A stretch of DNA of 56,435 bases from Christensenellaceae bacterium (GTDB lineage: Bacteria; Bacillota; Clostridia; Christensenellales; UBA1242), in contig JAISHI010000028.1 in NCBI GenBank assembly GCA_031262595.1, positions 1 to 56,435 on the forward strand, read 5' to 3'. Under the pieces are notes generated by a model. The model ran no database searches and was not told the origin of the DNA. It worked only from the letters and a program-made list of their open reading frames with translations. How positions within the stretch are numbered: position 1 is the stretch's first letter; every line of letters begins with the position of its first letter. Shown here piece after piece: positions 1-56,435 of this stretch. The translations under genes were made by a program, and so were the position numbers.

Positions 1-35
1 ATTACGACACCCCCGACCAATTCGAAGAAAAATTT

Positions 36-57
36 TTCTCTCCCCTAGGGGAGAGAA
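36..57. repeat. 22-bp perfect palindrome TTCTCTCCCCTAGGGGAGAGAA
   Basis: Direct reading; 11+11 inverted repeat followed on the minus strand by AAAATTTTT. Possible terminator or site. Confidence 0.6.
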
Positions 58-294
58 CCCCACCCACTAAATAACCTTACTCCATCTTTTTGTGTCTAAT
101 CGCTTGACATAGGTCCAGATACCTAGAACAAGTTTGCGAGAGCAATCATTCGAAGTGTCGTAACCTAAATGCCTCCTTTAATCGTAACGAATAACCCGCA
201 AGGGCTCAAAGATTAAATATGAACAAGCATTATGAAAGAACAAGTAAATCTTTCTATGCTTGTTTTTTATTGCAAAAATTAAAGGAGAATTAAA

Positions 295-960
295 ATGGAA
301 ATTAAAAAACTGTGGGAAGGAATCCCCACTAAAAAGTGCGCCGAGTGCGCTAGGAAAGACAAAACGTGTGACGGAATGTTGGTCTACGATAACTTATGTT
401 CAAATGTAAATTATCTTGAAATGTACGGCGAAGCAAATTATGAACGGAACAAAGAAACCTTTGCCGAACTTAAAAAGAAACTAAACGGCGAAAAGCCCTC
501 GATATTCTCGTTTGGCTGTGGGCTGGGGCTAGACTACTTAGGAGTTAAAGAAGTGTTTGGCGACAATGCAACTTACTGCGGAATTGACAAATGCAAGTGG
601 GCAATCACACAAACAGAAAACTATAAAAACTTCACGCCCAAGCTACCCAAGGCAATAGATTTTGATGATGGAATGTTTTCGCTTCATTTCCCATATCAAA
701 ACCCTGTGCTATGTTTCTTTCATTCACTTTATACAATCTCAAAGAATGTAGACCTGAAATCAAAACTTTTAGAAATGTTGCAAGGTAAACCTAACTTTTA
801 TATCGTTGTAAATTTCACAATCAACGTTCACTTCGGGCCAGTAATTCGTGAACGGGAGTTTCTTGGCGAATTAGTAACTGAATTAAAACGAACATTTAAC
901 ATCAAACAATTTGATATTTTGAACGATACTGCTATAATAATTAAAGGTGAAAAGAAGTAG
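295..960 (+). CDS. Uncharacterised protein, possibly SAM-methyltransferase-like
   Basis: SD AAAGGAG upstream; motif SFGCGLGLDYLGVKEVFG resembles a Rossmann motif I; directly abuts the DUF1848-like ORF. Confidence 0.6.
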   Translation: MEIKKLWEGIPTKKCAECARKDKTCDGMLVYDNLCSNVNYLEMYGEANYERNKETFAELKKKLNGEKPSIFSFGCGLGLDYLGVKEVFGDNATYCGIDKCKWAITQTENYKNFTPKLPKAIDFDDGMFSLHFPYQNPVLCFFHSLYTISKNVDLKSKLLEMLQGKPNFYIVVNFTINVHFGPVIREREFLGELVTELKRTFNIKQFDILNDTAIIIKGEKK

Positions 961-1884
961 ATGATTTTAAGTGTTTCAAGAAGAACTGATATTCCTGCCT
1001 TGTATGTTGATTGGTTTTTTGACCAGTTGAAACAAGGTTTTGTTTTGGTGCCTAACCCCATGAACACAAAAAAAATTCAAAAGATACAATTGCAACCCGT
1101 TAAGATTGAAAGGAATTTGCTTGGTGGAGTTGAAGTTTCTGGTAATGTTGATGGCATTGTGTTTTGGAGCAAAAATCCGCAGCCACTGCTTGCCCGAATT
1201 GAAGAATTAAAAGACTTTAAATTTTACTTTCAATATACACTTAATGCCTACGACCAAAGATTTGAGGCTGGTATTCCGCCACTTGAAAAGCGAATAAAGA
1301 CCTTCCAAGATTTGTCTAAACATTGCCCGGTGGTTTGGAGATATGACCCAATCTTTTTGGGTTCAGGCATTACTATTGAATGGCATAAAGAACAGTTTGA
1401 GAATATTGCAAAGCAACTTGCGGGCTATACAGACCGCTGTATGATTAAATGCTTGCGTGATAAGTTTGCGGGAATTGTCACGCCCACCACAAGCCAAATT
1501 ATAGAAATTGCGACGGCGCTTTCCGCCATTGGCAAAAAGCATGGAATTGAAGTGCAGACTTGTGCCGAGATTATGAACCTTGAAAGTTACGGCATTAAAC
1601 AAGGCAAATGCACAGACCCAGAAATTTTTGAAAAATTGCTTGGTAACATAAGCCTAAAAACAAAAAAACTTGACGGGCAACGAAAAAACTGCCGCTGTAT
1701 TCCTTGCGTGGACATTGGCGTATATGACACGTGTAGCCACGGTTGCACTTATTGTTATGCAAGGCACAGCATCTTTGCAAAGGCAACTTGTTCCGCTAAC
1801 GCAAACAAAATAAAGGAAATGTATGACGGATTCGACGGCGAAATTTACGACCGCAAAACCGAGCGAATATTTGATTATAAATAG
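961..1884 (+). CDS. DUF1848-family protein with radical-SAM-like CX3CX2C motif
   Basis: N-terminus MILSVSRRTDIPALY typical of DUF1848; C-terminal CSHGCTYC. Confidence 0.85.
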   Translation: MILSVSRRTDIPALYVDWFFDQLKQGFVLVPNPMNTKKIQKIQLQPVKIERNLLGGVEVSGNVDGIVFWSKNPQPLLARIEELKDFKFYFQYTLNAYDQRFEAGIPPLEKRIKTFQDLSKHCPVVWRYDPIFLGSGITIEWHKEQFENIAKQLAGYTDRCMIKCLRDKFAGIVTPTTSQIIEIATALSAIGKKHGIEVQTCAEIMNLESYGIKQGKCTDPEIFEKLLGNISLKTKKLDGQRKNCRCIPCVDIGVYDTCSHGCTYCYARHSIFAKATCSANANKIKEMYDGFDGEIYDRKTERIFDYK

Positions 1885-2012
1885 GCAGTAAGTTCCGCTT
1901 CACACAGCCCAACTTTACGCTTCGGACACACAAAAAATTGCCGTAAGGCAATTTTTCATTCTTCACTTTTTCAATTTTTCATTTTTTCACTAATATTTCC
2001 TCACTAATCTCT

Positions 2013-2432
2013 TTATAACTTTTCGTAAAGTTTCGCGAGGGCGGATTTAAGTTGTTTCGCGACAACGACGTAAGTTTTGAGGTCGGCGCCGTAAGGGTCA
2101 AGAACATCGCCGCAATCCGCGAGCTCGTCGAGCGTTTTAACGTTATCGTAGCTACCGATTTGTTCTTGGTGGCGCTTCGTCATGCAAACGATTAAATCGT
2201 ATTCGCCGAGCATAGCGGGCGTGAATTGCGTGGGCTTTATATGAAAACAACGTTCTTTAATCTTTTTAAGCGCAAGTTTCGCGTTCGGGCTCATTTCAAG
2301 CAGCGTTTCGGCGTATATGCCCGCGCTTTTTGCGGTGTGCCCCTTTTTTTCGCGAAGTTCGATATTATTAAAGATATTTTCCGCCATAGGGCTGCGGCAA
2401 ATGTTTCCCGTGCAAACAAACAAAACTTTCAT
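2013..2432 (-). CDS. Low-molecular-weight protein-tyrosine phosphatase family
   Basis: N-terminal VLFVCTGNICRSPMAE P-loop; C-terminal DPYG. Confidence 0.93.
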   Translation of the reverse strand: MKVLFVCTGNICRSPMAENIFNNIELREKKGHTAKSAGIYAETLLEMSPNAKLALKKIKERCFHIKPTQFTPAMLGEYDLIVCMTKRHQEQIGSYDNVKTLDELADCGDVLDPYGADLKTYVVVAKQLKSALAKLYEKL

Positions 2433-3652
2433 TACAAAATTATCCCCCCGCCGATAACTTTTTCGCCGTTATAAAGAACGCACCATTGCCCAGCTGTAAT
2501 CGCGCGTTGTTTTTCCGCGAAGAAAACCTTTAAGTCGCCGTTTTCAAGGATTTCAAACCGCGCCGCTTGGTCGGGTTGGCGGTAGCGGGTTTTTGCGGTA
2601 ATATTAAACTCGGTCGCGCCCCCTAAACCCTCTGCGTTTGTAAGTTTTTTCGCGTCGTTCGGGATTGCGAGGCTCTTTGCGCTCTCGTCAACCCAATTAA
2701 ACTCCGCGCAAGTTAAACTATCGCGAAACATTTCCTCGCATTCGCCGTTCGAAACAACGAGAACGTTATTATCTAAATCTTTTTTAACAACAAACCAACG
2801 GCTCGTGTTCTCGCTAACCCCGCCAATATTAAGCCCGCGGCGTTGCCCGAGGGTATAGAACGCAAGCCCCTCGTGCTTCCCGACGATTTTGCCGTCCGCG
2901 GTTTTAATATCGCCCGGCTTCCCGCCGATATAGTTTTTAAGAAACTCGCGCATCCGCTTTTCGCCGATGAAACAAATCCCCGTGCTGTCTTTTTTCTCGG
3001 CGGTCGTCAGTCCTAATTTTTTCGCAATCTCGCGAACCTCGGTTTTAAGTAAGTTCTCGAGCGGAAACATTGCGCGCGAAAGTTGAGTTTGCGATAACGC
3101 ACAAAGGAAATAACTTTGGTCTTTCGATAAATCTTTCGCTTTTTTAAGGACAAATTTATCGCCGATTTTTTCTACGCCCGCGTAATGCCCCGTCGCGAGA
3201 TAATCCGCGCCGAGAGATAACGCCTTTTCGAGCAAATAACCGTATTTTATCTCGCGGTTGCAAAGAATATCTGGGTTCGGCGTTATGCCGCGCTTCAAAC
3301 CCGAGAGAAAATCCTCGAAAACGTTGTCGTAATATTGTTTCGAGAAATTAACGCCGTAATAAGGAATCCCAATCCTTTCGCAAACGCGCCGAACGTCCTC
3401 GAAGTCCGCCGTTGCCGTGCAAACCCCGCAATCGTCGACTTCCTCCCAATTTTTCATGAAAAGCCCAATAACGTTATGTCCTTGAGCCTTTAAAATCGCG
3501 GCAGTTACGGAACTATCGACCCCGCCGCTCATACCGACAACAATCGTCAGCGGCTTTTCCGCCACTTCGAGCCCAAAACCTTCTAATTTAAACTCGCCTA
3601 AATTATTTTTGGGATTATTCATGGCGCGTTGTTTTAAGTTAATTTCGCTCAT
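2432..3652 (-). CDS. mnmA: tRNA 2-thiouridine(34) synthase MnmA
   Basis: VGMSGGVDSSVTAAILKAQGHNVIGLFMKNW, KDQSYFL, GICFIGE motifs; start chosen at the internal Met. Confidence 0.95.
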   Translation of the reverse strand: MSEINLKQRAMNNPKNNLGEFKLEGFGLEVAEKPLTIVVGMSGGVDSSVTAAILKAQGHNVIGLFMKNWEEVDDCGVCTATADFEDVRRVCERIGIPYYGVNFSKQYYDNVFEDFLSGLKRGITPNPDILCNREIKYGYLLEKALSLGADYLATGHYAGVEKIGDKFVLKKAKDLSKDQSYFLCALSQTQLSRAMFPLENLLKTEVREIAKKLGLTTAEKKDSTGICFIGEKRMREFLKNYIGGKPGDIKTADGKIVGKHEGLAFYTLGQRRGLNIGGVSENTSRWFVVKKDLDNNVLVVSNGECEEMFRDSLTCAEFNWVDESAKSLAIPNDAKKLTNAEGLGGATEFNITAKTRYRQPDQAARFEILENGDLKVFFAEKQRAITAGQWCVLYNGEKVIGGGIIL

Positions 3653-4254
3653 TTTTTGCCACCCTTCTTTCCCGCGCTCCATTCTTCTTTTTTAATATTC
3701 CCTTTTTGCGGTTTTTCGCCGAGCCGAACGGGATACTTAAACTGCCCAAAAATAACCGCAAACCAATCCCAAACCCACATACAAAAAACAACAAAACCAA
3801 AAATAAACGGCGGATAAGGAACATAACCCCGAACTAACTCGTCCCAACCCTGAGCGATTAAAGTCGGCGCAGACGGGTTTCCCCAGTTATAAAACAACCC
3901 CAACGAAAGCCCCAGCCAAAGCGCGGTTAAAACGGCGTAAGTTATCCCCCGCGCTTTTCGCCCTGCGACAAAACAATGCGCGCCAAAAATCCCGAGAATT
4001 AACCAAAGGCACATTTTCGTTAAGCTAAGGTCGTCAGGCCTATATTTCGTCATAACAATCTTTTCGCCCGATTTTGTTCGTTTAATATCCTTCGCTTTTT
4101 CTATGCTGGCTTCCGCGATTTGGACTTTCGAAATTCCGCAAACCGCGCATTCGCTAGTATATTTCGGGATTTTGTTCCCGCAATAAGGGCATTTTATAGT
4201 GCTGTTATAAAGCCTATCGAGTTTTTCGCTAACTGGTTTCTTAATTTGTGGCAT
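3649..4254 (-). CDS. TM2-domain-like membrane protein with N-terminal zinc ribbon
   Basis: CPYCGNKIPKYTSECAVC zinc ribbon; ILGIFGAHCFVAGRKARG TM2-like; Met at 4254 preferred from promoter position. Confidence 0.65.
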   Translation of the reverse strand: MPQIKKPVSEKLDRLYNSTIKCPYCGNKIPKYTSECAVCGISKVQIAEASIEKAKDIKRTKSGEKIVMTKYRPDDLSLTKMCLWLILGIFGAHCFVAGRKARGITYAVLTALWLGLSLGLFYNWGNPSAPTLIAQGWDELVRGYVPYPPFIFGFVVFCMWVWDWFAVIFGQFKYPVRLGEKPQKGNIKKEEWSAGKKGGKK

Positions 4255-4383
4255 GAAATATATTATCATATGCGCTTGACTTTTGCAAAACTTTTTATTA
4301 TATTATTCGCTATATGTAAGTGGCGGTTAATTTTGAAGTAGTAGCCAAAGTCGACCTCACGAAAATAGGTGGCGTGAATATAA

Positions 4384-4419
4384 GCGCTAGCAACCTTAGC
4401 GAAAGGGTTAATCGCTAGC
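4384..4419 (+). promoter_or_regulatory. Structured rpsL leader hairpin(s)
   Basis: CGCTAG(4385-4390), TTAGCG(4396-4401), CGCTAG(4413-4418): three mutually pairable segments between promoter TTGACT-N17-TATATT and the rpsL SD. Confidence 0.55.
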
Positions 4420-4467
4420 CGTTGCAAAATTAAAATCTTAAAACTAATTAAAAGGAGATATTTTAAG

Positions 4468-4842
4468 ATGCCAACAATCAACCAAATAATGCGCAAACCT
4501 AGAAAAACTCGTGCGAATAAGTCAAAAGCGCCAAGCCTTCAAGGCAACCCACAAAAACGCGGAACTTGCCTTCAAGTTAAAACAGTTACGCCTAAAAAGC
4601 CTAACTCGGCTCTTCGAAAAGTTGCGCGTGTTCGTTTTTCGAATAAAGAAGAAGGAACGGCGTATATCGGCGGAATCGGGCATAACCTCCAAGAGCATAG
4701 CGTTGTGCTTGTTCGTGGCGGAAAGGTTAAAGACTTACCCGGCGTTCGTTATCATATCGTTCGTGGAACACTCGACACAGCCGGCGTTGCAAAACGCGCA
4801 CAAGGTCGTTCGCTCTACGGCGCAAAACGTCCAAAGAAATAA
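4468..4842 (+). CDS. rpsL: 30S ribosomal protein S12
   Basis: [12 protein letters not shown]... [14 protein letters not shown]; strong SD AAAAGGAG. Confidence 0.98.
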
Positions 4843-4873
4843 CAAAAACTAATTAAAAGGAGAAAACTATATT

Positions 4874-5344
4874 ATGCCAAGAAGGTCAGGAGTTCCTGTT
4901 AAACCAGTTTTAGCAGACCCAATTTATAAATCCAAAACCATAACTAAACTTATCAACCAAGTTATGCTTGACGGAAAGAAAAGCATCGCGCAAAAAATCG
5001 TTTATGGCGCGCTTGAACAACTTTCAAAAAAAGTTAGCGCAGAACCATTAACGGCGTTTATGCAAGCGCTCGAAAACGTTATGCCTCTTCTCGAAACGAA
5101 AGCACGCCGCGTCGGCGGAAGCAACTATCAAGTTCCAATGGAGGTTCGCCCCGCTCGTCGTCAAACGCTCGGCATCCGTTGGATTGTTGATAACGCACGC
5201 AAACGTAGCGAAAAAACTATGGAAGAACGCTTGTTCGGCGAATTGCTCGATGCGTTTAACGGGACGGGTGGCGCGTTCAAGAAAAAAGAAGAAATGCACA
5301 GAATGGCAGAAGCCAACAAAGCATTCGCCCACTATAAGTGGTAA
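4874..5344 (+). CDS. rpsG: 30S ribosomal protein S7
   Basis: [32 protein letters not shown]. Confidence 0.98.
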
Positions 5345-5362
5345 ACCAAATCACCTAAACAA

Positions 5363-5386
5363 AACTCGGTTAACCCCGAGTTTTTT
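5363..5386 (+). terminator. Intrinsic terminator after rpsG
   Basis: ACTCGG-TTAACC-CCGAGT followed by TTTTT. Confidence 0.85.
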
Positions 5387-5423
5387 AATATGCTGTTGTT
5401 TATAGCCGAAAAGACGCCGAAAA

Positions 5424-6149
5424 TCAGTATATCTCCAATGTTTTCATAAGATCCATAACATCCGCGACCGTCACTATATTAACGGGCTTTTCCGTTGCTG
5501 TTCCCGAGCGCGTTACGATTATCGTCGAGAGTTTGCGGTTTTGGTTAAAGAGCGTTAAACATTCCTCGATAGTTATGTCGACGGAAACGACAACATAATG
5601 CTCGCTCGACGGAAACGCACGCAAATATTCCTCAATCGTCGTATCCGCGAGAAACTTATCGAGGCTGGCGTTTGTTGCTAAAATATTCGCCGCGATGTTT
5701 TCGATAAACTTTTGCCAACGGACAACGCCGATAAGGTTCGCGCCTTTATAAACAGGAATACAACTATGCCCAGACCGACCTGTTTCGAGTATAAGGTTGC
5801 GAAGTTTGAGCGTTCCGTCTATTACGATAACGTCTCTTTGGCGTAAAATAGAGGTTAAAAGCGGCGGCATAGAAACTAATTTCGCGATTTTTTCCATAGT
5901 CGCGACAACCTCGTCATGCGGTTCGGCGATAAGTTTGTCGCTCGAACTATGAACAATCGCGTTTCGAAGGCGCGCGAACTCAATAAGGTCGTCCTCGTAT
6001 CTGCGAACGACTTGGTTCAGCGAAGAACAACGCCGAATTAAATCGCTAAACGAAATATTAGTCTTAAAATTATATTGGTTGCGCAAATCGTGATCGATAT
6101 CGTTATACGCATTTATAAACCGCGCGCCGTTGCTTGAACTCCCTATCAT
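5424..6149 (-). CDS. HEPN-like N-terminus plus two CBS domains
   Basis: RLRNAIVHS resembles HEPN RxxxxH; CBS-like HSCIPVYKGANLIGVVRW and VSVDITIEECLTLF. Confidence 0.6.
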   Translation of the reverse strand: MIGSSSNGARFINAYNDIDHDLRNQYNFKTNISFSDLIRRCSSLNQVVRRYEDDLIEFARLRNAIVHSSSDKLIAEPHDEVVATMEKIAKLVSMPPLLTSILRQRDVIVIDGTLKLRNLILETGRSGHSCIPVYKGANLIGVVRWQKFIENIAANILATNASLDKFLADTTIEEYLRAFPSSEHYVVVSVDITIEECLTLFNQNRKLSTIIVTRSGTATEKPVNIVTVADVMDLMKTLEIY

Positions 6150-6230
6150 AACTTTATATTATACGTAATTTAGCCGAGAGTAAAGCGAAAACGCTTGCTT
6201 TTTGTCGCGCGCCTAGAATATATATTTAAT

Positions 6231-7151
6231 ATGAAAATCCAAAACAAACGAAGGAAATCCTTAACGCGAGAAGCGAAACGCAAGCGCAACTTATTAGTTC
6301 GAACGTCCAGCGACGACGGCGCGCCGGTTGTCGATATTAAGGGGCTTGTTTTTATTTGGATTATTGTCGGGATTATCGCGCTCGCGGTTTTTATTTATAC
6401 AGACCTCTTCCGCACAAAAAACAACGGCGACGCGCTTGACGCAGCTGCGATTATCGTTTCTTTCGCGGCGTTTATTATGCAATCGCTGTTTTCTATCGGC
6501 GTTTTGCTGCATAACTCCGCGCTCCGCAAATCAACCCTTTCGCAATTCGTTTCGAATAACTATACCGTTGTCGATTTCGTCGAAAGCATGACGATGGGCG
6601 CCGAAAGCAGCCGTTATACCGAACGCCTCGCGAAAGACCGCAGCCTTAGAAACTACATGAAAGAAGAAGATATCGTTAATACCGACGACATTTTGCGCAA
6701 CATGAACGATTATTATTTCTCGACCCTTCGTATTCCGTTTAAAATCGCGGAAGGAAAATCCGTCAACGCGCTTAAATTCATGGCGCTTAAATTCGTCCGC
6801 GAAAACGGCGACCATCATTATTTCATCCCTTGCGCGCAAACGAGTATCGGCAATACTGTTATCCTCTTTAACGACAAAACGAAACTCCAAGAAGTCGTTA
6901 TAAATCTCGTTCAAAAAAAGAGCGACGACGATTTTGACTCGGCGCGCGTTATTCCCTTCTCGCGTATAGAAATTTCGCTCGGAATGACGAGCCTTTTAGG
7001 AGTTACGACGAACGGCAGAATCGAACTTTATTTCGATAACCCAAAACGCCTCGACGACAACGGCGCGAACAACTATAAAATCTTCTCGTCGCAATTCCGC
7101 GCGCTCGGCATGCCAAAACTAACGACAAGCATCGCGGAAGATATACTTTAA
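6231..7151 (+). CDS. Membrane protein of unknown function
   Basis: Two N-terminal TM helices followed by a soluble domain; no family recognised. Confidence 0.6.
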   Translation: MKIQNKRRKSLTREAKRKRNLLVRTSSDDGAPVVDIKGLVFIWIIVGIIALAVFIYTDLFRTKNNGDALDAAAIIVSFAAFIMQSLFSIGVLLHNSALRKSTLSQFVSNNYTVVDFVESMTMGAESSRYTERLAKDRSLRNYMKEEDIVNTDDILRNMNDYYFSTLRIPFKIAEGKSVNALKFMALKFVRENGDHHYFIPCAQTSIGNTVILFNDKTKLQEVVINLVQKKSDDDFDSARVIPFSRIEISLGMTSLLGVTTNGRIELYFDNPKRLDDNGANNYKIFSSQFRALGMPKLTTSIAEDIL

Positions 7152-7186
7152 GTTGCCGAACGCTAGATTTTTTGATAGAATAACTT

Positions 7187-7828
7187 ATGAATTTAAAAAA
7201 CTTATTTATGTCGACGGAAACAATCGTCATTATATCGCTTATCGTTTTAATCGCGATTATATTGCTTGCGGTTTTCCTAATAAGGGCGCACGCGAAACTA
7301 AATAAAAGTCAGTTTGATGACAAAACGCCCGAGGTTGTCGAAATTCCTGCCGATAAAAAGAAAATCGACGCGCTTTTCGAGTTTGTTGAAAACCAAAAAC
7401 GCGAACAGCTCGCGAAAATCGAGGAAAAACAACTCAAAAAACTCGACCAAAAACAAAAACTCGAAACTTTTAAGCAAACCCGCGAACAACTTAAAGCAAA
7501 ACTCGAAGAAATTTTCGACGCCGGCGAATGGAAAAGCCTAGACGCGATTTTAAAAAGCGCGGATAAAGGCGGAATCGGGATTTATATCATTTATAACAAG
7601 ACGAAAAATAAATATTACGTCGGGCAAGCTAAGGCGCTTAATGCCCGAATCCGCCAACATTTCGCGGTTGAGGACATAACGCGCGATTTCCTTAGCGGCG
7701 ACGAAATCGCGGTTAAAACGTTTTCCGCGTCGGTTTTGCCCGCGGATTATCGCCTCGACCACATCGAAAAACTCGGTATCGAAATCTTCGGCGAAAATTC
7801 ATATAATAAAACCCACGGGAATTTATAA
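7187..7828 (+). CDS. Membrane-anchored GIY-YIG domain protein
   Basis: N-terminal TM, coiled linker, C-terminal GIGIYIIYNKTKNKYYVGQA. Confidence 0.8.
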   Translation: MNLKNLFMSTETIVIISLIVLIAIILLAVFLIRAHAKLNKSQFDDKTPEVVEIPADKKKIDALFEFVENQKREQLAKIEEKQLKKLDQKQKLETFKQTREQLKAKLEEIFDAGEWKSLDAILKSADKGGIGIYIIYNKTKNKYYVGQAKALNARIRQHFAVEDITRDFLSGDEIAVKTFSASVLPADYRLDHIEKLGIEIFGENSYNKTHGNL

Positions 7829-7917
7829 AACCGCCCCTCAGAACTGCGTCTAAATCCTCATATATTTAGAAATAAGGTCCGTTTAATTTTGCCCGATCCA
7901 TCCTGTGCGATTATCTT

Positions 7918-8355
7918 TTACCTGTCTTTCTCCGGGGTATTTTCTTCGCCTTCTTCTTTTCTCCGACTCGCAAGCTTGTCGTGTATTTCACTACCTACCC
8001 AAGTGCCCACGCCCGAGGCCGCAGCTGCCCCTATGATACTAGTAAATCCTAGCACGCTTTCAGCATAACTTTGCATGAAGTCATCAACCCTTTTATTCAC
8101 CTCTGCTTCCGGAATACCCTCAGCACGCAATTCATTTCTTTTTTCATTTTCTAAATCCTGTCTGTTACCAACTGCATTCCCAACGCCCAGACTTGCGCCC
8201 ATAACGCCCAAACCAAGCATAACGCCCGCTGCTGTCCCGCCTGCTTTTTGAACAACCTTATTTACTTTCTCACGAATTGTTTTGGCTTTTTTAGGCGATG
8301 CAGTTTGACCATCTCTTTTCCCCACTATGCTTTTCATATAGTTTTTAACACCCAT
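7918..8355 (-). CDS. Small Gly/Ala-rich membrane protein, unknown function
   Basis: SD AAGGAGA; two hydrophobic glycine-rich segments. Confidence 0.65.
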   Translation of the reverse strand: MGVKNYMKSIVGKRDGQTASPKKAKTIREKVNKVVQKAGGTAAGVMLGLGVMGASLGVGNAVGNRQDLENEKRNELRAEGIPEAEVNKRVDDFMQSYAESVLGFTSIIGAAAASGVGTWVGSEIHDKLASRRKEEGEENTPEKDR

Positions 8356-8395
8356 TTTAAAATCTCCTTTTTTAGAAAAATAATTTTTCTATTTA

Positions 8396-8424
8396 AGAAT
8401 AGACCCCCCCCCCCGATTTGTCAA
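8396..8424 (-). promoter_or_regulatory. Promoter with poly-G tract in spacer (candidate phase-variable)
   Basis: Minus strand: TTGACA(8424-8419)-AATC-G11-TC-TATTCT(8401-8396); spacer 17 bp. Confidence 0.75.
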
Positions 8425-8504
8425 GTGTTTTTTACAAATTCGGCAATTTGCCCGAATTTAATCTTTAAATTGACGAACGCGGTTTTTCGCGCTAAGATAA
8501 CTTT

Positions 8505-9185
8505 ATGAAAATAAATACCGCAACAAAAATAACAATCGTTCGTATAGCCCTATTGCCGTTTATTTTGGCGATTTATTTAATGTCGTTTTACGGCGTTAGC
8601 GCGTTTATAACGGATTATGGGCGGCTTATCGCGATGGCGCTCTTTATAATCGCGGCGGCTAGCGATTTCGTTGACGGATATATCGCGCGAAAATATAACC
8701 AAGTAACGGACCTTGGCAAACTCCTCGACCCAATCGCCGACAAACTACTCTCCTTTCTCGGGTTTATACTAATCGTTTGCGACCCGATTTTAAATAACGG
8801 CTCGGCTGGGCTCGCGTTCGGCGAAAACGTTTCGGGTATCCTTCCTCTTTGGCTCGGCGTTCTCGCAATTTCTATCGCAACGATGCGCGACTATATAGTT
8901 AACGCAATCCGCCAAATCGGCGCGCAAAAAGGGCTCGCAGTCGCGGCGATTCCGTCGTCGAAAATTAAATCTACGGCGCAATATTTCGCAATTTCGTTCT
9001 TTATGCTTTATTCGTTCTCGCTCGGTATGGACTTCCTTAACGGCTGGCTGAAAATCGTTGTTCAAGCCCTTTGTTTAGCCTTTTTAATCCTCGCAACCGC
9101 GCTCTCGTTCTACACAATCTTCGACTTCCCGCTAAAAAACAAGCACGTTTTCGCGGCTAAAAAGGAAGAAACGAATGCAAAATAA
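8505..9185 (+). CDS. pgsA: CDP-diacylglycerol--glycerol-3-phosphate 3-phosphatidyltransferase
   Basis: CDP-alcohol phosphotransferase motif ASDFVDGYIARKYNQVTDLGKLLDPIADK. Confidence 0.93.
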   Translation: MKINTATKITIVRIALLPFILAIYLMSFYGVSAFITDYGRLIAMALFIIAAASDFVDGYIARKYNQVTDLGKLLDPIADKLLSFLGFILIVCDPILNNGSAGLAFGENVSGILPLWLGVLAISIATMRDYIVNAIRQIGAQKGLAVAAIPSSKIKSTAQYFAISFFMLYSFSLGMDFLNGWLKIVVQALCLAFLILATALSFYTIFDFPLKNKHVFAAKKEETNAK

Positions 9186-9969
9186 CCTCGATTTTTCAAA
9201 AATTAAATGCTTCCTTCTCGATATGGACGGAACCGTTTATTTAGATGGCAAGGTTTTCGACGGCGCGGTTAACGCGATAAACCGAATGCGCGAGCGCGCG
9301 AAAGTTCTTTTTATAACGAATAACTCCTCGAAATCGCGCGAAGATTACGTCGATAAACTAACCTATCTAGGAATCCCTGTTAAACCCGACGAAATCTATA
9401 CCGCCGGCCACGCGACTATCGAATACATAATCCAAAATACGAAATTCCGTAAAATCTGGCTGCTCGGCGCGCACGGACTTAAAGAAGAGTTTAAGGCGAG
9501 CGGGCTAACAATCGTCAACGGAACTAAACTCGCGCCAGAACTCGTTGTAGTTGCGTTTGATACAACTTTAACCTATAAAGACCTCGCGATAGTTTGCGAG
9601 CATATTCGACATGGCGTCCCTTTTATCGCGACCCACCCCGATTTTAACTGCCCAATGGCGGGCGGCGAATATATCCCTGACGTTGGGTCGTTCCTCGCGC
9701 TTATTAAAGCCAGCACCGGCAAAAGCCCCGCGCTGATTTGCGGAAAACCCTACGCGCCGATTGCGAAATCCGTTGGAAGCCTCGTTCACCTAGCGCCTAA
9801 CGAAATCGCGATGGTCGGCGACCGCCTCATGACGGATATGAACTTCGCGATAAACAACGGCTTTAAGTCGATTCTTGTTCTCTCGGGCGAGGCAACCCGC
9901 GACGACCTCGCAAAAAGCGGCATGAAAGTCGACGCGGTTATAAATAGCATAAGCGATATAAACTTTTAA
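9175..9969 (+). CDS. HAD-IIA family hydrolase (NagD-like)
   Basis: FLLDMDGTVYLDG, FITNNSSKSR, CGKP, MVGDRLMTDM. Confidence 0.93.
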   Translation: MQNNLDFSKIKCFLLDMDGTVYLDGKVFDGAVNAINRMRERAKVLFITNNSSKSREDYVDKLTYLGIPVKPDEIYTAGHATIEYIIQNTKFRKIWLLGAHGLKEEFKASGLTIVNGTKLAPELVVVAFDTTLTYKDLAIVCEHIRHGVPFIATHPDFNCPMAGGEYIPDVGSFLALIKASTGKSPALICGKPYAPIAKSVGSLVHLAPNEIAMVGDRLMTDMNFAINNGFKSILVLSGEATRDDLAKSGMKVDAVINSISDINF

Positions 9970-12533
9970 ACCTTAGTCTTATATAAAGTCTTGCGAAGTG
10001 TTTCGATTGGAAAGACGATAAGCGCGAGGACTATCGTTAATAAAAAGTGGTTTATCGAGAGCGCGGACGTATGGAAAACTGTTCCGCCTAAATAAACTAT
10101 CCCGATTTGTGCGACGAAAACAATCCCCATAATTATCATGAACATTTTATTGCCCGAAAGGCCTTTAAAGATATTTATGCGCTCGGTTCGCGAGTTAAAC
10201 GCGTTAAAGATATTCATGAACATAAAGAACGCGAAGAAGGCTGTTCCCGCATAAAAACTGCTCCAAGCGCCCTCGAAATGCGATTGGATAAACGGCGAGA
10301 GTAAAAACCAAATCGAAAGTCCGCTCATAACGATGCTCGAAATTAAAATTTGGTTCCACATGGATTTCGTCACGATATTTTCGTCGCGGCGTTTTGGCGG
10401 TTCGGTTAGATATTCCTTTTGCGGTTTTTCGCCGCCGAACGCAAGCCCCGCCAACGTATCCATAACGAGATTTATCCAAAGCATTTGAATAACGGTTATC
10501 GGCGTAGCGATGTTAAACAAGGGAGCTACGATACAAACCGCCATCGCGCAAAAGTTTATCGCAAGTTTAAAGACTAAAAACCGCCGAATCGACTTAAAAA
10601 TCGTGCGCCCGTAAGAAACGGCTTTAACGATACTAGAAATGTTGTCGTCGACGATGACGATATCCCCTGCCTCTTTCGCGACTTCGGTTCCGCTGCCCAT
10701 CGCGAACCCGAGTTCGGCCTTTTTAAGCGCGGGCGCGTCGTTAACGCCGTCGCCGGTCATGCCGACAACAAGGTTTTGCGATTGCGCGATACGAACGAGG
10801 CGCGATTTGTCGCTCGGAAGCGCGCGCGCAACAACCCGAAGTTTCGGTAAAATCCGCGCGAGTTCCTCGTCTTTTAAATTATTCATCTCGTCGCTAGTAA
10901 GGACGACCTCGTCGCTGTCGCCCGACAAAATCCCGACCTCCGTCGCAATCGCCGTCGCTGTGGGTTTTGCGTCGCCGGTTATCATAACGACTTGAACCTT
11001 TGCGTTATGAAGAGCCATAACGCTAAGCCGCGCCTCGTCGCGCAGTTCGTCGCGGATACAAAGAAGCCCGATAAGCGTTAAATCATTCATTCTAACCTGC
11101 CCGCCTATTATAGGGTCGAACCCGACCGCAACGCAAATAACGCGCATGGCTTTTTTCGTTGCGTCGTCGATTGCGTTAAGTAGTGCGGTTCTGTCGCCGA
11201 TTTTCTTAACTTCGCCGTTCTCGTTGATAAAATTGGCGCAACGCTCTAATAAAATCTCTTGCGCGCCCTTAAAGAAAGTCCGCGCGCCGTCAGCTGTTTC
11301 AACCGTTGTCGCCATAAATTTCGACGAACTCTCGAAAGGAATCGTATCTATTTTCCTTAAATTCCCATCGATTTTCGTTTTATTCGCGTATTCGCAAAGA
11401 ACGCGGTCGGTTATGTTTCCGCCAATCGCCCGTCCGCCGACGAACTCCGCGCCGTTATTATAGATAAGCGCGGTTGCGAGCGCCTTGGCTTGCTCGCCCC
11501 TTGGTTCGTCCGCGAACCCCTTCGCGCCGATAAACGACGCGACTTCGAGTTTACCCTTAGTGAGCGTGCCCGTTTTGTCCGTTAAGAGAATATTCAGGCT
11601 GCCGGCCGTTTCAACGGCGCTAAGTTTCCTAACTAATAGGTTGTCTTTCATCATGGATTTCATATTCGACGACAAAACAACCGTTATCATCATCGGCAAC
11701 CCCTCCGGCACCGCCATAACGATAACCGCGACGATAAGGGTTGCGGCCTGCAAGAAATGATGAACAACAAAGCTCCAATCCCCAATTTGCGCGATTCCGT
11801 TATTTAAAACTAAAACCGCGAACATATAGGTTATGAAAACGAGCCCCGCGCCGATATAACCTATGAGGCTAATAAGTTTCGCGAGTTTTTCGAGTTTAAC
11901 TTTAAGCGGACTTGTCGGCGCGCTTTCGGTAAGTTCGGCGGCGATTTTTCCGTAAACCGTTTCAGCTCCGACTTTCGTTATGCGCATTTCGCCAGTTCCG
12001 CTGGTTATAACTGCACCGCCGAGTAGCGTTATGTCGCCGTCTAAACTTCGGTAGGCTTCCTTGCTCTCGCCGTTTAAAACGCTTTGGTCTACGTAAAGTT
12101 TGCCCTCTATTAAGTCGCCATCAGCCGGAATCTTGTCCCCCGCGCCCAAAAGAACAACATCGCCGACAACGACCTCCGTCATCGGCAAAACGCAAACCTC
12201 GCCGTTGCGCCGAACGCGCACTTCACACAAGGCCGTTGCCTCTTGAAGTTTCTTAAACGCGTTTTCGCTGCCCATTTCGGAAAGCGTCGAAACCAAAACC
12301 GCAACAACAACCGCCGCAGCAATCCCGACTGTTTCTAAAATCTCGCCGCCGTTAAAAATTAGGAACACGACGTTAATCCCGAGCGCGATGAGTAAGATTT
12401 TAAGCATCGGGTCGCCGAAGTTCGCTAAAAAAACTTGGAACGCCGTCCGCCTATTTTTCGCCTGAACCGCATTCGTCCCAAATTTTTCGCGCGACAAAAT
12501 AACTTCCGCGTCGCTTAAACCCGTTTTCTTCAT
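9966..12533 (-). CDS. Calcium-transporting P-type ATPase
   Basis: DKTGTLTKG, MTGDGVNDAPALKKAELGFAMG, PEGLPM. Confidence 0.94.
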   Translation of the reverse strand: MKKTGLSDAEVILSREKFGTNAVQAKNRRTAFQVFLANFGDPMLKILLIALGINVVFLIFNGGEILETVGIAAAVVVAVLVSTLSEMGSENAFKKLQEATALCEVRVRRNGEVCVLPMTEVVVGDVVLLGAGDKIPADGDLIEGKLYVDQSVLNGESKEAYRSLDGDITLLGGAVITSGTGEMRITKVGAETVYGKIAAELTESAPTSPLKVKLEKLAKLISLIGYIGAGLVFITYMFAVLVLNNGIAQIGDWSFVVHHFLQAATLIVAVIVMAVPEGLPMMITVVLSSNMKSMMKDNLLVRKLSAVETAGSLNILLTDKTGTLTKGKLEVASFIGAKGFADEPRGEQAKALATALIYNNGAEFVGGRAIGGNITDRVLCEYANKTKIDGNLRKIDTIPFESSSKFMATTVETADGARTFFKGAQEILLERCANFINENGEVKKIGDRTALLNAIDDATKKAMRVICVAVGFDPIIGGQVRMNDLTLIGLLCIRDELRDEARLSVMALHNAKVQVVMITGDAKPTATAIATEVGILSGDSDEVVLTSDEMNNLKDEELARILPKLRVVARALPSDKSRLVRIAQSQNLVVGMTGDGVNDAPALKKAELGFAMGSGTEVAKEAGDIVIVDDNISSIVKAVSYGRTIFKSIRRFLVFKLAINFCAMAVCIVAPLFNIATPITVIQMLWINLVMDTLAGLAFGGEKPQKEYLTEPPKRRDENIVTKSMWNQILISSIVMSGLSIWFLLSPFIQSHFEGAWSSFYAGTAFFAFFMFMNIFNAFNSRTERINIFKGLSGNKMFMIIMGIVFVAQIGIVYLGGTVFHTSALSINHFLLTIVLALIVFPIETLRKTLYKTKV

Positions 12534-12589
12534 ATAACTATATTATATTATCGAGAGTAAGCCGACAAGCACAAAGAACTCGCAATAAT

Positions 12590-13810
12590 TTAGTGCAATT
12601 TACATGTAGAACAGAACTGCGCTGCCAACCCCCCGCAAGAGGTTTCGCGATAACATTGATGCATATCAAGCCCAGTCTTATACATAACTTCTATTAAGTT
12701 ATCGAGCGGAATGCGACGAGGTTTGTCGTTAATAGCCGAGAGTCTAGCCGCACAAAGCGCGCGCGCCGCCGCCGAAGCATTGCGTTCGATACAAGGGATT
12801 TGAACTAAGCCATAAACAGGGTCGCAAGTTAAACCTAAAAAGTGTTCCATCGCCATGCAAGCCGCGTTCTCGATTTGCGTAAGCGAAAATCCCATTAAAA
12901 ACGCCGCCGCGCCCGCCGTCATCGAGCAAGCGACCCCGATTTCCGCTTGGCAACCGCACTCCGCCCCGCTAATCGACGCGTTAAATTTATATAAGTTCCC
13001 GATTATTCCGGCAACCGCCATTGCGTTAATGAGTTCGTCGTCGGTTTTGCCCCATTCCTCGCTCGCGAGCAATAAAACAGACGGCAAAACCCCGCAACTT
13101 CCGCAAGTCGGCGCGGTAACAATTTTTCCGCCGTCCGCGTTTTCCTCCGCGGTGCCGATTGCGTAGGCGGACATAAGGCGATGCTCGTCGGTTAAAATTC
13201 CGTTGTCCTTAAAATCGAAAATAGACTTCGCGCGGCGTTCGAGTTTAAGTTTTCCGGGTAAAATTCCCTCTGTTCTAACCGCTTTTCGTGCGGTTTCTTG
13301 CATTTGCGCTAAACATTCGCGTAAATATTCGCGTATTCCCTCGCCCTCATGAAGATAAACGTATTCGGCGAGGTTAATCTTCTTTTCTTCGCAAAAATTT
13401 TTTATCTCTTCAAACGATTTGTGCGGATAAGTCGCGGTTTCGATATCGGTATTTATAGCTCCGCCGCCGAGGCTCTCAAACGTTTCGCTCGTAAAATCGC
13501 AACTATCTTGGCTGTCCGCGCCGTCCTCGCCGCCGCTATAACGGCAACAAGAAATCGTTAACGTATTTGGGTGCTCTTTTTCCGTTTCGGTATCGAAAAT
13601 AATCTCGCATTTTGCGGGCGCGAGTATTTCTTTAATAATTCTATCCGTTCCGTGCCCAACTCCTGTCGCCGCTAAAGAACCGAAAAGAACAACCTTATAT
13701 TCGTTTGACGGATTTTTCGTTTTAAAAAGCGAAACCGCCCTGCCGACGCCGAGGGTATGCGACGACGACGGCCCATAGCCAATTCGGTAAAGTTCGCGCA
13801 AACTGTTCAT
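12590..13810 (-). CDS. L-serine ammonia-lyase, single-chain Fe-S type
   Basis: GPSSSHTLGVGRAV; APTCGSCGVLPSVL; CDPVYGLVQIPCIERNA. Confidence 0.92.
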   Translation of the reverse strand: MNSLRELYRIGYGPSSSHTLGVGRAVSLFKTKNPSNEYKVVLFGSLAATGVGHGTDRIIKEILAPAKCEIIFDTETEKEHPNTLTISCCRYSGGEDGADSQDSCDFTSETFESLGGGAINTDIETATYPHKSFEEIKNFCEEKKINLAEYVYLHEGEGIREYLRECLAQMQETARKAVRTEGILPGKLKLERRAKSIFDFKDNGILTDEHRLMSAYAIGTAEENADGGKIVTAPTCGSCGVLPSVLLLASEEWGKTDDELINAMAVAGIIGNLYKFNASISGAECGCQAEIGVACSMTAGAAAFLMGFSLTQIENAACMAMEHFLGLTCDPVYGLVQIPCIERNASAAARALCAARLSAINDKPRRIPLDNLIEVMYKTGLDMHQCYRETSCGGLAAQFCSTCKLH

Positions 13811-13814
13811 AGGC

Positions 13815-15410
13815 TTATTTATGCTCCGCAAGGAGTTTTAGATAATCGTCTTTTTGCGAGGCGGATAAGAAAAGATAAAGCCTTGGGCCGTCGTCGCGCC
13901 CGAAAAGCATATTATAGAAGACTTTAAAAAACCTTTGTTGGCGAACTTGGTTTTCCTTCTTTGTTAGCCCTTCAATATTTATAAGCGAGTATAAAAACTC
14001 TTGGATTTCTTTTTCCGTGCGCGCGTTGTTTAAGAACTCGGCTAGTCGCGCCAAAACGCTCTTTTCCTCGTCGCTAATCGTTAGATAAAACTCTTTATTA
14101 AAGGAAGGCAATAGTTTATAAATCTTTTCCGGCGCATAATTTTCGAGCCAATACTTAACGCTGTTAAAACGCGCGATGAAATTCGGGTCGTTTGCGTCAA
14201 GCCCTAGCGTTTTTGCACAAAGTTTTATATTAAAGCCCGAAATCGGCGCAACAGTCGCCATTGTCCCGAAAGAAACAGGGTTAACGGTCTTGCGCGTTTC
14301 GATAAGGCAAAGGTCATAAACGGATTTCTCGAATTCCTCCATAGGTTCGCCGGAAAGATATGCCGAAACGCCGCGATCGAACTCACCGTAATGGCGGATA
14401 ATCGTATCGTCAAAGCCGAAATCGAAACTATCGCCGACGTAATATTTTGCGTAAAGCCACCTGAGCATCTCGGGTTCGTAAACGCCGAGTAGTTGCGCTG
14501 GGGTTATGTTAACTCCCGTTGAACTATGCATGCTGCCGCTCGAAATTCCGCGTATCCCAACCCAAGCAAAACAAACCGAAACAGGCGCCTCTATCCCGAA
14601 AATTTCTTTCGCGATTTTTGTCGCAACTTCATAACTTCCGCCCGCGCTGTGGTGGTCGATGCCCGCCGCCTCGAAGTTAACGCCCTCTTCGCGCCATCTC
14701 ATCGGCCAATCAACTTTCCAAACGAGTTTTATATTCGTAGCTTCTAAAACGTTAACGGTATGCCGCTCGCCGCATTTGCATTCATAAGTTAACTCCGTAA
14801 AATCTGCGTTCGCGCCGATAACTTTCGTGAAATCGTGTCCGCAAGTTTCGCAATAAATAGAAACCGGATAATATTCCTCGCGCTTGCCTTCCTCGTCTTC
14901 CGCTGGGTTATCCTTTTCGGTCTTAAAACTCGTTATTATGTCGTAAATTTCTTTGCGTTTCGAGAGCGCATAAACGATATTTTTATTATAGCGCTTAGAT
15001 TTATATTCGGCCGCTTGATATATAAACTTAACTGGAATTTCGTTCATCGAAAGTCGCGCTAACGCGGCTTCGAATTCTTTTTCGTAAAACTTCGCATAAT
15101 TTTCTTCCTTATCGTTCGGGTCAGGGATAAGCGAATACGGCATACCGATATATTTCTCGTAGCCCGTTTTCATTTGCGCGATGTTCTTAGGAACTTTTCG
15201 CATTCTATCAAACTCATCCCAAGAAAAAATCATGCGGACTTTTTTGCCCATAATCTTCAACGCCTTGCCGACGTAATAGTTCGTGATGAACTCGCGATAG
15301 TTCCCGATATGAACCGAACCCGACGGGCTTATTCCGCTCGCGACAACATATTCTTCCTTATTAGGATAACGCGCAATAACGTCCTCCGCTAACTTAAAAC
15401 TCCAATGCAT
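13815..15410 (-). CDS. lysK: Lysine--tRNA ligase, class I
   Basis: GISPSGSVHIGN (HIGH motif) and RGISSGSMHSSTG (KMSKS-like); Zn motif CETCGHDF. Confidence 0.92.
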   Translation of the reverse strand: MHWSFKLAEDVIARYPNKEEYVVASGISPSGSVHIGNYREFITNYYVGKALKIMGKKVRMIFSWDEFDRMRKVPKNIAQMKTGYEKYIGMPYSLIPDPNDKEENYAKFYEKEFEAALARLSMNEIPVKFIYQAAEYKSKRYNKNIVYALSKRKEIYDIITSFKTEKDNPAEDEEGKREEYYPVSIYCETCGHDFTKVIGANADFTELTYECKCGERHTVNVLEATNIKLVWKVDWPMRWREEGVNFEAAGIDHHSAGGSYEVATKIAKEIFGIEAPVSVCFAWVGIRGISSGSMHSSTGVNITPAQLLGVYEPEMLRWLYAKYYVGDSFDFGFDDTIIRHYGEFDRGVSAYLSGEPMEEFEKSVYDLCLIETRKTVNPVSFGTMATVAPISGFNIKLCAKTLGLDANDPNFIARFNSVKYWLENYAPEKIYKLLPSFNKEFYLTISDEEKSVLARLAEFLNNARTEKEIQEFLYSLINIEGLTKKENQVRQQRFFKVFYNMLFGRDDGPRLYLFLSASQKDDYLKLLAEHK

Positions 15411-15459
15411 AATGCGATTAAGTTATCATAACTCGGGCGAAATTGCAAATAGTAAGTTT

Positions 15460-16584
15460 ATGGAAGAAACCCCAAAGCGCGCGATAACCGAGCCCCCAAC
15501 AGGCGGTGTCGTTAAAGGCCCACGCGAAGGCTTTATCGAGGATATCGAAACGAACGTTGCCTTAATAGAAAAGCGGATAAAAAAAGATTTAAAGTTTAAA
15601 GAGCTAACGATAGGGCGATATACGAAAACGAAAATTAAGTTAGCCTATATCGAGAGCATCGCGGACGAAGAAGTCGCGGAAAATATCGAGAAAAAGTTAA
15701 AAAAAATCGATATCGACGGCGTTATCGACAGTTATTATCTCGTCGAGTTCCTACAAGAACGCACATACAGTTTCGTTAAGCAAGTTTCCGCCGACGAAAA
15801 ACCCGACAGCGTTTGTGCGAAACTTTTAGAGGGGCGCGTTGCGATTTTAGTTGACGGCAGCCCGATTGTTCTTTGCGTTCCGTATCTATTATTAGAGGAC
15901 CTCCAAGCCAGCGACGATTACTATTCGAACCATACAAGCGCGAGTTTGTCGCGAGCCATTAGGTTCTTCGGCGCGCTCATCGCGATACTACTTCCAGCGT
16001 TGTATATAGCCCTAAAACTCCACCATTTCGCCTTGGTGCCGTTGCCCGCCCTTTTGGCGCTAATAGGCGACGGCGGGGGGAGCGCACTTTCGCCCATGTT
16101 CGAAACGATTGGCGCGCTAATTTTATTCGAAATAATTATGATGGCGACGCTCTCGATGCCGAAGAATTTAGGCGCGCCAATCGGCATCGTAGGCGCTATC
16201 GTTTTAGGCGATACTGCCGTTAACTCGGGCTTAATTTCGGGCAGTACAGTCCTCGTTTGCGCGATTGCGAGCGTAACGAGTTTTTGTATCCCGAACCTTT
16301 CATCGCAAATTTCGCTTTTAAAATTCACGGCTTGTTTTATCGGCGCGTTCTTCGGGTTGTTCGGGATTATGCTTGCGCTAATTGTTTTCGTTATTTATGT
16401 TTGCGGGCTAAATAACTTCGGAACTCCAATTTTAGCCCCGTTCGCGCCGCATATAAAAGAGGACGCAAAAGACGGGATTCTAAAATCCGCCCTGCCCGAA
16501 ATGGTTATGCGCCCGAAAAGTATACCTAATAAAAACCCAGTCCGCGCAAAAATAAAACAAAGAAGCGAGGATAAAAATGGTTAA
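15460..16584 (+). CDS. GerA-family spore germination receptor subunit A
   Basis: YYLVEFLQERTYSFVKQVSADEKPD...LLEGRVAILVDGSPIVLCVPYLLLEDLQ. Confidence 0.9.
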   Translation: MEETPKRAITEPPTGGVVKGPREGFIEDIETNVALIEKRIKKDLKFKELTIGRYTKTKIKLAYIESIADEEVAENIEKKLKKIDIDGVIDSYYLVEFLQERTYSFVKQVSADEKPDSVCAKLLEGRVAILVDGSPIVLCVPYLLLEDLQASDDYYSNHTSASLSRAIRFFGALIAILLPALYIALKLHHFALVPLPALLALIGDGGGSALSPMFETIGALILFEIIMMATLSMPKNLGAPIGIVGAIVLGDTAVNSGLISGSTVLVCAIASVTSFCIPNLSSQISLLKFTACFIGAFFGLFGIMLALIVFVIYVCGLNNFGTPILAPFAPHIKEDAKDGILKSALPEMVMRPKSIPNKNPVRAKIKQRSEDKNG

Positions 16585-18031
16585 TAAATCATCGAGAATA
16601 AGCGACCGAACCGCGATAATCTTTTATATAATCCTCTCGGTCGGGATAAAAGTCTTTACGCTGCCGAAAGAATTAAATCTTTTAACGGCGATTTTAGGCG
16701 CTGTTTTCGAGTTTTTGCTACTCGCGTTAATGCTATTTTTAATAAGACTTAAAATCTCGCCGCTTATAAATAAGTTTTTGCTTTTTATTTTTGGCGCAAT
16801 TTTAGGGCTTCAAGTTTGGTTCATAATTCGCGATTTAAACCTCTTTGTTTTTAATAGGCTCTTCGAGGAATTTTCGCCGATTATATATTTCGCCCTGCTC
16901 GGCTTGTTTTTCCTTTTTATCGTTTCTTCGAAACCGCAATCCGTTTTCCGTTCGGCGGAAATTTTATGGCCGCTACTCTTATTAGGCATAGTCGTTTGCG
17001 TTGCGCCGCCGTCGCTAGAAATTACTGCGAAACTCCCCGAATTCGAGGCGTTTAACGTTTTAAATTTCATAAAAGTCTTGCCTTATTTCTCCGCGCCCCT
17101 TTTCCTTTTTATATTTAAAGATAACTTAGTTCGAAATAAGGGTTTTAATAAAAAATTTATTTTATATTCGATAGGTTCGCTTTTATTTTTCGTTTTCTTC
17201 GTTTTTTTATTTCATAACATCGCGGGCGCGTTAGCCGAAACAAAAGACATCGCCCCGCTCGGCATAACGGTTTACGCCTCCTATTTAATCCAAAACGGCG
17301 AGTTCGATTTCCTGCTAATCTCGATTATGCTGTTGCATTTGCTTTATTGCCTTGCGCTCGTTTTTTGCGCGATTGGTTGGGCATTTCGGCAACTCTTTGG
17401 ACTAGAAAATGCCGAACCGAAAGAATATAACCCGAAAACAACAAACATCTTCAAAAAACTTTGGCATAACAAAATCAAAATTCTTTGTTTCGTCGCGCTT
17501 ATCGTTATGCTACCTACGGTCGGAACAAAACCCGACGCAACTCAAAATAAGTTAATCGCGACGACGCTAGCGTTTAGTTTTGAGGACGACGAAATCTCTT
17601 GCGCGGTTGTCGCGTTAAATACCAATAAACAAGGCGAAAACGACGAAAAATTTAAAGTTTATGACGGCTCCGGCGAAAATATCGACGCGGCTCTAAAAAA
17701 CATTACCGAGAATACGGGCAAAGAAATCGCGCTCGCGCATTGCTGCGTTCTCGTTTTAAACGAAAATTTAGGGGGCGAGAAAACAGTTCAAATCCTAAGT
17801 GAATACGCAACGAAAACCGAACTAGCGAACAGTTGCGCCGTTCTTAAAACGCAAAGCGATATAAAAGAACTCTTTAAGGCCGACGCGAAAGAGCGCAGGC
17901 TCTCGCAAATCGCCGAACACACCCAAGAAAAAATAAAATCGCCCATAAATATTGAGCGATATTATAAAGATTATTTGGCGGACGGCGTTTTGCCGGAATT
18001 TATCTCAGTCGGATTGGACAACCTTGATTAA
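16577..18031 (+). CDS. GerAB-like permease fused to a GerAC-like domain
   Basis: ~10 TM permease with a C-terminal soluble domain KLIATTLAFSFEDD... ENTGKEIALAHCCVLVLNENL. Confidence 0.7.
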   Translation: MVNKSSRISDRTAIIFYIILSVGIKVFTLPKELNLLTAILGAVFEFLLLALMLFLIRLKISPLINKFLLFIFGAILGLQVWFIIRDLNLFVFNRLFEEFSPIIYFALLGLFFLFIVSSKPQSVFRSAEILWPLLLLGIVVCVAPPSLEITAKLPEFEAFNVLNFIKVLPYFSAPLFLFIFKDNLVRNKGFNKKFILYSIGSLLFFVFFVFLFHNIAGALAETKDIAPLGITVYASYLIQNGEFDFLLISIMLLHLLYCLALVFCAIGWAFRQLFGLENAEPKEYNPKTTNIFKKLWHNKIKILCFVALIVMLPTVGTKPDATQNKLIATTLAFSFEDDEISCAVVALNTNKQGENDEKFKVYDGSGENIDAALKNITENTGKEIALAHCCVLVLNENLGGEKTVQILSEYATKTELANSCAVLKTQSDIKELFKADAKERRLSQIAEHTQEKIKSPINIERYYKDYLADGVLPEFISVGLDNLD

Positions 18032-18294
18032 CTTATTCGGGTCGGTGCTAACTTCAAAGATAATTCGGTATATAACTGCTCCGGAACCCCCGTTTTAAAA
18101 CTTCGGTTGAACGCGCGCGTTTTAATGGCTTTGGTTATACATTCTCTGCAAACGCTAGCGCCTCTGCCGTTTGCGTTGCCTTTTTCGTCAACCGCGAACT
18201 TAAAACCGTTATCCGTTTTTTCGCGATAAACGCGGATTAGGTCTTTTGCGTCAAACCTTTTTCGACAACAGCAACAAATTCTTTGTTTTTCCAT
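18028..18294 (-). CDS. rnpM: YlxR/RnpM family RNA-binding protein
   Basis: CRKRFDAKDLIRVYR, NGRGASVCRECITKA; directly downstream of nusA. Confidence 0.9.
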   Translation of the reverse strand: MEKQRICCCCRKRFDAKDLIRVYREKTDNGFKFAVDEKGNANGRGASVCRECITKAIKTRAFNRSFKTGVPEQLYTELSLKLAPTRIS

Positions 18295-18297
18295 AGG

Positions 18298-19392
18298 CTA
18301 TTCACCAAGATTTAGTTCATAAGCGAAACTTGCGTCTTCCTCGCGCGCCTTGTCCTCGCTCTTAACGTCGATTCGCCAGCCTGTTAATTTCGCCGCCAAC
18401 CTAACGTTCATGCCTTGCTTGCCGATTGCGAGCGAGAGTTTGTCGTTTGGAACGATAACGCGGGCGTGTTTTTCCTCCGCTAGCGCCTCAACTCTTAAAA
18501 CAGGGCTTGGCGAAATTGCCGCCGAAACGAATTCGAGCGGATCTTCGCTCCAAGGGATAATATCGATTTTCTCTGGCGCAATTTCGCGCAAAACGTTATT
18601 TATGCGAACGCCTTTCGCGCCAACGCAAGCGCCAACAGGGTCGAGGTTCATGATTTCCGTTGCGACCGCGATTTTCGTTCTATAACCTGCCTCGCGCGCA
18701 ATAGATTTAATCTCAATCTCGCCTTTTTCGATTTCAGGAACTTCCAACTCGAAAAGTTTACGCACGAAATTTGGGTTAACGCGCGAAACTAAAATCTCGC
18801 TGCGGTCCTCCATATTTTTAACGGTTGGGATATAAACTTTAATAAAATCGCCGGGCTTGAAATTTTGACCTTTAATGCTGTTGCGCTCGTCTAAAACGCC
18901 CTCGATTTTGGATTCTGGGATTTCTAAATAATATTTTTCGCCATCTTGTTTTCTGACCATAGCCGTAACGATTTTATCCTCGTGCGCCGAGATTTCCGCC
19001 ATTGTTGCATTACGAACGCGCTCGCGGCCTTTTTGTTGAAGGACTTGCTTAACAGTTATCGCAGCAACGCGCCCGAAATCTTTGATATTTTCCTCTTGGC
19101 TAATAACGTCGCCGACTTTCGCGTCTTTTCGAACTCGTTGCGCGTCCTCGAGCGTTATTTCCTTATCGAAATCCATCTCGTCATAATAATCCTCAACGAC
19201 GGTTTGATACGAGAACAACCTTATCGTTCCCTTTTCGGCGTCGAGTTCAACGCGCATATTTTTCGCCTCGCCCGAAACCTTCTTCATCGCAGGCGCAAGT
19301 GCCTCCTCCAAATCCTTAACGATTTCCTCGGTTGTTAGCCCCTTTTCGAGCGCCATTGCGTCGAGTGCGCTAAAAAATTCTTTTGATTGCAT
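18298..19392 (-). CDS. nusA: Transcription termination/antitermination protein NusA
   Basis: DPVGACVGAKGVRINNVLREIAPEKIDIIPWSEDP; KH domains. Confidence 0.96.
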   Translation of the reverse strand: MQSKEFFSALDAMALEKGLTTEEIVKDLEEALAPAMKKVSGEAKNMRVELDAEKGTIRLFSYQTVVEDYYDEMDFDKEITLEDAQRVRKDAKVGDVISQEENIKDFGRVAAITVKQVLQQKGRERVRNATMAEISAHEDKIVTAMVRKQDGEKYYLEIPESKIEGVLDERNSIKGQNFKPGDFIKVYIPTVKNMEDRSEILVSRVNPNFVRKLFELEVPEIEKGEIEIKSIAREAGYRTKIAVATEIMNLDPVGACVGAKGVRINNVLREIAPEKIDIIPWSEDPLEFVSAAISPSPVLRVEALAEEKHARVIVPNDKLSLAIGKQGMNVRLAAKLTGWRIDVKSEDKAREEDASFAYELNLGE

Positions 19393-19418
19393 TTTTGTTT
19401 TCTCCTTTTTTTAAACGA

Positions 19419-19443
19419 AAGGCTCTTCGCGGGAAAGAGCCTT
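19419..19443 (-). terminator. nusA leader hairpin (possible attenuator)
   Basis: Minus: AAGGCTCTT-TCCCGCG-AAGAGCCTT followed by TCGTTT, just upstream of the nusA SD. Confidence 0.6.
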
Positions 19444-19562
19444 CAGTATTAATATTTTTATTATAACATAACTTTTAACTTTTGCAACATTTTTTTAATT
19501 ATTTTTAATAACCCTATTGTTATATCTTATTATTTGTGTTATATAAATAATAAGGAGAATAA

Positions 19563-20354
19563 ATGAAACTTACTAAAACAGCAGACAACTTCAATAAAGG
19601 ACAAGCATCGAATTTTGTTCAAGACTATGTTGCGCAAAACTCAGGTGCGATTGACCCCGAACTTCTGAAAATTATGGAAGATTTTGATAGAGTTTGGGAG
19701 GCCATTAAACGGGGCGATTTATCCTTTGGCGATGAGGATGAATACGGCCGGTCATTCTTAGATATGGGTGCGCATGATGGCGGTAATTATCACGGTGATC
19801 CTGGCGATGATTATAGCTACAAAGATCAAAAAGGTTTTGAGATTGAGTTCGATGACGCTATTATTACGTTAAGTTATCAAAACGGTCCGCTACAGTTTAT
19901 AGAAAAAAAGCCCGCTATAGAAGGCCCCTACCCTAAAAAACCCAAGTATCACACCGGTCCATTTTTTGAAATTCAATACCTACCACCGAATGGGGGGTGG
20001 CCTCAGCAAAATTTTTCTTTCCCGTTGTATGCAATAAAGAGTCTTTCTGAATATGAAAAGGCTACTCTACATAGACGGGAAGGTTCTTTTAAGGCTCGAG
20101 GTAATGAAGAAATCATGAAATTCTTACGAATACTGAGCAAGGACTTAGCGAATATCTACAACGAAAAAAATAAGCAAAACTTAGCAAGTTTTAAATCTCA
20201 TATACGAGAAGCTCAAAAACTCGCAGGCAAAATAATGTCAGATAAATTTTTCGCAACTCTATCCCCTAGAAACAAAGAATTAGTCTCAAAAGTATATCAA
20301 TCTTTAAATACAAAACCACAAACTCACGAAGAAGAATCCCTAACAAAAGAATAA
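19563..20354 (+). CDS. Uncharacterised 263-aa protein
   Basis: SD AAGGAG; no family recognised. Confidence 0.6.
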   Translation: MKLTKTADNFNKGQASNFVQDYVAQNSGAIDPELLKIMEDFDRVWEAIKRGDLSFGDEDEYGRSFLDMGAHDGGNYHGDPGDDYSYKDQKGFEIEFDDAIITLSYQNGPLQFIEKKPAIEGPYPKKPKYHTGPFFEIQYLPPNGGWPQQNFSFPLYAIKSLSEYEKATLHRREGSFKARGNEEIMKFLRILSKDLANIYNEKNKQNLASFKSHIREAQKLAGKIMSDKFFATLSPRNKELVSKVYQSLNTKPQTHEEESLTKE

Positions 20355-20429
20355 AGTAAACTAACTAGTCTTTCTTTAACGAAGCCTTCAATTTCGCTAA
20401 TGAATCGATAATATTTTACAGCCATTCTA

Positions 20430-21248
20430 TTATGCCTTTGGCAAATATAGTTTATTCTCTGCTTTTATCAAACTTACTAATTGTTGTTTTGCCATTTCAT
20501 TTAATTTCAAAAGCCGCTCACTTTGCTCAATTTTGTCTTTGATTAAAATGGCATTATAACTTTCGAGGTTAGCCAAAACTAATAGCTGATGCATGTTTGC
20601 ATAATCGCGCATATTCCCCAATTTATCGGGATTTTCTTTTCGCCATTCGCCTGCGGTTATTCCAAATAATGCGGTATTTAATAAATCCGCCTCGTCAGCA
20701 TACTTAAACGATATTTGACTTGGGTTTAATGTCGGGACAATTAAGTTATCTTTTATGGCGTCAGTGTGAATAGTGTAATTAAGTTTCGCTAACTCTCGTT
20801 TGGCTGTCCACTCGATTTGTGTCTGCTCTTGTTGTTTTAATCGTTCAAACTCCATTACCATATAGAGTTCAAATTCGACTGAAAGCCACGACGCGAACTT
20901 GAAAGCAATATCTTTGTGTGCGTATGTTCCGCCGCCATTGCCGGATTTCGAGAAAATTCCAACGGCGTTTGTCGTTTCGACCCATTTCTTTGGCGACAAT
21001 AAAAACGAGTTCTCACCCGAACCTAGTTGCAACCCCTCAAATTCGAGGGGTTTGAAATCAGGATTATGCAATCTTTCCCAAACGCCAAGATAGTCGATTG
21101 TGTTGCGCGTTCGCATCCAATTCGAAATAACCTTGTCCGGCTCGTTTGTTCTAAACCGCGCTATGTCCGTAAGACATATATAATCGTAATCGTTTTTGTG
21201 TTTGTAGTTAATCTCGATATTTTGAACGACCATCTTTTTATTTGCCAT
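20430..21248 (-). CDS. KilA-N domain-containing protein
   Basis: YDYICLTDIARF...ISNWMRTRNTIDYLGVWE...GGTYAHKDIAFKFASWLSVEFELYM. Confidence 0.9.
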   Translation of the reverse strand: MANKKMVVQNIEINYKHKNDYDYICLTDIARFRTNEPDKVISNWMRTRNTIDYLGVWERLHNPDFKPLEFEGLQLGSGENSFLLSPKKWVETTNAVGIFSKSGNGGGTYAHKDIAFKFASWLSVEFELYMVMEFERLKQQEQTQIEWTAKRELAKLNYTIHTDAIKDNLIVPTLNPSQISFKYADEADLLNTALFGITAGEWRKENPDKLGNMRDYANMHQLLVLANLESYNAILIKDKIEQSERLLKLNEMAKQQLVSLIKAENKLYLPKA

Positions 21249-21372
21249 AAAAAATAATATCAATAAATTAAGGTTTTGTCATCAGTTTTATAGTGTAAGG
21301 TTTATCGAAAAATCAAGCGCACACTTAAGTATAAGTAGCAGCAACTGGAAACCCTTATTAAAACGAACCCGC

Positions 21373-22131
21373 CTAATCTTTTTTAAGCGACGCTTTAAGT
21401 TTCGCAAGCGAATCGATAATGTTTTGCGAGTTTGTCGCGACTATCGCATCTTTTTCAGTTTTCGTGGTCGACTTCGCCTCGATTGTGTCAACGATTTGCG
21501 TTGTTGTTGTCGTTATCGGTTTAACTTTTGTCGTCGTTTCCTTAACCGCAACGACTTTCATCGCCCCCGCATTAAAACTCTCAGGCGCGCTGACCTCAAA
21601 ATCGTTCTCGCGCTTGCCTTCCGTTATCTCGATGTCTTTTTGGCGTTGGCGCTCGATTTTCGCCTCTAACTTTTTAATGTTTTCGAGTTTCTTTTCCGCG
21701 GCTTTGTCCTCTTCATTTTTAGGTTCTTCCTCTATATTCCAGCCCTTCTTCGCACCCTCTCCCAAGCATTTAACTTTACATCGGCAAACAATAAACAAAC
21801 TAAACAGCCATAAAACAAACCCAACAACGATAACCATTAAAACTGGGAACGCCATATCCGCTAAAACTGCGCCGATTATGAGCTTTGTTATCCCTGCGTT
21901 AAATAAAATAACGAAAAACGAGAACGCGAGATACGCAAACGCCGCGCCGACGATGAGCTTCTTCGAATTTTTAAAGAAAACGCAGCATTTCTTCCCTCCC
22001 CTGATATACTTCGCGAGCGCAATAACGCAAACTATAAGCGTCGCTAAAATAAGCAAAACGCCGAGATAAATAACCCAATCAGGGCTGACTTCGCCGAAAA
22101 ACTTTTCGAATCTTCCTCTTATGTTGTCCAT
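21373..22131 (-). CDS. Membrane protein, unknown
   Basis: Three TM segments, then a charged coiled-coil tail. Confidence 0.6.
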   Translation of the reverse strand: MDNIRGRFEKFFGEVSPDWVIYLGVLLILATLIVCVIALAKYIRGGKKCCVFFKNSKKLIVGAAFAYLAFSFFVILFNAGITKLIIGAVLADMAFPVLMVIVVGFVLWLFSLFIVCRCKVKCLGEGAKKGWNIEEEPKNEEDKAAEKKLENIKKLEAKIERQRQKDIEITEGKRENDFEVSAPESFNAGAMKVVAVKETTTKVKPITTTTTQIVDTIEAKSTTKTEKDAIVATNSQNIIDSLAKLKASLKKD

Positions 22132-22134
22132 TTT

Positions 22135-22986
22135 TTATTTTTCTCCCTTGATTATTTTATAAGCCGTTAAGATATTATCTAATAAAAACGCGATTGTTAG
22201 TGGACCTACGCCACCGGGAACTGGGGTTATGACGCTGGCTTTTTTCGAAAGCCTCTCGAAATCGCAATCGCCCACAATCTTCCCGTCGCCCAAGCGATTT
22301 ATCCCAACGTCAACGACAACAACGCCTTTTTTAACCATATCTGCGGTTAGAAGGTTCGGGCAACCAGCCGCAACGACGATAACATCCGCGGTTTTTGTCC
22401 ACGTTTTAAGGTTTTTAGTTTTTTTATGGCAAACCGAAACAGTCGCGTCCTTGGCTTGGAGTAAGAGCGCGGTCGGTTTCCCGACGATTAAACTTCTCCC
22501 AATAACGCAAACGTTCGCGCCCGCGAGTTCGACGCCCACGGTTTTTAAAATATGTAAAATCCCTTTGGCGGTACAAGGCGCTAGAACAGGCTTTTCCTCG
22601 CAAAGTCGCCCGAAATTCTCGCAAGTCAGCCCGTCAACGTCTTTTCGTGGGTCGATTTTTGAAATAACTTCGCGCGCGTTTAGGTGCGCAGGCAACGGTA
22701 GTTGAACCAAAATCCCGCAAACAACTTCGTCCGCGGATAACTTTTCGATAAGCGCGTTAATCTCGGCTTGCGTCGTTTCCGACGGCAAAGTGAAGAGCCG
22801 CATCTCAATCCCCGCCTCTTCGCAAGCCTTTTTCTTATTCGCAACATAAATCTTGCTGCTCTCATTATCGCCAACTAGAACGCCCGCAAAAACAACGCGC
22901 CCGCCGCCTTCGTTTATCTTTTGAACTTCCGCGCGAACCTCCTCGCGCAATTTTTTCGCAAGTGCCTTTCCGTCAACGACTATCAT
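22135..22986 (-). CDS. folD: Bifunctional methylenetetrahydrofolate dehydrogenase/cyclohydrolase
   Basis: YVANKKKACEEAGI, GILVQLPLPAHL, DVDGLT, PGGVGPLTIAFL. Confidence 0.97.
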   Translation of the reverse strand: MIVVDGKALAKKLREEVRAEVQKINEGGGRVVFAGVLVGDNESSKIYVANKKKACEEAGIEMRLFTLPSETTQAEINALIEKLSADEVVCGILVQLPLPAHLNAREVISKIDPRKDVDGLTCENFGRLCEEKPVLAPCTAKGILHILKTVGVELAGANVCVIGRSLIVGKPTALLLQAKDATVSVCHKKTKNLKTWTKTADVIVVAAGCPNLLTADMVKKGVVVVDVGINRLGDGKIVGDCDFERLSKKASVITPVPGGVGPLTIAFLLDNILTAYKIIKGEK

Positions 22987-23004
22987 ATACGATACTATAA
23001 CAAA

Positions 23005-23026
23005 AACCTTGCGAGATTGCAAGGTT
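23005..23026 (-). terminator. Terminator after pheT, overlapping the folD promoter
   Basis: AACCTTGC-aatctc-GCAAGGTT then TTTG on the minus strand; also contains TTGCAA-N17-TATAGT. Confidence 0.65.
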
Positions 23027-23054
23027 CTTATAGCGTTTTTGTTGGCGAGTAAAA

Positions 23055-25451
23055 CTATTCCTCTAAAATTAAGCCATTGGACCTGCCGAGGTCGGCGATT
23101 TTTTCCCAAACGGAATGAATGTCGTCGCCGGCGAGTGTCTTTTCGTTCGAGCCGACAATATATTCGAGGGTGTATTTATTGTTTTTATCTTCATCGACGA
23201 AAACGTCTTTAAGGCGCCAAGAAATAATGTATTCATCGTTTAGTTCCTTAAAAATATCCTCAACTTTGCCGTAAATTTCTTTTGTTGTCCAAGTAAAATC
23301 TAAGGTTGTTTTCGGATATTTCGAAACGCGCGTTGCCTTTTCGGTGTGGGTCGGTAAATTCGCGATAAGCCCTAAATTAAGTTCGATTGCGGCGACGCCG
23401 AGTTTATTGTCGATTTTGCCCGCAACTTCGGGGTGGATTATCCCGATCTCGCCAACCGCCACTTCGCCAGCGAAAACTTTCGCGTTGTTTTTCGGGTGGA
23501 AATATAACTTCTCCGCCCCGCCTAGCTCAAACTTAACGGCGAACCCCTGCGTTTCGAAAAATGCGCGAACGGAATTCGCAAGGTCGCTATATATAGAAGA
23601 GTTTTGCGTTTCTTTTTCTTTTGATCCAACAAGCGCCGAGAAGATAACCTCCTCGATAGCATGCCCGTCGGTTTTAAGCTGGCTCCAAACCTTCCCTATC
23701 TCGCAAATTCGGATTTGTTTATGCGCCTTATTTTTAACCGCAACGGCTAAGAGGCTCGGCGTAAGTTCGCTTCGAAGTTCGTCGTCGCCTTTAACGGAAT
23801 TATTTACGATTTTAAGATAACTTTTCGTCTCGACGCCTAGGTTTTTTAAGATTTTGCTGTCATTAACGGTATAGGTTTGAACTTCGCAAAAGCCTTTTGA
23901 AACAAAAAAATCTAAAATCGCGCGCTCGGTTAAAGCAATCTTGCGCTTTATAACAGGCTTTATTTCAAGTTTCGGCGCGGTTGGAACGATATTTTGGTAG
24001 CCATACATTCGAACGATTTCCTCGTAAATATCTTGAATGCCGTTGATGTCCTTCGTTGCTCGCCAAGACGGAACGCCAACGCGAACGAGGTCGCCGCTTA
24101 AGTAAGCCTTAAACCCGAGCGCCCAAAGTTTTTTCGAGAGCATATTATGGTCGATTTTAAAGCCGCAAAAGCGTTCGAGGTCGCGCCGCGAAATCGTAAT
24201 TTCCTTTTCCTCGTAGTTTTGACCCTCTCGAGTCCAAGCCGATGCAACCCTCGCCTCTTTATCATGTTTCCAAATCAAATAAAGCGCGCGCTCGGCGGCG
24301 AGTTTATTAAGTTCTGGGTCAAGGCTTTTCTCGTATCGCGCCGACGCATCGGTTCGTATTCCGAGCTTCGTCGCGGTTTTCCTAACCGATGCCGCGTCAA
24401 ACGTCGCGAACTCTAAAATCGTGTCGGTTGTATCCCCCGAAATTTCGCTGTCCTTTCCGCCCATAACGCCAGCAATCGCAACCGGTTTCCCGTCGCTTTT
24501 GATAAACAAAATCTCGCTCTCGGGAAGAACTTCATGCCCTTTAAGCGTCGAAAACTTCTCGTTGCTGTTAACGTTTCCGATACTTATCGCGCCGATTTTT
24601 CGCGCATCGAACGCGTGCATAGGCTGCCCGAGTTCAAGCATTATATAATTCGTTAGGTCAACCAAAAAACTATGCGCGTTTATTCCGCAATAAAATAATC
24701 GCGTTTGCATTTCTAGCGGCGCTTTCGCCCTTTGAACGTTATCGACGCGAATCGCGCCATAACTTAAACAATTCTTCTCGTCCTCGATTTTTATCGAAAG
24801 TTTTGGCAGTTCCTCGAACTCGGCGAGGTCTTTAAATTTAACAGGTTGCAAAATCTTATCGTCCTTCGGGTTAAACGAACGCAAATGCCTATCGAAAACC
24901 GCCGAGAGTTCGCGCGCCATGCCATAATGCCCCCAAAGGTCTGGGCGGTTCGTTAGCGATTTATTATCGACCTCGATAATGCTGTCGAACGCAAACGGCA
25001 AAACCTCGTTAATAGGTAAACCAATTTTCGCACTCGGTTTTAGCTCGATTATCCCGTCGTTATCGTTTGAAATCCCAATCTCCGCGCCCGAAACACACAT
25101 TCCGTTGCTCTCGTAGCCCGCGATTTTGGCTTTTTCGATAACGAGCCCGTTAACATTCGCGCCGATTGTCGCCAATAAAACCTTAATCCCTTTTCTCGCG
25201 TTGGGCGCACCGCAAACAACATCGAGTATTTTATCCTCACCGACTTTAACCTTTAAAAGGTGTAGTTTTTGGCTGTTTGGGTGAGCCTCGCAAGAAATTA
25301 TCTCTGCGGAAACGATACCCGAAAGGTTCTCGCCTTTTTTTTCGATGCCCTCAGCTTCGGCGATTTGCAAGGTTATATATTTCTCAACTTCCTCCGGCGA
25401 AATCCCGCGCAAATCAACAAACTCCGCTAACCAATTATAAGAATATTTCAT
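23055..25451 (-). CDS. pheT: Phenylalanine--tRNA ligase beta subunit
   Basis: MKYSYNWLAEFVDL; VVCGAPNA; DVFVDEDKNNKYTLEYIVGS. Confidence 0.97.
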   Translation of the reverse strand: MKYSYNWLAEFVDLRGISPEEVEKYITLQIAEAEGIEKKGENLSGIVSAEIISCEAHPNSQKLHLLKVKVGEDKILDVVCGAPNARKGIKVLLATIGANVNGLVIEKAKIAGYESNGMCVSGAEIGISNDNDGIIELKPSAKIGLPINEVLPFAFDSIIEVDNKSLTNRPDLWGHYGMARELSAVFDRHLRSFNPKDDKILQPVKFKDLAEFEELPKLSIKIEDEKNCLSYGAIRVDNVQRAKAPLEMQTRLFYCGINAHSFLVDLTNYIMLELGQPMHAFDARKIGAISIGNVNSNEKFSTLKGHEVLPESEILFIKSDGKPVAIAGVMGGKDSEISGDTTDTILEFATFDAASVRKTATKLGIRTDASARYEKSLDPELNKLAAERALYLIWKHDKEARVASAWTREGQNYEEKEITISRRDLERFCGFKIDHNMLSKKLWALGFKAYLSGDLVRVGVPSWRATKDINGIQDIYEEIVRMYGYQNIVPTAPKLEIKPVIKRKIALTERAILDFFVSKGFCEVQTYTVNDSKILKNLGVETKSYLKIVNNSVKGDDELRSELTPSLLAVAVKNKAHKQIRICEIGKVWSQLKTDGHAIEEVIFSALVGSKEKETQNSSIYSDLANSVRAFFETQGFAVKFELGGAEKLYFHPKNNAKVFAGEVAVGEIGIIHPEVAGKIDNKLGVAAIELNLGLIANLPTHTEKATRVSKYPKTTLDFTWTTKEIYGKVEDIFKELNDEYIISWRLKDVFVDEDKNNKYTLEYIVGSNEKTLAGDDIHSVWEKIADLGRSNGLILEE

Positions 25452-25452
25452 G

Positions 25453-26487
25453 TTATTTAACTCCTTTTATGAAATCAATCGAACCCGAATTTAAAAGCCG
25501 AATATCGCTGATATCGTATTTCATCATCGTAAGTCGCGTTAACCCGAACCCGAACGCAAAACCTTGGTATTTGGTTGGGTCTACTCCGCCCATTTCCAAA
25601 ACTTTCGGGTGAATCATTCCGCAGCCGCAAAACTCGATCCAACCCGAATGTTTACAAGTTTGGCAACCTTCCCCGCCGCAAAAAACGCAACTCATATCAA
25701 GTTCGAACGACGGCTCGGTAAACGGAAAGTATCCGGGGCGCAACCTAACGTCAATTTCCTTCCCTAAAACGCTAGTGAGGGCGGTTTTCATAAAATAAAC
25801 GAGGTTAGAGATAGAAATATCCTCGCCGACCATCATTCCCTCGCATTGAAAGAACGTGTTGTCGTGGCTGGCGTCGGTTGCTTCATTGCGAAAACAACGC
25901 CCAGGAACGATTGCCCTAAATTCTGGGCCGTAAGTTTTAAGGCAATGGTTTTGCCAAGCGCTTGTTTGCGTCCTTAAAACGTCGCCGTTATTAAGCCAAA
26001 AAGTATCTTGCATATCGCGGGCTGGGTGGTTTTTCGGAACATTAACGGCTTCGAAGTTCTCGAATTCCGTCGCAACCTCGGGCCCGTCCTCAACGATAAA
26101 CCCCATGTTTGAAAACGCGTCCTCGACCTCGCGCCTAACTTTGGTTATTGGGTGCAAACTCCCGCGCATAAGTTCCCCCGAAATCGCAGGAATCGTTATA
26201 TCGACTAACTCGTCTTTTAAAAGTTGTTCCTTAACTTGCGCGTCGTGAATTTCCTTAACTTTCGCGTAATAACCCTGCGTCGCGCTTTGTCGAACAGTAT
26301 TTAAAATCTGCCCAACCTCGGCGCGGCGGTTCGCTTCGATTTGACCTAATTCGGCGGTTGCCTTCGTTATAACGCCGCTTTTCCCTAAATATTTCGCGAA
26401 AAATTCCGTTAGATCAGCCTCGGTTCGGCTATTTTTAAGTTCGCTCTCGATTTCGCCCGAAAGCCCTTGTATTTGCATAATATCCAT
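25453..26487 (-). CDS. pheS: Phenylalanine--tRNA ligase alpha subunit
   Basis: SLHPIT, HPARDMQDTFW, GRCFRNEATDASHDNTFFQCEG, PSFELDM. Confidence 0.97.
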   Translation of the reverse strand: MDIMQIQGLSGEIESELKNSRTEADLTEFFAKYLGKSGVITKATAELGQIEANRRAEVGQILNTVRQSATQGYYAKVKEIHDAQVKEQLLKDELVDITIPAISGELMRGSLHPITKVRREVEDAFSNMGFIVEDGPEVATEFENFEAVNVPKNHPARDMQDTFWLNNGDVLRTQTSAWQNHCLKTYGPEFRAIVPGRCFRNEATDASHDNTFFQCEGMMVGEDISISNLVYFMKTALTSVLGKEIDVRLRPGYFPFTEPSFELDMSCVFCGGEGCQTCKHSGWIEFCGCGMIHPKVLEMGGVDPTKYQGFAFGFGLTRLTMMKYDISDIRLLNSGSIDFIKGVK

Positions 26488-26682
26488 AACTTGATAATAC
26501 TATGCCCCCCGCCCCTTCCGCAAGCCCTTTTCGTTCGTCAAAATAACTAAAAAACTCTCGGGTGGTAGGGCGAATAATAGAATGAAGAGTGAAAAATGAA
26601 GAATGAAGAATTAAAGTTGAATTATAAATCGAACCCTTAAAAACCCTTTGACAAAACTCGGCGTTTTAACTTATTTTGTATT

Positions 26683-27819
26683 ATGGACACACAATATGCC
26701 TCTGCCCCGATAGTTAAGATTAAAGTTTTAGGTATCGGCGGCGCAGGAAATAACTCGATAAATAGAATGATTGAAGAAGTCGAGAAGGGGCTCGACCTTC
26801 CGGGTGTTGATTTTGTTGCGATGAATACGGATAAGGCGGTTTTAAACATAAATAAAGCGCCAATTAAACTTTGCATCGGCGAAAAGTTAACGCGCGGTTT
26901 CGGCGCGGGCAGCAACCCTGACGTTGGACAACGCGCAGCGGAAGAAAGCGCGGAAGAAATTCGAAACCTTCTCGAAGGCTCGGATATAGTTTTCCTAACT
27001 GCCGGCATGGGCGGCGGAACAGGAACCGGCGCTGCCCCGGTTATCGCAAGTATCGCAAGAGAACTCGGGATTTTAACGGTTGCGGTTGTGACTAAACCCT
27101 TCGATTTCGAGGGCGGGCATAGAATTTTAAACGCCGACATCGGCATAAATAATTTATCCAAATTCGTTGACTCGACGCTTGTTGTTCCAAACCAAAAACT
27201 CATCGAAAAACTCCCAAAAACCGGTATGCGCGAGGCCTTCCGCATAGCCGACGAGGTTTTGCGTCAAGGCGTGCTTGGCGTCGCCGAACTTATCGTAACG
27301 CCAATGATGATTAACCCCGATTTCGCGGACATTTCTATGGTTCTTCGCGGCGCAGGCCTAACGCACATGGGAATAGGGCGCGCAAAAGGCGAAGACAGGC
27401 TTCTTCAAGCCATCCGCCAAGCCGTTGCGAGCCCACTACTCGAAACAAGCATAAACGGCGCAACGCGAATTATTATGTGTATTAAAGGCGGCGAGGATCT
27501 TGACCTGCATGAAGTTTCGAACTGCGGAACGCTGGTGCGCGACGTCGTCGATCCGGGTTGCAATATAATTTTCGGCGCGGATATCGTTCCGGACATGGAG
27601 GACGAAGTTCAAATCATGATTATCGCGGCTGGCTTCCCAAAACAAGGCGGGCTGCAACAAGAACAGACCGCAATAATGAGCAATGGGCTCGACCCGTTTA
27701 CCGGCAAAGCCGACGAACAAGCCCTCGAACACACCGAAAAAGAGGAAACTGACCCGAACGAAAACTTACCGCCGTATCTTAAAAAGATGCTCCAACAAAA
27801 CGCTAAAAATAAAATTTAA
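26683..27819 (+). CDS. ftsZ: Cell division protein FtsZ
   Basis: GIGGAGNNSINRMI; GMGGGTGTGAAPVIA tubulin signature. Confidence 0.98.
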   Translation: MDTQYASAPIVKIKVLGIGGAGNNSINRMIEEVEKGLDLPGVDFVAMNTDKAVLNINKAPIKLCIGEKLTRGFGAGSNPDVGQRAAEESAEEIRNLLEGSDIVFLTAGMGGGTGTGAAPVIASIARELGILTVAVVTKPFDFEGGHRILNADIGINNLSKFVDSTLVVPNQKLIEKLPKTGMREAFRIADEVLRQGVLGVAELIVTPMMINPDFADISMVLRGAGLTHMGIGRAKGEDRLLQAIRQAVASPLLETSINGATRIIMCIKGGEDLDLHEVSNCGTLVRDVVDPGCNIIFGADIVPDMEDEVQIMIIAAGFPKQGGLQQEQTAIMSNGLDPFTGKADEQALEHTEKEETDPNENLPPYLKKMLQQNAKNKI

Positions 27820-27847
27820 ATTAAAAACAAAAAGGAGAAAAATTAAA

Positions 27848-28276
27848 ATGGAAGAAAGTTATGTAATGTTAAAACCGGGAAGGACTGCTAGCGAGCCGCT
27901 CGCAAGCGAAATTATGGAGCGCTTAACGCGCGAAACCGGCGCGAAAATCATCGCGAAAGGCGAATTTTACTTAACGCCTGAACTCGTTGACGAGCATTAC
28001 GCTCATATCGTTGGGCGCTCGTTCTATCCGGAAATGCGCGAGTATATGTTGTCGGGCCCCGTTGTTGGGTTTGTCCTCGAAGGCGCGGACGGGCTCGTTT
28101 CGCGTATCCGCGAGAGCATCGGCGCAACGAACTGCTCGACCGTCGGCAGCATCCGTTATGATTATATCGAAAACCGCGAGTTCATAACAGCGAACGTTAT
28201 TCATGCCTCCGGCTCGGTCGACGAAGCCCACGACGAAATAAAACGCTTCGATAAATTCCTAGAAGAGGTTGAATAA
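27848..28276 (+). CDS. ndk: Nucleoside-diphosphate kinase (divergent)
   Basis: ESYVMLKPG, MLSGPVVGFVLEG, NVIHASGSVDEAHDEI. Confidence 0.82.
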   Translation: MEESYVMLKPGRTASEPLASEIMERLTRETGAKIIAKGEFYLTPELVDEHYAHIVGRSFYPEMREYMLSGPVVGFVLEGADGLVSRIRESIGATNCSTVGSIRYDYIENREFITANVIHASGSVDEAHDEIKRFDKFLEEVE

Positions 28277-28319
28277 ACACACAAAACAAAACGGCGCGCA
28301 GCCGTTTTTTATGCGCGAT

Positions 28320-28529
28320 TCATAACAAATCCTCGGCGGACAACCTAAGTTTTTCTTTTAGTTGCTTTAACGTTCGATAATTCGGTTCACTCACACCATT
28401 TAGTAGGTTTGAAACTTGACTTTGACGTATACCAACAATTTCCGCTAATTGCGACTGGGTTAGTTTTAGCTCGGCTATTATATAACGCAACCGCTCCGCA
28501 AAAGTTTCGCCGTTTAATGATTTATTCAT
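28320..28529 (-). CDS. XRE-type HTH regulator
   Basis: KLTQSQLAEIVGIRQSQVSNLLNG. Confidence 0.85.
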   Translation of the reverse strand: MNKSLNGETFAERLRYIIAELKLTQSQLAEIVGIRQSQVSNLLNGVSEPNYRTLKQLKEKLRLSAEDLL

Positions 28530-28542
28530 GTAGCATTATACC

Positions 28543-28557
28543 ATGCGTTTTTCGCAT
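28543..28557. promoter_or_regulatory. Operator-like palindrome O1
   Basis: ATGCG-TTTTT-CGCAT, in the spacer of the minus-strand HTH promoter. Confidence 0.65.
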
Positions 28558-28572
28558 GAGTAAAGCGAAAAT

Positions 28573-28587
28573 ATGCGTTTTGCGCAT
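28573..28587. promoter_or_regulatory. Operator-like palindrome O2
   Basis: ATGCG-TTTTG-CGCAT, 30 bp from O1, abutting the TATAAT (28587-28592) of the plus-strand HTH. Confidence 0.65.
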
Positions 28588-28598
28588 ATAATATAAAT

Positions 28599-28808
28599 AT
28601 GAATACTAATATATTTGGAACGCGATTGCAGGAACTACTAACCGAACATAACTGGACTCATCTAGGTTTCGCGACTAAACTTAAAACAACTCAATCAACG
28701 GTTAGCCGTTGGTGCAGCGGAAAACAGGAGCCTGACTTCGACACCTTGGTTTTAATTGCCAGCGAATTAAACGTAAGCCTTGATTGGCTACTCGGCAAAA
28801 TCGATTAG
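28599..28808 (+). CDS. XRE-type HTH regulator
   Basis: LGFATKLKTTQSTVSRWCSGKQEPDFDTL. Confidence 0.85.
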   Translation: MNTNIFGTRLQELLTEHNWTHLGFATKLKTTQSTVSRWCSGKQEPDFDTLVLIASELNVSLDWLLGKID

Positions 28809-28811
28809 AAC

Positions 28812-29393
28812 TTAACTTCTTTTAGTAAATACTTTATCTATCAAACCATACTTTAGCGCCTCGTCCGCGCTCATGTAAAAGTCGCGCTCGCAATCCGCAG
28901 CAACCTTATCGAGAGGTTGCGTCGAATTATCCGCTAAGATTTTCGTTAGGCGTTTTTTGAGCTTGCCGATATGCTCCGCTTGGATTTGGATGTCCGTTGC
29001 TTGCCCTTGCGTTCCGCCGAGGGGTTGATGAATCATAACTTCGCTGTTCGCGAGCGCAAAACGTTTCCCCTTAGCCCCCGCCGCGAGCAAAAACGCCCCC
29101 ATCGACGCCGCGCGCCCAACGCAAATCGTCGAAACGTCGCATTTTATATACTGCATCGTATCATAAATCGCGAAACCGTCGCTAACGCTACCGCCAGGGC
29201 TGTTTATATAGAGGTGGATATCCTTACCTGGGTCTTTGGCTTCGAGGAAAATGAGTTGCGCGATAATAAGGTTCGCGCTTTGCGAATTAACCTCGCCGTT
29301 TAAAAATACGACCCTATCCTCTAAGAGCCGCGAATAAATATCATAACTTCTCTCGCCGTTCCCTGTTTGGTCAACAACCATTGGCACTAACAT
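28812..29393 (-). CDS. clpP: ATP-dependent Clp protease proteolytic subunit
   Basis: [49 protein letters not shown]. Confidence 0.97.
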
Positions 29394-29471
29394 AATTTTC
29401 TTCTCCTTTAATTTAATATTAGATTATAACCAAAAAAATAACGCTTGGCAAGGCGTTATCTTTTAAATTTT

Positions 29472-31734
<2,263 letters not shown>

Positions 31735-31750
31735 TATTCTTGGCTACTTT

Positions 31751-31825
31751 GGTCTCGTGGTCAATCGGTTAAGACATCGCCCTTTCACGGCGGAGTGCCG
31801 GGTTCGACTCCCGGCGAGATCACCA
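31751..31825 (+). tRNA. tRNA-Glu(TTC)
   Basis: Acceptor GGTCTCG/CGAGATC, anticodon loop CCTTTCAC, GGTTCGACTCC, CCA encoded. Confidence 0.95.
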
Positions 31826-31894
31826 AAAATCCCGCAAGGGATTTTTTAATTTTTCATTTTTCATTCTTCACTCTTCATTTTTCATTCTTCATTA

Positions 31895-32092
31895 CTATAT
31901 TAACTCCTCCGAGAGTAAGTTGAACTTTTCTTTTATAATTTGTAAGGAGCAATACCCCGGAAAGGATTTCCCAGCCAACCAGTTTGATATTTGGCTTTGC
32001 CGAACGCCGATTATATTTGATAGTTCCGCTTGGGTTAACCGCAAATCAGTCATTAGTTCGCGCAAACGTTTCGAAAAATAGAGTTTATCCAT
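31895..32092 (-). CDS. XRE-type HTH regulator, paralogue of 28320-28529
   Basis: LRLTQAELSNIIGVRQSQISNWLAG. Confidence 0.83.
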   Translation of the reverse strand: MDKLYFSKRLRELMTDLRLTQAELSNIIGVRQSQISNWLAGKSFPGYCSLQIIKEKFNLLSEELI

Positions 32093-32184
32093 AAGGCATA
32101 ATACATTTATAATTACAACTATGTCAACACATAATTTTAGAACTAAACGTATCCATCTCGCGTGTATTGATTATACTTGTAATA

Positions 32185-32436
32185 ATGGAACTATTGAATG
32201 TGCGAGAGGCTGTTGCTAAACGAATTAGCGAATTATTGAAAGAAAAGAAAATGACGCGGTATGCGCTCTCGCGCAAAGCTATAATAAATCAAGCGACATT
32301 GCATAACGTCATGATTGGCCCTTGCAAAAGCATAAACCTAAATACAATCTTCGTTTTAGCCGAGGCATTAGATATGACTATGGTCGAATTTTTCGACAGC
32401 CCGCTCTTCGATTACGAAAACATCGAAACGAATTAA
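32185..32436 (+). CDS. XRE-type HTH regulator
   Basis: MTRYALSRKAIINQATLHNVMIG...LNTIFVLAEALDMTMVEFF. Confidence 0.83.
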   Translation: MELLNVREAVAKRISELLKEKKMTRYALSRKAIINQATLHNVMIGPCKSINLNTIFVLAEALDMTMVEFFDSPLFDYENIETN

Positions 32437-32496
32437 GGCTAACGCGATTTCGCCACGCAGTATTGACTTTTTAGGTTAAATTAGTTATAGTTATGC

Positions 32497-32952
32497 ATGG
32501 ATATATTTAAAAACAACGGCGACGGCTTTTCTTTTGACGAGGAATTCGCGGAAAGCGTTAGAGGCATGAATTACGGCGCGATGCGGGAAGCTGCTGAGCA
32601 AGATGAAGACTATAAACATGAGACTCTTTATACCGCGGATATGCTTTTAAGGAAGTCTATACTTAAAGACACTAAATGGGATCTTAGAATTAAGCAGTTG
32701 GCTCTTCTCCCGGGTGTCGGTGGTGTTGTTGCCGCAGTCGCGGGTTATCCTGCCGAAGGCATAGGGTTGAGCGCGGCGAGCTTGGGGGTTGCGTTCGTCG
32801 TGCCACCAGTAGTTCAAGCTATCCGCCACCCCGAAATCATGAAGGAAAAGTTGCGTCATATCGCCAACCATACGGTCATCATGGCTAAGTCGCTAAGAAC
32901 TCCACATGAACCAGAATACGACGAAATAAAAGACCGCTACGTTCCGCGATAA
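32497..32952 (+). CDS. Uncharacterised 151-aa protein with two hydrophobic segments
   Basis: Promoter TTGACT-N17-TATAGT immediately upstream. Confidence 0.6.
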   Translation: MDIFKNNGDGFSFDEEFAESVRGMNYGAMREAAEQDEDYKHETLYTADMLLRKSILKDTKWDLRIKQLALLPGVGGVVAAVAGYPAEGIGLSAASLGVAFVVPPVVQAIRHPEIMKEKLRHIANHTVIMAKSLRTPHEPEYDEIKDRYVPR

Positions 32953-33004
32953 TACTTTCGATAAATAACAAAAAAGGCGCCCAAAACGCCTTTTTTAATG
33001 AGTT

Positions 33005-33838
33005 TTATGATTTTCCGCCGTAAATCAGCCCGACAACCCAAAGAACTAGGCGTTTCGGTAAAAGCCTGTTTAGGAAACAAAAGAGTTTGTATTTCGCGCC
33101 GATGATAATAAGCGGCGGCGATTTGCGTTTCGAGACAACGCGCCCGATAACTTCGCCGACGACGGAGGCGCTCATTCCGTTTTGCTCGTCTTTTTCCATA
33201 ACTTTAACGCTTTGCGCGATGCGCGCGCCGTAAAACTCCTCGCCCGCCTCGTTTTTCTTGCGGTTTTTAGTAAATCCGGATTTTATATCGCCGAGCATAA
33301 AAACCGTTATATCTATACCGAACGGTTTAACCTCGGTCGAGAGCCCTTCCGCAAAAGTTTGCAGCGCGGATTTTGACGCGGAATAGAAGGCTTGGAACGG
33401 CAGGGCGAAAACGCTCCCGCAACTCGAAATAAAGCCGATTTTCCCGAACCCTTGTTCGCGCATCTTCGCGATAACCGCTTGGCTCGCCCAAACTGCGCCG
33501 AAAAAGTTAACGTCGAGTTGACGCCTAATCTCGGCTTCGGTGTTAAACTCCGCCGCACCGGAAATTCCCATGCCGGCGTTATTTATAAGGACGTCGAGGC
33601 GCGTTTCCTTCGCGAAAAACTTAGTGAATGTCGCGTCAACGACCTCTTTCTTAGAAACGTCGCAAAAAACAAACTCTAAGCCCAAATTCTTATCCGCGGG
33701 TTCGTCCAACCCAAACGCATAGACCTTATAACCGCGTTTAATTAGCGACTTCGAGATTTCTAAGCCGATGCCGCTGCTTCCGCCCGTTATTATCGCGACT
33801 TTTTGCGTCGTTTCTTTAATTTCCTTTTGTTTCGTCAT
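33005..33838 (-). CDS. Short-chain dehydrogenase/reductase
   Basis: TGGSSGIGLEI; NNAGMG; YSASKSAL. Confidence 0.93.
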   Translation of the reverse strand: MTKQKEIKETTQKVAIITGGSSGIGLEISKSLIKRGYKVYAFGLDEPADKNLGLEFVFCDVSKKEVVDATFTKFFAKETRLDVLINNAGMGISGAAEFNTEAEIRRQLDVNFFGAVWASQAVIAKMREQGFGKIGFISSCGSVFALPFQAFYSASKSALQTFAEGLSTEVKPFGIDITVFMLGDIKSGFTKNRKKNEAGEEFYGARIAQSVKVMEKDEQNGMSASVVGEVIGRVVSKRKSPPLIIIGAKYKLFCFLNRLLPKRLVLWVVGLIYGGKS

Positions 33839-35024
33839 TTAAAAGCCCTAATTCCTTAAAAACTTTTCCGATTTTCGCGAGCGCGCGGTCGATAAGTTCC
33901 TCGGTGTGCGTCGCCATATAACTCGTGCGGATTAAGCACTCCCCCTCCGGCGTCGCTGGCGGAAACACAGGGTTAACGTAAACGCCTTCCTCGAAAAGCG
34001 CCTTACAAACCGCGAGCGTGCGCTCCATTTCGTAGGTGTAAATCGGGATAATAGGGATAATGTCGTCGGCGGAACGGTATTTAATCCCGAGTTTGTCGAG
34101 CCCGCGGCGCATATATTGCGAGATATGGCGCAAATTTTTCGTTCGGCTGTCATCGCGCATAAGAATTTCGAGCGCCTTTGTTGTGCAAGCGATGTTTGAC
34201 GGCGGAATCGATGCGCAAAAGATATATGGGCGCGAGGTATGGCGAATAAATTCCGCAACCTCCGCCGAACAAGCGCAAAATCCGCCCATAGACGCGAGCG
34301 ACTTCGAAAACGTTCCCATGATAATGTCAACCTTGTCGGTTAACCCAAAATGGTCGGCGGTTCCGCGCCCGTGGTCGCCCAAAACGCCGAACCCATGCGC
34401 ATCGTCAACCATAACCCGCGCGTTGTATTTCTCCGCGAGCGCAACAATTTCCGGCAACTTCGCGATATCGCCGCTCATCGAGAAAACGCCGTCAGTTACG
34501 ATTAACTTGCCCTTATCCTCCGGCGCGACCGCGAGCTTCGCTTCGAGTTCTTCCATGTTCGCGTGCTCATAGCGTTCGAGTTTCGCATAACTTAAACGGC
34601 AACCGTCATAAATCGACGCGTGGTTTTCCTTGTCGCAAAAAATTATGTCGTTGCGCCCCGCGATTGCGGAAAGTATGCCGAGGTTCGTTTGGAAACCCGT
34701 GCCGAACGTTATAACGTCGTCTTTATGTAAAAATTCGGCTAACATTTTCTCAAATTTCGTATGCGCAACGAGCGTTCCGTTTAAAAATCTCGACCCCGAG
34801 CAACCCGAACCAAACTCATCGAGCGCCTTTTTGCCGGCTTCGATAACTTCTTCGTTGCAAGTCAACCCCAAATAGTTATTCGAGCCAATCATAATAAGGT
34901 CGCGCCCGCTCATCTTAACCTCGGTATTTTGCATCGTTTCAAGCTCGTGGAAATAAGGGTATAACCCCGCCTCTTTCATTTCTCTCGAAAGAGTAAAATC
35001 ACTACATTTTTTAAATAAGTCCAT
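33816..35024 (-). CDS. Alpha-oxoamine synthase (BioF/KBL-like aminotransferase)
   Basis: DDAHGFGVLGDHGRGT; GTFSKSLASMGGF. Confidence 0.92.
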   Translation of the reverse strand: MDLFKKCSDFTLSREMKEAGLYPYFHELETMQNTEVKMSGRDLIMIGSNNYLGLTCNEEVIEAGKKALDEFGSGCSGSRFLNGTLVAHTKFEKMLAEFLHKDDVITFGTGFQTNLGILSAIAGRNDIIFCDKENHASIYDGCRLSYAKLERYEHANMEELEAKLAVAPEDKGKLIVTDGVFSMSGDIAKLPEIVALAEKYNARVMVDDAHGFGVLGDHGRGTADHFGLTDKVDIIMGTFSKSLASMGGFCACSAEVAEFIRHTSRPYIFCASIPPSNIACTTKALEILMRDDSRTKNLRHISQYMRRGLDKLGIKYRSADDIIPIIPIYTYEMERTLAVCKALFEEGVYVNPVFPPATPEGECLIRTSYMATHTEELIDRALAKIGKVFKELGLLNDETKGN

Positions 35025-35087
35025 GAAGAACTATACAACGCGTGTCGAATTTTGGCAAACGGTAATCTTGAACGCCTGCTTAAACGC

Positions 35088-35657
35088 TTACTTAAACTCC
35101 CATTTAAAGATATGGCAATTCGGGCAGTCGCGATTAAACTCGCTGTAATCGTTGTCTTTCGGCTCGCCCTCGAAATAACCGCGCAAAACCATTCCTGAGG
35201 TTTGATGCCCAACGATTAGAATATCCTCGCCGTGATAGGTCTTTTTTAGTTCGTCAAGGAACTCGTAAACCATTGGCTTGTAATTCTTAACTAAATCCTC
35301 GAACATTTCTTTATTATTATCCGCTTTGTATTTTTCCCATTGTTGCGCGTCCGTCATTCCGTCCGGGCATTGCCATTCGCGCAACCGCTCGTCGATAATC
35401 GGCTCTAACTCTAAACCCAAAGTTCTCAAAATTATCTCACAAGTTTCCCGCGCCCTCAAAAACGGGCTGCAATAAACCTTATCGAACTTTATGCCTTTAA
35501 AATTCTCGGCGGCGGCCTTCGCTTGCTCTTTCCCAACTTCCGTAATTTTCGTATTGCGATCCGCTATCCGCCTATTTACATAGGTTTCGGGATTATAATC
35601 GGGCTGCTTAAAACGAACGTTGCGCTCGCTCTGCCCGTGCCTAATATAATAGATCAT
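35088..35657 (-). CDS. Histidine phosphatase family protein
   Basis: IYYIRHGQSERN; SPFLRARETCEI; GHQTSGM. Confidence 0.92.
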   Translation of the reverse strand: MIYYIRHGQSERNVRFKQPDYNPETYVNRRIADRNTKITEVGKEQAKAAAENFKGIKFDKVYCSPFLRARETCEIILRTLGLELEPIIDERLREWQCPDGMTDAQQWEKYKADNNKEMFEDLVKNYKPMVYEFLDELKKTYHGEDILIVGHQTSGMVLRGYFEGEPKDNDYSEFNRDCPNCHIFKWEFK

Positions 35658-35758
35658 ATTTTAAGTTTACTCTAACAATCGAGCAAATCAAAACTAAAAT
35701 TTAGTGAATAAATGAAAAAGTGAAGAGTGAAAAGTTAAAAAATCCCCATTTGGGGATT

Positions 35759-35811
35759 TTTTGGTAGGGCTAAGTGGACTTGAACCACTGACCCCCGCCT
35801 TATCAGAGCGG
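35759..35811. repeat. attL: 53-bp duplicate of tRNA-Ile 3' end
   Basis: Identical by eye to 42884-42936 (TTTTGGTAGGGCTAAGTGGACTTGAACCACTGACCCCCGCCTTATCAGAGCGG). Confidence 0.93.
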
Positions 35812-35915
35812 GTGGCAAGAGTAAAGATATAAACCCTAAATAATAGCGGAAATGCTTATATTTATTGGTTAAAACAAGTATATAGAAAGGCGACTATCAT
35901 AAAGTTAAATAAAAT

Positions 35916-35938
35916 TTGGACCTTATTTTGGACCTTAT
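35916..35938 (+). repeat. Left arm-type site pair (2x TTGGACCTTAT)
   Basis: TTGGACCTTAT at 35916-35926 and 35928-35938; the same motif pair occurs at the right end. Confidence 0.75.
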
Positions 35939-36197
35939 GGGTTATTTTTTGACAGTTTGCCCGTCTAAAACTGCCTATTTCTGTCTATGTCGCTTGTGGT
36001 GGAAATGTGTGGTTTTTGGGAAGCCGCCCTTAAGTTTATATATAAAATATAATAATAGAAAATTTATGATAGTTAGAATTGGAGAAGATAAAATGAAGAG
36101 TAATTATGAAAATTTAGTTGAGAATCTGTTTGAGAATACAAGTAGAGAAACCTTTGAAAGGTTAAAAAATAAAATATGGAAAAAGGAGAAAATTAAA

Positions 36198-37034
36198 ATG
36201 ACAATTTATGGTGATAAAGCCGAGATAAAGACAAGGCGAACCAACAAAATGCCGAGGGTTAGAAATATTGGCGGCGGTGAGTATGTGGTTTTGAGTAGCG
36301 GCGAGATAAAAAAATACAAGAAAAATAAGAATCGCGGCGACAATGAGTTCAATCTAAGGAAAACTAATGAGCGAATAAAGCAAGTTGCAATGACGAACAC
36401 GAAAAGCCTTAATAAAATTTTATTTATGACGCCGTCTTATAACGGAGACTATAACGATAGAAAGAATGATATAAGTAGGTTAAAGCAAGACGGCAAATAT
36501 TTAATCAAAAAGTTAAGAGAGCGATATAAAGACGAGTTTGGGCAGTTAGAGTATATGGCGGTTACAGAGCCCTATGAGAACGGCGGATACCACCAACACT
36601 ATATTTTATTTTTTAATGAATCCCCTACTAAGGTTTTTATAGATTGGAAAGAAGTCGAAGAGTTATGGGGGTATGGCAATGTTGCAATGGGACAACCAAT
36701 AAATAAAGAACAAGTATATAGATATCTCGCGCCGTATGACGCAAAGGGCGGCGACAGCGACCAAGAGAAAATGGGAAAGAAATATGGCCGCCAAATGGCA
36801 ATGCCGAGCGGAACGCGCATCGTAGATATGTCGCGTGGGCTCGAAAAGCCAAGAGAAGTTATTTTAACCTATTGGGAAGCCGAACAAGAGTTGCAGAAAG
36901 AAAAATTTGATATCGCCTCCCCCGAACAAAGCCAATGGGTAAATAAAATTAAAGACAATAATGGCGACCCTGTTATGAGTTTTATGACAATCAAAAATGA
37001 ATATGAAAAGATAATAAGGCGTCAATTTAATTGA
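36198..37034 (+). CDS. HUH-type rolling-circle replication initiator (Rep)
   Basis: YMAVTEPYENGGYHQHYILFF (HxH) and QVYRYLAPYDAKG (Tyr motif); strong SD AAAAAGGAG before ATG 36198. In-frame ORF extends upstream (ATG 36093). Confidence 0.72.
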   Translation: MTIYGDKAEIKTRRTNKMPRVRNIGGGEYVVLSSGEIKKYKKNKNRGDNEFNLRKTNERIKQVAMTNTKSLNKILFMTPSYNGDYNDRKNDISRLKQDGKYLIKKLRERYKDEFGQLEYMAVTEPYENGGYHQHYILFFNESPTKVFIDWKEVEELWGYGNVAMGQPINKEQVYRYLAPYDAKGGDSDQEKMGKKYGRQMAMPSGTRIVDMSRGLEKPREVILTYWEAEQELQKEKFDIASPEQSQWVNKIKDNNGDPVMSFMTIKNEYEKIIRRQFN

Positions 37035-37075
37035 TCCTTGTAGAGAAAAATAAATAGAATTTATGGAGTTTAAAA

Positions 37076-37666
37076 ATGAACAAAGAAAAACAAAAAGCAA
37101 TGATAAATTTAGTTTTAGAGGACAAGATAGATACAAGATATTTACAAAGGCAATTATTTATTGGGTATGAAAAAGCCTTGTTATTGGCGAACGCAATGAT
37201 TGAGTATGGCGCGGTGAGTGCGGAAGGGTTTGTCGCAAAGAAACAAATGGAAAGGTTTATAGTGCCAATGCTAAAACTATGCGAAACCGATTTTATTTTA
37301 ATGCATTATGAAAAGAATATGACAGTTTTTCAAAGGGTGATTGACGGCGCATACAGCGGCGCGTTGCGCTTGGGGAGACAACATAAGGACGATTTTATGG
37401 AGCGTGTGCGCGAGTTTGTCGGCGATTGCGAACTTATGATATTGGCGGCGAGTGTCGCGGAAATTGTAAAGATTTTAATGCCCGATTTTGGGAGTTTAAC
37501 TATGGAGGAGTTGGCGGAGGAATTGGGTTTACCCGCCGTTGACGAGATAAGCGCGATTGTAGAGATATTTAAATATTTTCAATGCCTATGGGGTGCAACA
37601 AAATTTAACAACAGCGAGCCAATAGAGTTAAATAATCCAGTAAAAATGAGTGCCCGAAATGCTTGA
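37076..37666 (+). CDS. FtsK-gamma-like winged-helix protein
   Basis: DTRYLQRQLFIGYEKALLLANAMIEYGAVS resembles the FtsK gamma consensus (StSlLQRrfriGYnRAarlmD.mE..GiV). Confidence 0.65.
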   Translation: MNKEKQKAMINLVLEDKIDTRYLQRQLFIGYEKALLLANAMIEYGAVSAEGFVAKKQMERFIVPMLKLCETDFILMHYEKNMTVFQRVIDGAYSGALRLGRQHKDDFMERVREFVGDCELMILAASVAEIVKILMPDFGSLTMEELAEELGLPAVDEISAIVEIFKYFQCLWGATKFNNSEPIELNNPVKMSARNA

Positions 37667-37674
37667 TTAGTGCT

Positions 37675-37830
37675 AATATGACCACTGCCGAGCCGAGAAT
37701 CGCCATATTCGTGAGGTCACGAAAACAGTAGCTGCGGACGAGCGAGCTTGGGATTTACTGACGTCAATAAGTCCTAAAAAGAACGGACAATAGACGAATA
37801 ATTATATGAAGTGGCGGTTAGAGCAATAAC
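37675..37830. ncRNA. Structured non-coding segment (candidate RNA or replication origin) ending in a terminator hairpin
   Basis: CGTG-AGGT-CACG; GGATTTA-N10-TAAGTCC; GTCC-N10-GGAC; GCGGTTA-GAGCAA-TAACCGC-TTTTTT. No ORF. Confidence 0.45.
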
Positions 37831-37837
37831 CGCTTTT

Positions 37838-38149
37838 TTATTTGACCTTTAATAAGTCAATGGCGAGTTGTTTTCTATCCGGAGTGGCGGATTTTAATAA
37901 AGTTAATAACTCCTTGTCCGTTTTATAGTCCGCGATATTATCATAAAACAGCTCTTGAAAGTTTGAATTGACAGCCTCCAAAATTTCAATCATTGTCTCG
38001 AAACTTGGGGCAAACGACTTGTCGCTTTCTAGTTTGTGGCAATAGCCTTCTGCCTTACCGATTCGCAACGACAATTTTCGAGCCGAGAGATTCGCGCGAT
38101 TTCTTAAGTAAGCAATCCTATTTACTAGTTCGTTAACATTAAATTCCAT
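37838..38149 (-). CDS. XRE-type HTH regulator
   Basis: NLSARKLSLRIGKAEGYCHKLESDKSFAPSFETMIEI. Confidence 0.78.
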   Translation of the reverse strand: MEFNVNELVNRIAYLRNRANLSARKLSLRIGKAEGYCHKLESDKSFAPSFETMIEILEAVNSNFQELFYDNIADYKTDKELLTLLKSATPDRKQLAIDLLKVK

Positions 38150-38279
38150 AATTGGAGTTTATAAAACAGCCAAATAGAAACCTGTCCCGTGATATAACCA
38201 AAATATCCACTAACAAAATAAAATATAGAGTTATACGATATATTGTTGATTTTTGTCGAGTGATACTCTATTATTAAGT

Positions 38280-39992
38280 ATGTTAAGAGTGAGAAATTTA
38301 TTTGTAGTGTCGTTTATGCTATTGGCAACATTTTTTTTGACGGCTTGCGGAACAGATAAGTCTTATTCAACCTCCTCTTGGAGTAGTAGTGAAGAGTATA
38401 TTTATGATCAAATTTCAGTAACCTCCTATCTAGATACAGCTTTAGGCTTTCAAATTAGTATTCTTGATATTAAAATTGGTATTGGTAAAGCCGTTATCGA
38501 GTATGATGCTCGTAGGCTATTTCGTGAATATAGTGACGACTGTAAAATTATGCTATACAAACTTACTGCGCCAACAGCAACGACAACGATAGCTGATATA
38601 ACTTTAGAGTATTTATACACACTCAATACCACAAAGCAAGAGGAAGAAATAACGCAATCTGGTGATTATATATTGAAATTTTTTGATAATAGCTATAGTT
38701 TGGTAGCAGAAGAAGCATTTACAATCGAGCCCGCAGAATTGGAAGACTATTTTGAAATCACTACTACGGGCTCCGAGCTCACAGTGCAATATTTTCCAGG
38801 ACTATACTCTTTTTTAGGAGGAACGTGTGCGATAGAATTAAGACCAACCAACCCTGAGAGTTCTAGTTTTCACGTAGAGCCCATACAAAGTGACGACCGC
38901 GGCGGAGGCTTTACTATTGGCGGTGCTGTTAGCAACTGCAATTTTTCAATTATTGCAAATCACGGCAGCCGCAACGCCGCTATTGTTTATGATATTCCCC
39001 TTTTCGGTGGCAACTCAAAAACAGGTGGCAATGTGGGCGGTAACACAATAGATCCTAATGCCTTATATCAAATAATAATTGCTGCCGTGATAATTTTATT
39101 AAATATACTATTTATGATTTTATCTTTACGAGCTTGGAGGAAAAAGGTAAAAACACTTTTATATACGGTGCCAAGAACAACCGAACAAATGCAATTGTTT
39201 TTAGAATCCAAATCATATGCAAAATTTGATAAGAGAACTAAAAAATACAAGGCATATATGTTGTCCTTACTCGTGGTAAGTATGGGCTTGTCCGCGGTGG
39301 GAATTATACTTGGCTTGTTGTTTGTGCCTATGGGGTTAACAATCCTTACTGTAATAAGTGGAATGATTTGTTCTTGGTTTATTTTTGCAACTTTTGTTTC
39401 AGGATCAAAAAAGTTCGTTATTGATCGTGGCGAATGTCTTATTTGCGGTGGAAATGCTGATATAACTGACGTTAAGTTTCTAAGAACTGATAAACAAACG
39501 CGAGAAGTTGCAAGAGACGCAGCTCTTAAAAAAGTTTTAGGCAATAACGAGCGCATCGTAAGCACAACGCAGCGATATGAGAAACCTAAATATGGCAACC
39601 TCCCCGCTAAACTTGTTGTGTATGACCTTATTGAAACTATAAACGAAATGTATGAAGTAAGTTATAAGTGCAACCAATGCGGCGAAATTTGGAAAGCCGA
39701 AGAGGCGCGAAACGATAGACCGCCAGAGATAACCTCGGCAGGTGAAAACAATGAGGCAAAAACGAAAAGCGAAGAAACAAAACCTATCGAAATTATTGAT
39801 AACTCTAAATATGTTTTTTGCGTGGAGTGCGGAAAGAAAAATAAATTAACCAACAGTAAATGCGACAGTTGCGGCAACGCTTTAATAAAACCAATATCGA
39901 TTAAAACAATATTTTGTGCCTATTGCGGAGCAAAGAATAATTTCGATAAGGAGGTTTGTGAAGAGTGTCATAAAGAATTATTAAAGAAGTAG
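38280..39992 (+). CDS. Lipoprotein with three TM helices and C-terminal zinc ribbons
   Basis: Signal and lipobox LATFFLTAC; TMs near residues 270-370; CLICGG, CNQCGE, CVECGKKNKLTNSKCDSCG, CAYCGAKNNFDKEVCEEC. Confidence 0.78.
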   Translation: MLRVRNLFVVSFMLLATFFLTACGTDKSYSTSSWSSSEEYIYDQISVTSYLDTALGFQISILDIKIGIGKAVIEYDARRLFREYSDDCKIMLYKLTAPTATTTIADITLEYLYTLNTTKQEEEITQSGDYILKFFDNSYSLVAEEAFTIEPAELEDYFEITTTGSELTVQYFPGLYSFLGGTCAIELRPTNPESSSFHVEPIQSDDRGGGFTIGGAVSNCNFSIIANHGSRNAAIVYDIPLFGGNSKTGGNVGGNTIDPNALYQIIIAAVIILLNILFMILSLRAWRKKVKTLLYTVPRTTEQMQLFLESKSYAKFDKRTKKYKAYMLSLLVVSMGLSAVGIILGLLFVPMGLTILTVISGMICSWFIFATFVSGSKKFVIDRGECLICGGNADITDVKFLRTDKQTREVARDAALKKVLGNNERIVSTTQRYEKPKYGNLPAKLVVYDLIETINEMYEVSYKCNQCGEIWKAEEARNDRPPEITSAGENNEAKTKSEETKPIEIIDNSKYVFCVECGKKNKLTNSKCDSCGNALIKPISIKTIFCAYCGAKNNFDKEVCEECHKELLKK

Positions 39993-40059
39993 TCTAGTTT
40001 AAGTAGATAAAGGAAAAACAAAAACACGAAATTTAAAAACAATAAAAGGAAAAATAAAA

Positions 40060-40335
40060 ATGGGCGGAGACGAACAAATAAAAGATTGGGACTATAAAGA
40101 CACAGCGATAGAAATATTAAAAGGGTGGAATTTAATTGGTTATTGTGAAATGCACGGAGTAACCATAGATAATGGTTATAGAAGCAATGACCCTGAAGTA
40201 TATAAAAAAGTGGTTTATTCTTTTAAGAAAAAATACCCAAATGAAGATTTGGGGTTGTTTAAAGATAAGGTAAAAGAAGTTTTAGATGAAACTGCAGTAA
40301 GTTGCCCTGCATGCGATTCAATATTGGCAGACTAA
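40060..40335 (+). CDS. Small hypothetical protein
   Basis: SD-like AAAAGGAAAA; 91 aa with C-terminal CPAC. Confidence 0.5.
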   Translation: MGGDEQIKDWDYKDTAIEILKGWNLIGYCEMHGVTIDNGYRSNDPEVYKKVVYSFKKKYPNEDLGLFKDKVKEVLDETAVSCPACDSILAD

Positions 40336-40402
40336 TTTCGCTTCCCAGCTCGAAACTTTTATGATATTGTCCCGGTCCCGGAATTAAAGGAGCCGGTAGA
40401 TA

Positions 40403-40579
40403 ATGGAAAAAATATTTGAAGAAGGCGAAGAACCGAAAAGCAAGGAAAAGGAATTTGAAGAGTTGCTGATAATGCTTTTGGAGGAATTGTTTTGCAGGCA
40501 GATACACAATAGGTTAGAGTTGGCGATTCAAACCTTTGACGTCGCGGAATTAAGAAAAATCTTTTTAGAAAGCCAATAA
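40403..40579 (+). CDS. Small acidic protein (58 aa), below ORF-track cutoff
   Basis: MEKIFEEGEEPKSKEKEFEELLIMLLEELFCRQIHNRLELAIQTFDVAELRKIFLESQ*. Confidence 0.45.
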   Translation: MEKIFEEGEEPKSKEKEFEELLIMLLEELFCRQIHNRLELAIQTFDVAELRKIFLESQ

Positions 40580-40694
40580 TCGCCACCAGAAGCCACCGGA
40601 GGCACCGCCAGCCGCTAGCTGCCCTTTTCCCGAGTAAGTTATAGTGAAATGAAAGAATCGCCCAGATTGGCAACCAGAGCCCTAGAATCGATCA

Positions 40695-41057
40695 CTAGCC
40701 CTTTGGGGTGAATACTGAATAGAAGGAATCTTTGCCGCCGTTAAGTTGATAGAAAGCCGCTAAAAGATTTAGGCACAGTTTGAAGCCTGTCATATCTTTG
40801 TTCGCGCCGTTGAGATAGTTAGCAAGAACGTTTTTAGAGATATTGATTTTTTGCGAAAATGCCTTTTGCGAGAATTTAATTTTTTTATTTTTAAGTATAG
40901 AAAGTTGTGCATCATACCACCGAATAAAGTCAGTAACCTCAATTGGCGAGAAATCGTCCAAGGTTGGGGTTTTTTCATTTTTTATAGGGCGCTCAGTCGG
41001 ATCGAGATAAAAATCTTCTGCCTCCGATTCCTCAAAAAATACTTCAAATTCATACAT
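40695..41057 (-). CDS. HTH regulator
   Basis: IKFSQKAFSQKINISKNVLANYLNGANKDMTGFKLCLNLLAAF. Confidence 0.7.
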   Translation of the reverse strand: MYEFEVFFEESEAEDFYLDPTERPIKNEKTPTLDDFSPIEVTDFIRWYDAQLSILKNKKIKFSQKAFSQKINISKNVLANYLNGANKDMTGFKLCLNLLAAFYQLNGGKDSFYSVFTPKG

Positions 41058-41317
41058 AATTTTAATTATACAATAAAATAAATCCCTTGTATATGGGATT
41101 TTTTGTCAATTTGTCCAAAAAACTCCAAAAATAGAACTTCCAAACTGACTATTAAGCTAGACGGAGGTATTGCAATGAATAGCAGCTAATTAGTTGACAA
41201 CAAGCAGGACTAGAGGTATTCCAGGGACCTGAAATTTTGGAAGGAGAAAAAAAATGATATTAAAGAAAAATGTGCAATATTTGGGGATTAGCACGATAGG
41301 AAGTAGAGAAGAAGATT

Positions 41318-41557
41318 ATGGATACAAGTTTGGCAGCGATTTTGATAGAAAAAGAAGCAGAAAGATACGCCACAAAATATAACAAAGATTTTTTAGATAT
41401 TAAAGATTTACAAGAGCTTATGGGATTGGGTAGGGAAAATATAACAGCGTTGATACAGCGCGAGGATTTCCCCTCGATACAACAAAATAGACGGTGGATA
41501 GTTGGCATAATGGAGTTTGTAGTTTGGAGAATGCGCGAAGGAGGAATATTAAAATGA
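41318..41557 (+). CDS. Excisionase-like DNA-binding protein
   Basis: FLDIKDLQELMGLGRENITALIQREDFPSIQQNRRWIV; ATGA overlap with the integrase. Confidence 0.7.
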   Translation: MDTSLAAILIEKEAERYATKYNKDFLDIKDLQELMGLGRENITALIQREDFPSIQQNRRWIVGIMEFVVWRMREGGILK

Positions 41558-42843
41558 GAAAAAAGAGAAGACGCGAAAAAGGTATGGGCAGCATTTTCCA
41601 ACGCAAAGACGGCAGTTGGAGGGGCTATAAAACCGTTAATGGCGAAAGAATAAACGCTAGCGGCAAAACAAAGGAAGCAGTCCAAGAAAAGTTAGAAAAG
41701 AAATGCGACTTAAAGCCTTATATTGAAAAGAACGGCGACGAAACTTTTGGGAGTTTAATGCTTCAGTGGTCATTAAATAAAAAACAAAAAGAAGTTAAAT
41801 CTAGGACTTTTGAAGGGATACTCGCAGATTTTAATAATTATATAAAACCTAAATTGGGCAAATATAAACTGTTCGAAATAGATAGGGATATGGTAGAGGA
41901 AACAGTAGCGAACGCGACGAGGAAAACTGACGGAAGGCTTTTGGATAAGTCCACAAGGAAGTCATTGAAACAAGAAATAAGCCAATTTTTTGAGTATGCC
42001 GTAAGCAAGAAATTATGTAAGGACAACCCCGCCGATTTTGAGTTGGATTTGGCTGAAACGGAAGTTTTTGACCCTGAAAAAGAAACGTGTAAGGCGATTC
42101 CGAAAGAAAAAAGGGACGAATTTATAAGAATCCTTAAAGAGCACGACGTCTTATACCCAATGTGTCTTATGGGAATGTTCGGCGGTTTAAGAGTCGGCGA
42201 AATTTGTGGTTTAACTTGGAAACAAATTGATTTTGATAAAAATACTTTTGCAGTCTCTAAGGCTATCACCTATAAGGCGGATTTCGACGAGCAAGGGAAT
42301 GAAAAGAACAAGCATACAGTATTGTCAGTGCCAAAGACAACGGCAAGTATTAGGACCAATCCAATGCCAGATATTTTGGTTAATGCGCTAATAGAGCATA
42401 GAAATATACAATTAGAACGAGAAACAGCGACAGGTATAGATTTTACAAGCAAGAATCAGTTTGTATTTTGCACCAAAACAGGGACAATGCGAACTTATAG
42501 CGGAGCAAAGTCATTGCTGAAAAGATTTCTAGAAAAACATAATTTAAGAGAAGCAGGTTTTCTATGGCACAGGCTTCGCCATACATTTTCAAATATGCTT
42601 AGAGAAAATGGTGAGGACCCTTTAAGGATAACAAGGTTAATGGGGCAATCAAAGACCTCCACCAATTTAATTTATCAGGAGCTTGGAAACGGCGAAACTT
42701 GCCGAAGCGCCGTAGATATTTTTAACAAACTCACGGAAAAACACCAAGAAGCAAATAAGGCGAAGCCAATGCAAGAGTTTTTAGAAAGTTGGACCTTATT
42801 GGACCTTATGGGAAGAAACTTCGGCAAGCAAAGGCAGAAATAG
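41554..42843 (+). CDS. Tyrosine recombinase/integrase
   Basis: GGLRVGEICGLTWKQIDF; HRLRHTFSNMLRENGEDPLRITRLMGQSKTSTNLIYQE; SD AAGGAGG. Confidence 0.94.
   Translation: MRKKRRREKGMGSIFQRKDGSWRGYKTVNGERINASGKTKEAVQEKLEKKCDLKPYIEKNGDETFGSLMLQWSLNKKQKEVKSRTFEGILADFNNYIKPKLGKYKLFEIDRDMVEETVANATRKTDGRLLDKSTRKSLKQEISQFFEYAVSKKLCKDNPADFELDLAETEVFDPEKETCKAIPKEKRDEFIRILKEHDVLYPMCLMGMFGGLRVGEICGLTWKQIDFDKNTFAVSKAITYKADFDEQGNEKNKHTVLSVPKTTASIRTNPMPDILVNALIEHRNIQLERETATGIDFTSKNQFVFCTKTGTMRTYSGAKSLLKRFLEKHNLREAGFLWHRLRHTFSNMLRENGEDPLRITRLMGQSKTSTNLIYQELGNGETCRSAVDIFNKLTEKHQEANKAKPMQEFLESWTLLDLMGRNFGKQRQK
42789..42809 (+). repeat. Right arm-type site pair (2x TTGGACCTTAT)
   Basis: TTGGACCTTAT at 42789-42799 and 42799-42809, inside the integrase C-terminal codons. 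Confidence 0.75.
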
Positions 42844-42883
42844 ACAGTAAAATAGTCCCATAAATTGGGACTATTCCTAGGTA

Positions 42884-42936
42884 TTTTGGTAGGGCTAAGT
42901 GGACTTGAACCACTGACCCCCGCCTTATCAGAGCGG
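42884..42936. repeat. attR within the intact tRNA-Ile
   Basis: 53-bp identity with 35759-35811. Confidence 0.93.
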
Positions 42937-42963
42937 TGCTCTAACCAACTGAGCTATAACCCT
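42887..42963 (-). tRNA. tRNA-Ile(GAT)
   Basis: Minus: AGGGTTATAGCTCAGTTGGTTAGAGCACCGCTCTGATAAGGCGGGGGTCAGTGGTTCAAGTCCACTTAGCCCTACCA. Confidence 0.95.
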
Positions 42964-43063
42964 ATATTAGTGGAACGACTTAATCTAACATATAGTTTAG
43001 GACTTTGCAATGGGAAATTTTATTATTTAAATCATATCTTGTTTATTCTACATAAAATGAAGC

Positions 43064-44785
43064 ATGGGAAACTTGGCGCCGGAAGAGGTAATTGGCGAAG
43101 AACTGCTCGCGATTTGTAAGGATGAAAACCGTAAAGATGTTTTTAAAAATCTTAAGGCGTTTTTTGAGCGCGGAGCGATTTGTAATGAGGCGTATCTAAC
43201 GGAAGCTTTATTTATACTTAAAATAAGGCTTTTCCCGGATGAAGTTTTGGATTTACTTATAACTAAAGGCGCGAATAGGAGGATAAAAAACGCGTTTAAT
43301 CATAGGCGTGGGTATTATGCCTTCGCCGAAGAACATAAAGGCTTTTATCGCGGGAAATGCAGCGTTTGGCGCGCGAGAGATCGGGTTATTATGAAACGTA
43401 TTTTGAAGGAACTCGGCAATCCGCAAGATAAAATCCCGCCGGTTCTTCATATAACGGGTTCAAATGGAAAAGGGTCTGTTTGCGGTTTTTTAGGAGGAAT
43501 TTTAGAAGCGCAAGGTTATAAAGTTCATAAGTTCCAAACGCCAGCGCTTATAAACACCAATGAAATGATAACGCTCGCCGGCGAAGTTATAAGCGACGAA
43601 AAGTTAATTTTATTAACGAGAAAGGTTATAAAAACTTACTTTAAAATAAAAGACGACCCGAAATTAATTGCGGAAATTAAAAAAGCCGACGAACTCGACG
43701 CCTCGCGCGGCAAAGTCTATACCGACCCAGTTTATGAGAATATGTTGTATTGGTGTATCCAAGTGCCGGTTATGTTTTTGGCGTTCGCGTCCGTTCCCGC
43801 GGATTTTTCGATTATAGAAGTTATCGTCGGCGGAAAAAACGATTTTACGAACGTTATAAAACCCAAAAATACGCTCGCGACAGTTTTAACGCATATCGAA
43901 TACGGTATCGGTAGCAACGACGGAACAATGCCGAAGTATCATAACGACGGAACGGTTGAGAACAGCACAGTTGCCGCCTGTTATCATAAAGCAAACCTCG
44001 GGAAACCGGGCATTCCGATGATTGCTGCGGATCAAGAACCCGATGGGCTCGCTGAGATTAGGAGAGTTGCGCGCGACGAAGTTAAAACGGAAACTTTTGA
44101 GTTTAATCGGGATTGGTTTATAAAAAACGAAACAAAAAACGATTTTACTCTTTCAATTTTTAATAAAGAAATTAAAATTCAAAAAAGTAAAACCCTTATC
44201 GGCGATTTTCAAACGAAAAATATTGCGACGGCTGCCTCGACGCTGCTTTTTTTGCGTGAGGCGGGTAAGATTAAACTCGATTTATCTTTAATTAACGATG
44301 GCATTCAAAAAACGGAAATTCCTGCCCGCCCACAAAGAGTTTATAACAGTTTTTTAAATAAGTTTTTAGGCTCTGACGTTGAAATCTTAGCGGGCGTTAT
44401 AAAATTAAACTCTCGGGGAGTTCAGCCGTTTGAGGAAGTTTTAGAAGAAAATAACGATTATACGAACTATTTTATCTATACCGCCTCCGGCAGGGTTCAA
44501 AAACACGGAACCGGCGCGCTTGCGTTTATTGAGAAATATTTTAACGACGCGTCGCGGCTTGTCCTTTATGAATATAAAGAATTCTATCGCGGTAGTATTG
44601 AAAAAGTCCGCGAGATTTTAAACGAGGAAAATATAAAATTTACTTATAAAAATTCGTTATCCAGCGCGCTAACTTTCGTTAAAAACGAGATTAAAAACGC
44701 GAAAACAAAGGCGCGCGTTATTTTATGCTGCGAATCTATGATAAACATGGATAAAAAGATTTATTACTTTTCACAAAGCAATTAG
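43064..44785 (+). CDS. Folylpolyglutamate synthase-like Mur ligase family protein with N-terminal extension
   Basis: PPVLHITGSNGKGSVCGFLGGILEAQGYKVHKFQTPALINTNE; ~100-aa extra N-terminus. Confidence 0.82.
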   Translation: MGNLAPEEVIGEELLAICKDENRKDVFKNLKAFFERGAICNEAYLTEALFILKIRLFPDEVLDLLITKGANRRIKNAFNHRRGYYAFAEEHKGFYRGKCSVWRARDRVIMKRILKELGNPQDKIPPVLHITGSNGKGSVCGFLGGILEAQGYKVHKFQTPALINTNEMITLAGEVISDEKLILLTRKVIKTYFKIKDDPKLIAEIKKADELDASRGKVYTDPVYENMLYWCIQVPVMFLAFASVPADFSIIEVIVGGKNDFTNVIKPKNTLATVLTHIEYGIGSNDGTMPKYHNDGTVENSTVAACYHKANLGKPGIPMIAADQEPDGLAEIRRVARDEVKTETFEFNRDWFIKNETKNDFTLSIFNKEIKIQKSKTLIGDFQTKNIATAASTLLFLREAGKIKLDLSLINDGIQKTEIPARPQRVYNSFLNKFLGSDVEILAGVIKLNSRGVQPFEEVLEENNDYTNYFIYTASGRVQKHGTGALAFIEKYFNDASRLVLYEYKEFYRGSIEKVREILNEENIKFTYKNSLSSALTFVKNEIKNAKTKARVILCCESMINMDKKIYYFSQSN

Positions 44786-44893
44786 CCCCAGCATATTATT
44801 AAATAGAACCAATACTGTTCGAATACATAAATTAAAAATTTCGAACACTTTTTTAGCCGCCTACATATCGTGTTTGTAGGAGGTCAATATGTA

Positions 44894-45181
44894 ATGCTTT
44901 CAATAATTTTTTCGATTGTCGCTAGTATAACTAGCGGCATGATTCTTTTTTTATGGCAACTTAGTTTGCGGAAAAAAAGGGACGAAGATAGAAACCGTGT
45001 TAAACGAGAACACGAACAAAACAATTTGCTTTTTAAAACGATAAAAGCGATTGGCGAATTAACAGTTGCTAACAGCATCGCGCTAAAAAGCGGAAAAGCA
45101 AACGGCGAGATGCACAAAGCGATGGAGAACTACAAAAGCATAGATAAAGAAATATATGATTTCTTGCTCGGCAACGAGTAA
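44894..45181 (+). CDS. Small phage-type membrane protein
   Basis: N-terminal TM, charged helix, KSGKANGEMHKAMENYKSIDKEIYDFL; SD AGGAGG. Confidence 0.65.
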   Translation: MLSIIFSIVASITSGMILFLWQLSLRKKRDEDRNRVKREHEQNNLLFKTIKAIGELTVANSIALKSGKANGEMHKAMENYKSIDKEIYDFLLGNE

Positions 45182-45205
45182 ACAAAACAAAAAAAGGAGA
45201 AAAAA

Positions 45206-45565
45206 ATGGAGATAATTTGCGTTCCAATAATCGTTTCAATAGTTTTTGGAGCAATGCAATATTACAAAAAATATATTGCGAAATTCGAAACAGCATGGAC
45301 AAAGTTAATACCGATTTTGAGCGGATTGCTTGGCGCTGGGCTTGGCATACTTTGTTATTATGCCCTGCCAGTCATAATCCCCGCAGCAAACGCCGCAACG
45401 GCGATGTTTGTCGGGGCAGCAAGCGGACTTTCCGCAACGGGTTGCAATCAGATTTTTAAGCAACTAAAAACTGCAGGAATAACCGTAGTTGAACCTGAAA
45501 ACCCAGAAACAGAGATAGAAACAGAAGAAGAAAACGAAAATAAAATAGAAGGAGAAAAACAATGA
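45206..45565 (+). CDS. Holin-like membrane protein
   Basis: Multiple TM, glycine-rich ILSGLLGAGLGILCYYALPVII...GAASGLSATGCNQIFKQL, acidic tail. Confidence 0.65.
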   Translation: MEIICVPIIVSIVFGAMQYYKKYIAKFETAWTKLIPILSGLLGAGLGILCYYALPVIIPAANAATAMFVGAASGLSATGCNQIFKQLKTAGITVVEPENPETEIETEEENENKIEGEKQ

Positions 45566-47232
45566 TAAAAAAAATAATTTTCGATTCCCTGACGTCTGAC
45601 GGCGAAAGCAGGGAAATGACGACAAGAAACTTGACTGCGGTGTTTAAACCGGGGCTTCCTAACCTTACGCGAAATAACTTTGCAATCGATGGCGCGGATA
45701 TCGTTAAAGTAGCGGTAGTATCCCATAGCGAAGAAGAATCCGTTTATAATATCGCGATAGAAAATATTACTAAGGCTAACGGGCGGTTGATTGCCGTTTC
45801 GGTTGCGCAAAGCATAAGCGAAAACTATGGCGTTTGGAATGTTAGGCGCTATGCCCCTGTTTGGGTGCGCGAAGTTAGTTGGGAGGCGCTTGAGGCTAAT
45901 GGCGCTAGCGAGGAGATAACGACAACGGAATTAACGTTAGGCTTTTCTTCCGCCGTTAATCTTTCCGAGAGCGATTTTGAAATCCCCGAGGGCGCAACCA
46001 TCGTTTCGCTCTACCCATGCGGTCATGAGTATGAGCCGCCAACAACGCCAGCAGCCGAAGAGGAAGAAGAACAAGGCGGCAACAGCAGTTTAAATTTCTT
46101 GGGTCGTTTAGTTAACGGCGTTACGAGCTTCATTGATGGAGTTAAAGATAGGATTATGCCTACCGTAAATGACCAAGATACAAGCACACCACCAGCAACA
46201 CTAACCGCTGGGCAAGAAGTTGCTAGTCTTGAAGCTGTGTTAACCAAAGAAGGAGCTGCTGAGCCAGTCCAAGAAGCACCTGCTGAGGCTGAAAAGGAAA
46301 AAGCAGCGGCAGATGCGCGCGATTCCGAGGGAAGCACTTGTTGGAAGATGGAGATTGCGCTTGATCCGGAAATCGTAAACGGAACGACGCTCACGGTTAG
46401 GCTTGCCCGCGAATGGACGACGGGCGAGGACGGCTTTATAATTACCCCAACAAGCAAAGACGTCGAAGTTTACGTTCATGTAAAGAAAAATAACTGGGTG
46501 CAAGCAACAAACTCGCGAAACACGCCTACACTTGGAAGAAGCGGTTATACCACTGTCGCTATGAGCGTTCCTTATACCGACGACAGTTTATTCGCCCATC
46601 TAGGCAATGGCGGGATTATCATAGACCAACCGGGCGATTACGAGGTTTCGATAAGTGTTTATGGCAGCGCGAATAAGGAGGGTGGTTTATACTTTACCCT
46701 CGGCAACGGAATTAGTTGGGCGGAGTATGTTTTAGAGGATGTAGTCTTTAATAGCACGAAAACCGTTATAATTCCAAACCGCACGCGAGGCATGGCGTTT
46801 AACTTACAAGCAAAATCGCAATTTAATACTACTCAATTAACAATGGACGCTGCGCAAAGTTTCATGAGCGTTAAATATCTAGGCAGAGGCATTATCGGCG
46901 CGGAATTAGAGCAAGGTGAACGTGCTATTCCGGAAAGCTTACCGAACAGGCAACAAATAACAGCGCTTAATGAAGTCGACACCGCATACGACGCAAGATT
47001 GGATACCTTAGAAGGCACCGACGCCAGCCATAGTGGTAGGCTTGAAACCCTTGAAGGCACCGATACCGCATATGACGAAAGATTAGATAACTTGGAAGGC
47101 ACCGACGCCGACCACGGGGCTAGAATCTCGGCATTAGAGGGCGACGTTGTTATTCCGGAAGAACCAGCGCAACCGCCAGCAGAAGAAGCGCCACCGCCAG
47201 CAGACGAAGCAGTGGCTGAGGCAGTTAGGTAA
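45562..47232 (+). CDS. Fibre-like protein A (Ig-like repeats, C1q-like domain, 14-residue coiled-coil repeats)
   Basis: C-terminal LDTLEGTDASHSGRLETLEGTDTAYDERLDNLEGTDADHGARISALEG; jelly-roll-like GGIIIDQPGDYEVSISVYG. Confidence 0.6.
   Translation: MIKKIIFDSLTSDGESREMTTRNLTAVFKPGLPNLTRNNFAIDGADIVKVAVVSHSEEESVYNIAIENITKANGRLIAVSVAQSISENYGVWNVRRYAPVWVREVSWEALEANGASEEITTTELTLGFSSAVNLSESDFEIPEGATIVSLYPCGHEYEPPTTPAAEEEEEQGGNSSLNFLGRLVNGVTSFIDGVKDRIMPTVNDQDTSTPPATLTAGQEVASLEAVLTKEGAAEPVQEAPAEAEKEKAAADARDSEGSTCWKMEIALDPEIVNGTTLTVRLAREWTTGEDGFIITPTSKDVEVYVHVKKNNWVQATNSRNTPTLGRSGYTTVAMSVPYTDDSLFAHLGNGGIIIDQPGDYEVSISVYGSANKEGGLYFTLGNGISWAEYVLEDVVFNSTKTVIIPNRTRGMAFNLQAKSQFNTTQLTMDAAQSFMSVKYLGRGIIGAELEQGERAIPESLPNRQQITALNEVDTAYDARLDTLEGTDASHSGRLETLEGTDTAYDERLDNLEGTDADHGARISALEGDVVIPEEPAQPPAEEAPPPADEAVAEAVR
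46984..47151 (+). repeat. 4 x 42-nt in-frame repeats encoding 14-aa coiled-coil units
   Basis: Units at 46984, 47026, 47068, 47110. Confidence 0.85.
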
Positions 47233-47249
47233 AAAGGAGGAAATGAAAA

Positions 47250-48884
47250 ATGAGAATACAAGAAATTATGTTTAGAAATCTAGAAGCAAACGGCGATACG
47301 TCGAATACAAGCACATGGGTAGATATAACCCTAGACCCGGGCTTACCTGGGCTTAAACCAAGCAACTTTGCTGTTGACGGCGCAACGAAAGTTGACGTTG
47401 TCGATAACTCGTCGGGCGCCGGAACGCAATACCGCATGACTCTTGAAAATATTACGGTTAGTAGCGGTGAGAACGTTGCCGTATCTCTTGCGAAAGCAAT
47501 AGGCGACCGTTATAAAATTATCCCAGAGCAAAACTTCGCACCTGTTTGGGTTAAAGAGATTGAATTTATCTCCGCAGATCCGAACGGCGAGAATAATATT
47601 ACGACAACCAATGAAGTTATTTTGGAATTTTCCGAAGAACTAGAAGACTTTAATAAAGATTCTTTAACGATGGAAAAGACAACTATAACTAACATGGAGC
47701 CAATAGGCGGCGTGGATCTCGTTCGGGAAGAAATTATGCGAAGAGGTGAAATAAATAGGCAACAAATATATGCATTACAACAAGAACTTCGCGAGGAAAC
47801 GGATACTGCGCGTAGAGCAGAAATACAACAAGAGTTAAGAGATTTAGAGGAAAGTCGCAGACTAATTGAAAGAAATACTTTCGCGGAATTTAAAGAAAAG
47901 GCAATGGCAACAAGTTCGTTTAGATATCGAATGACGATAGAACTTGATCATGACGTTATTAACGGCGAAATTCTTTCTATCGAACTTAACGAAGATGCTA
48001 GCCCATTCGTAATTAAACCGCGCTCACGCAAAGTTATGGTTTATGTCCGCGAAAAATTAAACACTTACGTTGAGATCGCGAACGACGAGAATAAAGTCTT
48101 AACCATTCATAATAACGATTTTACACCAATCGAGCTTACAAACCTCGTTTCGGACGATAGCAAGTATGCCCATGCGGCGGAAGGCGGAATTGTGTTTGAC
48201 GTCGACGGCGATTATGAAATTACCGCAACCGTTCAATTCTTAGCAGGCAAAGACGGAAGGATTACCTTCGCGATAGATGAGGATAAATGGACTTGCATGG
48301 GCTCTACGAGTTCGCTCGTAACGACAACCCGAACCTTTATTAAACCGGCTTGCTCATCGGGCGACGTTTATAACCTTACCGCGAAATCGCAAGAGGATAA
48401 TACGACGATTACAATGACGGATCCAAAACAAACCTATTTCGTTGTTCGCCGAATCGAGAAAGAAGCGCCAAAAACGGAAGTTGCATTAACCGAAAGCCGC
48501 GCTGAGTTTATGGACCTTGAGGGCAAATATACAACGGCAGGCAAAATCCGATACTTCGAATTGAAAAATAATTGGGCTCCTTATAATACTTCGATCAAAG
48601 TCCATGCTGTTTGGAGAGACGAAGACGGCAATACCCAAATAAAGGAATTTACGTTCAGCAAAACAATCCACGAAAATCAAACTAAAAAGGAAGACCTCGC
48701 CGACGCAAAAATCCCAGAAGGCGCAGAAATTCAATTTGGGCTTGACGTTCATGCCGGCGCGGATGTTCAAGAAACGGAAACATTCACCTATTCGCCATCG
48801 TCAACAAAAACCGCGAAATACGAAATTAGCCACGGAACAGTCAACATCATCAATATATCCTACGAAGGGATTATTTCGGACTAA
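47250..48884 (+). CDS. Fibre-like protein B, paralogue of A without the coiled-coil tail
   Basis: Shared PGLPxLxxxNFAxDGA, FAPVWVxEI, DxxFAHxxxGGIxxDxxGDYE regions with A. Confidence 0.6.
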   Translation: MRIQEIMFRNLEANGDTSNTSTWVDITLDPGLPGLKPSNFAVDGATKVDVVDNSSGAGTQYRMTLENITVSSGENVAVSLAKAIGDRYKIIPEQNFAPVWVKEIEFISADPNGENNITTTNEVILEFSEELEDFNKDSLTMEKTTITNMEPIGGVDLVREEIMRRGEINRQQIYALQQELREETDTARRAEIQQELRDLEESRRLIERNTFAEFKEKAMATSSFRYRMTIELDHDVINGEILSIELNEDASPFVIKPRSRKVMVYVREKLNTYVEIANDENKVLTIHNNDFTPIELTNLVSDDSKYAHAAEGGIVFDVDGDYEITATVQFLAGKDGRITFAIDEDKWTCMGSTSSLVTTTRTFIKPACSSGDVYNLTAKSQEDNTTITMTDPKQTYFVVRRIEKEAPKTEVALTESRAEFMDLEGKYTTAGKIRYFELKNNWAPYNTSIKVHAVWRDEDGNTQIKEFTFSKTIHENQTKKEDLADAKIPEGAEIQFGLDVHAGADVQETETFTYSPSSTKTAKYEISHGTVNIINISYEGIISD

Positions 48885-48956
48885 ACCGAAAACTATTTCG
48901 AAAAATTACAACAAAAATAAAGGCGACCCAAAAAGTCGTCTTTGTTTAATGAAGAG

Positions 48957-50009
48957 TTATTTTTTCTTTGCAATTTCCATTTGTTTAATAAATTGGTCAT
49001 AATCACTTTCAAAGAGTTTATCCTGTATTGGACGATATTTTTCAAATTCGCCCAATGCTTTCTCGTCTGCAAGTTCTCGTGAAATCATGCCTGCGTGCGC
49101 GAGAATATTTTTGTTGTTAAGCGATAACGCCATATCGAGGTGTTTTGCCCACGATTCCATATCCATAGGGATATGTTGCCTTGCACGCTCCTCGGCGAAA
49201 TCTAAATAACCCGAAACGATAAGTTCGAGGCTTGTCAATTCTTCTTGCGTGAGGTAATTCTTTGCAATAGTGACATCGCTTTTAACAATCTTGCCGTGTG
49301 GACTTTGCTCCCAAGTGGTTAAGCCCATGTGCTCTTTATTCGCATCGGCTCGGTTATAAATGAGTTCAGGTGCAGTATGTTTTGTTATGGCATATTCCAT
49401 TTTGTTTTGAACTTTTTTGAAAAAATCTTGCGTGGTTTTTGCATCTTTATTGTAATCGAATGCCGTTGCATAAATATCCGTAATCTTTTGCCAAAATCTG
49501 CGTTCACTCAACCGAATTTCTCGTATCTCTTCAAGCAAGTGGTCAAAGTAATCTTCTCCAAAGAAAGTCCCGTTTTCTAACCGCTTTTTGTCTAACACAT
49601 AACCACGCACAACATACTTTTTCAATACACTTGTCGCCCATTGCCTAAACGCAATCGCTCTATCGCTATTTACACGATACCCAACGGCAATAACTCCGTC
49701 AAGATTGTAAAACATTTTATTGCGTGTAACTGTGCGAGAACCCTCTTGCCCAACTGTTTCCATTTTGGAAACAGTTGCCGTTTCATCAAGTTCTTTGTCC
49801 TCAAAAATATTCTTCAAATGTTTGGAAATATCCGCTTTTTGAACATCGTAAAGTTTGGCAAGTAAATCTTGCGTAAGCCAAACATTTCCGTCTTGAACTC
49901 GAACTTCAACACCGTCATCACCGCCCGTTTGTTTAACGAATATTAAAAACTCCGCCGTAGAGTTGCGTATAACAATCTCATTCTTTTTGTTGACGTCCTC
50001 TTTTTTCAT
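48957..50009 (-). CDS. RhuM-family virulence-like protein
   Basis: VWLTQDLLAKLYDVQKADISKHLKNIFEDKELDE...YNLDGVIAVGYRVNSDRAIAFRQWATSVLKKYVVRGYVLD. Confidence 0.9.
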   Translation of the reverse strand: MKKEDVNKKNEIVIRNSTAEFLIFVKQTGGDDGVEVRVQDGNVWLTQDLLAKLYDVQKADISKHLKNIFEDKELDETATVSKMETVGQEGSRTVTRNKMFYNLDGVIAVGYRVNSDRAIAFRQWATSVLKKYVVRGYVLDKKRLENGTFFGEDYFDHLLEEIREIRLSERRFWQKITDIYATAFDYNKDAKTTQDFFKKVQNKMEYAITKHTAPELIYNRADANKEHMGLTTWEQSPHGKIVKSDVTIAKNYLTQEELTSLELIVSGYLDFAEERARQHIPMDMESWAKHLDMALSLNNKNILAHAGMISRELADEKALGEFEKYRPIQDKLFESDYDQFIKQMEIAKKK

Positions 50010-50125
50010 TATTATCTCCTTAACGTTGCTATAATATTAACAAAGATTACTGAAGAATGAAAATAAAAAAATACAAAGCCCGAATGAGTTTAGTGAAAGT
50101 TAAAAATCGCCGAAAGGCGATTCTT

Positions 50126-50201
50126 TGGTGATCCGCCCGCGACTCGAACGCGGGACAACATCATTAAAAGTGATGTGCTCTACCAACTGAGCTAGCGGAC
50201 C
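50126..50201 (-). tRNA. tRNA-Lys(TTT)
   Basis: Minus: GGTCCGCTAGCTCAGTTGGTAGAGCACATCACTTTTAATGATGTTGTCCCGCGTTCGAGTCGCGGGCGGATCACCA. Confidence 0.95.
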
Positions 50202-50299
50202 ACGATAACTTCGTTATTATATCATAAAGCGCGCGCTTGTCAACCGCAAAAATAACAAAAAACGCCGTTTTCTTGGCGTCTCTTGTTATTTTATTGTTG

Positions 50300-52318
50300 T
50301 TAGTCTTTCTTTGTATTACGTTCGAACATTTCCATCGCGAGTTTTGCTTCTTCAATATCCGTCGTGATTTGAAGGTTTTGCGCGCGGAGAACCTTATCGA
50401 GATTTTCGAGGGCTGGATAGCGGTCTTTATTCTTAGCCATAATCTCTTCGCAATTCGCAACGCTTTGTTGGAGTTTCGCAAGTTGTTTTGTATCTTTTTC
50501 AAGTTTTTCAAGCCGCGCTGGGTCAACGTCGCTTATATTATTTACGCCGTAGATAACGACTTGTTGTTTCGCGACGATGGCTTCGCGCTTACGAAGGAGT
50601 TTTTTATCCTTATCCAACGTCTTTTTTATGCGACATAGCGGATTAAACTCGCGGCTATTCTCACGCAGTTGTTTCGCGTTTTCTTTTAGTCGAGCGGTAA
50701 GCCCATCTATCTTGTTTTGGTAATCAACCATCAAAATCGACTTCTCTTCCTCAGTATATTCCCGACCTTCAACAATTGTCGTAATAGATGCACGTTGCTT
50801 TTGGATGCGAATTTCTTCTTCGTATAACTCGCGCTCTTTAATAGCGATAATTTCGGCTTGGTGCGTTAATTCGTCCGCGGTTTTAATGAGTTGCGTGTTT
50901 ACTTCCTCATATTTAACAACTGTCTCGTTCTCTTTCGCGGCATATTCCTCTTCGATTTGCTTGCGAATCTCTTCCCGAGTTTCGCTAGTCAAGAGTTTTT
51001 GTTCGGCATCCGTTCCGTGAGAGTCAACAATTTGTTTTTTAAGTCGTTCTAGCTCCGCCTTTAGGGTTTCTTTTTCTGCCGCAATATCTTCTTCCGCCTC
51101 GCGTTTCATGCGCTCAACCTCTTCGCGTTCTTCTTGGAGCGCTTTGGACTCCTCCTCGATTCGGCGACTTTCTTTAGCAAGTTCTGCCCTAAGTTCTATA
51201 TATTTCTCGTTAAGCGCGCGCTCATTTTCCTCGAGTTGCGCCTTCGTTAACTCTGCATCCGCGCCGTTCGCTTGAACATAGTCAAGCTGGCTCGAAAGTT
51301 GCGTATTTTTAGCTTCAAGTATTCGAAGTTGTTTCTCAATGTCTTTGCGGGTTGCATCTTGTTCCGCTTGCATATCTAGGAGTTTTTGTTCATATTCGGC
51401 GCGGATTGCCTCTTCGCGGGATTGTTGGTCTTTAATAACTTGGTCTAGGCTGTCGCGCTTGATTTGTTGCTTTATTTCGCTGGTTTCGGTTGCCTCAGCC
51501 TCAACCGCTGGTTTTTCAACGCTCTCTTCTTTTGTTTGAGCGATTTGGTTAAGTTGCGCCTTCATCTCGTTTATAATGCTTTCGAAATACGCGCGCTCTT
51601 CCTCTATTTTTCGTTGCGTTTCTTCTTGGACTTCCCTAACTTTGCGGCTAGTTTCTTCTTCGAGTTTCTTGTTGAAACTTTCCTCGTCGAGGATAGTCGT
51701 TTGAGTTTGTGTGGTTGCCGCTACCGGCTCCGTGATAGGCGTTTGCGCAGGCGCGACCGACTCCTCCTCGCCGAAATCGAAATTAAATGCAGGCTCTTCT
51801 TGTTTCGCTGACTCTTCCGCAACTTTCGCCGGCGCTTTTTCCTCGAAATCATCAAACGAGAACGCGCTAAAATCGTCGCTTGTTTGAGTTTGTTGTTTCT
51901 CTTCTTGTTTTACTTCTTGTTTTGGCGCGATTTTTTCTTGGGCAATAGGCTCTTCCTCATAAGGAACAGTAAAATTATTTAAATTATCATAATCGTCCGC
52001 GCCGGCAGTCTTCGTTATTGCCTTGTCTAACTCTTCATAAGGATAAACATATTCGCTTTTTGATACGAAGGTTTCTTTTTCTTTCTCAGTCTTTGAAACG
52101 GGCGCCGTATAAATAGGTTCGGCATAACCCGACGGCGTAGGGCTGCTGCTTTTAACAGCGACAGGCTCGCTCGAACTAAACTCCGCGTTTTGTTTCTTCA
52201 TAAAAAGATATATAAATACAGCGATAATAAGCACAGCAACTACTATGCATGCTATTACAATTAGCGTATTTATAACCGAGTCTGGTATACCCATAAGGTT
52301 TGCGAATAGATTTAACAT
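50300..52318 (-). CDS. Membrane-anchored long coiled-coil protein
   Basis: N-terminal TM VINTLIVIACIVVAVLIIAVFIYLF, then ~400 aa Glu/Lys/Arg-rich heptads. Confidence 0.75.
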   Translation of the reverse strand: MLNLFANLMGIPDSVINTLIVIACIVVAVLIIAVFIYLFMKKQNAEFSSSEPVAVKSSSPTPSGYAEPIYTAPVSKTEKEKETFVSKSEYVYPYEELDKAITKTAGADDYDNLNNFTVPYEEEPIAQEKIAPKQEVKQEEKQQTQTSDDFSAFSFDDFEEKAPAKVAEESAKQEEPAFNFDFGEEESVAPAQTPITEPVAATTQTQTTILDEESFNKKLEEETSRKVREVQEETQRKIEEERAYFESIINEMKAQLNQIAQTKEESVEKPAVEAEATETSEIKQQIKRDSLDQVIKDQQSREEAIRAEYEQKLLDMQAEQDATRKDIEKQLRILEAKNTQLSSQLDYVQANGADAELTKAQLEENERALNEKYIELRAELAKESRRIEEESKALQEEREEVERMKREAEEDIAAEKETLKAELERLKKQIVDSHGTDAEQKLLTSETREEIRKQIEEEYAAKENETVVKYEEVNTQLIKTADELTHQAEIIAIKERELYEEEIRIQKQRASITTIVEGREYTEEEKSILMVDYQNKIDGLTARLKENAKQLRENSREFNPLCRIKKTLDKDKKLLRKREAIVAKQQVVIYGVNNISDVDPARLEKLEKDTKQLAKLQQSVANCEEIMAKNKDRYPALENLDKVLRAQNLQITTDIEEAKLAMEMFERNTKKD

Positions 52319-52364
52319 AATGCGTAAAGATTATCAAAAATTTTATGTAAAGTCAATATTTAGG

Positions 52365-53354
52365 CTAAAATTCTTCGCCCTTAACTTCTCGCATCAAATC
52401 ATCGAAAACTTCTTTTATATCCGCGCCCTCGTGTAAAATTTTATAAACCGCGCCCGCAATCGGCATCTCTATTTTATGTTTCTCGGCTAGTTTAAAAAAC
52501 GCTTTGCTTGTTGGAACGCCTTCCGCAGTCCCGATGCGCTTATTAAAATCCTCTAAACATTCCTTCGATTTGACGAACTCCTCACCATACTTTCGGTTGT
52601 GGCTGTTCCCGCTAAAAAGCGTGGCCTCAAAATCGCCAACGTGCGCAATCCCATACGCGGAGTTTGCGTTTCCGCCTTCCGCAACGATAAGCCGCGCGCA
52701 TTCGAGCATCCCCCGCGCCATAAGCGGCCCTTTTAAGCTAGGTAGCCCCGCGCCGTCAAGCATTCCTGCCGCGATACCCAAAACGTTCTTCGACGCCGCG
52801 CCGAATTCCGTTCCTATTAAATCGTTCCCGCGATAGATCCTAATTAAATCGCTCGCGAACGCTTCGTAAACCTCATCGCGCGCGCCCTTATCGTCGCCGT
52901 CAATGACCATTACGTTAGGTTTATCTTCGGTAAACTCTTGGACATGCCCAGGGCCAACCCAAACGCAAATCTTATTAGTTTCGTCGATTTTTTCGCGCAA
53001 AATAACGGAAAGCCGCTCGCAAGTTTCGCAATCTATCCCCTTCATGCAAAGAACGAAAATCTTGTTCTTCGGGTTATGCCTCGCAATATTCGCCGAAAGG
53101 TCGCGCATAGCTTGCGCCGAAATTGCAACGATAACATATTTCGAAAAATCAAGCGCCGCTTTAAGGTCGCTCTCGAATTTAACCTCATCATTAAGCGTCA
53201 AATAGCCGTTTTTATGTGTCGCGGCAAAATCCTCGAAAAGCGGGTCGCCCTCGCGCCCCCAAACTAAAACCTCGTTCCCTAATTTCTCGCTTTGATACCA
53301 CGCGTGAAAGCCTGCCCAACGCCCACAGCCCAAAATCGCAACTTTTGTTCCCAT
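52365..53354 (-). CDS. gpsA: NAD(P)H-dependent glycerol-3-phosphate dehydrogenase
   Basis: VAILGCGRWAGFHAWYQSEKLGNEVLVWGRE; GAASKNVLGIAAGMLDG; GNSHNRKYGEE. Confidence 0.93.
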   Translation of the reverse strand: MGTKVAILGCGRWAGFHAWYQSEKLGNEVLVWGREGDPLFEDFAATHKNGYLTLNDEVKFESDLKAALDFSKYVIVAISAQAMRDLSANIARHNPKNKIFVLCMKGIDCETCERLSVILREKIDETNKICVWVGPGHVQEFTEDKPNVMVIDGDDKGARDEVYEAFASDLIRIYRGNDLIGTEFGAASKNVLGIAAGMLDGAGLPSLKGPLMARGMLECARLIVAEGGNANSAYGIAHVGDFEATLFSGNSHNRKYGEEFVKSKECLEDFNKRIGTAEGVPTSKAFFKLAEKHKIEMPIAGAVYKILHEGADIKEVFDDLMREVKGEEF

Positions 53355-53399
53355 ATATGAGTTCTATTATATATTGATAAGTCTTTAATTGACAACGGC

Positions 53400-53960
53400 T
53401 TATTTTATACTTTCAGCTTCTGTGCGTTCTTGCTTAGCCTTCATCTCGGCCGCATGCTCAGTCTCAACCTTGCGTAATTTCTTATATGTTTCAACTGCAA
53501 CCTTGTATTCTTCAGTGTCCTTGTCATACGTTGTGGTTTCATCGCCCTTAATTGTACTATACCCAACAGCCTCAAACTTAGGGTCCCAATAACACTGACT
53601 CATGCTAGATGTTTTAACAAGCTCGTCATTTCTAAACTCACCGCCTGTTATAATATAGTTGTCCACAGAACTAACGTCCCCTTCGCTCATTTTGCCATTA
53701 GCGTCTTTATCATACCATTTTAAAATACTGTACTCGGCATCATCCGTTGTGGCTAAATACACAGACGCGTATTCATTAGGTTTAACTTGGGTGTATCCTG
53801 CTTGAATAAACTCATTTAATTGCTCTTTTGGTGCAATTCCAGATCCCCATAACGCGCTGTTTAATTTCTGTTCCAAAATCCCATCCCCATCCGCATTGGC
53901 TTGCCCTATGGATAATAACGCCGCAGTGGCAGTTGCCAAGATAATGTTTTTCTTTTTCAT
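53400..53960 (-). CDS. Secreted protein with an EF-hand-like loop
   Basis: Signal peptide MKKKNIILATATAALLSIGQANA; DKDANGKMSEGD; SD AAGGAG. Confidence 0.68.
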   Translation of the reverse strand: MKKKNIILATATAALLSIGQANADGDGILEQKLNSALWGSGIAPKEQLNEFIQAGYTQVKPNEYASVYLATTDDAEYSILKWYDKDANGKMSEGDVSSVDNYIITGGEFRNDELVKTSSMSQCYWDPKFEAVGYSTIKGDETTTYDKDTEEYKVAVETYKKLRKVETEHAAEMKAKQERTEAESIK

Positions 53961-53999
53961 ATGAAACTCCTTATTTAACTAATTTTTTTAGTTAAGATT

Positions 54000-54029
54000 A
54001 GTATAGCCCCCCCCCACCGAATTTGTCAA
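54000..54029 (-). promoter_or_regulatory. Promoter with poly-G tract in spacer (candidate phase-variable)
   Basis: Minus: TTGACA(54029-54024)-AATTCGGT-G9-C-TATACT(54005-54000); spacer 18 bp. Confidence 0.78.
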
Positions 54030-54047
54030 GTGCTTTTTTAAGATTGG

Positions 54048-54437
54048 TCAATAAAAACAATTCTCATAATGATTTATCTCGAAATCCGGCGCGTCGCCGG
54101 AAACTTCAACGACATCAAACGAAACGATAACGCTATCATAAAGTTTGCTCAACATAAGCCAGCGCATTGCGCCGTTTTTAACATTCTTTTGCTTGGCTTT
54201 CCCGACCGCCATCGCGCCAGTTCCGTAATCCGTCGTTTTTCTATATTTAACTTCAACGAAATGAATTTCCGCGCCCTTATTTTTGCTCGCGATAATATCG
54301 ACCTCCGCGATTTTCTTGCCCGTTTCCTTGTCGTGGAACTCCGCGTTTTGTTCGATTATATAAAATCCCTTGCGTTCAAGATACGCCGCCGCAACGCTCT
54401 CGCCCATCCGCCCATGCGCCTGGTTAAAATAGTTCAT
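54048..54437 (-). CDS. YraN-family nuclease-like protein (UPF0102)
   Basis: GRMGESVAAAYLERKGFYIIEQN...EVDIIASKNKGAEIHFVEVKYRK. Confidence 0.9.
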   Translation of the reverse strand: MNYFNQAHGRMGESVAAAYLERKGFYIIEQNAEFHDKETGKKIAEVDIIASKNKGAEIHFVEVKYRKTTDYGTGAMAVGKAKQKNVKNGAMRWLMLSKLYDSVIVSFDVVEVSGDAPDFEINHYENCFY

Positions 54438-54487
54438 GCCCCATTATCTCATATTCATATATAAATTAAAAGTAAAATCCCACAAAA

Positions 54488-54516
54488 AACCGTCAGGCAA
54501 GATCCCGACGGTTTTT
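54488..54516. terminator. Bidirectional intrinsic terminator downstream of 16S
   Basis: AACCGTC...GACGGTTTTT. Confidence 0.8.
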
Positions 54517-54693
54517 AATGAACTTAATAAACTCAACTAATATCACACAAAATCAACTTATACGTTTTTTACGATTTTTAAAATCGAGAAAATTATACAC
54601 TTGCAGAATAACTGCAACCGACTTTTAAATGTACGCAACAATTTATGAGATTGTTGCTGTTGCCTTTGTCTTTCGACGCGGGCAATGCTCTTA

Positions 54694-56208
<1,515 letters not shown>

Positions 56209-56435
56209 AATCTTATTTATAAAGTAAAACCTTATAAAAAATTTTTTTGAGTTTTGTAATCCTGCTCGAAAAACACTCTTGTTGTTGTTTCGCGCGTTGA
56301 AATTACTGTTTGTTTAAATTGACAAGAACATTAAAACCTTAGTTTTTATGTCTTTGTTTGTGTGATATTAAGTTTCTTGAGTTCATACTCGACAACGCGA
56401 TTTCTCGCGCGCAAGTGTTGCAATATTATCATATG

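Follow-up and report, generated by a model that had tools for sequence, protein, structure and literature searches.

Promoter phase variation in Neisseria meningitidis was reportedly described for porA, with a poly-G tract, by van der Ende in 1995 and for opc, with a poly-C tract, by Sarkari in 1994. In these two cases the homopolymer resides between the -35 and -10 boxes and its length sets their spacing; most SSR switches in Neisseria are coding frameshifts. To our knowledge, phase variation via promoter spacers has been documented chiefly at a few loci of pathogenic bacteria. The closest precedent for the locus studied here is provided by Treponema pallidum, where transcription of TP0126, encoding an OmpW homologue, is best when the poly-G tract in the spacer results in 17 nt, and where the poly-G of tprL ranges from 7 to 11 and varies within isolates (PMC7864442). 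A multi-locus arrangement is found in Mycoplasma hyorhinis, in which the promoter region of each vlp surface gene contains a homopolymer of its own (PMC10502178).

The window, i.e., the whole stretch of 56,435 nucleotides that was analysed, contains a promoter of this kind upstream of gene 8355-7918 (Table 1). The preliminary description had read it as TTGACA-AATC-G11-TC-TATTCT with a 17-bp spacer, and this is exact for the minus strand from 8424 to 8396. Just as in porA, opc and TP0126, a homopolymer of at least eight residues is thus located between recognisable -35 and -10 boxes ahead of a gene, and tracts of 8 to 11 G are of a size at which slippage is expected. The likeness to the homopolymer-spacer logic of porA and opc that had been pointed out earlier is supported, with TP0126 as the closer precedent. 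Not only TP0126 but also tprL and tprE/G/J resemble the present case in a promoter poly-G of similar length and, putatively, in surface-type products. On the other hand, T. pallidum is an experimentally tested spirochaete pathogen, whereas we deal with an uncultured member of the Clostridia with a reduced genome.

Table 1. Features of the two poly-G promoters in the window and of the single long G-tract of the genome that lies in a coding region.
Feature	Position	Strand	Remarks
-35 box TTGACA	8419-8424	minus	first promoter
Linker AATC	8415-8418	minus	between -35 box and G11
G11 homopolymer (GGGGGGGGGGG)	8404-8414	minus	inside -35/-10 spacer
TC	8402-8403	minus	between G11 and -10 box
Spacer	8402-8418	minus	4+11+2 = 17 bp
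-10 box TATTCT	8396-8401	minus	TATACT, TATTTT, TATAAT or similar at other loci of the genome
Shine-Dalgarno AAGGAG	8364-8369	minus	same spacing and RBS at most other poly-G loci
Start ATG	8355	minus	opens ORF 8355-7918, 145 aa
Controlled gene	7918-8355	minus	145-aa orphan, two Gly-rich hydrophobic helices
-35 box TTGACA	54024-54029	minus	second promoter, TTGACA-AATTCGGT-G9-C-TATACT
Linker AATTCGGT, then G9	54007-54015 (G9)	minus	second promoter
Spacer	54006-54023	minus	18 bp
-10 box TATACT	54000-54005	minus	second promoter
Gene of second promoter	53400-53960	minus	186-aa orphan with signal peptide (MKKKNIILATATAALLSIGQANA)
G10 tract	G000:C6:47706-47715 (L008)		coding, lipoprotein gene with Listeria-Bacteroides-type repeat

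With regard to the controlled gene, matches to the 145-aa protein were found neither in PDB, Pfam, NCBIfam and PHROGs nor among 100 related genomes, and relatives were also absent from phages (searched at the DNA level), plasmids and viral contigs. The promoter, queried with the number of G residues left variable, was likewise not detected in viral contigs. Its classification as a Gly-rich membrane protein holds for the two glycine-rich hydrophobic stretches, while the protein has neither a signal peptide nor an N-terminal hydrophobic segment, so that a surface location is only putative. The AlphaFold model is all-helical and of low confidence (pLDDT 56).

The surroundings of the promoter exhibit further features. 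An inverted repeat (AAATTCGG/CCGAATTT) at 8436-8459, between two divergent promoters, is a possible operator; no counterpart is seen at the other poly-G loci inspected. The divergent pgsA-like gene (8505-9185, plus strand) is preceded by TTGACG-17-TAAGAT at 8470-8498, only a few bases before its ATG, which suggests a leaderless mRNA, and the poly-G genes C16:15188 and C19:7705 likewise look leaderless. A strong hairpin in the 5'UTR of the 8396-8424 locus was rejected (z -0.06).

The tract at 8404-8414 most likely belongs to a set of phase-variable, sigma-70-type promoters that extends across the genome and in which slipped-strand events would change the spacer. The genome, as rebuilt from fetched stretches (811 kb in 29 contigs, a MAG of 83% completeness), contains 12 runs of at least eight G on either strand, compared to about 4.4 expected under a first-order Markov model. 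The sequence TTGAC, the core of the TTGAC(A) box, occurs 2-12 nt upstream of 11 of these 12 runs, compared to 149 of the 12,979 shorter runs with 3-7 G, which amounts to 1.1% (binomial P 5e-21). It precedes none or one of the A, C and T runs of at least eight residues, and no C-tract of the same orientation follows it. For the 106 promoter-like sites located ahead of ORFs, the maximum G-run length per spacer has a bimodal distribution, with 0-4 G in 96 cases, 6 G in one and 8-11 G in nine, and long G-tracts therefore constitute a separate class that is nearly confined to promoters. According to our own reading of the boxes, the spacers of the 11 loci measure 16, 17 (five loci), 18 (three loci), 19 and 20 bp, a spread around 17 bp as expected if the loci were in different states; ordinary promoters of the same genome peak at 17-18 bp. 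Compensation between linker and tract length was rejected, as a negative correlation of the two in this genome was not significant. The twelfth tract resides in a lipoprotein gene, in which the frame entering G10 ends soon afterwards and the repeat goes on in another frame; it resembles a phase-variable gene of the coding type that was assembled out of frame. Unlike the situation in Neisseria, all long G-tracts but one, which is coding, are located in promoter spacers here, and unlike the T. pallidum set, the 11 loci in 0.8 Mb are all of the spacer type.

In the possession of several genes with one independent homopolymer each, the set resembles the vlp system of M. hyorhinis. The latter features poly-A and a single paralogous lipoprotein family, whereas here the tracts are poly-G (poly-C in some relatives) and the genes mostly unrelated: ten of the 11 products have no Pfam family above cut-off, the exception being an amino-acid permease, and most are orphans. 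A hydrophobic N-terminus is present in six of the 11 products and a lipobox in two; five, including the 145-aa protein, have no N-terminal hydrophobic segment, which counts against the phase-variable reading.

The same arrangement is widespread among relatives. The nearest named ones are Clostridia MAGs whose proteins are on average about 55% identical, a value that rises to about 70% for one of 692 aa and for others. The genus Ca. Caccopulliclostridium (gallistercoris) has been assigned to GTDB family UBA1242, order 4C28d-15, in release 95 (PMC8035907), and the window's genome should belong to the same family. In a comparison with one genome per species, the pattern TTGAC-N2-12-G8 was detected in 152 of 299 UBA1242 genomes, representing 29 of 42 genera, vs. 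13 genomes for the reversed control, and in 122 of 396 genomes across the order. A longer tract enters the raw pattern counts once per shift, so the number of genomes is the reliable measure. In several genera the linker is constant and specific to the genus (TTGACAAAAATGC, TTGACATTTTTTCC and so on), and TAAAAT or TATAAT comes immediately 3' of the tract. Of 59 proteins encoded downstream in relatives, 48 start with a hydrophobic segment, compared to 27% of the ORFs in the window's genome. The downstream proteins comprise BspA LRR, DUF6273, Listeria-Bacteroides repeat, PARCEL/DUF285, collagen-like, pectate-lyase-like adhesive and lectin-domain families. In some relatives (L074, L096, L098 and similar), the poly-G promoter has on its 3' side an inverted repeat, sometimes comprising the -10 region or the start site, as if the transcript started with a terminator-like stem. 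With a stricter pattern, the matches listed (L101-L218 among them) stem from gut Clostridia, Saccharibacteria, Bacilli, Treponema, Streptobacillus (S. notomytis, two within 1.2 kb), Helicobacter sp. and Streptococcus (S. suis), although those in GC-rich genomes may be due to chance. MutS is encoded in the window's genome and in 287 of the 299 family genomes, and loss of mismatch repair as a driver of slippage was therefore rejected.

Tract length differs between related promoters, the comparisons being between species or between loci of one genome. Sixteen promoters with common TTGACAAAAATGC carry G8 (five), G9 (nine) or G10 (two). In relative genome G202, similar promoters contain G9, G10 and G12, and the two pairs aligned (86% identity) show no gap outside the tract; in two species of genus g14, G9 vs. 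G8 is the sole gap in 110 bp at 96% identity. Among 35 aligned pairs, which are not independent of each other and in which some sites are included twice, tract length is unequal in 15, about four times the per-column gap rate elsewhere.

The alternative that fares best, albeit an unlikely one, is that the G-run is a fixed promoter element, either a rigid spacer G-tract or the site of a lineage-specific activator, that marks a regulon and changes its length only incidentally. Several loci indeed share a TTGACAAA(T/C) context and leaders, and the linker is almost invariant inside one genus. In addition, motif TTTGTGCANAATGACGAA is present in seven copies in the genome, three of which are located just upstream of poly-G promoters (G000:C5:6960, C5:21492 and C17:11507), i.e., ahead of three of the 11. 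Genus g36 of the same family, on the other hand, has many poly-C spacers of the form TTGACAAAT-C9-GNG-TATAAT; the genes behind them encode lipoproteins as well as orphans that are membrane-bound or soluble. As poly-C takes the place of poly-G here, it is the slippery repeat and not G itself that seems to be kept, and a G-specific element was rejected as the main cause. A fixed element is also difficult to reconcile with unequal tracts in otherwise similar copies, with the abrupt onset of spacer tracts at eight residues, almost none having five to seven and eight or more being the range of frequent slippage, and with the position of the one remaining long tract in a coding frame.

The second alternative, duplicated cassettes that spread with multigene surface families and carry the tract as a passive passenger, is very improbable. 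It draws on the only other run of at least eight G in the window, the one in the second promoter (Table 1): the product at 53960 and that at C5:7069 have the leader MKKKN(I/V)ILATA and much of the 5'UTR in common, while their promoters differ, with G9 and an 18-bp spacer in the former and G11 and a 20-bp spacer in the latter (tract C5:7011). A weak hairpin (z -1.67) is located at 53945-53996. Relative genomes G013, G152 and G335 furthermore contain many near-identical promoters. Most loci of the window's genome, however, combine unrelated 5'UTRs and genes and share only boxes and tract, and linkers vary by genus while the tract is retained. Chance or an assembly artefact has next to no probability and is excluded as regards the presence of the tract: the position specificity (11 of 12) rejects a single chance tract, and the pattern recurs in about half of the independent genomes. 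Error-prone sequencing of homopolymers renders the exact count of 11 uncertain by about one residue.

Slipped-strand tuning of 8355-7918, as put forward in the preliminary description, is the reading with the best support, to which recurrence across genome and family adds, while the switching itself is inferred. Mispairing at runs of 8-11 G would alter the number of G residues and thereby shift the distance between -35 and -10 about its 17-bp optimum, such that the promoters would drift, each on its own, among strong, weak and off states. Tract length would then vary within a population and affect transcription. The prediction is an on state for the promoter of 8355-7918, which has G11 and 17 bp, and an off state for the sister promoter at C5:7011, which has 20 bp. 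Genes under control of the set would mostly be lineage-specific orphans, many of them with exported products, joined in relatives by large families of surface or adhesin-like proteins, and surface diversity within a clone would be the outcome.

As far as our searches show, the mechanism is of a known kind, while lineage, scale and the near-exclusive use at promoters are new; among open-licence papers, none was found that joins phase variation with the name of the order or homopolymers with that of the family. Nearly every long G-tract of one reduced genome is a promoter-spacer tract, and the device is present in about half of a gut family, often upstream of surface proteins, which makes it probable that its carriers randomly switch their surface proteins on and off in the manner of certain pathogens. 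It appears fairly likely that uncultured gut Clostridia, namely this entire family and parts of its order, control much of their exported proteome via independent homopolymer-spacer promoters. Together these would make up a combinatorial regulon for phase variation: the slippery repeat would be retained at promoters but mostly kept out of other places, and separate lineages would have given rise to the poly-G and the poly-C variants. Existing metagenomes could tell directly whether random diversification of the surface takes place in commensal Clostridia.

Follow-up and report, generated by a model that had tools for sequence, protein, structure and literature searches.

Two promoters with poly-G spacers in the window

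The window, by which we mean the whole stretch of 56,435 nucleotides that was analysed, contains only two runs of eight or more G's, and each is located in the spacer of a promoter on the minus strand. In the promoter at 54029–54000, the -35 box (TTGACA, 54024–54029) is an exact consensus and the -10 box (TATACT, 54000–54005) matches TATAAT at 5/6 positions. The spacer between them is 18 bp long (54006–54023) and reads, on the minus strand from 54023 to 54006, AATTCGGT followed by G9 (54007–54015) and a C. The sequence is exactly as claimed in an earlier sequence-only reading, which had also placed an SD-led start about 40 nt from the promoter; the measured distance from the -10 box to the ATG at 53960 is 39 nt, with the Shine-Dalgarno sequence AAGGAG at 53967–53972. 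The second promoter, at 8.4 kb, consists of a -35 box TTGACA (8419–8424), a 17-bp spacer AATC-G11-TC with its tract at 8404–8414, and a -10 box TATTCT (8396–8401). It precedes a 145-aa glycine-zipper-like protein (7918–8355, minus strand), whose match to the Gly-zipper family is weak and below the cut-off. The similarity of the -35 surroundings noted earlier was borne out, as both promoters contain CACTTGACAAAT.

The AT-rich leader of the 54-kb gene carries an inverted repeat with a perfect 8-bp stem (TTAACTAA-5-TTAGTTAA, 53975–53995, minus strand). Its energy is modest, with equal stability reached in 20 of 300 shuffles. The leader of a paralogous gene on contig C5 has a 12-bp version of the same repeat. 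AT-rich perfect inverted repeats of 8–12 bp, located before the SD and near the predicted transcript start, are found in the 54-kb, 8.4-kb and C5 poly-G genes, and they may contribute to message stabilisation.

The 54-kb gene (53400–53960, minus strand) encodes a 186-aa protein with a DxDxNGxxSxxD loop. It had been described as a secreted EF-hand-like protein. A clear signal peptide supports secretion, while the EF-hand is a resemblance of sequence only: a Pfam search of the ORF gave no EF-hand family match at E ≤ 1. The loop residues D84, D86, N88, G89, S92 and D95 are invariant across the three paralogs of the genome, and an EF-hand-like nature is no more than plausible. The predicted structure has a mean pLDDT of 39, which is insufficient for a fold search. 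No orthologs were detected in the 121 genomes of relatives searched, so that all three members of the family belong to this genome. The promoter of the third paralog, on contig C27, is an ordinary one that lacks a G-tract, and the tract is therefore not a fixed attribute of the family.

Long G-runs across the genome

We extended the analysis to the complete assembly (811,205 bases in 29 contigs, 83% complete). A search for TTGACA-N-G7+-N-TA identified ten distinct sites and the reversed control pattern none. Independently of the boxes, the assembly contains 12 runs of at least eight G's, and 11 of them are positioned between the -35 and -10 boxes of a consensus-like promoter; none of the 12 lies in a leader or upstream of a -35 box. 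This concentration in spacers indicates that placement matters, as predicted by spacing control. The 11 promoters are distributed over eight contigs (C4, C5 with two, C8 with two, C16 with two, C17, C19, C21 and C29), and ten have TTGACA and one TTGACT as the -35 box. The absence of further genomic copies, named beforehand as an argument against a dispersed family, is thus contradicted by the data. The tracts range from G8 to G11 and lie 4–10 nt from the -35 box and 0–5 nt from the -10 box. The spacers are 16, 17 (five sites), 18 (three sites), 19 and 20 bp long, with a mode of 17 and a centre at 17–18. Compensation between tract length and the remaining spacer length was a trend only (permutation p = 0.086).

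The run-length spectrum was determined in 172 kb of this genome, comprising the window and stretches chosen around the tracts. Runs of G4, G5, G6 and G7 occurred 415, 62, 8 and 0 times, followed by the 12 runs of G8–G11, whereas A/T runs tailed off smoothly. The gap at length 7 and the reappearance at 8–11 therefore mark the tracts as a separate class. If run counts fell off geometrically, 811 kb would be expected to contain about 0.85 runs of G ≥ 8; 12 were found, and an exact TTGACA is present 8–18 nt upstream of 10 of the 12 (crude binomial p ~1e-23). The poly-G spacer layout is not due to chance. The long G-runs cannot be attributed to a loss of MutS, since MutS1 is present in the genome.

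An upstream element and an intragenic tract

A further sequence, TTTGTGCANAATGACGAAA, occurs in seven exact copies in the genome (C4:19349, C4:47999, C5:6961, C5:21493, C6:30558, C17:11508 and C28:3057; loci L274–L280), and its reversed control in none. It sits about 20–90 bp upstream of the promoters of rpoB and infA, of two ORF-less rRNA-like promoters and of three poly-G promoters, and resembles a UP-type or growth-linked activator element. When two mismatches were allowed, its matches in relatives were at noise level. The sharing of this element with the rpoB, infA and rRNA-like promoters suggests that some poly-G targets are set up for high expression.

High output of this kind would be expected of static promoters, in which the G-tract acts as a fixed element (stiff or A-form-like DNA, or a regulator site) determining promoter strength, be it constitutive or regulated, and its length is not used for switching. 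We consider this explanation unlikely. Tract length and the offsets to both boxes vary among the 11 promoters, and no G-runs accompany them outside the spacers, although a freely placed regulator site would permit such positions. The same genome also contains an intragenic tract that breaks a reading frame.

This twelfth tract, a G10 at C6:47706–47715 (L060:7707–7716), interrupts a lipoprotein protease-like reading frame. The frame that encodes the lipoprotein signal and the first part of a repeat domain continues into the tract and is terminated some nine codons further on. At the tract, a different frame opens and extends over 971 codons, including a protease-like stretch of the HExxH type. 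As the frame is split at the G10, the gene is broken in this assembly. The arrangement is that of a classical translational contingency locus, in the OFF state in this assembly. The contig is unlikely to be foreign because it also bears infA, preceded by the upstream element described above.

An alternative origin for the whole set is the copying of a promoter cassette, in which duplication or gene conversion multiplied a strong promoter that happened to include poly-G, with the tracts as passive baggage. In line with this, the context CTTGACAAA at the -35 box is common to 9 of the 11 sites, and the upstream element to part of them. However, spacer bases, -10 boxes and leaders vary between the sites, and the flanks of the C21 and C29 promoters are unrelated to the others. 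Long G-runs would also be expected to erode without selection. Together with the data from other genera described below, these points make cassette copying very improbable.

Genes downstream of the tracts

Next to the 54-kb protein and its C5 paralog, both with signal peptides, the targets include one lipoprotein-like protein each on C16 and C21 and a secreted barrel-like protein on C29, judged by eye and on a contig that could be a contaminant. The C19 target is an amino-acid permease, the sole target in the genome with a Pfam family above the cut-off. One orphan target without a signal is found on each of C4, C5, C16 and C17. In total, four or five of the 11 targets have no signal peptide, and none of the five without a clear one gave a PADLOC match to defence genes. 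The messages of the C16 lipoprotein and the C19 permease may be leaderless, because the ATG is only 12 nt past the tract.

The link to secreted and membrane proteins proposed from the two promoters of the window holds in part. By a crude heuristic, 6/11 targets have a hydrophobic N-terminus, compared to 27 of 158 background proteins (17%; p = 0.005). Among the matches listed from other bacteria (at least 119 stretches, see below), 51 of 69 readable downstream ORFs have signal-like N-termini, according to a crude rule; by eye, a few of these are false positives. In the relative G028, by contrast, only one of ten targets is secreted or membrane-like, and the other nine have no signal peptide.

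The layout in relatives and other bacteria

Among the genomes tested, 16S similarity was highest to 'Bacillota bacterium Lab288P3bin111' (84%), followed by Pumilibacter muris (83%), which would place the organism in the Clostridia close to the Christensenellales of GTDB. Of the 73 family genomes, 27 have the layout, and one of these reaches 38 sites; it was also detected in 5 of 48 genomes from other families of the order and in 4 of 235 from the rest of the class sample (Fisher p = 3e-15 for the last against the family). The reversed control pattern was not found in any of the 121 relatives, and a poly-C version was present in eight of them with one or two matches each. A strong coding-strand bias of G over C is therefore a feature of promoter spacers in these relatives, and spacing control alone is an insufficient explanation of it. 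One genome from another family of the order (G091) has about 20 matches with tracts up to G18 and gave no match to MutS domain I.

Genera differ in promoter sequence and keep the same layout: TTGACAAAAATGC-Gn-TA in G013 and G051, TTGACAATYGGCT-G9-TAGAAT in G072, TTGACAAATTCGAT-G10/11-TATAAT in G070, TTGACAAT-G14/15/19-TA in G059 and TTGACACTA-G11/12 in G001. Such unrelated spacer sequences are not expected from the copying of a single cassette. Copies with the same flanks and unequal tract lengths occur within G028, G070, G013, G051, G059, G025 and G001. In G059, tracts with identical flanks have lengths of G14, G15 and G19, which is at odds with a fixed element of static promoters.

Contigs of G001, G025 and G059 end at or just past long G-runs, possibly because tract lengths are heterogeneous or because of sequencing difficulties. 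The same breaks would be compatible with an artefact in which dark cycles of two-colour chemistry are read as poly-G. We give this possibility hardly any credence: the tracts of the present genome are all internal to contigs and are followed by a -10 box and mostly by an SD and an ORF, dark cycles cannot produce a placement after TTGACA, and the motif occurs in many independent assemblies, including the isolate genomes of Streptococcus and Streptobacillus described below.

G072 has the most uniform set. The tract is G9 in 35 of its 38 sites, with variable adjoining bases. More than 30 paralogous secreted proteins (loci L229–L248) each follow a near-identical G9 promoter, one of them a G10, and all 19 readable downstream proteins are signal-like. 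The main class combines G9 with a 16-bp spacer, and one family member has G10 and a 17-bp spacer. The uniformity means either that the length is held by selection or that most copies are in one expression state. The near-uniform G9 is unlike the outcome of fast independent switching and, together with the coding-strand bias, counts in favour of static promoters; the size of this paralogous set with its near-identical promoters is likewise what cassette copying would produce. A vlhA-like antigen repertoire is possible.

A stricter pattern searched in GTDB representative genomes gave at least 119 stretches, mostly from gut Clostridia and Bacilli. Streptococcus, Streptobacillus, Selenomonadaceae, Spirochaetes and others were also among the matches listed, and those of Streptococcus and Streptobacillus are isolate genomes. 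As the matches span distant phyla, we regard the layout as widespread and its origin as probably convergent; the present family is one of its heavy users. The recurrence of the motif before secreted proteins in distant phyla, among the matches listed, again disagrees with cassette copying. A phage or provirus origin was rejected: the stricter motif occurred on only two viral contigs, and no viral contig encoded a relative of the 186-aa protein.

A model of slippage-tunable spacing

Promoters of the sigma-70 type work best with a spacing near 17 bp, and the spacers observed here are compatible with such an optimum. We propose that the poly-G tracts are probably slippage-tunable spacers and that their genes would form a multi-locus contingency set comparable to porA. 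The G9 run would be the adjustable part of a promoter read by the housekeeping sigma factor (sigma-A/sigma-70 type). Slipped-strand mispairing at replication would add or remove G's, and each change in G number would shift the distance between the -35 and -10 boxes around an optimum of 17–18 bp. The spacing would in turn set downstream transcription stepwise and yield a cell population with mixed expression. Slippage between sister cells, length-dependent expression and an adaptive benefit are thus parts of the model that we infer. Indirect evidence for length variation comes from the copies with identical flanks and unequal tracts in relatives and from the broken gene on C6. The near-uniform G9 of G072, the presence of MutS, the targets that lack a signal peptide, the mere trend towards compensation within the spacer and the coding-strand bias weigh against the model. 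Under it, the promoters described here (at least 11, including the two loci of the window) and the one poly-G frame switch would constitute a phasome enriched in secreted and membrane proteins.

A broader version of this model is speculative and, in our judgement, rather improbable. It would make the tracts a lineage-wide commensal phasome of uncultured small-genome gut-type Clostridia, built almost wholly of poly-G spacers. In G072 the more than 30 paralogs would then form a vlhA-like repertoire, with most copies in the unfavourable G9/16-bp configuration and a rare G10/17-bp copy strongly expressed at a time.

Comparison with known systems

The closest counterpart of the poly-G spacers is porA (and also fetA) of Neisseria meningitidis, where a homopolymer lies between the -35 and -10 boxes of surface-protein genes (PMC2791445, PMC7864442). 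In porA, the poly-G occupies the same position in the spacer, and a shortening of the 17-nt spacing abolishes transcription (PMC7864442; see also PMC2791445). By analogy, the same spacing physics should apply to the poly-G promoters described here. Unlike porA and fetA, the present system comprises eleven loci in the 0.8-Mb genome of an uncultured Clostridia-like bacterium, with a near-consensus TTGACA, unrelated targets and putative length switching. The tpr genes of Treponema pallidum also have poly-G at the promoters of a surface-protein family, and its length affects the output of a tprL reporter. However, the tprL tract overlaps the -10 region and does not fill the spacer, and a porA-like mechanism is excluded there (PMC7864442).

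The 38 sites of G072 resemble vlhA of Mycoplasma gallisepticum in the combination of many paralogous surface-protein genes with promoter repeats. The vlhA repeat, in contrast, is built of GAA trinucleotides, lies some 40 nt ahead of the start site and is not a spacer homopolymer (PMC6258824), and the genome of the window has no large paralogous set. The lipoprotein gene broken at G10 on C6 corresponds to the poly-G/poly-C frame contingency loci of Neisseria, Campylobacter and Helicobacter, with the difference that only one such locus is present here and most tracts are at promoters.

Our search of the open-licence literature found no description of poly-G spacer promoters in gut Clostridia. 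The class of mechanism is known, mainly from pathogens, while the lineage, the scale and the dedication to it appear to be new. The pattern TTGACAAA-N-G8+-N-TATAMT, with signal-like proteins behind 51 of 69 readable matches, provides a simple finder of genes that may be phase-variable in gut bacteria not yet cultured. A 2025 review (PMC11868660) asks why bacteria with multiple phase-variable loci are apparently found only among pathogens, or whether a bias of the databases creates this impression. The present genome and its family, in which a genome of ~1 Mb can have as many as 38 poly-G spacer promoters, offer a direct test case beyond the classic pathogens.
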